From: a virus
IMG/VR virus record: IMGVR_UViG_3300022822_000034
Span: 1 to 43,792 of that record
Length of the DNA: 43,792 bases
Reading direction: 5' to 3' (one strand)
Position numbers and translations under genes: made by a program. This document shows, one piece after another, positions 1 through 43,792 of the stretch. The notes beneath the pieces are model-generated. The model searched no databases. It worked only from the letters and a program-made list of their open reading frames with translations, and was not told where the DNA came from. The stretch's first letter is position 1. The number at the start of each line of letters is the position of its first letter.

Positions 1-117
1 CTTGACTACACGGGACGTGAACGCGATCAGATCTTGGGTATTGCTTTGGATGTCAGCTTGCATAGTGCTGACCGCCCAGACGATAGCCGCCGCCTGAGTT
101 CCCAGGCCAAACAGCAG
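1..117. repeat. Terminal repeat S1, left copy (identical to 41124-41240)
   Basis: Base-by-base comparison gives 117 identical positions between 1-117 and 41124-41240, followed by a single difference and then further similarity with scattered changes. With repeat S2 it brackets two divergent versions of the tail-fibre cassette. It is most easily read as the contig running past its own start on a circular map. Confidence 0.95.
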
Positions 118-165
118 CGTGGCTGGTACGCTCTTAGAGACGTGCCATGTGTTTTGGTCAGCCAT
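1..165 (-). CDS. Holin-like membrane protein, second copy, cut by the window edge
   Basis: This is the 5' part (55 codons) of the same gene that is complete at 41022-41288. It starts at the ATG at 165-163 behind an AGGAGG ribosome binding site and runs off the window at base 1. The visible protein has one hydrophobic segment and the beginning of a helical tail. Bases 1-117 are identical to 41124-41240. The first difference (base 118) falls in a leucine/threonine stretch and is silent. It is the outer edge of tail-fibre cassette A and supports reading the two window ends as the same genomic locus. Confidence 0.75.
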   Translation of the reverse strand, partial: MADQNTWHVSKSVPATLLFGLGTQAAAIVWAVSTMQADIQSNTQDLIAFTSRVVK

Positions 166-230
166 ACGGCAACCTCCTATTATTTTTGGAGTAAGGCTTA
201 TTGGGCCACGCTCAAGTTGTTGTTATTTCT

Positions 231-394
231 TTAGTAGTGGCCAGCATCTTGGCTGTTAAGGAAACCGCCCATCAGGTCAGCCAGTAAACGCCGCTGTAAA
301 GAACAAACACTGGCAAGATTACAGGTGACAAAGACAAGAAAACACATAGGCGTTTGAAGCCGATGGCACGGGTTTATGAATAATTGCTGTTCAT
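231..394 (-). pseudogene. Broken copy of the two-helix membrane protein gene
   Basis: This is the counterpart of the intact 119-residue gene at 41354-41713. The start (394) and stop (231-233) contexts match that gene. Here, however, codon 7 is TAA where copy B has a glutamate codon, and about 196 nt are missing from the middle. Because 196 is not a multiple of three, the two halves are also out of frame. The remaining N-terminal part still resembles the intact protein (cytoplasmic start, first hydrophobic helix, YSGVYWL), and the tail DLMGGFLNxQDAGHY is still readable in another frame. Three independent lesions mean the product is dispensable in genomes carrying cassette A, or that this is a decayed allele. 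Confidence 0.85.
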
Positions 395-405
395 TAAATT
401 ATACC

Positions 406-1404
406 TTATTTCATCCTGTCTATGGCGGCTTCAAGTGCATCAATGCGACCCAGCGCCTCTTGTAAAGACGCAACCAAGATAGGCGTCAGTTTTGCGTAAT
501 CAACCGACTGCATGTCAGGAACAGAACGTGTTCCCATGATGGCTTCTTCTGCTTCTGTAGCTGGAGTAACTTCATACTCCTCTTCAATCATACCATCTTT
601 AGTACCAGTAACAGCACGGGGTAAAACATCCTGCAACTCATGAGCAAGAAAACCGTCGTACCAAATGCCGTCAACAATAGCTGTGTAAGTGCAAGGGTTC
701 ATTGCTTTCACAATGTCAGACGCACCCTGTATCGGCGTTACGTTTTCTTTGAGGCGATAGTCTGACGATGTGTTGTAGGTTGTTGCAGACGATGTGATGG
801 AGATATCCCCAACAGTGCTTCCAGCGTACTGCCACCTAGCTACATGACCAAAGCCGCTGTGGCGACCTCCGCTGAAAGCCGCATCATCGTCGCACAAGGC
901 ACTAATTTGCCCACTGAACCCCAATCCAATCCCAGCGCCAGAGCTGTTATTTGAAGGATACCCATCATCGAGTAGACCACCGAGGGTAAAGTTACCGCTA
1001 GACATTTTAGCATAAACTTTACTATTTATGCCAAAGTATAAAGGGTTATTGCTAACTGTACCGACCAACATAGCGTTGTTTCCCATGTCAGTATAGTTTC
1101 CCCCGATGCCGTTTTCACCGCTACTATTAACCATAGAAACCACGCCTGAGGTGGACCCATCTACTGAAACTTTTAGACCTGCACCCCCCGGCTCACCACC
1201 AGAGTTTGACTTGTCCCCTACTAAATCGACAACAGCATAACCCTCGCTCTCAACAGAAAACGTGCGGGTGTCTGTTGTACCGTTTACAGCGGAGACTTTT
1301 ACGTCCCCGTTGGCATCTATTGTCACAACACCAGTGAGGCCAGAGCCATCACCTGTTGGCGTAAGCACCCCAGATGGTGCTACTTTGTCTGATAGATTTG
1401 CCAT
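406..1404 (-). CDS. Tail fibre/spike with C-terminal Peptidase_S74 chaperone domain (cassette A)
   Basis: A 332-residue protein. The first residues (MANLSDKVxPSGV) are shared with the unrelated-looking 172-residue protein at the same place in cassette B, so they are probably the attachment or assembly part. The middle is Gly/Ser/Asn-rich and likely beta-structured. From about residue 211 comes SSDYRLKENV, the signature of the intramolecular chaperone auto-processing domain (Peptidase_S74), with the expected Ser214 and Lys219 of the Ser-Lys dyad. A helical C-terminus (EALGRIDALEAAI) ends the protein. In this family the chaperone trimerises the spike and is then released by self-cleavage in front of the serine. 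The start overlaps the preceding stop (TAATG). Host recognition is inferred. Confidence 0.85.
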   Translation of the reverse strand: MANLSDKVAPSGVLTPTGDGSGLTGVVTIDANGDVKVSAVNGTTDTRTFSVESEGYAVVDLVGDKSNSGGEPGGAGLKVSVDGSTSGVVSMVNSSGENGIGGNYTDMGNNAMLVGTVSNNPLYFGINSKVYAKMSSGNFTLGGLLDDGYPSNNSSGAGIGLGFSGQISALCDDDAAFSGGRHSGFGHVARWQYAGSTVGDISITSSATTYNTSSDYRLKENVTPIQGASDIVKAMNPCTYTAIVDGIWYDGFLAHELQDVLPRAVTGTKDGMIEEEYEVTPATEAEEAIMGTRSVPDMQSVDYAKLTPILVASLQEALGRIDALEAAIDRMK

Positions 1405-1943
1405 TAGGGTTTCCCTCCACTAATCTTCATTGCTTTAACAAATAGTTCATCCATTTCTTCATCTGTGTAGTCCAAAGCCCAACCGATGAGAGATATGTCT
1501 TGACTGAGGCGGTTCCACTGAGGGCTATCATCAATAGTGACCTTAACAGAGAAAGGTGTCTCAGGTTCATCACGGTAAGCGACAACCTTGGCCCATGCTT
1601 CTGCCCCCAGTGCGATCTTACCTTGAAGGGATGTACAGGACATAAGCGAACGTGGGTCTGGGACAGGGGCTTCGGCTAGAGCGTCATCTGGCTTTACGTG
1701 GTCCAGCTTAGAGATCGTAACCTGTTCACCATCAGGGAGCCAATAAGTCTCACCGCGCATGTCATTAACGCTAGACCAAGCACCTTGTGAAAATACAGCA
1801 ACCGTACCCTCTTTGTGAGGGGCTGTAATATCTGTGGCATTTGCGGGGATTAGAAACCGCCCTAAGTCCAATGGGTCTTCTCGTGCTAACGAAGTGCCTA
1901 CAAACTCCCCAGTATCTCCGTTGAAGTGATATAAGTGTTTCAT
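1404..1943 (-). CDS. Tail fibre assembly-like protein (cassette A)
   Basis: 179 residues. The N-terminus (YHFNGDTGEFVGTSLA, then DPL and LIPANATD) has the pattern common in tail-fibre assembly proteins found just behind fibre genes. The C-terminal half contains MSCTSLQGKIALGAEAW and a conserved acidic helix. Copy B (42245-42781) is about the same length and clearly homologous, but it differs mainly between residues 26 and 70. It begins behind an AAAGGA ribosome binding site, 10 nt after the main fibre gene. The role, fibre folding or attachment or a small baseplate-like part, is inferred from position and pattern. Confidence 0.7.
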   Translation of the reverse strand: MKHLYHFNGDTGEFVGTSLAREDPLDLGRFLIPANATDITAPHKEGTVAVFSQGAWSSVNDMRGETYWLPDGEQVTISKLDHVKPDDALAEAPVPDPRSLMSCTSLQGKIALGAEAWAKVVAYRDEPETPFSVKVTIDDSPQWNRLSQDISLIGWALDYTDEEMDELFVKAMKISGGKP

Positions 1944-1953
1944 TGGATTTCCT

Positions 1954-3822
1954 TTAGAATTTGATGCAGTACAGCATTGCTATGTTGCGTGGACGTGTTT
2001 CGTCTCCGCCGGTGTTCTCGGTATATCTGTTACGCTCATCGCCTTCTGCGCCGCTGACAGTTGTTTCGTGACTCGATAATCTAGTGCCAGAAGCCGCCGA
2101 GTTTGAATGGGTGTTGGATGTGATTACGGGCGAAATGTGCCTGTGTTGGTGTAATTCATCAGCTTGCGCCGAACCGATCACACGGTTTCCGTCAACGCCA
2201 CGTCCGTTGTCCCAGCCACGAATGAACTCTCCTCGAAGGTCCGGAATAGCAAAGGTTGTTGACCCGTCACCCACGCCGAAAGCAGTCCCGATGGCTGTAA
2301 ACAAGTTCGAATATGTAGTCCGTGATACGGCTGACCCGTCACACTCTAGCCAGCCTGTCGGGACCGACGTAAAGGCAAATGCGGAAATCGCCCCCGCAAG
2401 TGTGGTAACAATTCCGGTAAGCGCAGAGCCGTCACCTGTGAATACAGCGTTACTAAAAGATGGAGCGTCTAAGGTCTTGTTAGTAAGCGTTTGCGTTCCA
2501 GCTTCAGTAACTACTGTCCCACTGCTGACACCTACTTGAGCATAAATATGCCATGTGCTACCATCGTATACGAAGTCAATAGACACACCACCGATGTTCA
2601 TTACTAGGTCAGCAGCATCACCCTCAATAGATGAACCATTGCGTGCTACAGTCAGGTTATTGGTTGCCCAGTCTGAACCGTCTAGAACACGAACTAAGTC
2701 ACCAACACCAGGTGATGATGGCAACGTAAGTGTCCAAGCCCCACCAGAAGTGTCAGCTAGAATAGCGTCATTGTTTGCTGATGTGTAATTAGATGTCTTT
2801 CTAGCCCAAGCTAAACCAGCGACAATGCCTGTGAGAGCCGAACCGTCACCATCTGGCTGCAATGCACTATCTGCCGTAGAACCCTGTGCCGCCGTGGCAT
2901 AGTCTGTGCTTGCTGTAGTGGCTGCAGTACCCAATCCGAGGTTAGTGCGTGAAGTAGAAACTGAGGCCACATCTGACAAATTGTTTGCGCCAGACAGAGC
3001 ATCTGACAAAGAGTCCAAAGCCTCTAGCGCAGCGTCTTTAGAAGCCTGCGCGGAAGCGTCAGAAGATGCAGCATTTGCTGCGGATACCAACGCTTCACCA
3101 GCCTGTGCCGTTGCTACTCCAGCTTGTGTGGTTGCTACCCCAGCCTGTGTCGTTGCTACTCCAGCTTGTGCCGTTGCTGTAGATGCAGAAGTTCCAGCGT
3201 TAGCTTCAGCAGTCTCTGCATTAGTTTTTGCAGTTTGAGCCAAAACTTTAGCTGCGTCTGCCTGATTGGCTTTTGTATTGGCGAGGGCTGCACTGTCAGA
3301 AGCCTGAGAGGCACTGGTGGAGGCCTCAGAGGCCGATGTTGATGCATTGCTATCGTGAGTGGAAGCACTGGCCTGTGCTGACTCAGCTGCCACCCGTGCG
3401 GCCTGTGCAGCCACCTTAGAAGCAAGCGCCGCTACTTCAGAGGCATCTGATGCAATCTCGCTTGCAGCTGCCAGGGATGCTGATGCTGATGCATTTTCTA
3501 AGTGGCTATCAACTAAACTCTCAAAGGATGCTGCTTGTAATTCTGACGCAGCGGCGGCCACCTTGCTATTTTCAGCTTGGGTGGCGCTATCAGCAGCATC
3601 AGCCACACTGTTAGCGGCAAGGGTAGCGGAGGCCTGGGCAGCTGACGCATTGTTACTTGCTACATTGGCATCAGCGGCAATCTGTTGTGCAGCAGCTGCA
3701 GCAGAGGCAGCAGAAGAGGCGGCGGCGTCTTTGTGGCCCTTGACCTCATCTGTAATAATTTCGAGATCTGAGATATAATTGGTGGACACACCAGTGCCAT
3801 TGAAAAACGAAGATTTTGCCAT
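1954..3822 (-). CDS. Main tail fibre with Ala-rich coiled coil and tail-collar domain (cassette A)
   Basis: 622 residues. Residues 30-290 are Ala/Ser-rich with long heptad-like stretches, including four near-perfect 7-residue units (AGVATTQ type), which points to a trimeric coiled-coil shaft. Around residues 330-480 comes the TLTNKTLD...FTGDGSALTGI pattern typical of phage fibres. The last 150 residues form a phage tail collar domain (SVPTGWLECDG, then DLRGEFIRGWDNGRG), ending in GGDETRPRNIAMLYCIKF. The stretch between GSAQADELHQH and the conserved end is the part that differs most from copy B (42792-43792), as expected for a receptor-contacting tip. It starts just after the adaptor gene, with AGGA upstream. 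Confidence 0.88.
   Translation of the reverse strand: MAKSSFFNGTGVSTNYISDLEIITDEVKGHKDAAASSAASAAAAAQQIAADANVASNNASAAQASATLAANSVADAADSATQAENSKVAAAASELQAASFESLVDSHLENASASASLAAASEIASDASEVAALASKVAAQAARVAAESAQASASTHDSNASTSASEASTSASQASDSAALANTKANQADAAKVLAQTAKTNAETAEANAGTSASTATAQAGVATTQAGVATTQAGVATAQAGEALVSAANAASSDASAQASKDAALEALDSLSDALSGANNLSDVASVSTSRTNLGLGTAATTASTDYATAAQGSTADSALQPDGDGSALTGIVAGLAWARKTSNYTSANNDAILADTSGGAWTLTLPSSPGVGDLVRVLDGSDWATNNLTVARNGSSIEGDAADLVMNIGGVSIDFVYDGSTWHIYAQVGVSSGTVVTEAGTQTLTNKTLDAPSFSNAVFTGDGSALTGIVTTLAGAISAFAFTSVPTGWLECDGSAVSRTTYSNLFTAIGTAFGVGDGSTTFAIPDLRGEFIRGWDNGRGVDGNRVIGSAQADELHQHRHISPVITSNTHSNSAASGTRLSSHETTVSGAEGDERNRYTENTGGDETRPRNIAMLYCIKF
2828..2954. repeat. Terminal repeat S2, internal copy (identical to 43666-43792)
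   Basis: 127 consecutive bases are identical to the last 127 bases of the window. The first mismatch on the inner side is at 2827 versus 43665. It lies inside the tail-fibre gene at the junction of shaft and distal part. An exact 127-base overlap that stops precisely at the sequence end is what a de Bruijn assembly graph edge with k=127 would leave. That origin is inference. Confidence 0.95.
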
Positions 3823-3828
3823 GTGATC

Positions 3829-4443
3829 CTAGTCCTGGTAATTTGTAGTTGGGCGGATTGCTTGGACTGTCCCAGATGTCTCAGCATCATTTGCTTGCTG
3901 CTGTAGTTCCGACAGGAATGTGTTCAGCTTTTGTTCAAAAAGACCCCCGCGTTCATCAATGAAATAATCTGCCGCATACGATAGGGCACCATAGGTCACC
4001 GCATCTGATGCAATACTGGTTAAGTCATTAGTGTCAGTATCAGCAATTAAGTCCGTAAATTGACCATAATAGTTGAGATAGAGAGTTCCCGATGTGGGCC
4101 GTGGGTATAGAACCAACGACCCTTGCTCTCTGGCAAAGAACAATGGAGACCCTAGATCGTTGATCTTTTTCATCTCCAAGATGGTTCGCATGGGGACACG
4201 GGACAAAGAGGTGCTGTCGAAGTAGATGTCGATAATCTCAAGGAAATCAGCTGGTAGAATTATGCTATCTTGAGGAGACGGGGAGTTGATTGCATAAGCC
4301 TGCTGCCTCTCCATTGGAGGGATGCGGATGAGGCGCTGGATCCGACTGATAGATTGGTCAATGAAGGTATCGGCCAGGGCGTCTACACAGTCTGAGCGGT
4401 TCAGTAGTGCTTTGAAGTGGGCACGTATCTGGCCTTTGTTCAT
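3829..4443 (-). CDS. Probable head-to-tail adaptor (gp4-like) protein
   Basis: 204 residues, predominantly helical, with N-terminal helices (DALADTFIDQSISRIQRLIRIPPMERQQ) and then a central beta portion (ILPADFLEIIDIYFDS, SLVLYPRPTSGTLYLNYYG). The C-terminal helix-rich part (AVTYGALSYAADYFIDE) is long. This arrangement resembles the small phage adaptor proteins that join portal ring and tail in podoviruses, and the position between capsid and tail fibre genes fits. It starts directly behind the stop of the 46-residue gene (TTAAATG arrangement on the coding strand). No catalytic motif is seen. A tail-tube role is the main alternative. Confidence 0.6.
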   Translation of the reverse strand: MNKGQIRAHFKALLNRSDCVDALADTFIDQSISRIQRLIRIPPMERQQAYAINSPSPQDSIILPADFLEIIDIYFDSTSLSRVPMRTILEMKKINDLGSPLFFAREQGSLVLYPRPTSGTLYLNYYGQFTDLIADTDTNDLTSIASDAVTYGALSYAADYFIDERGGLFEQKLNTFLSELQQQANDAETSGTVQAIRPTTNYQD

Positions 4444-4584
4444 TTAACTTGTCCTTTTTTTGGCTGTCTTAGCGGCCTTTTTGAAAGCGCCATCTGTTGG
4501 TGCACCTTTGGCACCCTTTTCCCGCATGGGTTTACCCGCGGCACGTTTCTTGTGGATGTTTGCGTAAAGGCCAGGTTTAGCCAT
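4444..4584 (-). CDS. Small basic protein, 46 residues
   Basis: The translation begins MAKPGLYANIHKKRAAG and continues MREKGAKGAPTDGAFKKAAKT, about one third Lys/Arg. Small phage proteins with a MAKPGLYANI-type start and a GxKGAPTxxAF motif are, from memory, common next to capsid or adaptor genes. Its start overlaps the stop of the Cys-rich gene (ATGGCTAA) and its TAA abuts the adaptor ATG. It therefore sits in a tightly coupled chain. A different, longer reading frame crosses the same DNA but has no such coupling. The function is unknown. Binding to DNA or to an acidic virion partner would fit the charge. Confidence 0.8.
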   Translation of the reverse strand: MAKPGLYANIHKKRAAGKPMREKGAKGAPTDGAFKKAAKTAKKRTS

Positions 4585-4681
4585 TGGACACCGCCTTTTT
4601 TAGGCAGCTGCCGTTCAATTTGCATGTGGTTGGCGTCTTGCAGCCTTTGCACTTTTTGAATGGGCCTTTGTCGGAATACAT
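4577..4681 (-). CDS. Cys-rich mini-protein, 34 residues (zinc-knuckle-like)
   Basis: The translation is MYSDKGPFKKCKGCKTP followed by TTCKLNGSCLKKAVSNG. Four cysteines are arranged as CxxCx5Cx5C in a Lys-rich setting, which suggests a small metal-binding knuckle. It starts 2 nt after the stop of the preceding gene, with AGAGG upstream, and its stop overlaps the start of the 46-residue gene. Short Lys/Cys-rich proteins of this type are familiar beside marine podovirus capsid genes, but I know of no assigned function. Confidence 0.72.
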   Translation of the reverse strand: MYSDKGPFKKCKGCKTPTTCKLNGSCLKKAVSNG

Positions 4682-4683
4682 AT

Positions 4684-4986
4684 TCAGATCCTCTTGTCGG
4701 TTGCTAAGAAATAATCGAGGTTTTGATCACGCAGTCGCTTGATGATCTCTTTGCCAGTTGCTTCGTAAATGTTAAAACCTTCGCGGGTCCACTGCTCTAC
4801 AACAGCAACAGGGATCGACGCGGCACGCATAAGTTCACCTTCTTTTTTGGTGCTACTTTCATTGCGACTGTCTTTTAGATCGTCGAGAAATGCCTGGGAA
4901 ATATGCTGGGTGTGTTTGCGTACAAGTTCACCAGCTTGCTCTAGGAAGTCCAAGTTGACGCCCTGTAAATTTGGCTTTTTGGCCAT
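4684..4986 (-). CDS. Small hypothetical protein after the capsid gene
   Basis: 100 residues from the ATG at 4986 (MAKKPNLQGVNLDFLEQAG). The reading frame is open further upstream, but that extension runs through the capsid terminator hairpin. The GGAG (AAAGGAGATGAGC) in front of 4986 makes this the likely start. The protein is charged and helical, with no cysteine, signal peptide or membrane segment. It is the first gene after the terminator, so it depends on read-through or a separate start. It may be a minor virion or head-completion factor, from position only. Confidence 0.7.
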   Translation of the reverse strand: MAKKPNLQGVNLDFLEQAGELVRKHTQHISQAFLDDLKDSRNESSTKKEGELMRAASIPVAVVEQWTREGFNIYEATGKEIIKRLRDQNLDYFLATDKRI

Positions 4987-5003
4987 GCTCATCTCCTTTG
5001 AAG

Positions 5004-5060
5004 AAAAAACCCCCAGGGTTCCACAGTAAGGAGAGCAAAAAACTGTAGATCCCTGGGGGT
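5004..5060 (-). terminator. Intrinsic terminator behind the capsid gene
   Basis: Perfect 10-bp stem between 5009-5018 and 5051-5060 (ACCCCCAGGG and its complement), with a further 5-bp inner stem (5023-5027/5042-5046). On the minus strand it is followed by a run of six T. T7-like phages also attenuate transcription just after the major capsid gene. Confidence 0.85.
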
Positions 5061-5102
5061 CCAATTTAACCTAGTGAAAGGCTAACTGATGTCTGGCGAG
5101 AC

Positions 5103-5978
5103 TTATGTCAGGCCAGTAATCATTTGACTGTCTGCGAAGTTCTTGTGCTTCACAGACATTTCACCAACGATGTAGTGCTTGTCGCTGTCGCCGTTCTTCG
5201 CAAGCAGTGTGCGAGTGAAGGGGCGGAGCGTACAGGTCTTGAACATGGATGGGTCGATCAAGAACGCACGGTCGTCCAACTGGTGGCGGTTCAATACCAC
5301 TTTGTATTCGCCGTATGGGGTAACCAGAAGATCTACCACGTTGACCAGTGTCTTGGACGCACCGACTTCACGGTTACGGCCAGCAGCTGATGTATAACCA
5401 GCGATTGTCTGAGCATCCGCAGGGCGGATCATCAGCACCGAGGGGTCAGAACCAGCATTAAACGCAGCTTCACCCGCAGTCAGGATGTTGGCTTCGTTCA
5501 GAACACCGTCAGCAGATGCGGTTGTGTTTGTGATCTGCTGGCTGACTGTGGCCATCTTACGTGCGGTCGATCCACCACCAGTGACAGCTGCTTGGTTGGA
5601 ACCTACCAGGGCAAATTCAACGTCCTTCTTGAGGGACTTGAGTGTTTTACCAAGCTGGTATGCAGTTTCTTTTGCACGGCCATAGGTCTTGATGGCGTCA
5701 GCTGTTGCAGATACCTGGAACGCCTTGGACATGATCTGGGTCGTGTTTGACCGCTCAGTCACATCTGTCAGAGTTGCCATTGCGGCATCTGCGCCTTCGA
5801 TTTGTGCGTTTGAACCCGCTTCATCCAAGGTATCCTCAAGCCATGAGAACGTCCGAGCAGAGACCTTTTCGTCTTTGATCATGCTGTGGAAGGGGGTGTC
5901 CGATGGTGTAATGCTTGTGATTACGTCAGAAACTGACTCAGCCTTACCGACCTGGTCGTATGTTGTATAAGTAGCCAT
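5103..5978 (-). CDS. Major capsid protein, SU10/DUF5309-like
   Basis: 291 residues. The N-terminus (MATYTTYDQVGKAESVSDVITSITPSDTPFHSMI) and later elements (TFSWLEDTLDEAG, RSNTTQIMSKAFQVSATADAI, then DVEFALVGSN in the middle) are the pattern of SU10-type HK97-fold capsid proteins. The C-terminus holds a jelly-like beta part (KVVLNRHQLDDRAFLIDP, HYIVGEMSVKHKN). This family is typical of cobavirus-like and other marine podoviruses, not of T7 itself. It starts behind AAAGGAAAATTACA, directly after the scaffold gene, and is followed by a strong terminator. The family assignment is from memory of the motif pattern. Confidence 0.88.
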   Translation of the reverse strand: MATYTTYDQVGKAESVSDVITSITPSDTPFHSMIKDEKVSARTFSWLEDTLDEAGSNAQIEGADAAMATLTDVTERSNTTQIMSKAFQVSATADAIKTYGRAKETAYQLGKTLKSLKKDVEFALVGSNQAAVTGGGSTARKMATVSQQITNTTASADGVLNEANILTAGEAAFNAGSDPSVLMIRPADAQTIAGYTSAAGRNREVGASKTLVNVVDLLVTPYGEYKVVLNRHQLDDRAFLIDPSMFKTCTLRPFTRTLLAKNGDSDKHYIVGEMSVKHKNFADSQMITGLT

Positions 5979-6013
5979 TGTAATTTTCCTTTACTTACTG
6001 GCGTTTTGGACTG

Positions 6014-7084
6014 CTATTGCTCCCAACGAGCGAGTAATGCGTCAGCTATATCGTCAAGATCTCCAGCACGACTTGTGTTGGACATCAGCTTTGACTGGCT
6101 CTTCTTGATCCGTGCCCGATTACCCTCATCTTGGGTGACTGGTGCCTTCTTGGACCGAAGAACTTTCTTGTTGGATTTTGGACTTGTAGAAATGGCAGCT
6201 TTGGCTTTTTTAGTGCCAGCTGTGGCTTTCATTTCGTCATACATACGAGCCTTGTTAAGGATCTTTATGACGCCTGGGTCCACGTACTTATCCACCTGAT
6301 CCTGTGGAAGCCCTTGCTTTACTGCGTAAGAGCGGATTTCGTTGTAGAGGTTATTACCCCAACCTTCGATCTCCGTTTCTAGTACGCGTGAGCACTCTTT
6401 CGCCGCTTCCTGTAGCTGTGCTTGCGCACTACCTTGGGCATTTTGGTAGAAGGAGTTTGCTTCCTCACGTAGGAACTTGAGGTCTTCCTCTGCCGCTTTG
6501 GCGTCCTGACGTAATTGGGTGAAATCATCATTAGACAGATTGCGACTAGCAACCAGCATGTCCAATTCAGAGTAAGGCTTAAACCTAGCCTCCGCACGTT
6601 CCATTAAGGTACGATATGTGTGATCAGCATTAACCAAGGCCTCTTCGGCCTCTTTTCGTTTGGTTGCAACTTCTTGAGACTTTCGGGTTAAAGATGCTTC
6701 CTGACCATAAAGTCGCTTAAGATCCTTAACAGATGCCTGTTTAGCCTCGCCATCAATCATAATTTCAATCAGGGTTTCGTCGGTGATACCTTCAACAGTT
6801 TTGTCGTCAGTATCTTCTTCGTCATCCTCATCGTCATCTTCGTCGGTGTCTTCGGTTTCATCGTCAGGGTCTGCTTCGGTATCGTCGTCGTCTTCAGATA
6901 CTTCTTCATCTTCGTCAAAATCACCATCGTCGTCTTCGGTCTCATCGACGACTTCTGGTGTTGCCTCTTGGTCCTCTTCATCAGATAGCGTTTCCGCGTC
7001 CGACCAGCGGTCTAGAATGGCGTCTGCAGCATCATCGAGATTGAGAGACTGCGGTTCAAGGTTGGCGTTCTGGACGTTACTCAT
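6014..7084 (-). CDS. Capsid scaffolding protein
   Basis: 356 residues. Residues 35-100 are an extreme Asp/Glu run with almost no hydrophobic residues. After this come long charged helices (ASLTRKSQEVATKRKEAEEALV, AAKECSRVLETEIEG) and a basic patch near residue 300 (SPKSNKKVLRSKKAP). Length, acidic N-terminus, coiled-coil body and basic C-terminal region are typical of podovirus scaffold proteins, which guide capsid assembly and then leave. Its start overlaps the stop of the preceding gene (ATGA), and the capsid gene begins 35 nt after its end. The antisense strand of the acid run is open and reads as polyserine, which has no meaning. Confidence 0.82.
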   Translation of the reverse strand: MSNVQNANLEPQSLNLDDAADAILDRWSDAETLSDEEDQEATPEVVDETEDDDGDFDEDEEVSEDDDDTEADPDDETEDTDEDDDEDDEEDTDDKTVEGITDETLIEIMIDGEAKQASVKDLKRLYGQEASLTRKSQEVATKRKEAEEALVNADHTYRTLMERAEARFKPYSELDMLVASRNLSNDDFTQLRQDAKAAEEDLKFLREEANSFYQNAQGSAQAQLQEAAKECSRVLETEIEGWGNNLYNEIRSYAVKQGLPQDQVDKYVDPGVIKILNKARMYDEMKATAGTKKAKAAISTSPKSNKKVLRSKKAPVTQDEGNRARIKKSQSKLMSNTSRAGDLDDIADALLARWEQ

Positions 7085-7353
7085 GGTCCTACCTCCTCTT
7101 GCAGGTTGTCTGCTTTAATTTGGATTTCATCACGCACGGAGACCCAGTGTCTTAGGGTTTCCACAACATCAACAATGCCGCGGTAGTGGCTGTAGAGCCG
7201 CTCACGTTTCTCTGGGGCACCCATGTCTGTGTTGACGAATGTTTGGAACGATTGTTCCGTAAGTGTGTTTACAACTTTAGTGAAACACTCTTGGTCAAGT
7301 AGTGCAGCGGCGCTGTTACCAAGCGCATACATTTGCTCTTCTTCTTCGGTCAT
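7081..7353 (-). CDS. Small hypothetical protein before the scaffold gene
   Basis: 90 residues, acidic and helical (MTEEEEQMYALGNSAAALL at the start, EIQIKADNLQEEVGP at the end). It starts behind AAGGATGAGCAA, about 20 nt downstream of the portal terminator, and its last bases overlap the scaffold ATG, so the two are translationally coupled. The position between portal and scaffold suggests a head-assembly helper. No motif settles this. Confidence 0.7.
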   Translation of the reverse strand: MTEEEEQMYALGNSAAALLDQECFTKVVNTLTEQSFQTFVNTDMGAPEKRERLYSHYRGIVDVVETLRHWVSVRDEIQIKADNLQEEVGP

Positions 7354-7373
7354 TTGCTCATCCTTGGAAATGC

Positions 7374-7399
7374 AAAAAGGCGACCACTCAGGGCCGCCT
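7374..7399 (-). terminator. Intrinsic terminator behind the portal gene
   Basis: An 8-bp stem (7378-7385 with 7392-7399, one G-U pair) with a six-base loop. It is followed on the minus strand by five T at 7378-7374. It lies 25 nt after the portal stop. Confidence 0.8.
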
Positions 7400-7424
7400 C
7401 TTTTGGTTGTTAATGTAGTTGATT

Positions 7425-9449
7425 TTAGCCAGTTGGGCTTGCAATCGCACGGACATCTTCCGCCGATTTAAGAACCTCAAGTTCAGCTGTATCAATACTG
7501 CGCTTATGCTCAAGTTGGGCTTCTTTAAGGTCCATGCCATCCGACTGGATTGCAAAGGATCTCTCGGACTTCACCTTCTCAAGTTCCAACTTCAGACGGG
7601 CAATTTCAGCATCACTTTGTGCCTTCATCTCGCCCAGGGCTGTCTGACGTTGTTGGATTTCTAGTTGCTGTTTGGCCATGGCCATCTGTAGTTCCTGTGC
7701 AGGGTCTGGCGCTTGTGGCTGTACCGTTGCTGGATCTTTAAGATAGTCAGACGCATTCACGATCCCAGCTTGTTCCATGATCCTGGACAGCATCTTATAC
7801 TTCTGCTCAGTGCTGTAGATCATCTGGATTGTTGGGTCAGCGGACAGCAACTGGTGTATGGCCAGGAACTTCTGACTCTCACGCTCTTGCTCACCGTAGC
7901 CCAAGTGCATTTCTACAGTGACATCGCGTTTGTCAGCCCATTGACCAGGATTAATCTGGACAAAAGAACCTGCGAGATCCACGATCTTCTGCTGATCTTC
8001 GTTCTCAACGACAAGCTGGTAAACGAGACTGTAGAGCGGCTTTAGGTAGTTGTTTGCAAAGTTGCGAGCAATGATCTTCTGACGTTGCTGGGACATGGTT
8101 GCCAGCTGTTCGACCATAGCAGCAGAGTTTTGCTTACTGATGGCGTCCTTGTTTAACCCTTGAGACAGGCGAGAAACACCAGTGGTCTCCTCTTTGTCCT
8201 CATCCAGCATCTTGATTGTCTGGAAGATAAACGGGTTCAGAGGTGCCTGGGGCATAGGTGAGATAGCATCAGGACGTGTGACGTTGACGATACCACCAAC
8301 ACGGTTGTCAATCAGTTCACGTGGGTTCGTCAGCGACCCTTTAGTCACCACATATCGTGGGTTGTTGGTGACCATGGCGTGATCAAGGATAGACCGTGTC
8401 AGGACTGTACGGGCGTTCTGGGTTGGGATCACCTTGGTGCCAAAGTTGTTACCCCAGAAAGCGTGGGGGACAGGGAGTGGGACGAAAGCGACATATGGCT
8501 TACGGCTGACCTTCTCCTTTTCGAGGACAACATTACCAGCCTTGGTGATCTTATAGAGTTCAGCAATGCCCGTGCCCTCACAGTCCAGGTGGACGTAGCA
8601 CTCATAGACAGTGATCAGGCGTACCTGGTCCTGATAGCTGTTGCTACTGAACCCTTGATCAGCGCCAATTTCTTCAAACCTAGCAAGAACCTCTGGATCC
8701 GTTTCAGCTGAATATTCTTCGCCCTCACCGATGTCATCAAGAAGATCGTCATCGTAGCCCATCTCACGTAGATCAGAGATAGACAGGAGCATACGTTCAG
8801 CGCAGAAACTGACATCATCCAAAGACTTTGCTTGTGGTTCAATCAGGAAGTTCTCTGGGGCAACTGCCTCAATTTTTACCTGAGAAGTATCGCGGGTGAC
8901 CGCTAGAGTTCCAGAGAAAAGACCAGTGGCATCTTGCTCAATCTCATCAATCTCAATGTTTGGCTGGGCAAGCATCAGATCCAGTTCATCTTCAGTCAGT
9001 TGGTTGACTTGCTCGTTGGTCGTTTCGTCTTGTTGGCACCAGTAGACTTTAGTCAAACCAGCACGTGCAATGAGACCATCATGGATGGCGGTCTGCATTA
9101 CTTCAAAGATGTTGTTCTGGCGATGAGCAACGTAGTCAACGTAACTACTGGCAATGTCTGCCATCTGTGTGTCGTCGGCATTCTGTGGTGCAAACCGCAC
9201 GACTTTGTGTCCTGATGAGAAGGTCTCCAGCAACACTGCCTTCATGCTCTCTACAGTGTCATAGACGTCCATTGAGACGTACTTACTGTTACCATCGTGC
9301 GCTGGGCGGGGCAGGGTGGCGTTGTAGTAATCCACGACCTTCTTCCGCTCTCGCGAGATCTGGCTGTCATAGTAGCCAGTGCTGCGACGGATGCAGTCAT
9401 CAAGGACAACTGCAATCTCATCGTCATCCAGCTTTTTGTAATCTTTCAT
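7425..9449 (-). CDS. Portal protein (head-tail connector)
   Basis: 674 residues, the usual size for large podovirus portals. The opening (DDEIAVVLDDCIRRSTGYYDSQISRERKKVVDYYNATLP), the central PFVAFVPLPVPHAFWGNNFG-like stretch and NPRYVVTKGSLTNPRELIDNR are characteristic. So is TTGVSRLSQGLNKDAISKQNSA, followed by a long C-terminal helical region rich in Gln/Lys/Glu (ALGEMKAQSDAEIARLKLELEKVKSE), likely the barrel or crown. It starts 2 nt after the large-terminase stop. The protein forms the dodecameric ring through which DNA is packaged and ejected. Confidence 0.9.
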   Translation of the reverse strand: MKDYKKLDDDEIAVVLDDCIRRSTGYYDSQISRERKKVVDYYNATLPRPAHDGNSKYVSMDVYDTVESMKAVLLETFSSGHKVVRFAPQNADDTQMADIASSYVDYVAHRQNNIFEVMQTAIHDGLIARAGLTKVYWCQQDETTNEQVNQLTEDELDLMLAQPNIEIDEIEQDATGLFSGTLAVTRDTSQVKIEAVAPENFLIEPQAKSLDDVSFCAERMLLSISDLREMGYDDDLLDDIGEGEEYSAETDPEVLARFEEIGADQGFSSNSYQDQVRLITVYECYVHLDCEGTGIAELYKITKAGNVVLEKEKVSRKPYVAFVPLPVPHAFWGNNFGTKVIPTQNARTVLTRSILDHAMVTNNPRYVVTKGSLTNPRELIDNRVGGIVNVTRPDAISPMPQAPLNPFIFQTIKMLDEDKEETTGVSRLSQGLNKDAISKQNSAAMVEQLATMSQQRQKIIARNFANNYLKPLYSLVYQLVVENEDQQKIVDLAGSFVQINPGQWADKRDVTVEMHLGYGEQERESQKFLAIHQLLSADPTIQMIYSTEQKYKMLSRIMEQAGIVNASDYLKDPATVQPQAPDPAQELQMAMAKQQLEIQQRQTALGEMKAQSDAEIARLKLELEKVKSERSFAIQSDGMDLKEAQLEHKRSIDTAELEVLKSAEDVRAIASPTG

Positions 9450-9451
9450 GC

Positions 9452-11032
9452 TCAGACCATTTCTATATAATAGTTGTCGGATGCCTCAATAGGCTCCCAG
9501 ATGCCCTGATGGACGTGGTTAGCTAATGCGAGGCTCATCACACAGTCATCAAAACACCCGCCTTCTGCTTCCATGCCCCCACTCTCAGTGACGATATAGG
9601 TTAACATCTCACGGATCGTGACCTTGTCATTCAGTTCAATATCGTTGTCTCGGACAGCTGCCCGCAGTTCATCGATGATCAGGGGTTTTGTTTTTGATGT
9701 TGTGGTGAAGCCTAGTTTGACAGTCTCTCGATCTGTCAGCTTGTCCATCTGGACCTCTGTGTAGAAGTTCGGATAGGACATATCCTTACCCAGCCTAGTG
9801 CACGTGAGAATGCCGTGGCTGTTGTTCTCTACAATGATGTGGGCCTCGTTGTAGTACATACCAAGATGATAGAGCACTTGAGCATAGTAATCGGGGTGGA
9901 CATGGCCACGCCAGGTAGCCACTTGCCGCTTTTTACTGTCGAGAACCTGGGCAACACTGTAGTCACCACCGCGGACACCCATCGCAACATCAGCACCAAT
10001 TACATACTGTTCGCCATTGACATGAGGAACAAAGATCGACAGTTCACCACGCGGGTTTACCATCCACTCATCAGTTTCTAATGCTAGACGCTGCTTGAGG
10101 TCTTCGGTGTTATCAATGCGCTTCTGGAGTGGCTCCAGGTTAAACACAGGGCGACCCGTGGTTAGGAAAGCCTCTTCAGCATAGCTTGGGTATTCCTGAC
10201 GAAAGAGATCTAGGCCGTTCTGGGCAATCTTGCGACGACGAAACATCAGCTGCCTGTCATCGAGGTCATACTCTTTGATCAGGTCTTCTTCGTCAGGTGT
10301 ACGCTCAAAGTTCTCTGGCACATCTTCTCGGTAGGTCGCATCAGCAAACCACGGGATGAACACAGGGACATACCCATTGGTCCCTTCACAGGCACCCTTC
10401 CAGAGGTCATAAAATACCCCTGTGACGCCATTCGCTGTACTCTCAACAAAGATGGCTGTGCCTGGTGTGTTTGGGACCGCCTGGGTCATACCGTTCCAGT
10501 TCTCTAGGGCGGTACTCTTTGTCCAAAAGGCGATCTCTGAAGCGTGGACGTGGGTTAGGGTCTCACCTCGACCAATGCTCTCACCACCAGCTGTAGCAAC
10601 AACAAAAGAACTATCCAGCTGGTCAAAAGACAACTCTCTGCGGCTGGAGTATTTCGTGTGTGGCTTGAGGATGTCTGGGCAGTTCTCATGGTATCTCTTG
10701 GTCATATCAAAGAGGGCACGGGTACTGTCAGAGTGGTGTGTGATAACCATAGCTTTCGCAGCTGGGCGTTGGCTCACGGAGAAGTAAAGGTAGCCTCCAA
10801 CGTAGGTCGAAAGACCCTGCTGTCGTGCCTTAAGGATGATGACCCGCACCTTGCCCTCAGTAGCAACCTGCTTAGTGACCGCATCATTTAGGATGGTCTG
10901 GGCACTGTTTAGCTTGAGGGGCTGGATGTCACCAGATTTGGTGCGGATCTTCAGTGAGTGCTTGGAGTAGAAGTCAAAGTCATTCAGAAGGCGCAAGCGC
11001 ACCTCTCTCAGTTTATTCTTCGTCTGGTTCAT
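9452..11032 (-). CDS. Terminase large subunit
   Basis: 526 residues. The ATPase part shows a Walker A-like KARQQGLS at 68-75, a Walker B-like LTHVHASE ending in Glu166, and the coupling-type segment IFVESTANG at 194-202. The nuclease part begins near residue 340 with VIGADVAMG (Asp348) and GGDYSV (Asp357). A further acidic cluster lies near the C-terminus (GGCFDDCVMSLAL), as expected for the RNase H-like metal-binding nuclease. It overlaps the small-subunit gene by 20 nt. It powers DNA packaging through the portal and cuts concatemers. Confidence 0.93.
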   Translation of the reverse strand: MNQTKNKLREVRLRLLNDFDFYSKHSLKIRTKSGDIQPLKLNSAQTILNDAVTKQVATEGKVRVIILKARQQGLSTYVGGYLYFSVSQRPAAKAMVITHHSDSTRALFDMTKRYHENCPDILKPHTKYSSRRELSFDQLDSSFVVATAGGESIGRGETLTHVHASEIAFWTKSTALENWNGMTQAVPNTPGTAIFVESTANGVTGVFYDLWKGACEGTNGYVPVFIPWFADATYREDVPENFERTPDEEDLIKEYDLDDRQLMFRRRKIAQNGLDLFRQEYPSYAEEAFLTTGRPVFNLEPLQKRIDNTEDLKQRLALETDEWMVNPRGELSIFVPHVNGEQYVIGADVAMGVRGGDYSVAQVLDSKKRQVATWRGHVHPDYYAQVLYHLGMYYNEAHIIVENNSHGILTCTRLGKDMSYPNFYTEVQMDKLTDRETVKLGFTTTSKTKPLIIDELRAAVRDNDIELNDKVTIREMLTYIVTESGGMEAEGGCFDDCVMSLALANHVHQGIWEPIEASDNYYIEMV

Positions 11033-11519
11033 CTGTTTGCTCTTCCTGAGTGTCGCCCTCCAAGAGCGAACTGAGGAAGGCTTCGGCTTTACCGATGGTG
11101 ACTTCTGATTTTGATGTTGGTTTAGATTTGGTGAAGTCCAGGACCATACGAGCAGCTGTTAGCTTGTCTCGGTTCTGTGCTGGTTCACGCATGATTTCTA
11201 CAGCTGTTTGGAGAGCCTCTTTGGCATAACTGTCATCAATGCCATATTCTTCTGCCATGATTTCAACGATCCTTTTTGAATCTTTCTGTGACTGTTCTCG
11301 GATTGGTTTTAGTGTTTCTGCGGTATGCCCATCGACAGCCCCCATTGGCCTACCACCGTTCTTACGCTTTTTTCTTGACCACTCTTGGCGGAGTGCTCGG
11401 CCCTCTTCCGTCAGCATCATCTTTGCGAAGTAGCTGTTTTTGCCGCTTTGGTGCCCCTTTTTGGGGTGCGTTAGGGGTTTTTTGGGGGCTTTCTGACGTG
11501 GAGTTTTGGGTGCTCCCAT
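11013..11519 (-). CDS. Probable terminase small subunit
   Basis: 168 residues. The first 65 are very basic (KTPRQKAPKKPLTHPKKGHQ, RQEWSRKKRKNGGRP), compatible with DNA binding. Helices follow (KDSKRIVEIMAEEYGIDDSYAKEALQTAVEIM), and the tail is acidic (EGDTQEEQTDEPDEE). Its position immediately upstream of, and overlapping, the large subunit gene is the main evidence for the assignment. It begins behind GGAGAGGCCA inside the end of the preceding gene, sharing 158 nt with it in another frame. Confidence 0.72.
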   Translation of the reverse strand: MGAPKTPRQKAPKKPLTHPKKGHQSGKNSYFAKMMLTEEGRALRQEWSRKKRKNGGRPMGAVDGHTAETLKPIREQSQKDSKRIVEIMAEEYGIDDSYAKEALQTAVEIMREPAQNRDKLTAARMVLDFTKSKPTSKSEVTIGKAEAFLSSLLEGDTQEEQTDEPDEE

Positions 11520-11715
11520 TGGCCTCTCCTCCGAGGATATCTTGAATGATTTGATAGGTCTTTACGCACGTCCGACACAGCATTTGAGGCGCGGGGAGAG
11601 ATCGTGAGATCTCCCCCAGGACGACATCTTTTTGCTGTGGGGATAGTAACGTAGACCCTTTGGTGGCCTCGATCCATGTGAGGATATCGACCATGTCAAA
11701 GACAGTCTTGTTCAT
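11362..11715 (-). CDS. Hypothetical protein overlapping the small terminase gene
   Basis: 117 residues. Residues 1-65 are free of overlap and include CRTC. Residues 66-117 (TQNSTSESPQKTPNAPQKG...) share DNA with the basic N-terminus of the small terminase gene and look low-complexity. It starts behind AAGGAAAAC, 8 nt after the stop of the 1667-residue gene. The front half is therefore very likely translated, since the small terminase start lies inside it. Possible explanations are a packaging accessory protein or a translational coupling leader. No family was recognised. Confidence 0.62.
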   Translation of the reverse strand: MNKTVFDMVDILTWIEATKGSTLLSPQQKDVVLGEISRSLPAPQMLCRTCVKTYQIIQDILGGEANGSTQNSTSESPQKTPNAPQKGAPKRQKQLLRKDDADGRGPSTPPRVVKKKA

Positions 11716-11723
11716 AGTTTTCC

Positions 11724-14700
11724 TTATGCAGACAGCATGCCAAGTTGAGGTGATAGCATCCCTGGTGGCATCTGCTGCTTTTCTTCTTCTTCTTCCATGC
11801 CAGCCTTGGCCATGATTGCCATGACAACTGCAACAGCCATCGCAAGTGGGTGGCTGTAGAACTGGATCTTCTTGTTCCCAGCGGTTCGGAACAACTCGCG
11901 CATCACCTTTGCAGTCTGTGGTGCTACACGCTTCATACCTTTTGGGTCATGTGCATATAGAACAAGCGCATCAACTGTGAGTTCACCAATCGACCGTTCG
12001 TAGTTTTGAAAGTCTTTCAGTTCCTTACGAACTTTGGCCTTTTGAGCCTCAAAACTTTGACCATCAGCCTCAAGGTCGCGCTTGGCTTTTTTGAGCATCA
12101 TTACCATTGACTGGGCACCACGGATTGGACCTTGGACATCCCCAGTGGAGAACTGAGCACGATCTTGAATGTGCTTGAGTTCAGATAGGACTTCGCGCCG
12201 TAGGTGGTTGGATTTACCCTTGCCGAATATGAAGTCCATATAGGTTTCAAGACTACCAATACCTGCTTTGTCAGGCTGCCCTGTTAGGCCATTGACTGTA
12301 TCTGCCTCACCAAGGAAGTTCCCCGTCTTGAGGCTCCCCATACCTACGGCATGTAGCGTCTCATGGAGTGCTGTAATCAGTTCTTGGATGTCGCCAGTAC
12401 TCACGACGTGTACAGTCTTGGAACGGGGGGTATAGGCACCCATAGCACCTTGGGCAGCACTAGGCACCGCCTGGAGCATCTCAGGGTTGGAGTTGTAGAA
12501 CTTCAGAACAACACCGTAGGCCGCAGCGAGTTTTTCAACACCCGCCATGTCCTTGATGCCATTCTCAAACTCTGATCCCTTTAAGCCAATCTCAATAGAG
12601 GCATTAACCAGGGGCGTCTCTTGTTTTACTTCAGAAACTTCTGGATCACGGCTTCGGACGAGATTGTTTGACGGATTGGCTCCTCCTTGGGTGAGGATGC
12701 CTCCTGGGATTGACTGCCTTGCTTGTCCGCCAGCGGTGGTAGCGGGGCGTCCATTGGAAGGGTTTTGATCTTCCCGTAATTCGCCATCAGTTGCTCGAAC
12801 TTGCTTGCCATGTTCTTTTGCCTTTTCTGCTAGAGCATCAAGGTTGACGCCATCACGTGTGTACCAAGGTGCGTTTCCACTATCGGTTACCCTAAATTTA
12901 GCGGGAACCACGTTGCTCTTTGCTTTCTTAATATCTTCAAGAAAGGTTTGGAACTGTGGGACACTAAATTTGAAATCACCGTATCCTGGGACTGTATATG
13001 TAAATGCTGACTGGTTATTTTCAATACCATATCTCGCACCATAAGCATATGCACCATATTCACCCTCTTTAGCTGTTACACCATCAAGCGGGTTTGGGTC
13101 ACCTTTTGCACGGGCTAGAATTGCATCAATAGTTGCGTGTGACGCCTCTTGTTCAGATGAGGCTACCCATGTTTCCCAGTGGTATCGACCTACAGATGCT
13201 GCCTCTGGTCGGCCTAAATCTTGGTAAATTTTAGGTAGTCTGGACGCAAGTGATTGCTCCATAGCTTCATAAATTAAAAGACCACGTGCCCCATAGGTTA
13301 AGCTAGAAAGTGCTGAACCTGTGACGGGCTTATTCTTAGATTTATAGCCATCATAGAGGTTGATACCATCAAATCGCCCATCGTTCCACATCTGACGCAT
13401 CTGGACACGATCAAGAACCATCACATCATCAAAACCAGCAACCAACAGTGTGAATGATACAACCTTATTATCAATCCCCACACCTTCACCCATCCGCATG
13501 AACTGTCGGCGTATTCCTTTACCAGTAGTATTTGGATCGGACATCATGTCATGGATGACCTGTAGACGTGATCTCCCATCCCCTAAACCAGCATCCTGAG
13601 ACATTTTCTTTAGAAACAAGGTTCCATAAGCGTTCAGATTGTGTGCTGCGCCAGCACCTGGTTGACCACTGCCCTTTGGTGCTGCTGTAGATGCCCATTG
13701 TTTATATGTAACAGCGGGTCCATCTGGCCGCTGCTCAACCTTAAACGCAGTATCGGATTTCTGTGGTTTGGGTGTTTTAGCCTTAATTTTTGCGCTTGAT
13801 GTCTCCCATGCTTGCAGAGCACGATCAAACAAAACCTGGCTAAATTCTTTTGCAGTGCCAAGATCTGGGTAAACAATCCTTGTATTTTCGGGATTAAAAT
13901 CACCCCCTGCGGCTGCCTTCATCCAAGGATCAATGCCATCAAAGGCATCAATAAAGAGGCCTTCTTGAGTATAGGGGCTGACACCTCTCGACAAGAAAGA
14001 CCACAAGAACAGGCGACCAGTGTCCTCGATACTAATCTCACCATTGACATATGCACGGCGAAATTCAGCTGCGTTTTCAAAACCATGATCAGCGTCTTTA
14101 ATCTGGCCGTCAGTTAGTTTGGAAAGTAGTTTCTGAGCACCACCATTGTTGATGTCATCAATAAACCCATTCGGCTGTACTGGTACATCATTAGTGGCTA
14201 AAGCATCACCCATCATTGAGGCCCAGGCATCTGCGGAAGACGCTGGATCAGGGTGACGACTAAGAACTTCATCAATACCATCAATTTGACGGGATGCGTT
14301 TTTATTGTTCGTGCCAGACAGGACAAGAGCCTTACCACCACGGGATGACGGGGCGTCTACTCGTAGGTGTGGTAGAAGTCCGTGGTTGGTGCCTTTAGCT
14401 TTAATTTGGCCATGCACAACAGGGGTGGGTGACCCAAGAGCACCCTCAGAAGTGAACTCTGGACCAGGTGCCGAGTTACGTGGGGCTGCGTCTTGCTGAC
14501 CCATAACGCGCATGACATATGGTTCGACATATTGAGCCACAGCGTCAGGCTCTACACTCTGAAGTTTACCCATGATCTCATTGACCTTGGTACCAGGGTT
14601 GGAACCTAAGTTCATCCCCAGCTGGTCGAGAGCACCTAAGACCTTTGCCTTGTCCACCTTGGACATCGTTGGGTCAGTCTTAGCACCATCCTTGAGATCC

Positions 14701-16727
14701 TGGAGCATTGCCTTGTTGTCATCAATACCACGTTGGTAGTTCTCTGAGTTTGCCTGGGTAGGTGCAATAGGTGCAGCCTGTGCATTTCCTGTGTCTGGCT
14801 CACGAACACGCATTGCTTTAAATGCAGGTTGGCTTTCGACCATCTGGTTGATTGCACGGATCAAGGGGTTGATGTCTGGGGTGCGACCACCGACTGCTAC
14901 ACTGCCTTGGTAACCTTCAATCGCGTTCTGAATAAGGGGGTCTTGATTGGTGGCTTGGATTACACGCATGATACGCGCAACACCACTTCGGTCTAGACCT
15001 GTAGCAGCTTCTACGGTGCCCTGTGGGCTAGTGGGTATTGGTGGAGCACCCTTTCTGGCCAGATCTAGGTTTGTACGCTTCAGTGCATCTGTACGGGCTT
15101 GCTGTACGGCCGCATTTGCTTCTTCAAGACGCGCTGCTTCAGTAGCATCATCAATACGACCTTGGCGGATCGAAGGTAAGCCACTTTGGGTATCAATGCC
15201 TGGGTTGTTTGCGTTTTGCTTTACGAAGCGATTGAGGCGGCTGCGGCGACCTGTGATTGCGTCGAGGCCTCGGCCAGCGCCAACAATACCAGCTTGGATT
15301 GGGATCGAGGTGAGACCAGTTGAGTATGCAGCTGTAGCAGTTGCAAGTGGACCAAGGGTTGTACGCGCAACTTGAGCGGCACTGTTGTATGTATTTTGTG
15401 CCCCATCAAGTGGGTTGGCTATATCTGTGTATTGGGACAATCCACCTTTGTACCCATCGTTGTGGATCTTGGTAAGGACTTGGCTTTCCCGCACCAGGTT
15501 TATGAGGTTTTGGCCTTCAACAGTCCCCCCGACGATACCTTCCAGTGCATCAAAATTATCTTTTGTCACTACTGACTTGGTTTTGTTTCTGGCCATTTTT
15601 AGACCGACCTGGGCCTGCACTTTACCAAATACAACATCAAATGCGTCAGTATCTTTTGGGTTCAGTAGGTCTTTCAAAACCTTAGCTTCAGAAGCTATCT
15701 CACCGACTATGTTAGTGTGGGTAGCATCTATTAAAGCACGTACACCATTTTGTGACGCTGTATTAACATCTTTAAGATTAAATGGGGTGCCATTCAGATC
15801 CCCACGCTCGGCAGTACGCTGGATGCGCTGGGCAAAGGTAGCCTCTGCACGGGCCTCTGGAGTATCTTCGCGTGGAGATGGGGATGCACGGTTTATGGCA
15901 CCCCTAGCGGCACCAACTGTACCCATAGAAGCGCCACCAATGATACCTTCGCCAACTGCTTGGCGTGGGTCTACAGAAAGGCCAGATTCGGTATTTACTG
16001 TGGAGCCTGTTTGCTCTGTGACGCTCTGCAGGGCTTCTGTACCACCCTCACGAAGCGCACTGGTAAAGCCAGAGCCACCACGGACACCAATGGCGTTAAG
16101 GGCACCCATGCCAGCGGCAGTACCACTAGCAATCACGAAGTCTTCGAGGTTGGGTTTGTCACGCCCGTCATTACGTGCACGTGCATTTGCAACAGGCCCA
16201 AGAACTTGGATGGACTCAAAAAGTGCAGGGCCAGCAAAGGCACCAACGGCTGCACCACCAACTGTACCTGCACCTGGGATAACGCTACCTGCTACAGCGC
16301 CAATGGCTGCACCACCAGCGCGGGTGACAAGAGATCCACCCAGTTGACCAGCTTGTTCCACTACTGCTTTTGGAAGATACCGAAAGCCAAACCCTTTGTC
16401 TCCACCAGCTGGGTCATTGATGAAACGCTCGGACGCAGACGCATATCCTTCTGGTGCATCTGTTAGGCCACGAAGGTTTGCACCAGCGTCAGTTGCACCT
16501 ACCGCCTCAAGTGTCTCACCAATGTTTTCGAGTGGGGTATCAATGCCAGATTTGAATGCAGCACCAAAGCCCTCCATTGGGCCATCAGTGTCTGGGTTAA
16601 TACCGCCTGGTTGCTTTCTAAGGCTGCGGTATGAATTGGCTACGGTTTCAAACTCTGGCGTACCTTGCTTGTCTTTGTTGGTGACAAGCCAATTGGAATA
16701 CGCACCCAAACGATCAGTTTCGGCCAT
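11724..16727 (-). CDS. Giant internal virion (ejection) protein with HExxH motif
   Basis: 1667 residues, the largest gene. There is a Gly/Ala-rich hydrophobic region at about 125-170 (AGGAAIGAVAGSVIPGAGTVGGAAVG type) and a second near the C-terminus (PLAMAVAVVMAIMAKAG). Long Ala/Gln/Asn-rich helical stretches lie between. Residues 1455-1459 are HETLH in the context ITALHETLHAVGMG, a zinc-metallopeptidase-like HExxHxxG. Position between the other internal virion proteins and the terminases, together with the size, fits a podovirus ejection protein (the T7 gp16 role) that is pushed into the cell to span the envelope. Whether the motif is catalytic is inference. It starts behind AAGGATAAGGT. Confidence 0.75.
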   Translation of the reverse strand: MAETDRLGAYSNWLVTNKDKQGTPEFETVANSYRSLRKQPGGINPDTDGPMEGFGAAFKSGIDTPLENIGETLEAVGATDAGANLRGLTDAPEGYASASERFINDPAGGDKGFGFRYLPKAVVEQAGQLGGSLVTRAGGAAIGAVAGSVIPGAGTVGGAAVGAFAGPALFESIQVLGPVANARARNDGRDKPNLEDFVIASGTAAGMGALNAIGVRGGSGFTSALREGGTEALQSVTEQTGSTVNTESGLSVDPRQAVGEGIIGGASMGTVGAARGAINRASPSPREDTPEARAEATFAQRIQRTAERGDLNGTPFNLKDVNTASQNGVRALIDATHTNIVGEIASEAKVLKDLLNPKDTDAFDVVFGKVQAQVGLKMARNKTKSVVTKDNFDALEGIVGGTVEGQNLINLVRESQVLTKIHNDGYKGGLSQYTDIANPLDGAQNTYNSAAQVARTTLGPLATATAAYSTGLTSIPIQAGIVGAGRGLDAITGRRSRLNRFVKQNANNPGIDTQSGLPSIRQGRIDDATEAARLEEANAAVQQARTDALKRTNLDLARKGAPPIPTSPQGTVEAATGLDRSGVARIMRVIQATNQDPLIQNAIEGYQGSVAVGGRTPDINPLIRAINQMVESQPAFKAMRVREPDTGNAQAAPIAPTQANSENYQRGIDDNKAMLQDLKDGAKTDPTMSKVDKAKVLGALDQLGMNLGSNPGTKVNEIMGKLQSVEPDAVAQYVEPYVMRVMGQQDAAPRNSAPGPEFTSEGALGSPTPVVHGQIKAKGTNHGLLPHLRVDAPSSRGGKALVLSGTNNKNASRQIDGIDEVLSRHPDPASSADAWASMMGDALATNDVPVQPNGFIDDINNGGAQKLLSKLTDGQIKDADHGFENAAEFRRAYVNGEISIEDTGRLFLWSFLSRGVSPYTQEGLFIDAFDGIDPWMKAAAGGDFNPENTRIVYPDLGTAKEFSQVLFDRALQAWETSSAKIKAKTPKPQKSDTAFKVEQRPDGPAVTYKQWASTAAPKGSGQPGAGAAHNLNAYGTLFLKKMSQDAGLGDGRSRLQVIHDMMSDPNTTGKGIRRQFMRMGEGVGIDNKVVSFTLLVAGFDDVMVLDRVQMRQMWNDGRFDGINLYDGYKSKNKPVTGSALSSLTYGARGLLIYEAMEQSLASRLPKIYQDLGRPEAASVGRYHWETWVASSEQEASHATIDAILARAKGDPNPLDGVTAKEGEYGAYAYGARYGIENNQSAFTYTVPGYGDFKFSVPQFQTFLEDIKKAKSNVVPAKFRVTDSGNAPWYTRDGVNLDALAEKAKEHGKQVRATDGELREDQNPSNGRPATTAGGQARQSIPGGILTQGGANPSNNLVRSRDPEVSEVKQETPLVNASIEIGLKGSEFENGIKDMAGVEKLAAAYGVVLKFYNSNPEMLQAVPSAAQGAMGAYTPRSKTVHVVSTGDIQELITALHETLHAVGMGSLKTGNFLGEADTVNGLTGQPDKAGIGSLETYMDFIFGKGKSNHLRREVLSELKHIQDRAQFSTGDVQGPIRGAQSMVMMLKKAKRDLEADGQSFEAQKAKVRKELKDFQNYERSIGELTVDALVLYAHDPKGMKRVAPQTAKVMRELFRTAGNKKIQFYSHPLAMAVAVVMAIMAKAGMEEEEEKQQMPPGMLSPQLGMLSA

Positions 16728-16759
16728 ACCTTATCCTTAGATTTTATTGTGATTTTTAG

Positions 16760-18094
16760 TTAGCCACCAAATACGAGGGCATCCGCAGCACTAAAGTCTG
16801 TGGTTGTGCTATTTGTAGGTGCAGGGGCTGGACCTGTAGGTTGGCCACTAGGGGCAACTTGGTTCAAATAGGGAGTGGCACCAGATGCAAGGTTTGCATT
16901 CATAGTTAGAAGGGCACCGCGATACTCTGAGAGCCACTGACGCCAAGCGTTCTCACCATCAGTCCAAGAAGGCTGATCTGACATAAAGATTTTCATTTCA
17001 CTGTCTGAGATAGCGCCTTTAGTTAAAGCGGTATTGGCAAGTGTGGCATCAACTTTAACACGTGCAATCTTTTGTCGAATTGTCTGCCGCTGGCCATCAG
17101 TTATTTTGTCCCAACCTACGTTGAACCAGTAACCCATACCCACTACGCCATCATAGTCATCAAGACCCTGCAGAGCAGTATCAACATCACGAAGTTTGAT
17201 AGCGGCTGCAGAAGATAGCATACTAGCGTTGCCAGAGCCACCACCAGATCCACCACCACCAGAGCCACTACGGGCCGATGCGGCTGCACGGCGCTGGGCT
17301 TCCTCAAGGCGTAGACGCTCTGAGTTCTCATATTCTGACATCTGTGCTTCGCGGTTTTCATCATTCACTGCGTACATGGCGTCACCACCAGCCGACATCG
17401 ATGCCAGAAGGCCATCACCAGCAGAACCAAGCATGGCAGAACCCATGCGGCCCAACTGTTCCATACGACCAATACGCATGTCAGGCATGCCACTCTTACG
17501 AGCATTGGCCGTGTTGTTGGTTGGGGACTGGCGTACTCCAGAAGAGGAGCCAGAGTTGGGGCGTGGGGCTACTGGAGCAGCGCCGCCTGATGTCAGGGCA
17601 CCTTGAGTTGCACCAACACCACCGGATGTTAGAACACCACTGTTAGGCTGCATCGTAGGGACATTGTTAGGCTGCATCGTAGGGGCAGTGTTGGGCTGTG
17701 ACATGATACCAGTGTTAGGCATAACGTCCAATAAGGGTGCCTGTAGGCTCCCTGGGGCTGACTGTGAAGAAAGGCTATCTGGATTAGCTAAAGCACCTGG
17801 TGACATCCCACCTTGTGGTGTGAACTGTGGTTGGTTTGGGGAATACAACATCCCTGCTGTAATTGGGCTATCAGGTGTGGTTATAGAGGCGTGGCGACCA
17901 CTATTGGCCCCTACACCCATAGAAGTATCAACGTTCCTCTGCGTGTTGTAGACAGCTGGGCCACGGCTAAGATTTGCAAGGTTGGCCTCTAGTGCACGGG
18001 GATCCATGCTTGACACATAATCTTGCATTCCCATGCCTCGCATTGAGGCAAGCTGCTGGTGTGCGGGGTCATTAAAGATGAGAGAAAGATCCAT
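16760..18094 (-). CDS. Probable internal virion protein
   Basis: 444 residues, rich in Gly, Ala, Ser, Asn and Met. A proline/asparagine repeat region near 130-160 has two units of TMQPN, and a glycine run near 275-290 follows a charged helix (NENREAQMSEYENSERLRLEEAQRRAA). The C-terminal third is better ordered (KLRDVDTALQGLDDYDGVVGMGYWFNVGW). Its start overlaps the previous stop (TAATG), and it is followed by the giant protein. Composition and place suggest a T7 gp15-like ejection protein. There is no sequence motif to prove it. Confidence 0.6.
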   Translation of the reverse strand: MDLSLIFNDPAHQQLASMRGMGMQDYVSSMDPRALEANLANLSRGPAVYNTQRNVDTSMGVGANSGRHASITTPDSPITAGMLYSPNQPQFTPQGGMSPGALANPDSLSSQSAPGSLQAPLLDVMPNTGIMSQPNTAPTMQPNNVPTMQPNSGVLTSGGVGATQGALTSGGAAPVAPRPNSGSSSGVRQSPTNNTANARKSGMPDMRIGRMEQLGRMGSAMLGSAGDGLLASMSAGGDAMYAVNDENREAQMSEYENSERLRLEEAQRRAAASARSGSGGGGSGGGSGNASMLSSAAAIKLRDVDTALQGLDDYDGVVGMGYWFNVGWDKITDGQRQTIRQKIARVKVDATLANTALTKGAISDSEMKIFMSDQPSWTDGENAWRQWLSEYRGALLTMNANLASGATPYLNQVAPSGQPTGPAPAPTNSTTTDFSAADALVFGG

Positions 18095-19491
18095 TATTGT
18101 GGTCTCCCCATTGGTGGCCGTACACCCGTTGTCGCCATGGGGCCACTAACTGACTGGTACATTGGCTGGCCGCCACCAAAGAACTGGTCTTGGAAGCCCA
18201 TACCTTGCATCGCACCGCCCATCATCCCAGCAGCTGCGGACGTACTATTCACCTGAGTGTTCTGGCTACTGTTTGGTGCGCGGCCCAAGATACCAGCGTT
18301 GTAATTCTGGTAGACACCCATGTCGTAGTCTCGGTTGCCTTCAAAGGCACCACGGTCAGCATCCATCTGGGCCTGGTCATACCCTTGCAGTATCCCACCA
18401 GCGTTCATGGCCATAGAGCCACCAGTTTGCATGGTGTTCATGCCAGTGTTGTAGGCGTTACTGATCTGGTTATTGAAACCACCAGCGGTGTTCAGCGCAT
18501 CATTTGCATTACCATAAGCATTCATGCCACCAGTTACTGCGGACCCTGCGCTGTTTAGGGAACTACCCTGCGAACCATAGACGTTAGACGCACCTGACAG
18601 AGCATTCACACCAGCGCCAAACTGAGACCCAGTCCCTGCAATAGACGTACCAGCGTTACCGAGGGCTGCATTAGCCTGACCAAACTGGACGTTCTGCTGC
18701 GCTAGGCTGTCCTGGCGGAGATCAGAGTTGATCTGGGAGCGGACATCAGCTGCACGGTCATCAAAGGCACGGTTGGCAACCGCCTCTGCAATACCAGCGC
18801 GACTTGAGTTCATATTACCAGACCCAGAGGCCGCCATATCAATGCCAGTCAGGGTATTCTCTTGTAGGTTACGCCGCTCATCACGAAGGGCTGCATCAAC
18901 AAGTGGCTGAGAGTTTGCCTGGGCATATGCATTTGCATTACCAAGGTAATCTGTGTTCTGGGCTTGATCTGCTAGACCTGTGAAGCGACCAGTGAGGCCA
19001 GCCTGTTGGTTTGCTAGGGTGTTAAAGTTCCCAGATGTGCCTTGGATCTGACCTGCTATGCTACCTTGGTTAGAAGCTACGCCTTGCTGCTGACCATAGA
19101 TGTCGTTGAAGTTACCCGCGTAACCCTGGATGTTCCCAGCGTTAGTCATAGCACCAGAATACAGATCGTTGGCGTTTGTACCAAAACCAGAGTTCTGACC
19201 CATCATTGCAGCACCAGAACCCATCATGTTGTTGCCATTCTGGCCCATTGCAGTTGCGGTTCCAATCTGCATGTCGTTTGGGCCAGCATATGTAGGTCCG
19301 CCATAGTAGCCAGCTGTCCGTTGTGCGTCTAAAGCACTCTGGCTGCCATTAAGCATCCCGTCCACGTATGGCTCATACTGCCTAAAGCCAGCCATAGATG
19401 CTTTAGTTTGCCTGTCTGTAGCCTTGCGTTGTTGGTTAGCCCCGATGAGGCCCAAGCCACCACCAATGATGGCACCCATAATAAAAGCCAT
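18094..19491 (-). CDS. Probable internal virion protein, Gly/Asn/Gln-rich
   Basis: 465 residues. The N-terminus (MAFIMGAIIGGGLGLIGANQQRKA) is a glycine-rich hydrophobic helix, a common start for podovirus internal proteins of the gp14 type that insert into the membrane. The rest is strikingly rich in Gly, Asn, Gln and Ala with irregular repeats (NxxAGxxNxxYGQQ, GxFNTLANQQAGLTGRFTGLA). It abuts the preceding gene (TAAATG). The assignment rests on composition and order with its two neighbours. Confidence 0.6.
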   Translation of the reverse strand: MAFIMGAIIGGGLGLIGANQQRKATDRQTKASMAGFRQYEPYVDGMLNGSQSALDAQRTAGYYGGPTYAGPNDMQIGTATAMGQNGNNMMGSGAAMMGQNSGFGTNANDLYSGAMTNAGNIQGYAGNFNDIYGQQQGVASNQGSIAGQIQGTSGNFNTLANQQAGLTGRFTGLADQAQNTDYLGNANAYAQANSQPLVDAALRDERRNLQENTLTGIDMAASGSGNMNSSRAGIAEAVANRAFDDRAADVRSQINSDLRQDSLAQQNVQFGQANAALGNAGTSIAGTGSQFGAGVNALSGASNVYGSQGSSLNSAGSAVTGGMNAYGNANDALNTAGGFNNQISNAYNTGMNTMQTGGSMAMNAGGILQGYDQAQMDADRGAFEGNRDYDMGVYQNYNAGILGRAPNSSQNTQVNSTSAAAGMMGGAMQGMGFQDQFFGGGQPMYQSVSGPMATTGVRPPMGRPQ

Positions 19492-20010
19492 TTATTCTTC
19501 CTCATTTTCTGTTGATGAAGGGTCTGACAAGAAGTTTTCCAGAAGTGTGATATCTGGCTCTTCGAGACCCATAGCCCCATACGTTGGGCTAATGACTTCA
19601 TCCTCGATTAAGGGGACTTCAGCCTCAGTGTTGTGTTTTGTTATGTGTACCGTAGTCAGGATTGAGTCCTCTAGGACATGGAATGCCCTCTTGGATCCCG
19701 CTGGGGAGACAAATGTAGTCGGGGCAACCAATTCTTGGCGGCCACCATTCTCAGAGACAATGATCATACGCCCTTTGGTCAAGAAAGTGAGATGTGGCAG
19801 CTTGTGTAGCTTACCCATGCAGACCATACCAGCTGGCATGAACAGTTCCCTGGCATACTGGGCACACCCATACTCTTCGCTGACTGGGGTGAAGTAGTGC
19901 TTGAGAGAAAACTGGTCAGTGCTGTCTTCAAAGATACCTTTGCTGACCCCGTCCTCCATGATCCGCTGCATTCCCATGAGGGTTGAACGGATGTGGAGAT
20001 CTTCGCGCAT
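19492..20010 (-). CDS. Cupin-like hypothetical virion-region protein
   Basis: 172 residues from the ATG at 20010, which has AGGAAACACA in front. The frame is open upstream, but that part lies in the previous gene. Residues 55-115 look like a small beta-barrel of the cupin type (GKLHKLPHLTFLTKGRMIIV, VAPTTFVSPAGSKRAFHVLE, SILTTVHITKH). The C-terminus is acidic (SDPSSTENEEE). Comparable proteins in marine podoviruses are, as far as I recall, unannotated. It sits within the virion operon, so a structural role is more likely than an enzyme. Confidence 0.65.
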   Translation of the reverse strand: MREDLHIRSTLMGMQRIMEDGVSKGIFEDSTDQFSLKHYFTPVSEEYGCAQYARELFMPAGMVCMGKLHKLPHLTFLTKGRMIIVSENGGRQELVAPTTFVSPAGSKRAFHVLEDSILTTVHITKHNTEAEVPLIEDEVISPTYGAMGLEEPDITLLENFLSDPSSTENEEE

Positions 20011-20018
20011 TGTGTTTC

Positions 20019-20297
20019 CTATACTTGGACCCAAGCAGAGCCATTGTAGACAACAAGGCCTGAGTAGCCGTTGGAGATTGGATCCCAAGGGGCTACGGCA
20101 TAGCGTACCATGCCCCTACGTGGGCCTTTAGGAGCTGTGTCAGTAGCTTGAGGGGTAGCATCTGCAATTGACTGTATGCTAAGTTCCAAGGTCTTCAGTT
20201 CCTCACTGATAAACAGAACCAGACTTTCTACGTTTTGGGGATTAGGCCTACGAGTGTAGTTGCGGATGAGGATGTCGGTTCTATCTTCTAATGACAT
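20019..20297 (-). CDS. Hypothetical protein, 92 residues
   Basis: The likely start is the ATG at 20297 (MSLEDRTDILIRNY), with GGAGG 8 nt upstream, rather than the ATG 36 nt earlier inside the preceding gene. A helical N-terminal half (VESLVLFISEELKTLELSIQSIAD) is followed by a short beta-like C-terminus ending GLVVYNGSAWVQV, a pattern often seen in fibre-associated phage proteins. Its stop lies 8 nt before the cupin-like gene. Function unknown. It may be a minor tail component. Confidence 0.7.
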   Translation of the reverse strand: MSLEDRTDILIRNYTRRPNPQNVESLVLFISEELKTLELSIQSIADATPQATDTAPKGPRRGMVRYAVAPWDPISNGYSGLVVYNGSAWVQV

Positions 20298-20298
20298 G

Positions 20299-21915
20299 CT
20301 AGCGCCTCCCGACAAGTTGAAGGTCAAGGTCAAAACCGCTCAATGTAAAGTCTTTTGGAACCGCAGTGCTGACTTTGTAACTGAGGTAACGACCTGACAT
20401 TCGGGTATCTACTTTATACTCTGTTGCCATGTTAAAAGTGATGGGGGACTGGTATTGAGATACCTCAGTTGCAAGGTCAGATGCCCCAAATTCAAATTGT
20501 ATTTCTGGGTCAGGACTAACAGTGCTTGCCTGTGGATAAATTCGGTTGATGACCTTGTACCCAAACAAAGGAATCTGAGCCTCATCGAGGTCGATCCCAA
20601 CACGCTCGGCAACTAAAGGAAAGTTGAACTCCGCGACTGAAGGCCTGGCAAGTTTACCTTTGTTTGCAAGATCGACACCAAGTACACGGTTCTTGGATAT
20701 GGTCTCATATGCACCTGTGTAAGCGCGAGAAACCATTAAAGAAAACTGGGCAAATTGGCTTTCTTGTTCATGGTATGTACCACCAGTCTGATTGTAATTA
20801 AGAGTTGATACGTCATAAGTTTCAACGGTGTTTACGTTAGATGTTGTCCCAGAAATAGTATTTGGGAGATCCATGAATGACCATGTGTCAGATCTGTAGT
20901 TGTAAACCGCGGCTCGGTTGCAAAAGTCCCCATCAGTATACAGGGCAAGGTCATCACCTGAGTGATAGCAGAAGTAGATCTCTTCTAGTTCTTTGTTTTG
21001 CTGAATGTAGCACTTAGAGGCCTTGGATTGATCAAGAGATGAGAAGATGTAATTGCGAACACGCTTGTCACAAATGGAAGTTCTTGAAAGCCCATCGTGC
21101 ATATAAATATCATCATTATCAAAGACAAAATGCTTGCCCTCATGCTCAGTAATGCAGTTTGAATTGATGACCCCACAACCACCAAAGGCTTTGCGGAAGT
21201 TAAATATAAATCTGCCGCCAACAAACTCCATCTGCCAGACCTGATCAGTCGAGTAGATGAAAAAGTTAGTACCAAGAGCCAGACCATCCACGATTGGGGT
21301 CTTCATCTGAACAATATCATTGAAACCAGCTGAGTTCGTTAAATCTGTAGCATCCCAGGTCGATGGGATTTGGTTAGATAGCGCCAGGTCTGAGTACCGA
21401 ACACGGGTGGGTAATGATACGCCATCTTCTGTCATGTTTAAGGCAATTAGGAAATCACCATAAGAACGCAAGACACCACAGCTTGCGCTTGGCACAAAGT
21501 TAGACAGTACGCTGAAATTTGTGTCAGTTGGCCCACGGTAAACTGGTGCCCTATCGCTGCGATTGATGTACTCAATGTTTGCCAAAGAACAAGCTGTGTA
21601 GGGCCGAATGTTAGCAGGGGCAGAACCAGTGTAGACGGTGGTGGTGGCTGCGTTCTGCATCTCTAAGATCTTGAATGTGTCTGTGACCACAAGGGTTGTG
21701 TCATACCCGTCTTGTGTAAAAAGGCCGTGCACGAATGCTGGGTTATCATCAGATCCAAGTTCAATGACTTCACGGAAGATTGGAGCATGCTCAATACTCT
21801 TGTTTACAAAGCGAACATTCTTGGCGCGGGTAAATGCGTTAAACGGGAGGTTAAATGGGTCTATGTCTGTAATGACACCGATAGCCCCTAGATCCCGTAT
21901 TGGTAAATTTGGCAT
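20299..21915 (-). CDS. Large virion structural protein (tail tube/nozzle candidate)
   Basis: 538 residues, mostly beta (PIFREVIELGSDDNPAFVHGLFT, VYTGSAPANIRPYTACSLANIEYINR, GDFLIALNMTEDG, FIYSTDQVWQMEFVGGRFIFN). Repeated short aromatic strands suggest a beta-propeller. Podovirus tail nozzles (tubular protein B) have similar composition and size range, though T7 gp12 is longer. No signal peptide or membrane segment is seen. It lies between the appendage genes and the internal virion proteins, as expected for a tail component. Confidence 0.6.
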   Translation of the reverse strand: MPNLPIRDLGAIGVITDIDPFNLPFNAFTRAKNVRFVNKSIEHAPIFREVIELGSDDNPAFVHGLFTQDGYDTTLVVTDTFKILEMQNAATTTVYTGSAPANIRPYTACSLANIEYINRSDRAPVYRGPTDTNFSVLSNFVPSASCGVLRSYGDFLIALNMTEDGVSLPTRVRYSDLALSNQIPSTWDATDLTNSAGFNDIVQMKTPIVDGLALGTNFFIYSTDQVWQMEFVGGRFIFNFRKAFGGCGVINSNCITEHEGKHFVFDNDDIYMHDGLSRTSICDKRVRNYIFSSLDQSKASKCYIQQNKELEEIYFCYHSGDDLALYTDGDFCNRAAVYNYRSDTWSFMDLPNTISGTTSNVNTVETYDVSTLNYNQTGGTYHEQESQFAQFSLMVSRAYTGAYETISKNRVLGVDLANKGKLARPSVAEFNFPLVAERVGIDLDEAQIPLFGYKVINRIYPQASTVSPDPEIQFEFGASDLATEVSQYQSPITFNMATEYKVDTRMSGRYLSYKVSTAVPKDFTLSGFDLDLQLVGRR

Positions 21916-21916
21916 A

Positions 21917-22480
21917 TTAATATCCAGTCAAGCGCAAATAGGTTTGGTCTTTCTTGGTCTTTTTAAGAACCCGAAGAGTACCAGGCTGGCCTACACAGAT
22001 GTCATAGAGAGACATGGGACCGCCCCAGTCTTCTTTAATGTCAGTTTGGATTTCGCCTTCACCACTAGAGATGAGGGAGCCAGAACCAGTGTACCTATCA
22101 ATGACTAAAGTCTTACCTTCGCCACGTTTGTAGATTTTGTATTCTAATGGATCTGCTGACTGTGAAAGATCTGAGAAAGAGTATCCAATGAGAACCTCAT
22201 CAGCATTTGGGCTGTCGATGTATATCCGAGTATTACCCTGATCTAGACTTTCGAGGTCTACAAAGTAACGATTTGAGTGGCTGTTGGTAATTACCTCTGG
22301 AGCGGAACCACCAATGACTTCTATGAATGTGTCTAGGTCTTCAGTCACCCAGCACACAGAAAGAGACCCGCTTCGGTAAGACCAGATCAATTCCAATGTC
22401 ATGTCCAGCTGGGTGTCTTGCAGGTTGTCTAGGGCTGCGGAGTAGCCATTAAAGGCATAAAGATTTATAGACATCCGCAT
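21917..22480 (-). CDS. Hypothetical virion protein, 187 residues
   Basis: A beta-rich protein with no cysteine pair or membrane segment. It opens SINLYAFNGYSAALDNLQDTQ, and later has EVLIGYSFSDLSQSADPLEYKIYKRG. Two in-frame ATGs (22480 and 22474) are possible. The second has AGGA at good spacing. It stops 2 nt before the start of the large structural gene. It is likely part of the tail or its appendage, from operon position only. Confidence 0.65.
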   Translation of the reverse strand: MRMSINLYAFNGYSAALDNLQDTQLDMTLELIWSYRSGSLSVCWVTEDLDTFIEVIGGSAPEVITNSHSNRYFVDLESLDQGNTRIYIDSPNADEVLIGYSFSDLSQSADPLEYKIYKRGEGKTLVIDRYTGSGSLISSGEGEIQTDIKEDWGGPMSLYDICVGQPGTLRVLKKTKKDQTYLRLTGY

Positions 22481-22486
22481 CCTGAC

Positions 22487-23227
22487 TTAATTTATAGTAT
22501 ATACCTCTGTGCTTGAGGCAGCTGATTGGGACTTACCGTCCCAAGTGATCCTGACGTAGCCACTTTTCCCCGAACCAGCACGAAAAACCGAACCTGCACC
22601 AGCACTACCAACAGCGGCTTTTAGTGTGACCTGGGTGTCATAGGACAATGTTAAAGAACCAGTGAGCCTAGTCGCAGCGCGTCCACCCCCGCCAGAGTGG
22701 CCACCTTCGTCGTAGGTAGATCCATTGTCACCACCACCGCCGCCGCCACCAGCACCAAAGCCAGAAGCATTAAGGCCAGCGGAATTTCTGGCACCACCAG
22801 CGCCGCCAGGGCCATAGTGACTAGACTGACCAGCAGTACCAGCAGTGCCCTTTGGGCCTCCACAGTTTTCACCCCCACGGCCCCCTGGGGCAGTTACTAG
22901 GGTGGTAGACCCATCCTTGATGTCACTAGACCCACCAGTGGTGCCAAAAGTGCCTTTAAAGTTTGAGCCACCGTCACTAACGCCGAAGCCACCAGCGCCA
23001 CCAGCACCAATGATCTCATAGCCGACAGACACAGTCTTGGACGTGTTGCGGTACTTAGAAAATGCTAGGTTGTTATCTGTAGTGGGGATTGCTGAGTTAC
23101 GTGCGCCGCCTGTGGGTACATGGCCGCCACCTCGGTTAAGTTGGGACATAGACACAGCCCCAGATCCGTCTTTGTACTCAGTACGGAGGGCAGACATGCT
23201 TACTAAGCCGTTGCTTGTGATACCCAT
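22487..23227 (-). CDS. Glycine-rich appendage/adhesin protein
   Basis: 246 residues. After a short N-terminal segment (ALRTEYKDGSGAVSMSQLNRGGG) and SVGYEIIGAGGAGG, residues 75-200 are about half glycine with runs such as GAGGGGGGGDNG, closing with a beta segment (SGYVRITWDGKS). This matches the glycine-rich domains found at the tips of phage fibres and adhesins, where polyglycine helices pack and surface loops vary. It overlaps the previous gene by one base. Host-receptor or fibre-connection function is inferred. Confidence 0.78.
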   Translation of the reverse strand: MGITSNGLVSMSALRTEYKDGSGAVSMSQLNRGGGHVPTGGARNSAIPTTDNNLAFSKYRNTSKTVSVGYEIIGAGGAGGFGVSDGGSNFKGTFGTTGGSSDIKDGSTTLVTAPGGRGGENCGGPKGTAGTAGQSSHYGPGGAGGARNSAGLNASGFGAGGGGGGGDNGSTYDEGGHSGGGGRAATRLTGSLTLSYDTQVTLKAAVGSAGAGSVFRAGSGKSGYVRITWDGKSQSAASSTEVYTIN

Positions 23228-23964
23228 TAGAATGATCCAAAGGCAGTCACGTCCCCAACAACAGTTAGGTTACCAAATGCGTCCATCTTCATTTTACCAA
23301 CACCATTTACATAAAACCTAAGAACACCAGAGACCTCAGTCACAGTCCATTGGCCCAAGTCCACTGTGACAATATTCGCAGTAGGGACGTTCAATGTCCC
23401 AGTCATGGTTCCACCACTTTTGGACAACCTGGCATCTAGCTGGGTCTGGATGTCACTGGTAACACCATTGATACGACGAAACTCTGTAGAGGAGACACCA
23501 GCTGCCGCGGCACCCGCCAGTATCGAGAGGTCCAAAGCATTACCACTATAACCATCTAGTTGATTCAATTCTGTAGTAGAACTTGTGATACCAGCCAACT
23601 TGTTGATCTCATCTGTGGTAGCTAAGACCCCATCCAACTTATTGATCTCAGCTGTGGTAGCCGTAAGGCCATCTAGAGTGTTTAACTCCAGGGCAGTGGC
23701 TGTGACACTCGCCAGCTTGTTGAAATCCGAGACATCCCCAGTATAGCCATCGAGGCTATTGAGTTCTGTAGTGGTTGCCGAGATGCCATCAATGAGATTG
23801 AGTTCATCTTGGGTAGCTAACACAGGACCAGTGATGTTTGGGAAGGTGTTTAAAATAGTCTTCTTGATAAGACGGATGTGGTCATCAGCTTGGCCAAGGC
23901 CATCTGTGGACACTGGATTGGTCTGCTCCAGGTCACTGATGTGGGTTCCAACTTCTAGGGCCAT
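23227..23964 (-). CDS. Fibre/appendage protein with repeated TELNxLDG units
   Basis: 245 residues. The N-terminus (SDLEQTNPVSTDGLGQADDHIRLIKKTILNTFPNITG) is a segment common at the start of phage fibre proteins that dock on the virion. Then come about seven imperfect units of the type ATTTELNxLDGxTA or ATTDEINKLxG (residues 48-140), SKSGGTMTGTLNV (residues 180-192) and a beta C-terminus. It is the first long gene of the virion operon, 45 nt after the probable 56-residue gene. With the Gly-rich protein it forms a second appendage set besides the fibre cassette at the operon end. Confidence 0.82.
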   Translation of the reverse strand: MALEVGTHISDLEQTNPVSTDGLGQADDHIRLIKKTILNTFPNITGPVLATQDELNLIDGISATTTELNSLDGYTGDVSDFNKLASVTATALELNTLDGLTATTAEINKLDGVLATTDEINKLAGITSSTTELNQLDGYSGNALDLSILAGAAAAGVSSTEFRRINGVTSDIQTQLDARLSKSGGTMTGTLNVPTANIVTVDLGQWTVTEVSGVLRFYVNGVGKMKMDAFGNLTVVGDVTAFGSF

Positions 23965-24009
23965 CTGTGGGCATCCTTTATGAAATAATAGGGGGAGGGC
24001 TAGGCCTCT

Positions 24010-24180
24010 TTAGTAGCCAGCCTTGGCAAACCACAGACTAAAACCGAACCATCCGATCTCGACAGCTTCTAGGTGGTGTGTGGTGGACAGCATGTTGTCA
24101 TCTTCTTGGAAGTATAAGTTCAGCGAGGGGAAGATCTGTAAGCAGTTCCCAGTTGCTGGGGTAAAAATCATGATTTCCAT
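24010..24180 (-). CDS. Probable small protein, 56 residues
   Basis: The C-terminal part of a longer open frame reads like a genuine protein from the ATG at 24180 (MEIMIFTPATGNCLQIFPSL), ending VEIGWFGFSLWFAKAGY. AAAGGT stands 8 nt upstream. Residues upstream of that methionine are Val/Pro/Thr-rich and lie in the intergenic region, so I exclude them. It would be the first gene of the virion operon. Aromatic-rich with no clear membrane helix. Function unknown. Confidence 0.5.
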   Translation of the reverse strand: MEIMIFTPATGNCLQIFPSLNLYFQEDDNMLSTTHHLEAVEIGWFGFSLWFAKAGY

Positions 24181-24526
24181 GGGTGGTGACCTTTGTGTTG
24201 CTGGCGTGGTCTGGGGTGGACCCCTGTTTACGAGAGGCAGAACAACAACAACAACCCGAGTCTTTACCCCAGATTTTGAAGTGTTGATCTGCTGTAGGGT
24301 ACGGGGGGTCAGAAAAAGACCCAGGGAACCTAAATGATATTGATTGATTAGGCTTACTGACAGGGCAATAGACACCTAAGATACTGATAACATGGGATAA
24401 CACAGGTCAACTGATGTAGTATCAGATGACCATAGGGGGTGGGGGTATCAATCGTGTAATCCCAAGACATTAGGCATTAGAAAATATTGTCTGGCTGACA
24501 CTGTTTCTTTTAAAGACAAATCGGGA

Positions 24527-24566
24527 CTACCCAAGTCTACCCAAGTCTACCTAAGTCTACCTAAGT
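24527..24566. repeat. Four direct 10-bp repeats (CTACCYAAGT)
   Basis: Two copies of CTACCCAAGT followed by two of CTACCTAAGT, end to end. They sit 25 nt from the next array, in non-coding DNA. Confidence 0.9.
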
Positions 24567-24585
24567 CCACATCAACCAACGCCAA

Positions 24586-24640
24586 CATCAGCTATCATCA
24601 GCTATCATCAGCTATCATCAGCTATCATCAGCTATCATCA
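24586..24640. repeat. Five direct 10-bp repeats (GCTATCATCA)
   Basis: Five perfect tandem copies at 24591-24640, preceded by a partial unit CATCA. The 10-bp period is close to one helical turn, so bound proteins would line up on one face of the DNA. Confidence 0.92.
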
Positions 24641-24770
24641 GTCAGACATCAGTCAGGCAGATGACCAACATCAGTCAGACATCAGCTAGCCTTAGTCAGA
24701 CATCAGATATCATCAGTCAGACAGATGGCTATCATCAGTCAGACACCAAGCAGACATCAGTCTGCATCAG
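24641..24770. repeat. Dispersed repeats of CATCAGTCAGACA type
   Basis: The word TCAGTCAGACA or close variants recurs at least five times between 24639 and 24745, mixed with GCTATCATCA relics. It looks like an eroded extension of the tandem array. Confidence 0.8.
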
Positions 24771-24840
24771 TTGTTCTAGGATCTTCATCCATGTTTAATT
24801 CAATTTATATTCAATCGTGATTGTTTCTTGAGTACCTCTT

Positions 24841-24860
24841 AGGTCTCAGGTCTCAGGTCT
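24841..24860. repeat. Three direct 7-bp repeats (AGGTCTC)
   Basis: Two full units and one six-base unit in tandem, 140 nt downstream (in transcription sense) of the promoter copy. Confidence 0.8.
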
Positions 24861-24999
24861 ATTGAGACATCACAAACTACAATCAGCAGTATCCATCAGT
24901 CCTCATCTGTCATGTTGGGTAATCGACATCTGAGCGGGAGAGGTGACCAATGGATACTGGTGGCTGTAGTCTTTAGACAGTGTGTGACACTTAACCCGT

Positions 25000-25034
25000 G
25001 TTCCTCCGTAGGGTCACAGGAAGTATTTAGAGGC
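25000..25034 (-). promoter_or_regulatory. Putative phage RNA polymerase promoter P1 (late genes)
   Basis: On the minus strand the core reads CTTCCTGTGACCCTACGG preceded by CTAAATA and followed by AGGAAC. The same core lies upstream of the RNA polymerase gene, and a variant precedes the SSB operon. The length (about 25 conserved bases), orientation with all genes and positions fit T7-type promoters. A start at the GG of ACGGAGG is a guess by analogy. Confidence 0.7.
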
Positions 25035-25150
25035 ATATGTTGATCATGTGGTCACTGTTTGTATGCGCTTTGTTCATGTTGTTTGGTGGCGTCTTTAGGT
25101 CTATCATACATAACCTAAGTGGTTACTTAAGTATTCTTAGGTGATCGCCA

Positions 25151-25196
25151 GAGGGGCGGGTCTGATGTACCACTGTATGTGGTCGCGCCGCCCCTC
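25151..25196. terminator. Strong hairpin at the end of the replication operon
   Basis: A perfect 9-bp GC-rich stem (25151-25159 with 25188-25196) with a smaller 4-bp hairpin inside its loop (25170-25173/25179-25182). It lies 24 nt after the stop of the last replication-region gene. There is no T run on either side, so it is either a Rho-assisted or pausing terminator, or an RNA-stabilising or processing structure. Confidence 0.6.
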
Positions 25197-25219
25197 GACT
25201 TACCATTAGAGTTCTAGTG

Positions 25220-25744
25220 TTATAAACTGTTGATCTCCATCATTCTAACCGAAGCGCAATCAACCACACCGTCAATCATGTTGTAAGTCATCTTGTTTGT
25301 GTCTTCCTCGTGTACGAAGAGACTCCAGAAAAACCCATGCCTGCTAAAGAGTTCATACGTCACAACAACAGGGTCCGCAGGCTTTACACGGTATTGTGTG
25401 TCGTTGTACCGTCTTGAGCAATCCGTGATCTGCCACAACTTCCACCCGTTATTCCATTCTTGGACAACTGCACCATTGTGTTCGGCCAGCAGCAAAGCAC
25501 CTTGCGCCTCCGGTGTCATGTCACCCCAGATTAGGTATTCGTCATTTGCGTCTGTTGATCCTGCGCGTGATACCAGTTCCCATGATGCGCTGTATCCATT
25601 GTATAATCCGTCAACGGCTGGGGTTTCCCTGTAGCTATCAATCACGTATTCCTTGCCAGTCTCATAAACCCCAGTGCTTCCCTCATCAACACAGCGCACC
25701 ATGTCGCCTACGTTGTACCCTAGTTCTGCGAATGTATCATACAT
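25220..25744 (-). CDS. Hypothetical protein, 174 residues
   Basis: The start is taken at 25744 (MYDTFAELGYNVGDMVRC), 2 nt after the previous stop. The longer open frame would run through that gene. Residues 8-50 form a small beta domain (VGDMVRCVDEGSTGVYETGKEYVIDSY) seen at the N-termini of many phage-encoded unknowns. The middle has WGDMTPEAQGALLLAEHNG and ends in YRVKP, another recurrent phage module. It is the last gene before the intergenic hairpin. I know no function. It may be one of the small host-modifying proteins. Confidence 0.72.
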   Translation of the reverse strand: MYDTFAELGYNVGDMVRCVDEGSTGVYETGKEYVIDSYRETPAVDGLYNGYSASWELVSRAGSTDANDEYLIWGDMTPEAQGALLLAEHNGAVVQEWNNGWKLWQITDCSRRYNDTQYRVKPADPVVVTYELFSRHGFFWSLFVHEEDTNKMTYNMIDGVVDCASVRMMEINSL

Positions 25745-25746
25745 TG

Positions 25747-26112
25747 CTACACGCCCTCCTGTGGCGTCAGGCCAAACGTGGCCATGATCTGAGATACGTG
25801 GTGGTCGTTGGCTGCGGCTTGCGCTTGTAGGTGGCACGAAAACATAGGACTTATCATTTGCCGCCCATAATAGGCGTTCCATCCTGTGTTGTTCGTGCCT
25901 CTTAAAGCGTAGGTGTCACGATAAAGCAGGGGTGCAGCCTGTTGATATACTTGCTCGCTTGGGTCAAAAGCAGGCCACACCAACGGCGCAACCATGTATG
26001 GTGGCAGGGCGGCTAGGATGGCGTCGGCGGCTTCACCTCCAAGCATTTCCCCTGACCCATCAACGTAAACTTTTTCTAAAATAATTTCTTCTATCTTATC
26101 CCGCATAGTCAT
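25747..26112 (-). CDS. Hypothetical protein, 121 residues
   Basis: It starts at 26112 behind GGAGTTAACCCA. The N-terminal 35 residues are helical (MRDKIEEIILEKV, then GGEAADAILAALP). The rest holds WPAFDPSEQ and HLQAQAAANDHHVSQIMATFG. The pattern of an N-terminal helix with AADAILAAL plus a substrate-like W/Y-rich middle is common in phage hypotheticals of unknown role. It abuts the next gene (2 nt gap). Confidence 0.7.
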   Translation of the reverse strand: MTMRDKIEEIILEKVYVDGSGEMLGGEAADAILAALPPYMVAPLVWPAFDPSEQVYQQAAPLLYRDTYALRGTNNTGWNAYYGRQMISPMFSCHLQAQAAANDHHVSQIMATFGLTPQEGV

Positions 26113-26124
26113 TGGGTTAACTCC
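26109..26124 (-). promoter_or_regulatory. Translation start region, copy 1 of a duplicated 16-mer
   Basis: GGAGTTAACCCAATGA, containing Shine-Dalgarno and ATG of the 121-residue gene. The identical 16 bases occur at 26242-26257. Confidence 0.85.
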
Positions 26125-26245
26125 ATCTTTCTAGGGTTTCCATAAGTTCGTAAAGGGTCATAGAATTGATGTGGTCCTCAAATGAGTGGCCGCTGTCGTC
26201 GTGTTTATAAAACCAGGATTGGTATGCAGAATATGCTTCCATCAT
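26117..26245 (-). CDS. Small acidic protein, 42 residues
   Basis: Translation MMEAYSAYQSWFYKHDDSGH then SFEDHINSMTLYELMETLERWS. It starts at 26245 behind GGGAGTTAACCCA, its ATG overlapping the thyX stop (ATGATGG), and ends five bases before the next start. Coupling on both sides and a sensible protein composition (aromatic and acidic helix) support a real gene. It is too small for routine gene callers. Function unknown. Confidence 0.7.
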   Translation of the reverse strand: MMEAYSAYQSWFYKHDDSGHSFEDHINSMTLYELMETLERWS

Positions 26246-26257
26246 TGGGTTAACTCC
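26242..26257 (-). promoter_or_regulatory. Translation start region, copy 2 of a duplicated 16-mer
   Basis: The same GGAGTTAACCCAATGA as at 26109-26124, here serving the 42-residue gene. It overlaps the end of thyX. Confidence 0.85.
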
Positions 26258-27039
26258 CGCCACGACACAGGAAACAATGGCTCAACGATTGTCTTGATCT
26301 GCTGTGCTACGTTGGCTGTCTCGGCTTGGCTGTCACCCCATGAACGGGTGTTGTACAGTGAGGTCCAAGCGTACAAGTTGCCTGACCACACGAACTCTGT
26401 GTACATACTCTGAGGCAGCACCATACGGGCTTGCTCAGGGGCTACTCCATCGGCTAATGCGTTCCTGTAGGCGTTTATTGCGCCTGTAGTTACCCTGTCA
26501 AAGTCATACCATGTACGTTGCTGTTGATCCTCTGAAACTGGTCCTGTAGAACCTTGCTTCTTATCCTCAGACCGCCCCCTAAAGTTAGCCAAGTAGAACT
26601 CAGGGTCGCTATCAACGTACCGACGAGACACTTCAGACCAAGGGTTAAACCCTGCTGTGTGCTTCTGGAGTTGACGGGCGACGAACAGTGGCACCTTGAA
26701 GTGCATCTTAATCTGACCACCGTTAGCGAATGGAACCCAATGGCTAGGCATGCGCTTAACGTGGTTGAGGAGTTCTAGGAGTTTATCGTGTGCCTCGTCT
26801 GCTGTTTCACCATCATACAGTTCGCTAACATCACGACCTGCTAGTGAGACACTGTTACATAGTTCATCCCAGTCTTTCGTGGTACACCCACGGGCTAGGA
26901 ACTTGATAAGGTGTTCGTCTTTGGGTTTTAACTTAGGGTACCTCACATCGTCCCAATCACTTTCACCTGAGAAACTGACACGGGCAGCATTAACGACCTC
27001 TAAGTCGCTACCCATATGGCCTTTGTATGTTACTTGCAT
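26242..27039 (-). CDS. thyX: FAD-dependent thymidylate synthase ThyX
   Basis: 265 residues from the ATG at 27039 (MQVTYKGHMGSDLEVVNAAR), which has GGGAGAG upstream. The frame is open further but without such a site. The signature region is RQLQKHTAGFNPWSEVSRRY, a variant of the RHRxxSxNxxSxRY ThyX motif in which the first and third positions are Lys and Thr. Further family elements are AARVSF, HWVPFANG and RMVLPQSMYTEFVWSGNLYAW. The enzyme makes dTMP from dUMP with methylene-tetrahydrofolate, NADPH and FAD. It lies directly behind the ribonucleotide reductase, so the pair supplies DNA precursors during infection. Confidence 0.93.
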   Translation of the reverse strand: MQVTYKGHMGSDLEVVNAARVSFSGESDWDDVRYPKLKPKDEHLIKFLARGCTTKDWDELCNSVSLAGRDVSELYDGETADEAHDKLLELLNHVKRMPSHWVPFANGGQIKMHFKVPLFVARQLQKHTAGFNPWSEVSRRYVDSDPEFYLANFRGRSEDKKQGSTGPVSEDQQQRTWYDFDRVTTGAINAYRNALADGVAPEQARMVLPQSMYTEFVWSGNLYAWTSLYNTRSWGDSQAETANVAQQIKTIVEPLFPVSWRELTQ

Positions 27040-27096
27040 TTTATTACTCTCCCTAGTTGATATGGCAGTGGGGACCGAAGCCCCCACCAGTGTTCA

Positions 27097-28863
27097 TCAT
27101 TCGCAGCTACGGCGGCCCGACGATGGGTCGAAGTAGCAAGCGCCACCCTCTTTCTCGTCAACCGTGCTGTCTGGTTCTTCCACAGGCTCTTCCACGACCA
27201 TCTCAGATGTCGCAGCATTCAAGATGCCATAGCGTTTTCCCGATGCTCGGAAGGTTGTGCAGCCAGAAGATCCACCGTCATAAGCCGCCATGTAGACCGC
27301 CTTGAACTCTTCCCAGGTTACATCGTCACCGACATTACAGGTCTTAGAACAAGCACTGTCTACATAGTGAGATGCAAGATTGAGTACGGCGACATGGTCA
27401 AACACAGACAGTTCGTCTGCAGTCTTCCCTTTGACCCCAAAGTCCCGATAGCCGTAGTCCTCGATCCGCTCGATCCGCGGTCCATCGAAAGTCTGGATGG
27501 TGCGGTCATAGAAGTGTGAGAACACAGGCTCGATACCTGATGACACATTGTCAGCAGACAAGCTGATGGTTCCTGTGGGTGCTACAGACAATAGATGACT
27601 GTTGCGGAGACCATGTGTTGCGATCAGTTCACGGATGTTATCGGGGAGTGTCTTGGCAAAAGCACTGTCGAGCAACTTATTGTCGTACAAGGGAAACGGA
27701 CCCTTCTCGATAGCAAGATCAACAGATGTACGGTAGCAGCCATCGCGGATGGTGAGCATGATTTTCTCAAATACATCCATGAAGTAAGTGGAGCCAAACT
27801 CATGGCCCAGCGCCTCGATAGCGTTAGCCACACCAGTCACACCCAGGCCCATCCGCCGCTTGTCTTTGGCTTCCTTTTCTTGGGCTGGAAGGGGGTAAGA
27901 CGCACGGTCAACCACGTTGTCCATAGCGCGGACGACATGTGGGATGTCTTCAGCTAATGCTTTGAAGTCAAAGTAGTAACCATCAGTCTTACTGTCGGTC
28001 TTGACGTACTTCACCAAGTTGAACGACCCAAGCAGACATGCGCCATTTGGTGGTAGTGGTTGCTCACCACAGGGGTTGGTTGCTGCAATGGTCTCACAGT
28101 AGTGCAGGTTGTTCTTCTGATTGATACGATCAATGAACAAGATGCCTGGTTCAGCCCAGTCCCACGTGCATCGTAGGATCTGATCCCAGAGTGCTGTTGC
28201 GCGTACTGTTTTGTAGACCTGACCTTCAAAGACTAAGTCAAAGTCTGTGTCGCCCTTGACAGCAAGCATAAAGGCATCAGTCACACCCACTGAGATGTTG
28301 AACTGTGTAAGTTCTGTGCTGTTGTTCTTTGCAGAGATGTACTCTTCGATGTCTGGGTGATCCACACGGAGTACACCCATCTGTGCACCTCTACGGTGGC
28401 CAGCAGACGCAATAGTCTTACACACGGCGTCAAAGATACCCATGAATGACATTGGCCCACTGGAGCGGCTGTCAAGGCTCTTGATCAGGGCACCACGGGG
28501 GCGAAGTGTGCTGAAGTCATACCCAATGCCACCGCCCATCTGCATGGTCTTTGCAGCGTTGTATGCAGCAGCCATTATGCCGTCCATGCTGTCTTCAATA
28601 GTCATGGACACAAAGCAGTTGTAGGGCGTCACTGTCCGCGGCGCACCCATGGCAGCTTGCACACGTCCCGCTGGTAGAAAGCGTTGGTTGTACAAGATAT
28701 GCTTGAGTGTATCAAAATGTGCGTCACTGTCTTTGAGGGCATTGGCTACACGTGACATCGCCTCTTTGAACGTCTCCCCTTTGGAACGGTACTTCATGGC
28801 GTGGATCTCTTCTGAGATAGAGATCTTTGGGCCATAGTCTTGGTCTGAGTTATTACGGATCAT
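27097..28863 (-). CDS. nrdJ: Class II (cobalamin-dependent) ribonucleotide reductase
   Basis: 588 residues. The active site NPCGE (Asn263, Cys265 thiyl radical, Glu267) is followed 11 residues later by Cys276. With Cys83 (PYNCFVS) this makes the redox pair, and the spacing equals that of bacterial NrdJ. QMGGGIGYDFSTLRPRG and GHRRGAQMGVLRVDHPDIEEYI are further family marks. There is no class I radical subunit or class III activase nearby, so adenosylcobalamin is the likely radical source. The C-terminus carries two cysteines eight residues apart (ACYFDPSSGRRSC), possibly the mobile reductant arm. It converts ribonucleotides to deoxyribonucleotides. The start overlaps the DUF3310 stop (ATGA). 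Confidence 0.93.
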   Translation of the reverse strand: MIRNNSDQDYGPKISISEEIHAMKYRSKGETFKEAMSRVANALKDSDAHFDTLKHILYNQRFLPAGRVQAAMGAPRTVTPYNCFVSMTIEDSMDGIMAAAYNAAKTMQMGGGIGYDFSTLRPRGALIKSLDSRSSGPMSFMGIFDAVCKTIASAGHRRGAQMGVLRVDHPDIEEYISAKNNSTELTQFNISVGVTDAFMLAVKGDTDFDLVFEGQVYKTVRATALWDQILRCTWDWAEPGILFIDRINQKNNLHYCETIAATNPCGEQPLPPNGACLLGSFNLVKYVKTDSKTDGYYFDFKALAEDIPHVVRAMDNVVDRASYPLPAQEKEAKDKRRMGLGVTGVANAIEALGHEFGSTYFMDVFEKIMLTIRDGCYRTSVDLAIEKGPFPLYDNKLLDSAFAKTLPDNIRELIATHGLRNSHLLSVAPTGTISLSADNVSSGIEPVFSHFYDRTIQTFDGPRIERIEDYGYRDFGVKGKTADELSVFDHVAVLNLASHYVDSACSKTCNVGDDVTWEEFKAVYMAAYDGGSSGCTTFRASGKRYGILNAATSEMVVEEPVEEPDSTVDEKEGGACYFDPSSGRRSCE

Positions 28864-29111
28864 TTGTCGTCTTTCATATTTTCTTGTTCAATTTGGGAGA
28901 TAAGGCGATCTAAGTACCAACGGCACTTGTGTAGATCTTCGAGAGGCTTGGTCTTGTGAGGCCACCGCCAAAGGTACTTGAAGGAGTTTTGCCACAGGTA
29001 GGCAGGGTGATCTGATACACCGCTGCCTTTAGCCATGGCGGTCATTGCATCAATGCATTCGATAGGCCCACTGTTGTAGTGAGGTGGGCTATTTACTGAG
29101 TCTTGAGACAT
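28860..29111 (-). CDS. DUF3310 protein
   Basis: 83 residues from the ATG at 29111 (MSQDSVNSPPHYNSGPIECIDAM), with GGGAG in front. The open frame starts earlier, inside the exonuclease gene. The pattern SPPHYxxGPIECIDA, then NSFKYLWRWPHKTKPLEDLHKCRWYLDRLI, is that of the short DUF3310 family, common in phages and often labelled nucleotide kinase-like without proof. It sits between exonuclease and reductase and overlaps both, so it belongs to the nucleotide/replication unit. Confidence 0.88.
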   Translation of the reverse strand: MSQDSVNSPPHYNSGPIECIDAMTAMAKGSGVSDHPAYLWQNSFKYLWRWPHKTKPLEDLHKCRWYLDRLISQIEQENMKDDK

Positions 29112-29862
29112 TCTCTGGCTCCCATAGATGTAGGGTTGATGTCTTTTGATCCCAGTCGTCGTACCGAAGGATCCGAGCCAAACGAGACTGAAGGAGGGCA
29201 TCTTCCCTGGTCATCCCTTTGGCCACGTAGGCATTCAAAACAGTTTCCCAAGTAGGCTTTGAACCAAGGATTTTCTCAGCTGTCTTAGGACCAACACCAG
29301 GCATACCAGCGTACCCATCTGTGCTGTCACCAGTCAGGCACTGCAGATACCAAGCGTTGTCTGCTTGCTCCTGAGTGATTGTCAGGCTTTCATTAGTCAC
29401 GGGCCGAAACAGCCGACCAGGTAGGGTCTTCATGTCCTTGTCGTCACTAATGATGATTGTGCTGCTGTCTGGAGTTGTACCTAGAATGCCCATGACATCG
29501 TCGGCTTCCAGAAAAGGCTCGGTGTGGGTGACGTAGGTGTCCCTAGTCCACTGAACCAAGGCCTTGTAGCCTACAGGTTTGCGGACACCCTTTCGGTTGC
29601 CCTTGTAGCTAGGGTAGATCTCCTTACGGAAGTTGTCCTTGTCTGAGATGCACATGACAAAATCAACTGTCTCAAACTTTTCAGCCCATTCCTGTATTAA
29701 GTTCTGAAATTTAGCTTTTGCCACTTTAAGATCAGTGGATAGAGACCAAATATCATTGCCCCAGTTGACCTCTTCCTCGGCAGATGCACAGGCACGATAG
29801 AGATACAGGTCAGCGTCAATCAGTAGTGTCGGCGTCTCCGCTAAAGATTTCTTGAAGGACAT
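29089..29862 (-). CDS. 5'-3' exonuclease (T7 gp6-like, FEN family)
   Basis: 257 residues. The PIN/FEN fold shows LLIDADLYLYRAC (Asp16, Asp18), YPSYKGNRKGVRKP (helical-arch basic residues), EPFLEADDVMGIL and IISDDKDMKTL. The helix-hairpin-helix at GMPGVGPKTAEKILG binds duplex DNA. In T7 the homologous enzyme removes RNA primers and degrades host DNA. It overlaps the 127-residue gene by 47 nt at its start and the DUF3310 gene by 23 nt at its end, so it is tightly coupled to both. Confidence 0.9.
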   Translation of the reverse strand: MSFKKSLAETPTLLIDADLYLYRACASAEEEVNWGNDIWSLSTDLKVAKAKFQNLIQEWAEKFETVDFVMCISDKDNFRKEIYPSYKGNRKGVRKPVGYKALVQWTRDTYVTHTEPFLEADDVMGILGTTPDSSTIIISDDKDMKTLPGRLFRPVTNESLTITQEQADNAWYLQCLTGDSTDGYAGMPGVGPKTAEKILGSKPTWETVLNAYVAKGMTREDALLQSRLARILRYDDWDQKTSTLHLWEPENVSRLSK

Positions 29863-30199
29863 TGTCCAGTTCTCCTTTCATTTCAATTCCAAGTTCTGTG
29901 ATTAACCATTTGTCACCCCAGCTATCGTCATCAAGCGCGGTAGTGATCCATCCTTCAGTTGCAGCAATTCCTATGTGAAGTGCACCTTCACGGGAAAACC
30001 TTGAGCCAACTTTGAAAGGCTGACGCCATGCGCGATCTAAAGTGATGTAGAGGGAGACTGCTGTGGCTATTGATGGGTCTATATCAATGAGTTCCAGCCC
30101 AATTTGTTCCCAGTTTATACTCTGCGGCGATGGGGATTTTTGTGCCGAAAGAAATTCCGCTTTGCTCCGCCATTCGTCCAGCGATACTACCGATGTCAT
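29816..30199 (-). CDS. Hypothetical protein overlapping the DNA polymerase 3' end
   Basis: 127 residues, starting at 30199 behind AAAGGATATAGCAG, inside the last 116 nt of the polymerase gene in another frame. The remainder (from INWEQIGLELIDIDPSIATAVS) is free of overlap. It reads as a compact mixed fold (AWRQPFKVGSRFSREGALHIGIAATEGWITT), and the C-terminus is acidic (IFSGDADTTD). No family recognised. Location between polymerase and exonuclease suggests a replication accessory factor. That is inference. Confidence 0.68.
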   Translation of the reverse strand: MTSVVSLDEWRSKAEFLSAQKSPSPQSINWEQIGLELIDIDPSIATAVSLYITLDRAWRQPFKVGSRFSREGALHIGIAATEGWITTALDDDSWGDKWLITELGIEMKGELDNVLQEIFSGDADTTD

Positions 30200-31859
30200 C
30201 TGCTATATCCTTTGTTTTACAGGCGATCTGAACTTCATCGTGGATCCAACCACAGATGTACGCATCGCCTTTGTGATGTTTTGTGATTTCCCGATCTATG
30301 AGTTCGACCCAACGCTTACACAGCACAGCCCCAGCACTCTGGAGCAACTGTGACAAACCTTTGTGGGCAGATCTGAGATACAGGTGGCGTCCGTCGAGAC
30401 CCTTGAGATAGCCTCGCCGTTGGACAGCCTTTTCGATGTTTGAGCGTAGTTTTCCAAACGCTGGGATGCTTGTCTCAAAAGCCTTTTTCAGCTTGGCACC
30501 CTCTGGAGCACCACCCCCAGCAATTTGACCGATCAGGGCCGCACCGCCACCATACATGGTTGCATAGATGAAGGTCTTGGCTTGGTCCCGCGTAGCCAGT
30601 CCAGCAGCGTTCTGGTTGTAGGTGTGTATATCCCCGTCAAGCACCTGCCTGGCGTATTCGCCACCATCTTCGAGGTAGTGGGCAAGGCACCGTAGTTCCA
30701 AGCCACTTAAGTCAGACCCACACAGGGTCCACCCGTCTGGAACACCAAAGAGACTACGGCACTCAACACCATACGGTGAACCAGCTGATGGCACTTGTGC
30801 CAAGTTAGGGCCACGATGCGCCGCCCTTCCACTCACAGTACCACCAGAAACAATTGTGTGCCTGATGAGACCATCAGCATCGACTTTCTTAAGCCAAGCA
30901 TGCTGACCTTCGGCTAACATCCCAATACGCTTGCTTATCAGGAAAAGTTCAGCCAGCCGTTTTGCTTCTGGGTAGTCAAGCGCACCCAACACTTCATCGT
31001 CGATCTTGGCTTGGCCGTTGGCTGTGAACTCTTTTGGCTTCCATGCATACTTATCAACCAAGCACTTTTGGATGTGCTGCCGAGAACCTGGGTTGAACGC
31101 AATGACCCTGCGCTTGATGAAGACTTCACCTTTGACGTAACCCCGTGTTTTGTTGTTCGCCTTTGGTGTGAACTCTTCTTCAACATCCCAGGGTGGGAAC
31201 AGTTCGTTGAGTTCTTCAGCCAACTCAGCACGGCGCTGGGCCAATTCCCCATACAGTTTAGCAGCCGCCCCCTGGTCAAATGTCCAGCCGTTGTTACCAA
31301 TGCGGAAACAGATCTCGGCGAGGGAATGCTCCAGGTCGATGCTTACTTGTGAGAAACCAGCAGCCATGAACTTCTTGTAGATCGTCAGGGTGACGTTGGT
31401 ATCCTGGATGCAGTAGTCAAACATCTCCTGGCTGAACTCTTCCCAGCCACCATTGTAGTCCCCCTTGAGGTTACCAACACGTAGACCCCAGGCTTGTAGG
31501 GAGTGAGACCCCCACATCCGCTTGGGGAAGTTGATGAACCCTGTACGAAACGTACCCTCTGCGTCATCTTGCATGATGTTAGCTTTGATGAGGCGACTGA
31601 GGACTAAGGTGTCCGTGACTTTTGCTGTAGTGGTGAAGTCTGGATATATCTTGAGTACAGCAGGGAAATCATACGCGATCACATTGTGACCAATGACCTC
31701 TTCAGCTGTTGCGAGTAACTCTAGACCCTGAGAGATTTCGTCAGGGCCAAAAGAGCGGACCTCGTTTGTCTCGACATTCCGAAACACCATGCAGTGGATT
31801 GTACTGATGGTGTCGAGGAGGCCGTTGCTTTCGAGATCCCAGATCCAGCGGCCACTCAA
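30084..31859 (-). CDS. DNA polymerase, family A (T7 gp5-like)
   Basis: 591 residues. The exonuclease domain begins at WIWDLESNG (Asp8, Glu10), with HNVIAYDFPAV and DYCIQDTNVT as later motifs. The polymerase motifs are A, GSDLSGLELR (Asp383); B, RDQAKTFIYATMYGGG (Lys428); and C, GWIHDEVQI (Asp541). It is about 110 residues shorter than T7 DNA polymerase and has both proofreading and synthesis domains. Processivity would come from a host factor such as thioredoxin in the T7 model. I cannot define a thioredoxin-binding loop. It overlaps the mazG-like gene by 4 nt. Confidence 0.95.
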   Translation of the reverse strand: MSGRWIWDLESNGLLDTISTIHCMVFRNVETNEVRSFGPDEISQGLELLATAEEVIGHNVIAYDFPAVLKIYPDFTTTAKVTDTLVLSRLIKANIMQDDAEGTFRTGFINFPKRMWGSHSLQAWGLRVGNLKGDYNGGWEEFSQEMFDYCIQDTNVTLTIYKKFMAAGFSQVSIDLEHSLAEICFRIGNNGWTFDQGAAAKLYGELAQRRAELAEELNELFPPWDVEEEFTPKANNKTRGYVKGEVFIKRRVIAFNPGSRQHIQKCLVDKYAWKPKEFTANGQAKIDDEVLGALDYPEAKRLAELFLISKRIGMLAEGQHAWLKKVDADGLIRHTIVSGGTVSGRAAHRGPNLAQVPSAGSPYGVECRSLFGVPDGWTLCGSDLSGLELRCLAHYLEDGGEYARQVLDGDIHTYNQNAAGLATRDQAKTFIYATMYGGGAALIGQIAGGGAPEGAKLKKAFETSIPAFGKLRSNIEKAVQRRGYLKGLDGRHLYLRSAHKGLSQLLQSAGAVLCKRWVELIDREITKHHKGDAYICGWIHDEVQIACKTKDIADDIGSIAGRMAEQSGISFGTKIPIAAEYKLGTNWAGTH

Positions 31860-32206
31860 CGGGTGTCGCCAGAGCCACCAAGAACGCCACGATCCTTACG
31901 GGACTGTAGCTTCTCAATATTCATTACCGCGACATCGTTTAGACTAAGCCCAATATCACGCGAGAGGTTTGCGATATACCAAAGCACATCACCGAGTTCT
32001 GCACCAATGTCAGCCCTCTGTTTGTCTGTGATACCACGCCCTGTACCATCAAAAGAAACATCCTGATCTCGGATCATCTTCTTGATCTTACCCAAGACCT
32101 CACCAGCTTCATTTGCCAGCCCCAGCGCAGGGTAAATCACTTTCCACTTGTAGATAGCTGTTTCTGCACCATCAGCTTGGTATTCGTTCATAGTGTAATT
32201 ATGCAT
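31856..32206 (-). CDS. MazG-like nucleotide pyrophosphohydrolase
   Basis: 116 residues from the ATG at 32206, four bases after the preceding stop. A longer frame exists upstream but lies inside the previous gene. GLANEAGEVLGKIKKMIRD followed by IGAELGDVLWYIANLSRDIG gives the ExxE...ExxD metal-binding pattern of the all-alpha NTP pyrophosphatase fold. Phage MazG proteins hydrolyse non-canonical dNTPs or, as has been proposed, lower host alarmones. It sits among replication genes and overlaps the polymerase start (ATGA-type). Confidence 0.87.
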   Translation of the reverse strand: MHNYTMNEYQADGAETAIYKWKVIYPALGLANEAGEVLGKIKKMIRDQDVSFDGTGRGITDKQRADIGAELGDVLWYIANLSRDIGLSLNDVAVMNIEKLQSRKDRGVLGGSGDTR

Positions 32207-32210
32207 GGGC

Positions 32211-32498
32211 TTAATATCCAAGTTGAGATGCGCGGTAGACCCGCTGTGATCGACCAGAGAGGCCTTTGCGGGTACCAATTATTGTGATCAAACCTTGATT
32301 AAGGAGACCTTTGTAACGTGCAGTCACAGAAGAATATCGGTATCCTGGGAGGCCTAATAAGACCTCATCTGAGATACACCCTCTTGCGCCAAATGATTTG
32401 ATTGCCCTGAGAACTGTCTGCTCAAGTTGCGTTGGGTTTATTGATGCCAGTGCAGCCTTGCTTGTATCAGGAAACTGCATAGTTATTTGGTCGCCCAT
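32211..32498 (-). CDS. Small winged-helix DNA-binding protein
   Basis: 95 residues. After an N-terminal extension comes LEQTVLRAIKSFGARGCISDEVLLGLPGYRYSSVTARYKGLLNQGLITIIG, a helix-turn-helix with wing, and a basic tail (TRKGLSGRSQRVYRA). The pattern GCISDEVL...YSSVTARYKxL is the classic phage winged-helix type placed beside recombination or replication genes. It could act as a transcription regulator or assist replication. It is the only plain HTH protein seen in this window, so it is a candidate for part of any lysogeny switch, but nothing shows that directly. Confidence 0.75.
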   Translation of the reverse strand: MGDQITMQFPDTSKAALASINPTQLEQTVLRAIKSFGARGCISDEVLLGLPGYRYSSVTARYKGLLNQGLITIIGTRKGLSGRSQRVYRASQLGY

Positions 32499-32536
32499 GG
32501 GCGTTCTCCTTTGATGTAGATGTTTGTTTTTGGGGT

Positions 32537-34156
32537 TTAGAAGGGACAGTCTTCGTCGGTATCTATTAGCCGACCAGTGTCCCGATTGTATTTGAGTGCT
32601 CCAGCAAAACCGACCTCACCCGTGAAGCGGTTTTTAAGAACAACCAGTTCACGGCCACCCGATGTTGGGTCTTCTGGATCAACTTGTAAGCCAATGCAGA
32701 AATCGGATAGTTGGGCAATTGAGTGTGATGACCGCAGCTGTGATAGCTGGACCTTGGCACCACCTTCGTGACCTGCTTCTGACATGGGCCTCTTGAGGTG
32801 ACTGACCAAGAACAGGCTGATGCCTAGTTCCTGGACCACGGAGGTTCTCAGATGCGTGACAATATCGTCCACCAGGCGTCTTTCATCTGTGACCTTACCA
32901 GTCAGCCCTGAGACCAAGATCGAGATGTGGTCTAGGAAGATGATGTTGCAGCCCAGCGCCTTGTTCATGTAGCGGATTCGATTGGTGATAATGTCCATTC
33001 CAGTTGATCCAAAATGGTCAAACAAATAGAACTTACCGTGCTTATCAGACATTAGGTCATCATATGCTGCCTCTACCTCTTCTTTGGTAGCTGCATCAGG
33101 ATCAATTGTGATGTTGCGGTTCATGTGCAGACCAACGAGACCCTGGGCAGATCTCTTGGGTGTCTCTTCAAGCATAAGCATCCCGACATTCTGGCCTTGA
33201 CACATGAAGTTATAGGCCAGTTCACGGACCAGAGTTGATTTGCCAACACCAGATCCAGCGGCAATGGTTGTCAGGGTGGACCCCTGTACGCCTTTGGTAA
33301 TCTCATTGAGGCGCTTAAATGGGTAGGTGATGGCAGACATAGCGTCTACCTGTGAGATCTCATCTCGCATATCAACACCACTGATGATGCCATCAGGTCT
33401 AAACGGTGCTGCTTGGAATATGGCATTTATAACATCGCCCGATGCCCCATTTACCAGACATTCGTTTGCATCTTTGTAAGGGAGAGTGGCAATCTTAACT
33501 CTACCAATCGGCAATACTTCAGCAGCCGCTAAAGCACCCAGCTGCCCAGCTTCATCACTGTCAAACATCAAGATGATCTCTTCAAACTTGTCGAGATATT
33601 CCCAGGCAGCTAATAGATCTTTGGCAGCCCCTTTTGCGCCGTTTTTACAAGACACAACTGGCCAGCGGTGACCTTGGATTTGGCTAACTGTCATACAGTC
33701 CAGTTCACCTTCGGTCACAACAATTTTACGTCCACTATTCCACAAGTGGGCGGCAAATAGAGTGGCCTTTTTAGGTTCACCAACCCAAGGGAATTTCTTG
33801 TCTTTGGTCCGTAGCTTTTGTGCTACAGGAAGACCTCTAACGTCCTTGTATGATGCCAAGTGCACAGGCTCACCGTTCCTCCGTGATAGCATGTAGCCAA
33901 ACTTACGACAGGTCTCCAACGTCAGCTTACGTGATGGTAAAGCGTGGTACTCCCCCTTGAGTAAGTCAGGGGGGGCTTTGGAGATATGCTGGGCCGATGG
34001 GGCGTCATTATCGCCGTGCTCGTATGCCTGACAGCCAAAGCAATAGGTATGTCCATCTGTATATACACCAGCATTGTCTTTAGACCCGCAGGTCTCACAT
34101 GGGATGTGTGAGATAAAAGCACTTTCAGCGTGGTCCTTATTTGTAAGTTCTAACAT
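32537..34156 (-). CDS. Primase-helicase (T7 gp4-like)
   Basis: 539 residues. An N-terminal zinc-binding domain has Cys20, Cys23, Cys39 and Cys42 (CETC, CFGC). The Toprim domain shows VVTEGELDCMTVSQ and ILMFDSDEAG. The C-terminal RecA-like helicase has the Walker A GSGVGKST (Lys306), a Walker B-like CNIIFLDHISIL, and the sensor-like LFLVSHLKRP. It primes and unwinds the fork in one polypeptide, working with the family A polymerase, gp2.5-like SSB and endonuclease I. It starts behind GAAGGAGAGAGC, 10 nt after the methyltransferase stop. Confidence 0.94.
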   Translation of the reverse strand: MLELTNKDHAESAFISHIPCETCGSKDNAGVYTDGHTYCFGCQAYEHGDNDAPSAQHISKAPPDLLKGEYHALPSRKLTLETCRKFGYMLSRRNGEPVHLASYKDVRGLPVAQKLRTKDKKFPWVGEPKKATLFAAHLWNSGRKIVVTEGELDCMTVSQIQGHRWPVVSCKNGAKGAAKDLLAAWEYLDKFEEIILMFDSDEAGQLGALAAAEVLPIGRVKIATLPYKDANECLVNGASGDVINAIFQAAPFRPDGIISGVDMRDEISQVDAMSAITYPFKRLNEITKGVQGSTLTTIAAGSGVGKSTLVRELAYNFMCQGQNVGMLMLEETPKRSAQGLVGLHMNRNITIDPDAATKEEVEAAYDDLMSDKHGKFYLFDHFGSTGMDIITNRIRYMNKALGCNIIFLDHISILVSGLTGKVTDERRLVDDIVTHLRTSVVQELGISLFLVSHLKRPMSEAGHEGGAKVQLSQLRSSHSIAQLSDFCIGLQVDPEDPTSGGRELVVLKNRFTGEVGFAGALKYNRDTGRLIDTDEDCPF

Positions 34157-34166
34157 GCTCTCTCCT

Positions 34167-35081
34167 TCATGTATTATCTATTTGATGTATTCTCTCCCCA
34201 ATCCAGCGCATCACAGGCACAGCCATAGAGTTGCCCATTGCCTTGAAGCGGGGGCCAGCAGGGCAGTCTTCCGCTGGCTTGTTGCGCCACGGTATCTCGG
34301 TGTAGTTGTCGGGGAAGCCCTGTAGGCGTTCGCACTCAGTTGGTGTTAAGCGGCGGATTTTAGGCGTTAAAGAGTAAGTGTTTTGCCCAACGACAAGATC
34401 AGTAGCATCCTTATAGTCCCGTGCCTTTAGTGTGCTTGCTGTGCCATCACTGGTATAGTCTCCAAATCCCCGCATTCTCGCAGTGCTTCTTCCAGTGCCT
34501 GTGGTAACTTCTTTCCCCGTCTCTCTGCTCGGTTCAGAATCCCCTGACAGGCTTTCTGGCTCAAAAAGAACTTCTGCGGCACGTTGCCAGTCTCCAAGGT
34601 GTCCAACAACGAACACACGGCGGCGTCTTTGGGCCACTCCGAAGTATTGAGCGTCCAAGACTCGGTAGGCGAACCCATACCCGATTTTCCCCAACGCTGA
34701 GAGGAAGGTTCCAAAGTCCCGTCCTCCGTTTGATGACAAGACGCCAGGCACGTTTTCCCAGACAAGCCATTGGGGCTTAAATCGTTCAGCCATTGAAAGA
34801 TAGGTGAGCATGAGGTTGCCTCTGGGGTCATCAAGGCCTTTGCGTAGTCCTGAAATTGAGAAGGATTGGCAGGGGGTTCCTCCCACAAGAAGGTCAATTG
34901 GGTCATTCGACCACTCCTTAAATTGTGTCATGTCACCCAAATTGGGGACATCTGGGTAATGGTGCTGGAGAACCGCGCTTGGGAATTTCTCAATCTCACT
35001 GAACCACTGAGGCTCCCAACCTAGTGGGTGCCAAGCTGCTGTTGCGGCCTCAACACCACTGCAGACAGAGCCATATTTCAT
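34167..35081 (-). CDS. C5-cytosine DNA methyltransferase
   Basis: 304 residues. Motif I lies at the start (GSVCSGVEAATAAWHPLGW), motif IV is GGTPCQSFSI with catalytic Cys71, motif VI is WENVPG (Glu109, Asn110, Val111), motif VIII is QRRRR at 151-155, and motif X is GPRFKAMGNSMAVPVM. The target-recognition stretch between VIII and IX (about 165-250) is short and variable-looking. It methylates cytosine at C5, most likely protecting phage DNA from host restriction, since no cognate nuclease is nearby. The gene carries a 480-bp out-of-frame ORF inside it (see 34427-34906). Confidence 0.92.
   Translation of the reverse strand: MKYGSVCSGVEAATAAWHPLGWEPQWFSEIEKFPSAVLQHHYPDVPNLGDMTQFKEWSNDPIDLLVGGTPCQSFSISGLRKGLDDPRGNLMLTYLSMAERFKPQWLVWENVPGVLSSNGGRDFGTFLSALGKIGYGFAYRVLDAQYFGVAQRRRRVFVVGHLGDWQRAAEVLFEPESLSGDSEPSRETGKEVTTGTGRSTARMRGFGDYTSDGTASTLKARDYKDATDLVVGQNTYSLTPKIRRLTPTECERLQGFPDNYTEIPWRNKPAEDCPAGPRFKAMGNSMAVPVMRWIGERIHQIDNT
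34427..34906 (-). CDS. Long overlapping ORF inside the methyltransferase gene, possible dual-coding gene
   Basis: 159 residues in the frame shifted by one from the methyltransferase. The text reads like a real protein: MTQLTFLWEEPPANPSQFQD at the start, FQWLNDLSPNGLSGKTCLA in the middle, and LETGNVPQKFFLSQKACQGI then LNRAERRGKKLPQALEEAL near the end. From memory, close relatives of the LETGDVPxxFFLSxKACxGILRRAEKRGKxLP segment appear as hypothetical proteins in many phages, always next to or within C5 methyltransferase genes. No clear Shine-Dalgarno is visible at this ATG. It could be translated by internal initiation or frameshift, or be a passenger frame kept open by methyltransferase codon constraints. 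Confidence 0.5.
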   Translation of the reverse strand: MTQLTFLWEEPPANPSQFQDYAKALMTPEATSCSPIFQWLNDLSPNGLSGKTCLASCHQTEDGTLEPSSQRWGKSGMGSPTESWTLNTSEWPKDAAVCSLLDTLETGNVPQKFFLSQKACQGILNRAERRGKKLPQALEEALRECGDLETIPVMAQQAH

Positions 35082-35111
35082 GGGCCATCTCCTTCATGCT
35101 GGTGTTGAAAT

Positions 35112-35137
35112 AAAAAAGGGCCACCCGAAGGTGACCC
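35112..35137 (-). terminator. Intrinsic terminator behind endonuclease I
   Basis: An 8-bp stem (35118-35125 with 35130-35137, one G-U pair) closed by a TTCG tetraloop on the minus strand and followed by six T. It lies just after the endonuclease stop and separates it from the methyltransferase gene. Confidence 0.88.
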
Positions 35138-35142
35138 TGGCC

Positions 35143-35565
35143 CTACTTTAGGGCGGCTAGGCTCTCATCTAGCCATTCTTGTGGGATCCACTTGTTTGCG
35201 TAAGTCAGGCCATTCTTCTGAGCGTACATCTCATAGGTCGTGGGAGACCCTTTATACAACTTGGCCCGTTGGTTGCTAAACACGTAGCGGATGTCAATTT
35301 CAGGGTGCTGATGGTGCAAGAGTAACGCCTTGGCGCGATCAGCAGTAACCCAACGACCTTTGGTTTCCACATAGTAAAAGCCACCAGGCTTTGGCAATTT
35401 GAAGTCAGGCGTGTATTTACTTTGACGTGCTGGCCACGTGTATTCTACACGATCTGTCTCATATAAAAGAGGGAGACCAGCAGTCGTAATCTGCTGGCCC
35501 ACCTTGTCTTCTAGCCCTGACCTGTAGCCATTCTTGATGCCTCGATCAAAAGTCGAAGTCATCAT
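35143..35565 (-). CDS. Endonuclease I, Holliday-junction resolvase (T7 gp3-like)
   Basis: 140 residues from the ATG at 35565. A GTG at 35577 or the next ATG at 35562 are also possible, since all lie within the end of the SSB gene. Catalytic residues match T7 endonuclease I in order and spacing: Glu19 (SGLEDK), Asp54 (YTPDFK), Glu67 and Lys69 (VETKGRW), against Glu20, Asp55, Glu65, Lys67 in T7. It resolves branched DNA before packaging and helps break down host DNA. The end is marked by a strong terminator. Confidence 0.93.
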   Translation of the reverse strand: MMTSTFDRGIKNGYRSGLEDKVGQQITTAGLPLLYETDRVEYTWPARQSKYTPDFKLPKPGGFYYVETKGRWVTADRAKALLLHHQHPEIDIRYVFSNQRAKLYKGSPTTYEMYAQKNGLTYANKWIPQEWLDESLAALK

Positions 35566-36091
35566 CGTCACCGTCACCGTCAGTGGAAGCTGCGGCGGGT
35601 GAGGGTGCCGCTAGGGCATCAGCCTTTAAAAAGCCACCCTCGACAGCACCAAAGGGGCTGCCACCACCAGATGAACCGACAGGGTCAATGATCTGTACAA
35701 AATTAAGACGTAAGCTGACGCCTTTTTTGCCCTGGACCGTGTATGTGACAGCTTCGCCACCACAGGCCAACATTGAGCCACCAAACATTGGCGGTGGCGT
35801 TGTTACCACTTCACCAGTGCTATCAACAAAAGTGGGGAGATAGTTACTTTTGAATTTAGCAACTAAATCACCCGTCTCTTCATCAGTTTCAATTGGGACA
35901 GTATATTTTGCCTTTGAGCCAAATTCTTCAATGGCCAAATCTTGAATAGACTGCTTGAACTCTGCGGCCTCCTTCTGGTCCATGATCAGATAAGTTGAAT
36001 AGACACCGTCAGCTGAGAACTGGGTGTCAGGCTTATTCAACCATGGGTACTTTGCACGGCCTTTAGGGGTAACATATTTAATCTTTGCCAT
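35546..36091 (-). CDS. Single-stranded DNA-binding protein (T7 gp2.5-like)
   Basis: 181 residues from the ATG at 36091 (MAKIKYVTPKGRAKYPWLNKP), with AAAGGAGAGCC upstream. A longer open frame upstream belongs to the 53-residue gene's DNA in another frame. It has an OB-fold core and a linker, then the acidic C-terminus GDGDDDDFDF ending in phenylalanine. That tail is the classic gp2.5 feature that contacts DNA polymerase and primase-helicase. No cysteine pairs. It overlaps the small gene before it and endonuclease I after it. Confidence 0.92.
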   Translation of the reverse strand: MAKIKYVTPKGRAKYPWLNKPDTQFSADGVYSTYLIMDQKEAAEFKQSIQDLAIEEFGSKAKYTVPIETDEETGDLVAKFKSNYLPTFVDSTGEVVTTPPPMFGGSMLACGGEAVTYTVQGKKGVSLRLNFVQIIDPVGSSGGGSPFGAVEGGFLKADALAAPSPAAASTDGDGDDDDFDF

Positions 36092-36239
36092 CTGGTGGCT
36101 CTCCTTTGCTTTTCTCGATGTCGTCGCTTGAAACAAAAATACCCCAGTGCTTCGCAGCATCCAGGGTATCTTGGGGGACAGGTTCGTCCCTAAGTTGATG
36201 GTATTTGATCTCTCCCAAGATCCTCTCTCTTGGGTGCAT
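36078..36239 (-). CDS. Small hypothetical protein, 53 residues
   Basis: Translation begins MHPRERILGEIKYHQLRDEP and ends SSDDIEKSKGEPPDGKD. It has a good ribosome binding site (AGGAGCACAT) and its stop overlaps the SSB start by 14 nt. It is the first gene behind promoter P2 and the RNA polymerase. The protein is charged with few hydrophobic residues. A small regulatory or host-takeover protein is conceivable, but nothing identifies it. Confidence 0.72.
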   Translation of the reverse strand: MHPRERILGEIKYHQLRDEPVPQDTLDAAKHWGIFVSSDDIEKSKGEPPDGKD

Positions 36240-36260
36240 ATGTGCTCCTATGAAATCTTA

Positions 36261-36292
36261 GTTCTCTAGAGGGTCACATGAACTATTTAGCT
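36261..36292 (-). promoter_or_regulatory. Putative phage RNA polymerase promoter P2 (replication genes)
   Basis: On the minus strand CTAAATAGTTCATGTGACCC is followed by TCTAGAGAAC. It differs from P1 and P3 in a few core bases (TTCATGTGACCC against TTCCTGTGACCC). It overlaps the last codons of the RNA polymerase gene and lies 22 nt before the 53-residue gene. Confidence 0.65.
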
Positions 36293-38779
36293 GAAGCAAT
36301 ACTCACTTTCTAAGACCCCGCGGATGTCCAATGTGCCTTTAGCTGGGACAGGTGGTAGAACTTTGTTGGGGTCAGAGACACGCTGTGCAACCTGATTTCT
36401 GATCTCCTCAAAGAAGCAGCCACCTTCATACTGATCCACAAAAGCATGTCTCACACAGTGATACATCTTCCATGTGTCTGCACAGGTGGTCGCAAAGCTG
36501 TCGTGGATCATAAAGAAGTCAGTGACGCCATTATCCAGTGCCATCAGGATTGTGTTGATCATGTGTGCACTGTCGAGGGAGTGAACAGCATTTGCCGCCA
36601 CAGCAGACCGCATCTTCTTTGTGTCGATTTTGTTGGGGTTTTCCTCACGTACCGTCAACTGTGTCCAACGCTCTTTCTTGATCTGCCGATCCCAAAGGTA
36701 AATGCGAACCTTCTTGGGGATCCACTTTGTGTAGCTTTGGATGACAGGGAAACCACAAGGGGTCTGCCAGCGCAGTGTCTTCCCTTCCATAGATACAGCA
36801 TCTGTGAGTTCTTGTAGGAATTTCATGCCATCTGCCACGGACTTCACAACCTCTTGGACTGCCATGTAGTTTACTTTTGCCAAGAGGGCCGCATGTTTGA
36901 CTTGGGATTTGTTGTCACCGAAGGGGTGCTTTTCAATCCGACCATGCGCAACGTCACGGCGAAGAGGTGCCATGAGATCTTCCAGAATCTGGTCACAGAA
37001 CCCACGCTCAACGCTTGAGTACCCGTAGGTCATAGTGTTGCGCTTTACCTCTTTGCGACCCACGCCAAAGGCCAGCCAAGCGTCTGCAATAGGATCACCT
37101 TTGAGTTCTCCTAACAGGCGTGTGGATACCAAGGCCACGGCTGCATACACATCCTGACACTTGTCGCTGGGGATCAAGTTCACCAGCATCGCATCATCAG
37201 AATTACGCATGGCACTTGAGTAGTGCTGAACACCAGAGTTGGTCCCGTCCATAGCTGGGGGAAGACACACTAACGCATCAGGATCATTTTGCAGCTTGGC
37301 GTACTCATAGATTGCTGCAAGAAACTGAAAAGGTTTGTCTGCATGACGCCACCACTCGTAAGTCTCTTTGTAGCTATGGGCCGTAGCCATGATCTTTTCG
37401 TGGTGCTCTGCTACCCAATCAATCCGATCTTGAAACGAACTTTTGGACACTTTAGAAAAGTCACCGCAGTTGGCTAGGTGAATAGACAACCAGTCACGTG
37501 TGTCCCCGTCTACCGCTTTTCCGTTTGATAGGGTGAACAGGGCTTTGACGTGGTCATCGCGGTGATAGTTGAATGTGCTTACGGGATATAGACGGCCACG
37601 GAAATCAAAATTCCAAGGCAACCAAAACTCAGAATACAAGGACATCTCATTTGCAGTCTTGAGAACTGCATAAATGTTACCCTGGTTGGCATCAGTCTCT
37701 CTTGCTTTAGCATGCCAAGCCTTCTGATCCTTGCGCAGCTGCATGGCAATTTCTGGGTCCATTTCATCAATGTTCTCTGGTGTCTTAGGGAACTTTGGCG
37801 AGACCAACTCTGGGAACTTACCGAAAGCTAAACGGTTCTCAGTAGCCCATTCTAGCACAGCTAAGACATCTGTGTTGATCTTCAATGGGGTAGCCTGGAC
37901 AGCGTTCAAGGCCTTTACATAGTCTGGCGTACCATACTTCTCGAATTGATGCTGTATGGCCTTTCTCTGCTCTCTGTTGGCCCCTCTGACAAGAGGGACT
38001 GAAGAAGACAAAGCAAAGTCATAGTAGCAACCCGTGTTAAAAGCAGTCCATGGCTGCGGGGGTACAATCATTGGGCCGTACATTGGTTCAGCCCAGGACG
38101 CATCAGTCTCCATGCTAAACAGGTTTGCTCTAGCCTCTTCAGTCAGACCAACGACCATCTTGGTGTTTATTGTACCAGCGTTTAGATCAAAAGTTGTAAA
38201 GAGATCTGAGGAACTCAAGACGGAACTCAGGATTGGGCCACCTACTACGACACAATCTTTTGCACTCCACTTTGCTGGCTTGTAGCCTTCCTTAGACGCA
38301 ATAATCCTAGCTGCTTTGATACGGTAGACCTGAGATGTGTGGTCTTTGGTGACCTGGGCCGTGATGCGCTTGAAGAGTGCCTTGTCATACTGAGCCAAAC
38401 CCAGGGCAAAGTTCTCCAGTTCTATTCTACGACCAATCTTGCTTGCTGTGGATGTCAAAGATCCAAAACTCAAGACACTATCAAAGCAAGTATTCAGACC
38501 AATGTAGGCTAAAGCACCAACATCAACATCTTTTAAATGCTGAAGCCACTGCCTGGGTCTCCCACTCGTTCCCCCATCCGTAGGTGCAGCGGTCTGGAGA
38601 TTTATCATGGTGTCAATTTCTAGCGAGACCCTAGTTATCGCTAAAGTTATTAGTTTATGTGGTTCGTTCATCGTGGAAGCTGAAGTCATCTTAGATTGTC
38701 TCTTAAGATACCTTTGCTGGCCGTCAGTTTTCATTTTGTTTTCTAAAGTTGCCTGTAGATCAATATTCGTATTAGTCAA
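36287..38779 (-). CDS. T7-like single-subunit RNA polymerase
   Basis: 830 residues (T7: 883). Motif A is MDGTNSGVQHYS (Asp511), motif B is KRNTMTYGY (Lys579, Tyr587), and motif C is MIHDSFAT (Asp760), the counterparts of T7 Asp537, Lys631, Tyr639 and Asp812. The C-terminus ends in an aromatic-Ser pair (YCFS), close to the T7 FAFA end. The likely start is TTG at 38779 because GGGAGAG stands 6 nt upstream. The first ATG (38734) has no such site. A TTG start and promoter P3 directly upstream suggest tight, self-amplifying control. It transcribes phage genes from P1-P3. Confidence 0.94.
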   Translation of the reverse strand: MTNTNIDLQATLENKMKTDGQQRYLKRQSKMTSASTMNEPHKLITLAITRVSLEIDTMINLQTAAPTDGGTSGRPRQWLQHLKDVDVGALAYIGLNTCFDSVLSFGSLTSTASKIGRRIELENFALGLAQYDKALFKRITAQVTKDHTSQVYRIKAARIIASKEGYKPAKWSAKDCVVVGGPILSSVLSSSDLFTTFDLNAGTINTKMVVGLTEEARANLFSMETDASWAEPMYGPMIVPPQPWTAFNTGCYYDFALSSSVPLVRGANREQRKAIQHQFEKYGTPDYVKALNAVQATPLKINTDVLAVLEWATENRLAFGKFPELVSPKFPKTPENIDEMDPEIAMQLRKDQKAWHAKARETDANQGNIYAVLKTANEMSLYSEFWLPWNFDFRGRLYPVSTFNYHRDDHVKALFTLSNGKAVDGDTRDWLSIHLANCGDFSKVSKSSFQDRIDWVAEHHEKIMATAHSYKETYEWWRHADKPFQFLAAIYEYAKLQNDPDALVCLPPAMDGTNSGVQHYSSAMRNSDDAMLVNLIPSDKCQDVYAAVALVSTRLLGELKGDPIADAWLAFGVGRKEVKRNTMTYGYSSVERGFCDQILEDLMAPLRRDVAHGRIEKHPFGDNKSQVKHAALLAKVNYMAVQEVVKSVADGMKFLQELTDAVSMEGKTLRWQTPCGFPVIQSYTKWIPKKVRIYLWDRQIKKERWTQLTVREENPNKIDTKKMRSAVAANAVHSLDSAHMINTILMALDNGVTDFFMIHDSFATTCADTWKMYHCVRHAFVDQYEGGCFFEEIRNQVAQRVSDPNKVLPPVPAKGTLDIRGVLESEYCFS

Positions 38780-38813
38780 AAACTCTCTCCCAAAGTCTCA
38801 GTGTTAAACTCAA

Positions 38814-38845
38814 GTTGTCCGTAGGGTCACAGGAAGTCTATAGTC
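38814..38845 (-). promoter_or_regulatory. Putative phage RNA polymerase promoter P3 (RNA polymerase gene)
   Basis: On the minus strand CTATAGACTTCCTGTGACCC is followed by TACGGACAAC, identical in its core to P1. It lies 35 nt before the polymerase start. Part of it (38828-38839) is repeated inverted at 38880-38891. Confidence 0.7.
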
Positions 38846-38891
38846 TTGTTTTTATTGGCTTTTATGGTTCTCGGAAAACAGACTTCCTGTG
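38828..38891. repeat. 12-bp perfect inverted repeat around the P3 region
   Basis: CACAGGAAGTCT at 38828-38839 and its reverse complement at 38880-38891, separated by 40 nt of A/T-rich DNA. The near arm is part of promoter P3. The far arm lies just after the integrase stop (38901). It could be a regulator-binding pair, a hairpin closing the integrase transcript, or a broken promoter in the other direction. Confidence 0.85.
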
Positions 38892-38900
38892 GGTGTAAAT

Positions 38901-39746
38901 TTACTGGTTTCCCAGCTTTCTCATAATATCCTGCAAGGCTTTAGGCTTTGCGTGGACGTACTTTGCAGTTGTAGCGACATTCCGATGCCCAAGTATTTGG
39001 CCAATAAGTAGTGTATTAACACCGAGTTCATTTGCCATTGTCGAGGCCGCAGTGTGCCTTAAGACGTGAAAGACAAATGTTTCATCACCACGGGCAATTT
39101 TTGACCTTGCCATGTCCCAAGCATTGTAGAAGCGGCGGTGCGTAAACTTGTTGCCAGGGGTGTTCCCCAGCGCCTCTAAAGCCAACTTAGCTTTGTCATT
39201 GAGGGGCACCCAGCGGTCATCACCGTTTTTGGTTGACGAAAGGTAGACCCACGTCTCTCCGTCCATCACTTGTATATCGTCAGGTGTAATCTTGAGTATC
39301 TCACCCAGACGCATGCCCGTGTTCACTGCAATGGTAACCATGTGTGGCATCATAGTACGCACCCACGGGTCATCAGACGCCAAAAACAGGTCATCTAACG
39401 ACTGTATCTCGTCTTTTGTCATGTACCGTGGGCGGCCAGACCGCACCTTGTGCCATTTGATTTTCGGGGCAGCTGTTAAGATCTCCATGTCAACAGCAAG
39501 GTTGAAGACCGTGGATATAGCTGCAAAATAATGGTTGACTGTATTAGCACTCTTGCCCTCAGAGAGCATGAAGTCTCCGAAAGAATACAGGTCAGCGGGT
39601 TTAAATTGGTCAATAGCCCGTAGGCTGTGGTCGGCATACTCGCAGAACTTCAAGATGCGAGATTTACTTTCCTTGAGGTGTCGTCCATGCCAGAGGCGCG
39701 AGGCGTTCACATTCGTAAAGTCTTGTAGATACATAAGTTCAGTCAT
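38901..39746 (-). CDS. int: Tyrosine-type integrase
   Basis: 281 residues from the ATG at 39746 (MTELMYLQDFTNVNASR), with AAAGGAGACGACA upstream. The open frame further up runs into the attP element and is not needed. The catalytic set is complete: Arg146 (NTGMRLGE), Lys173 (STKNGD), His227 and Arg230 (HVLRHTAAS), His254 (GHRN) and Tyr263 (KYVHAK). The N-terminal half is the core-binding SAM-like domain. Its neighbour is the tRNA-Thr fragment, so it should integrate the phage genome into a host tRNA-Thr gene. No excisionase gene was recognised. Confidence 0.94.
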   Translation of the reverse strand: MTELMYLQDFTNVNASRLWHGRHLKESKSRILKFCEYADHSLRAIDQFKPADLYSFGDFMLSEGKSANTVNHYFAAISTVFNLAVDMEILTAAPKIKWHKVRSGRPRYMTKDEIQSLDDLFLASDDPWVRTMMPHMVTIAVNTGMRLGEILKITPDDIQVMDGETWVYLSSTKNGDDRWVPLNDKAKLALEALGNTPGNKFTHRRFYNAWDMARSKIARGDETFVFHVLRHTAASTMANELGVNTLLIGQILGHRNVATTAKYVHAKPKALQDIMRKLGNQ

Positions 39747-39789
39747 TGTCGTCTCCTTTGTGAAGAGCCGATTATGTCCGATGATCTTT

Positions 39790-39867
39790 TCGCTGGTAAA
39801 AAATGGTGCCCCCACACGGACTCGAACCGCGGACCTACTGATTACAAATCAGTTGCTCTACCAGCGA
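39790..39867. repeat. 9-bp inverted repeat flanking the tRNA fragment
   Basis: TCGCTGGTA at 39790-39798 and TACCAGCGA at 39859-39867 bracket the tRNA 3' segment. They may be integrase core-type or arm-type sites. Part of the second arm belongs to the tRNA itself. Confidence 0.75.
39804..39863 (-). other. attP: attP candidate: 60-nt 3' part of a tRNA-Thr(TGT) gene
   Basis: On the minus strand the sequence runs from TGGTAGAGC through the anticodon stem-loop (ACTGA-TTTGTAA-TCAGT, anticodon TGT), the T-arm (CGCGG-TTCGAGT-CCGTG) and acceptor strand TGGGGGC, to ACCA. The 5' acceptor strand and D-stem partner that a working tRNA needs are absent upstream (there is a different hairpin, ATGACCTCGGTCAT). 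It lies 57 nt from the integrase start. Phages that integrate into tRNA genes carry exactly such a 3' portion to rebuild the gene. Both flanks are phage DNA, so this is attP, not attL/attR. Confidence 0.88.
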
Positions 39868-40021
39868 TGACCTCGGTCATACGCTCTGGGTAAACGGATA
39901 TAGAAGACCGTGACACCAAGCAAGCCACTACTGCGCCAATTTTGAAAAAACACAGATCAAAAACCAATACTACCGATGTACCGATGTCTGACCTGTGTAG
40001 TCTGGGGGAACCACCCTTCCT
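39868..40021. other. Intergenic DNA between attP and lysis genes
   Basis: No gene seen. It contains a perfect hairpin (ATGACC/GGTCAT at about 39867-39880), A/T-rich DNA with an A run and a tandem 8-mer (ACCGATGT twice, near 39968-39986). These could be integrase arm sites. On the minus strand TTGCTT and TATATC are spaced 15 bases apart, too short for a confident sigma-70 promoter for the integrase. Confidence 0.4.
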
Positions 40022-40249
40022 CTAAGGAGTGCAGCCAGCGTCAATGGCCGCGATGAGAGAGGCTCCAGTTTCTATGGACTGGCGACCTCCCTCTAACAAC
40101 AAAGCGTCTGTGTGGGCGTCCCTGAGAGCCTCAGTGCCATCACACAGTGCCGATGTACTAACGCTTACGCTTGAGCAGCCACTCACGGCCACCACCAGCG
40201 TCAGCAATGCTATCCTCGGCCAGGTCAATTGTTTTCCGCGTGTCAACAT
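40022..40249 (-). CDS. o-spanin (Rz1-like lipoprotein)
   Basis: 75 residues from the ATG at 40249. The open frame begins earlier but the lipoprotein signal starts here: MLTRGKQLTWPRIALLTLVV, then AVSGC with Cys25 as lipid attachment site, leaving 51 residues mature. It overlaps the i-spanin by 92 nt in another frame, the classic Rz/Rz1 arrangement. Together they bridge inner and outer membrane and fuse them at lysis. The mature part has two further cysteines (ALCDG, DAGC) that could link dimers. Confidence 0.85.
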   Translation of the reverse strand: MLTRGKQLTWPRIALLTLVVAVSGCSSVSVSTSALCDGTEALRDAHTDALLLEGGRQSIETGASLIAAIDAGCTP

Positions 40250-40379
40250 AGTCCTGTAGCCTCTCTGTCTCTTGTTCAATTTTAGCACTTTGGCGACCGT
40301 GGAGGTACGCAAAAGCAATGGCCCCTAGCAGCACACTCAGCGCCGCCAGGTAGCCTTTGATCTTAGCGAGGATCCACAT
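40158..40379 (-). CDS. i-spanin (Rz-like)
   Basis: 73 residues from the ATG at 40379, which overlaps the endolysin stop as TAATG. An alternative ATG 21 nt earlier lies within the endolysin gene. One membrane helix (residues 7-26, KGYLAALSVLLGAIAFAYLHG) at the N-terminus is followed by a charged coiled-coil periplasmic part (QSAKIEQETERLQDYVDTRKTI) and a basic end (REWLLKRKR). This is the inner-membrane partner of the o-spanin encoded inside it. It is short compared with lambda Rz, as in many phages of Gram-negative bacteria. Confidence 0.85.
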   Translation of the reverse strand: MWILAKIKGYLAALSVLLGAIAFAYLHGRQSAKIEQETERLQDYVDTRKTIDLAEDSIADAGGGREWLLKRKR

Positions 40380-41008
40380 TAGCGGTCCCCAGCTTTCCAC
40401 CTCAGAAGTCGCTCCTTCAGAACAACTAATGCAGTCAAGGCAATGATCACTGCACCCCCCAAGACAATTAGCTGTGCTGTGCTGTCGAGAGCAGACACCG
40501 CAGTCACACCAGCACCAGCAGCTGCAGCCAACTGAGTTACTGATGCTTGCATGGTCTTGCTCTGGGCAATTGATTTACGCGGTTGTGCAATTGTTCTCAC
40601 GTCCAGCACACGATTACGTGCATATGCCTGTACGGTTACTGAGTTACCCTGGTTACCGCCCAAGACATACACATTGATGTCATCGTGGTGGGAATAGAAG
40701 GCAACATGGCCTTTCCAGCTGTCACGAGATCCTCTCCAGAAGACCACAACATCACCTGGCTTGGCGCTGTTCATATCCACAGTCTTACCCCAAGTCAGGT
40801 AAGATCGTGCGTTCAATTTGTTTGTGCCAGGGACGCCACATTCAGCCAACACAGAACCCACAAAAGCGGCACACCAAGGCGTCTCATCATCTTGAACCCA
40901 AGAGTGACCAGAGTCAGCGTAAAACTTAATGATTTGTGGGTTGTGTTTAGCACCTGGGTATTCTTTTAGCCCAGTGTATCCCTTGGCAACATCATAGATG
41001 TGTTGCAT
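40379..41008 (-). CDS. Endolysin (CHAP/NlpC-like) with C-terminal membrane segment
   Basis: 209 residues. Residues 1-135 form a TIGR02594-like peptidoglycan hydrolase: KEYPGAKHNPQI, then ETPWCAAFV with Cys46, and KGHVAFY with His101, the Cys/His pair of NlpC/P60-CHAP enzymes. After a linker (RKSIAQSKTMQASVTQL), an Ala-rich stretch leads to a hydrophobic helix at about 178-197 (AQLIVLGGAVIIALTALVVL) followed by KERLLRWKAGDR. It has no N-terminal signal. The tail anchor is unusual for an endolysin and may hold it at the inner membrane until lysis. It follows the holin-like gene by 13 nt. Confidence 0.87.
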   Translation of the reverse strand: MQHIYDVAKGYTGLKEYPGAKHNPQIIKFYADSGHSWVQDDETPWCAAFVGSVLAECGVPGTNKLNARSYLTWGKTVDMNSAKPGDVVVFWRGSRDSWKGHVAFYSHHDDINVYVLGGNQGNSVTVQAYARNRVLDVRTIAQPRKSIAQSKTMQASVTQLAAAAGAGVTAVSALDSTAQLIVLGGAVIIALTALVVLKERLLRWKAGDR

Positions 41009-41021
41009 TTGGTTTCTCCAG

Positions 41022-41288
41022 TTAACGCGTCAGTGCCATCTGTTCAACGGACTTGCGTATGTGCATGATATTTTCATCAATCCGAGCCATCGAGACAGCT
41101 TGGTCTTGGACCATTTCCTCAACCTTGACTACACGGGACGTGAACGCGATCAGATCTTGGGTATTGCTTTGGATGTCAGCTTGCATAGTGCTGACCGCCC
41201 AGACGATAGCCGCCGCCTGAGTTCCCAGGCCAAACAGCAGTGTGGCTGGTACGCTCTTAGAGACGTGCCATGTGTTTTGGTCAGCCAT
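41022..41288 (-). CDS. Holin-like membrane protein
   Basis: 88 residues, starting behind AGGAGG (TAGGAGGTTGCCGT). There is one hydrophobic segment at about 12-33 (VPATLLFGLGTQAAAIVWAVST), then a helical, mostly coiled-coil tail (DIQSNTQDLIAFTSRVVKVEEMVQDQAVSMARIDENIMHIRKSVEQM). Its position directly before the endolysin and spanins and the single-helix plan fit a small holin. Pore formation is inferred. A second copy begins at the left end of the window (1-165). Confidence 0.75.
   Translation of the reverse strand: MADQNTWHVSKSVPATLLFGLGTQAAAIVWAVSTMQADIQSNTQDLIAFTSRVVKVEEMVQDQAVSMARIDENIMHIRKSVEQMALTR
41124..41240. repeat. Terminal repeat S1, right copy (identical to 1-117)
   Basis: See 1-117. 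This copy sits inside the complete holin-like gene. Confidence 0.95.
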
Positions 41289-41353
41289 ACGGCAACCTCC
41301 TATTATTTTTGGAGTAAGGCTTATTGGGCCACGCTCAAGTTGTTATTATTTCT

Positions 41354-41713
41354 TTAGTAGTGCCCAGCATCTTGGCCGTTAAGAAACCCGCCCATCAAGT
41401 CTGCCAACTCACGGACAGACGGATTGGGATGCCCCTTCAGCCTGCGCAATCTCGTTGTTGTCTGAAATTCACGCGGCCATTCACCAAATAGGATTGTGCA
41501 GACTGTCCAGTTGTGGATCGTGTTGATTACTACGAAGGCTGCAACTGGTAAGGCGATAACGTACCAGCGCCAACCTGTGTGCCAATTGTTGCGCTTGAGC
41601 CAATAGACACCACTGTAAAGGATGAACACTGGGAGAACTACAAGGGCTAACGATAGGAACACACATAGGCGTTTGAAGCCGATGACACGGGTTTCTGAGT
41701 AATTGCTGTTCAT
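41354..41713 (-). CDS. Two-helix membrane protein (intact copy)
   Basis: 119 residues. There are two membrane helices: about 17-38 (CVFLSLALVVLPVFILYSGVYW) and 48-66 (WRWYVIALPVAAFVVINTI), with a charged cytoplasmic C-terminus (REFQTTTRLRRLKGHPNPSVREL). It sits between the fibre cassette and the holin-like gene, so it may be a second holin, antiholin or superinfection-exclusion factor. No family was recognised. The counterpart in cassette A (231-394) is clearly broken, so the function is optional or linked to the fibre allele. Confidence 0.75.
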   Translation of the reverse strand: MNSNYSETRVIGFKRLCVFLSLALVVLPVFILYSGVYWLKRNNWHTGWRWYVIALPVAAFVVINTIHNWTVCTILFGEWPREFQTTTRLRRLKGHPNPSVRELADLMGGFLNGQDAGHY

Positions 41714-41723
41714 ATAAGTACCC

Positions 41724-42242
41724 CTAGAATTTAATGCAGTACATCAGTGCTACGTTTCTGGGCCTCGTTTCTGAGCCACCTGAGGCGCTAACAAGAGGAA
41801 AACGCGAAGATGAGTTTGTTGTATTATAAACGTATCTCCCGTATGTCGAACCTGATGCCGCCTCTGTCCCCCAAGGGGAGTTGCTTACAGTGGTTTCTGT
41901 ATAAGCGTTTTGACGGTGCTGGTGTTCTGCAAATTCTTCAGCTTGTGCAGAACCAATCGCACGGCTTGCGTCAACGCCACGTCCGTTGTCCCAGCCACGG
42001 GGAAACTCGCCGCGCATGTCTGGCCCGCCAACGAAGGTTGTGGACCCATCCCCCGCACCATAGGTTGTTCCGATCTTTGCAAAAAGAGCAGCATACGTGG
42101 ATCGTGAAATTAGTTCACCTTTCGCCTCTAAATAACTAGTAGGCGGGGTTATCATGGCAAAACACATGATTGCTCCAACTGGAACCCCGTCATCAACAAG
42201 AGCAACGCCGGAGGGGGGTACTTTATCTGATAGGTTTGCCAT
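41724..42242 (-). CDS. Short tail-collar fibre protein (cassette B)
   Basis: 172 residues. It starts with the same MANLSDKVxPSGV as the 332-residue S74 fibre in cassette A, then turns into a tail-collar domain (GVPVGAIMCFAM, then GDGSTTFVGGPDMRGEFPRGWDNGRGVD), a variable stretch (EHQHRQNAYTETTVSNSPWG, then SGSTYGRYVYNTTN) and the conserved end SGGSETRPRNVALMYCIKF. The two alleles thus share an N-terminal docking segment and carry entirely different distal domains. It lies 2 nt behind the assembly-like gene. Confidence 0.83.
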   Translation of the reverse strand: MANLSDKVPPSGVALVDDGVPVGAIMCFAMITPPTSYLEAKGELISRSTYAALFAKIGTTYGAGDGSTTFVGGPDMRGEFPRGWDNGRGVDASRAIGSAQAEEFAEHQHRQNAYTETTVSNSPWGTEAASGSTYGRYVYNTTNSSSRFPLVSASGGSETRPRNVALMYCIKF

Positions 42243-42244
42243 TA

Positions 42245-42781
42245 CTATTGTTCTCCGTTAATAAGCATTGCGGTTATAAATAAATCATCCATCTGTTCAT
42301 CCGTGTAGTCCAAAGCCCAACCAATGAGAGATATGTCTTGACTAAGGCGGTTCCACGTAGGGCTATCGTCAATAGTTACCTTAACAGAAAAGGGTGTCTC
42401 AGGTTCATCACGGTAGGATATGACACTAGCCCATGCTTCTGCCCCCAGTGCGATCTTACCTTGAAGGGATGTACAGGACATAAGCGAACGTGGGTCGGGG
42501 ACAGGGGCTTCGTCTAGGGCATCATCTGGCTTCATATGGCCTAGCTTATCAATCGTAACCTGTTCACCATCAGGCAGCCAGTAGACCTCCCCACGGTTGT
42601 CATCCACGTTAGTCCAAAAACCGTTCATAAATACAGAAGCCATACCATCTTTGTGAGAGGCTGTAAAATCTGTGGCATTGGCTGGGATCAAATAAGCGCC
42701 TTCGACCAGAGGGTCTTTTCGTGCCAAAGATGTACCAACAAATTCGCCAGTCTCTCCGTTGAAGTGATATAACTCTTTCAT
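42245..42781 (-). CDS. Tail fibre assembly-like protein (cassette B)
   Basis: 178 residues, homologous to the 179-residue protein of cassette A. The first 25 and last 80 residues are nearly the same (YHFNGETGEFVGTSLA, MSCTSLQGKIALGAEAWASV, SPTWNRLSQDISLIGWALDYTDE). The region in between (about 26-70) and the last ten residues differ, matching the different fibre tips next door. It starts 10 nt after the main fibre gene. Confidence 0.7.
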   Translation of the reverse strand: MKELYHFNGETGEFVGTSLARKDPLVEGAYLIPANATDFTASHKDGMASVFMNGFWTNVDDNRGEVYWLPDGEQVTIDKLGHMKPDDALDEAPVPDPRSLMSCTSLQGKIALGAEAWASVISYRDEPETPFSVKVTIDDSPTWNRLSQDISLIGWALDYTDEQMDDLFITAMLINGEQ

Positions 42782-42791
42782 GGTGTTCCCT

Positions 42792-43792
42792 TTAGAATTT
42801 GATGCAATACATCATTGCGATGTTGCGTGGACGAGTTTCATCACCACCTACAAACGAAGTTTTCGCCTGGAACCTTTGATAAGTTCCGTTTGACCAACTT
42901 GAATTGGGGCCGTTTGATGTAGGCGAACTGCCGTAAGCGGTTTGTACATCTTTATAGTTTTTACGGCCACCAATGTGTTGATGACTGGCAAAGGCTTCAT
43001 CTTGTGAAGAACCAAATACACGCCCTGCGTCAATTCCACGCCCGTTATCCCAACCGCGAATAAACGGGCCGCGAAGGTCTGGAATAGCAAAAGTCGTGGA
43101 CCCGTCACCAGCGCCGAAAGTGTCACCTATTGCTGTGAACAAGTCTGAATAGGTGGTTCGAGACACCGTTGACCCGTCACATTCTAGCCAGCCTGTCGGA
43201 ACCGATGTAAACGCAAAAGCTGACACAGCACCAGAAGTTGTCGCAACAATACCAGTAAGTGCTGAACCGTCCCCTGTGAACACGGCATTGCTGAAAGACG
43301 GGTCGTCTAAAGTCTTGTTAGTAAGCGTTTGCGTTCCAGCTTCAGTAACCACTGTCCCACTGCTGACACCTACTTGAGCATAGACCTGCCATGTGCTTCC
43401 ATCGTACACAAAATCAACAGACACACCACCGATGTTCATTACTAGGTCAGCAGCATCACCTTCAACAGTAGAACCATTGCGAGCCACAGTTAGGTTATTG
43501 GTTGCCCAGTCTGAACCGTCTAGAACACGAACTAAGTCACCAACACCAGGTGATGATGGCAACGTAAGTGTCCAAACCCCACCAGAAGTGTCAGCTAGAA
43601 TAGCGTCATTGTTTGCTGATGTGTAATTAGATGTCTTTCTAGCCCAAGCCAGACCAGCAACAATACCTGTGAGAGCCGAACCGTCACCATCTGGCTGCAA
43701 TGCACTATCTGCCGTAGAACCCTGTGCCGCCGTGGCATAGTCTGTGCTTGCTGTAGTGGCTGCAGTACCCAATCCGAGGTTAGTGCGTGAAG
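42792..43792 (-). CDS. Main tail fibre, distal part (cassette B), cut by the window edge
   Basis: The 3' 333 codons of the gene. The 5' part lies beyond 43792. The apparent start at 43772 is just a TTG leucine codon inside the gene. It is nearly identical to cassette A up to the tail-collar domain, then differs in the tip: GSSQDEAFASHQHIGGRKNY and so on until GGDETRPRNIAMMYCIKF. The missing coiled-coil shaft is presumably the one present at 2955-3800 in cassette A, since the last 127 bases equal 2828-2954. Confidence 0.88.
   Translation of the reverse strand, partial: SRTNLGLGTAATTASTDYATAAQGSTADSALQPDGDGSALTGIVAGLAWARKTSNYTSANNDAILADTSGGVWTLTLPSSPGVGDLVRVLDGSDWATNNLTVARNGSTVEGDAADLVMNIGGVSVDFVYDGSTWQVYAQVGVSSGTVVTEAGTQTLTNKTLDDPSFSNAVFTGDGSALTGIVATTSGAVSAFAFTSVPTGWLECDGSTVSRTTYSDLFTAIGDTFGAGDGSTTFAIPDLRGPFIRGWDNGRGIDAGRVFGSSQDEAFASHQHIGGRKNYKDVQTAYGSSPTSNGPNSSWSNGTYQRFQAKTSFVGGDETRPRNIAMMYCIKF
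43666..43792. repeat. Terminal repeat S2, right end copy (identical to 2828-2954)
   Basis: See 2828-2954. The repeat ends exactly at the last base of the sequence. Confidence 0.95.

Follow-up and report, generated by a model that had tools for sequence, protein, structure and literature searches.

Fibre modules shared between unrelated phages have been described for the Alteromonas phages A5, V22 and P24, where phages that differ in morphology have in common a block made up of the fibre, its cognate chaperone and small neighbouring genes (PMC10579305). Hypervariable host-recognition clusters were also described in the pelagimyophages, in which a variable fibre island of environmental phages lies within a conserved structural region; these islands average about 45 kb and carry glycosyltransferases (PMC7029224). 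The locus analysed here resembles both systems in these respects and is a clear member of the same known kind, the hypervariable host-recognition (tail fibre) modules, seen through an effect of assembly. It contains receptor-binding fibre genes with an assembly/chaperone gene, it occurs in differing versions on a near-identical backbone, and the module is common to unrelated phages (L018, L016, L019 and L170). The backbones of A5, V22 and P24 are unrelated (PMC10579305), whereas at least three versions were found here on one near-identical backbone in one lake, and the 119-aa membrane protein of this locus has no match in the phage collection. In contrast to the pelagimyophage islands, the slot measures about 3 kb and holds only fibre, assembly and one membrane gene. 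Membership in the S74 (PF13884) and Collar (PF07484) fibres is ordinary, the short fibre of cassette A being of the S74 type and the main fibre and the short fibre of cassette B of the Collar type; what is notable in comparison with ordinary fibres of these families is that both types replace each other at the same cassette position. Cassettes A and B, found at the two ends of the sequence, are very probably coexisting alleles of one host-recognition slot that were joined through the backbone by de Bruijn assembly.

The window, which is the whole stretch of DNA analysed, is the virus record IMGVR_UViG_3300022822_000034 with a length of 43,792 bases. It encodes a portal, large terminase, major head protein, T7-type RNA polymerase and DNA polymerase together with a primase-helicase, ribonucleotide reductase, thymidylate synthase and integrase. 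On the best reading it is a podovirus-type phage of Ace Lake, Antarctica, with a circular map, an integrase and an RNA polymerase of the T7 type. The 33000228xx samples are presumably from Ace Lake too, since their contigs match this phage exactly. The terminases of relatives are 81-82% identical to that of the window. The ends of the relatives G003 and G002 repeat by 141 and 123 bases respectively, so that both are closed circles and a circular map is normal for this phage group. Each of them carries one adaptor gene and one p88 gene, which are separated by about 209 bases without a fibre in G002 and by other fibre genes in G003. Since both genes are single-copy and the interval differs between the two relatives, the slot between adaptor and p88 is a natural variable site. 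A nucleotide search with both arms against 50,697 phage records gave no match, and a prophage and host search with the RNA polymerase and the membrane protein in the genomes of 84,980 bacterial and archaeal species gave none either. The features of the two arms and their flanks are as follows.

1..165, minus strand: 5' part of p88 on the A side (an 88-aa backbone gene), cut by the contig start; 1-117 identical to 41124-41240
231..394, minus strand: cassette A membrane-gene remnant, with a stop at codon 7 and an internal deletion of about 200 bases
406..1404, minus strand: cassette A short fibre, 332 aa, with C-terminal S74 intramolecular chaperone (PF13884, E 1.2e-8; PHROG tail fibre families)
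1404..1943, minus strand: cassette A tail fibre assembly protein, 179 aa (phrog_35518, E 5e-18; phrog_105, E 2e-16)
1954..3822, minus strand: main tail fibre, 622 aa (Collar PF07484, E 4e-24)
about 2828-3822 and about 1954-2827, minus strand: parts of the main fibre, constant N-terminal shaft and variable collar-type tip A respectively; contig L146 shares aa 1-330, then has another tip
2828..2954, no strand: 127-base block, right junction of the alternative arms, identical to 43666-43792
3829..4443, minus strand: SU10-type adaptor gene, backbone flank adjoining the fibre slot (PF24175, E 1e-21)
40379..41008, minus strand: CHAP-domain endolysin, backbone flank (PF05257, E 1.9e-7)
41022..41288, minus strand: complete copy of p88, backbone gene at the other slot edge; single homologue in the closed relatives G002 and G003
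41124..41240, no strand: 117-base block, left junction of the alternative arms, identical to 1-117
41354..41713, minus strand: cassette B membrane protein, intact, 119 aa, unnamed family (alignments; no PHROG, PDB or phage-record match)
41724..42242, minus strand: cassette B short fibre of the collar type, 172 aa, paralogous to the C-terminal part of the main fibre (PF07484, E 1.7e-17; 78% DNA match of 41932-42054 with 2153-2272)
42245..42781, minus strand: cassette B tail fibre assembly protein, 178 aa (phrog_35518, E 7e-21)
42792..43790, minus strand: cassette B main fibre, C-terminal 332 aa, 5' end missing at the contig end (PF07484, E 2e-23); completed only by joining 43792 to 2955
43666..43792, no strand: 127-base block identical to 2828-2954; the window and contig L006 both end with it

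The arms and their junctions were observed directly. The sequence-only reading had reported two exact repeats, 1-117 with 41124-41240 and 2828-2954 with 43666-43792, and comparison of the window with itself confirmed both as maximal at 117 and 127 bases; an exact repeat of 127 bases within a 44 kb sequence is far beyond chance. The circle sizes derived from them, 41,123 bp when closed with cassette A and 40,838 bp with cassette B, were arithmetically correct. The same gene order, that is tip, assembly protein, short fibre, membrane gene and p88 start, was indeed present twice, all on the minus strand in both arms, and the proposed change in the type of short fibre was borne out by the domain matches (Peptidase_S74 in A, Collar in B). 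The main fibre tips are of the Collar type in both arms, and the assembly proteins are 79% identical. The membrane gene had been described as differing between the arms, which it does, but the copy in A is a remnant and not a diverged allele. The window cuts a gene at each end (base 1 interrupts p88, base 43792 the B fibre), and only wrapping completes each of them.

Beyond the exact blocks the similarity is 97% for 1-283 with 41124-41406, 82% for 1367-2010 with 42205-42848 and 88% for 2159-2954 with 42997-43792, while the middle of the arms (about 283-1367 and 41406-42205) is unrelated apart from a short piece of the membrane gene. The claim that the variable block was mapped precisely held on the fibre side for A versus B, where the first difference is at 2827, but the other edge is blurred. 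There the overlap ends at a single-base difference (118/41241), beyond which the arms differ hardly at all up to about base 215; the left boundary of A and B is therefore gradual. The third allele described below departs earlier on the fibre side, from about 2859-2897. The synonymous distance between A and B was 0 in the shaft and 0.13-0.29 further on; it exceeded 1 in the collar domain and reached saturation at the very end of the tip, where the proteins are down to 32% identity. Such a rise from shaft to tip is as expected of recombining alleles. Mean dN was well below dS over the aligned fibre and assembly genes, and thus A and B both look like working genes.

The right overlap of 127 bases ends at the last base of the window. 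Overlaps of exactly this length were also found between contigs L016 and L019, which belong to one sample, and between L016 and L020. The right contig end behaves as a branch of a k=127 graph, in which a contig runs 127 bases into shared sequence and then stops. The last metaSPAdes k of these Ace Lake assemblies is presumably 127. The 2008/2009 and 2013-2015 Ace Lake samples were assembled by JGI, metaSPAdes being the assembler named (PMC7416419). Contig L006 of sample 3300022833 is 100% identical to 37596-43792, carries cassette B and stops at the same base, 43792. The branch point is set by the position at which B parts from its rival, which implies the presence of an A-like rival in that sample too. 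The break in L006 alone does not separate alleles from a tandem, because a tandem copy would break there at the same base. A third allele, C, was observed directly in contig L146, which has the same backbone at 99.9% over 11 kb and a different fibre tip after aa 330; this contig comes from the MEGAHIT co-assembly 3300035698, the only one of the data sets confirmed by a paper to be from Ace Lake. The bases exactly common to the window number 6,197 for L006 and 4,388 for L146, and given this long exact sharing the window should come from a third assembly. At 117 bases the left overlap is shorter than k=127, and the left end of A is therefore not a clean join of a k=127 graph; it may be a coverage dead end. 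The k list of the MEGAHIT meta-large setting includes both 117 and 127. This list was considered as the cause of both overlaps and was dropped in view of the exact bases that the window shares with the contig of that co-assembly.

A second phage lineage was found in sample 3300022833. Its contigs L016, L019 and L170 carry three different cassettes, one per contig, between constant flanks formed by the same amidase-like gene and the same 537-aa gene.

The choice between alleles and a tandem had been left open in the sequence-only reading, and the k=127 signature, the break of L006, the third allele, the second lineage and the closed relatives together favour alleles. A true serial duplication would place adaptor, fibre A cassette, a p88 copy, a second shaft, B cassette, p88 and CHAP in one genome, the assembler having broken at the repeated shaft, and its virion would show two fibre sets. 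The gene order does occur twice, and repeats of the shaft and p88 would make an assembly graph break at these positions too. Several points were counted against the allele reading: the left overlap falls short of k, the membrane gene of A is dead, which decay of a redundant second copy in series would explain too, and two related fibres stand in series in L016 and L008, so fibre arrays are present in the gene pool. However, the junction from p88 to a second shaft that a duplication requires was found in no record, L146 continues unbroken from the shaft into a third tip, each closed relative has one adaptor and one p88, and the second lineage has a single cassette per contig between its fixed flanks. 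Serial duplication is accordingly judged unlikely.

In a chimera, one arm would come from a different phage species sharing more than 127 bases of fibre shaft, which the presence of related cassettes in unrelated phages of the lake would allow; but the far end of A is 97% identical to the p88 region of this backbone, with a single mismatch over about 215 bases, and the independent assembly of L006 ties B to the backbone. A chimera is very improbable. Active switching in one lineage, by invertase phase variation or retroelement hypermutation, would agree with tail-tip diversity concentrated at the fibre C-terminus and with a tyrosine integrase about 1.5 kb away. Against it, A and B differ at many synonymous sites and in gene content. 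The two junctions share no 10-mer in direct or inverted orientation, which speaks against an invertible segment, and neither a template repeat in the window self-comparison nor a reverse transcriptase among the larger ORFs scanned was found, which speaks against a diversity-generating retroelement. Switching of this type is extremely improbable.

Under the allele reading, a single host-recognition slot lies between the adaptor gene and p88 with the CHAP endolysin, and at least three cassettes (A, B and C) fill it in the lake population. The assembler would have walked the backbone with A at one end and the backbone with B at the other, and no single virion need hold both. Each complete cassette, A or B, supplies a tip on the constant shaft along with its own assembly protein and a short accessory fibre; only B also brings an intact copy of the linked membrane protein gene. 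The cassettes are presumably swapped by homologous recombination, as the mosaic pattern suggests, with crossovers in the constant shaft and in short conserved stretches where genes begin; suitable homology is present in the shaft, in the opening dozen codons of the short fibre, at the C-terminus of the assembly gene and in the membrane gene. From the established role of fibre tips, a swap would presumably change the host receptor bound and thereby the host range. Outside the cassette, the differences that separate L146 from the window cluster at 4489-4521 and 10163-10330 (3 and 7 SNPs), two short patches of the pattern that patchy recombination would leave.

The sharing of cassettes among phages was directly observed. 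A 63.9 kb phage (L018) carries a related cassette with fibre, assembly protein, S74 fibre (68%) and membrane protein (92%), and further related cassettes occur in the amidase-bearing lineage (L016, L019, L170) and in other unrelated phages. At the short-fibre position, the two related fibre-like genes in series lie at L016:5482-7843, where they are 73% identical, and at L008:4048-6406. The fibre at L170:2903-5392 matches the L016 main fibre at 97% over its first 449 residues and the separate short fibre of L016 at 73% over the rest, and to judge from these alignments it would be a single protein in which the exchange of a tip between two genes can be seen. In a 41,595-base record (L098/G006) an internal 99-mer whose last base is 2687 recurs at the 3' end, and the two ends of the record hold differing copies of part of the 1667-aa gene of the window; by sequence this appears to be the same two-allele contig signature at another gene.

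The family of the 119-aa membrane protein was found at 25 loci on very different backbones (window 41354-41713, L018, L019, L020, L014, L170, L016 and L172-L187). The gene directly follows a fibre or assembly-like gene in most of the loci inspected, the exceptions being some upstream genes without a family match (L174, L176/L177 and L179). No match to the protein was obtained in PHROGs or PDB, by tblastn against the 50,697 phage records, or in Pfam above the cut-off. The alignment revealed an almost invariant C-terminal half, and the predicted structure is helical at low confidence (pLDDT 64). It is a tentative and rather doubtful proposal that unrelated phages of one Antarctic host pool pass the fibre cassette among themselves as a discrete unit, with the membrane protein as a new receptor-tied family that might, for example, block superinfection by way of the receptor used by its cassette; receptor-linked exclusion as its job is a guess.

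The finding means that two rival alleles can be contained in one long, nearly complete virus record, with the result that its length, its gene counts and the inference of host range are inflated. The Ace Lake data represent a natural experiment, in which one backbone bears three tips and related cassettes recur on backbones that are unrelated. If the exclusion reading were true, cassette A with its broken membrane gene would be exclusion-negative, and the fibre-linked membrane protein family is a testable lead.
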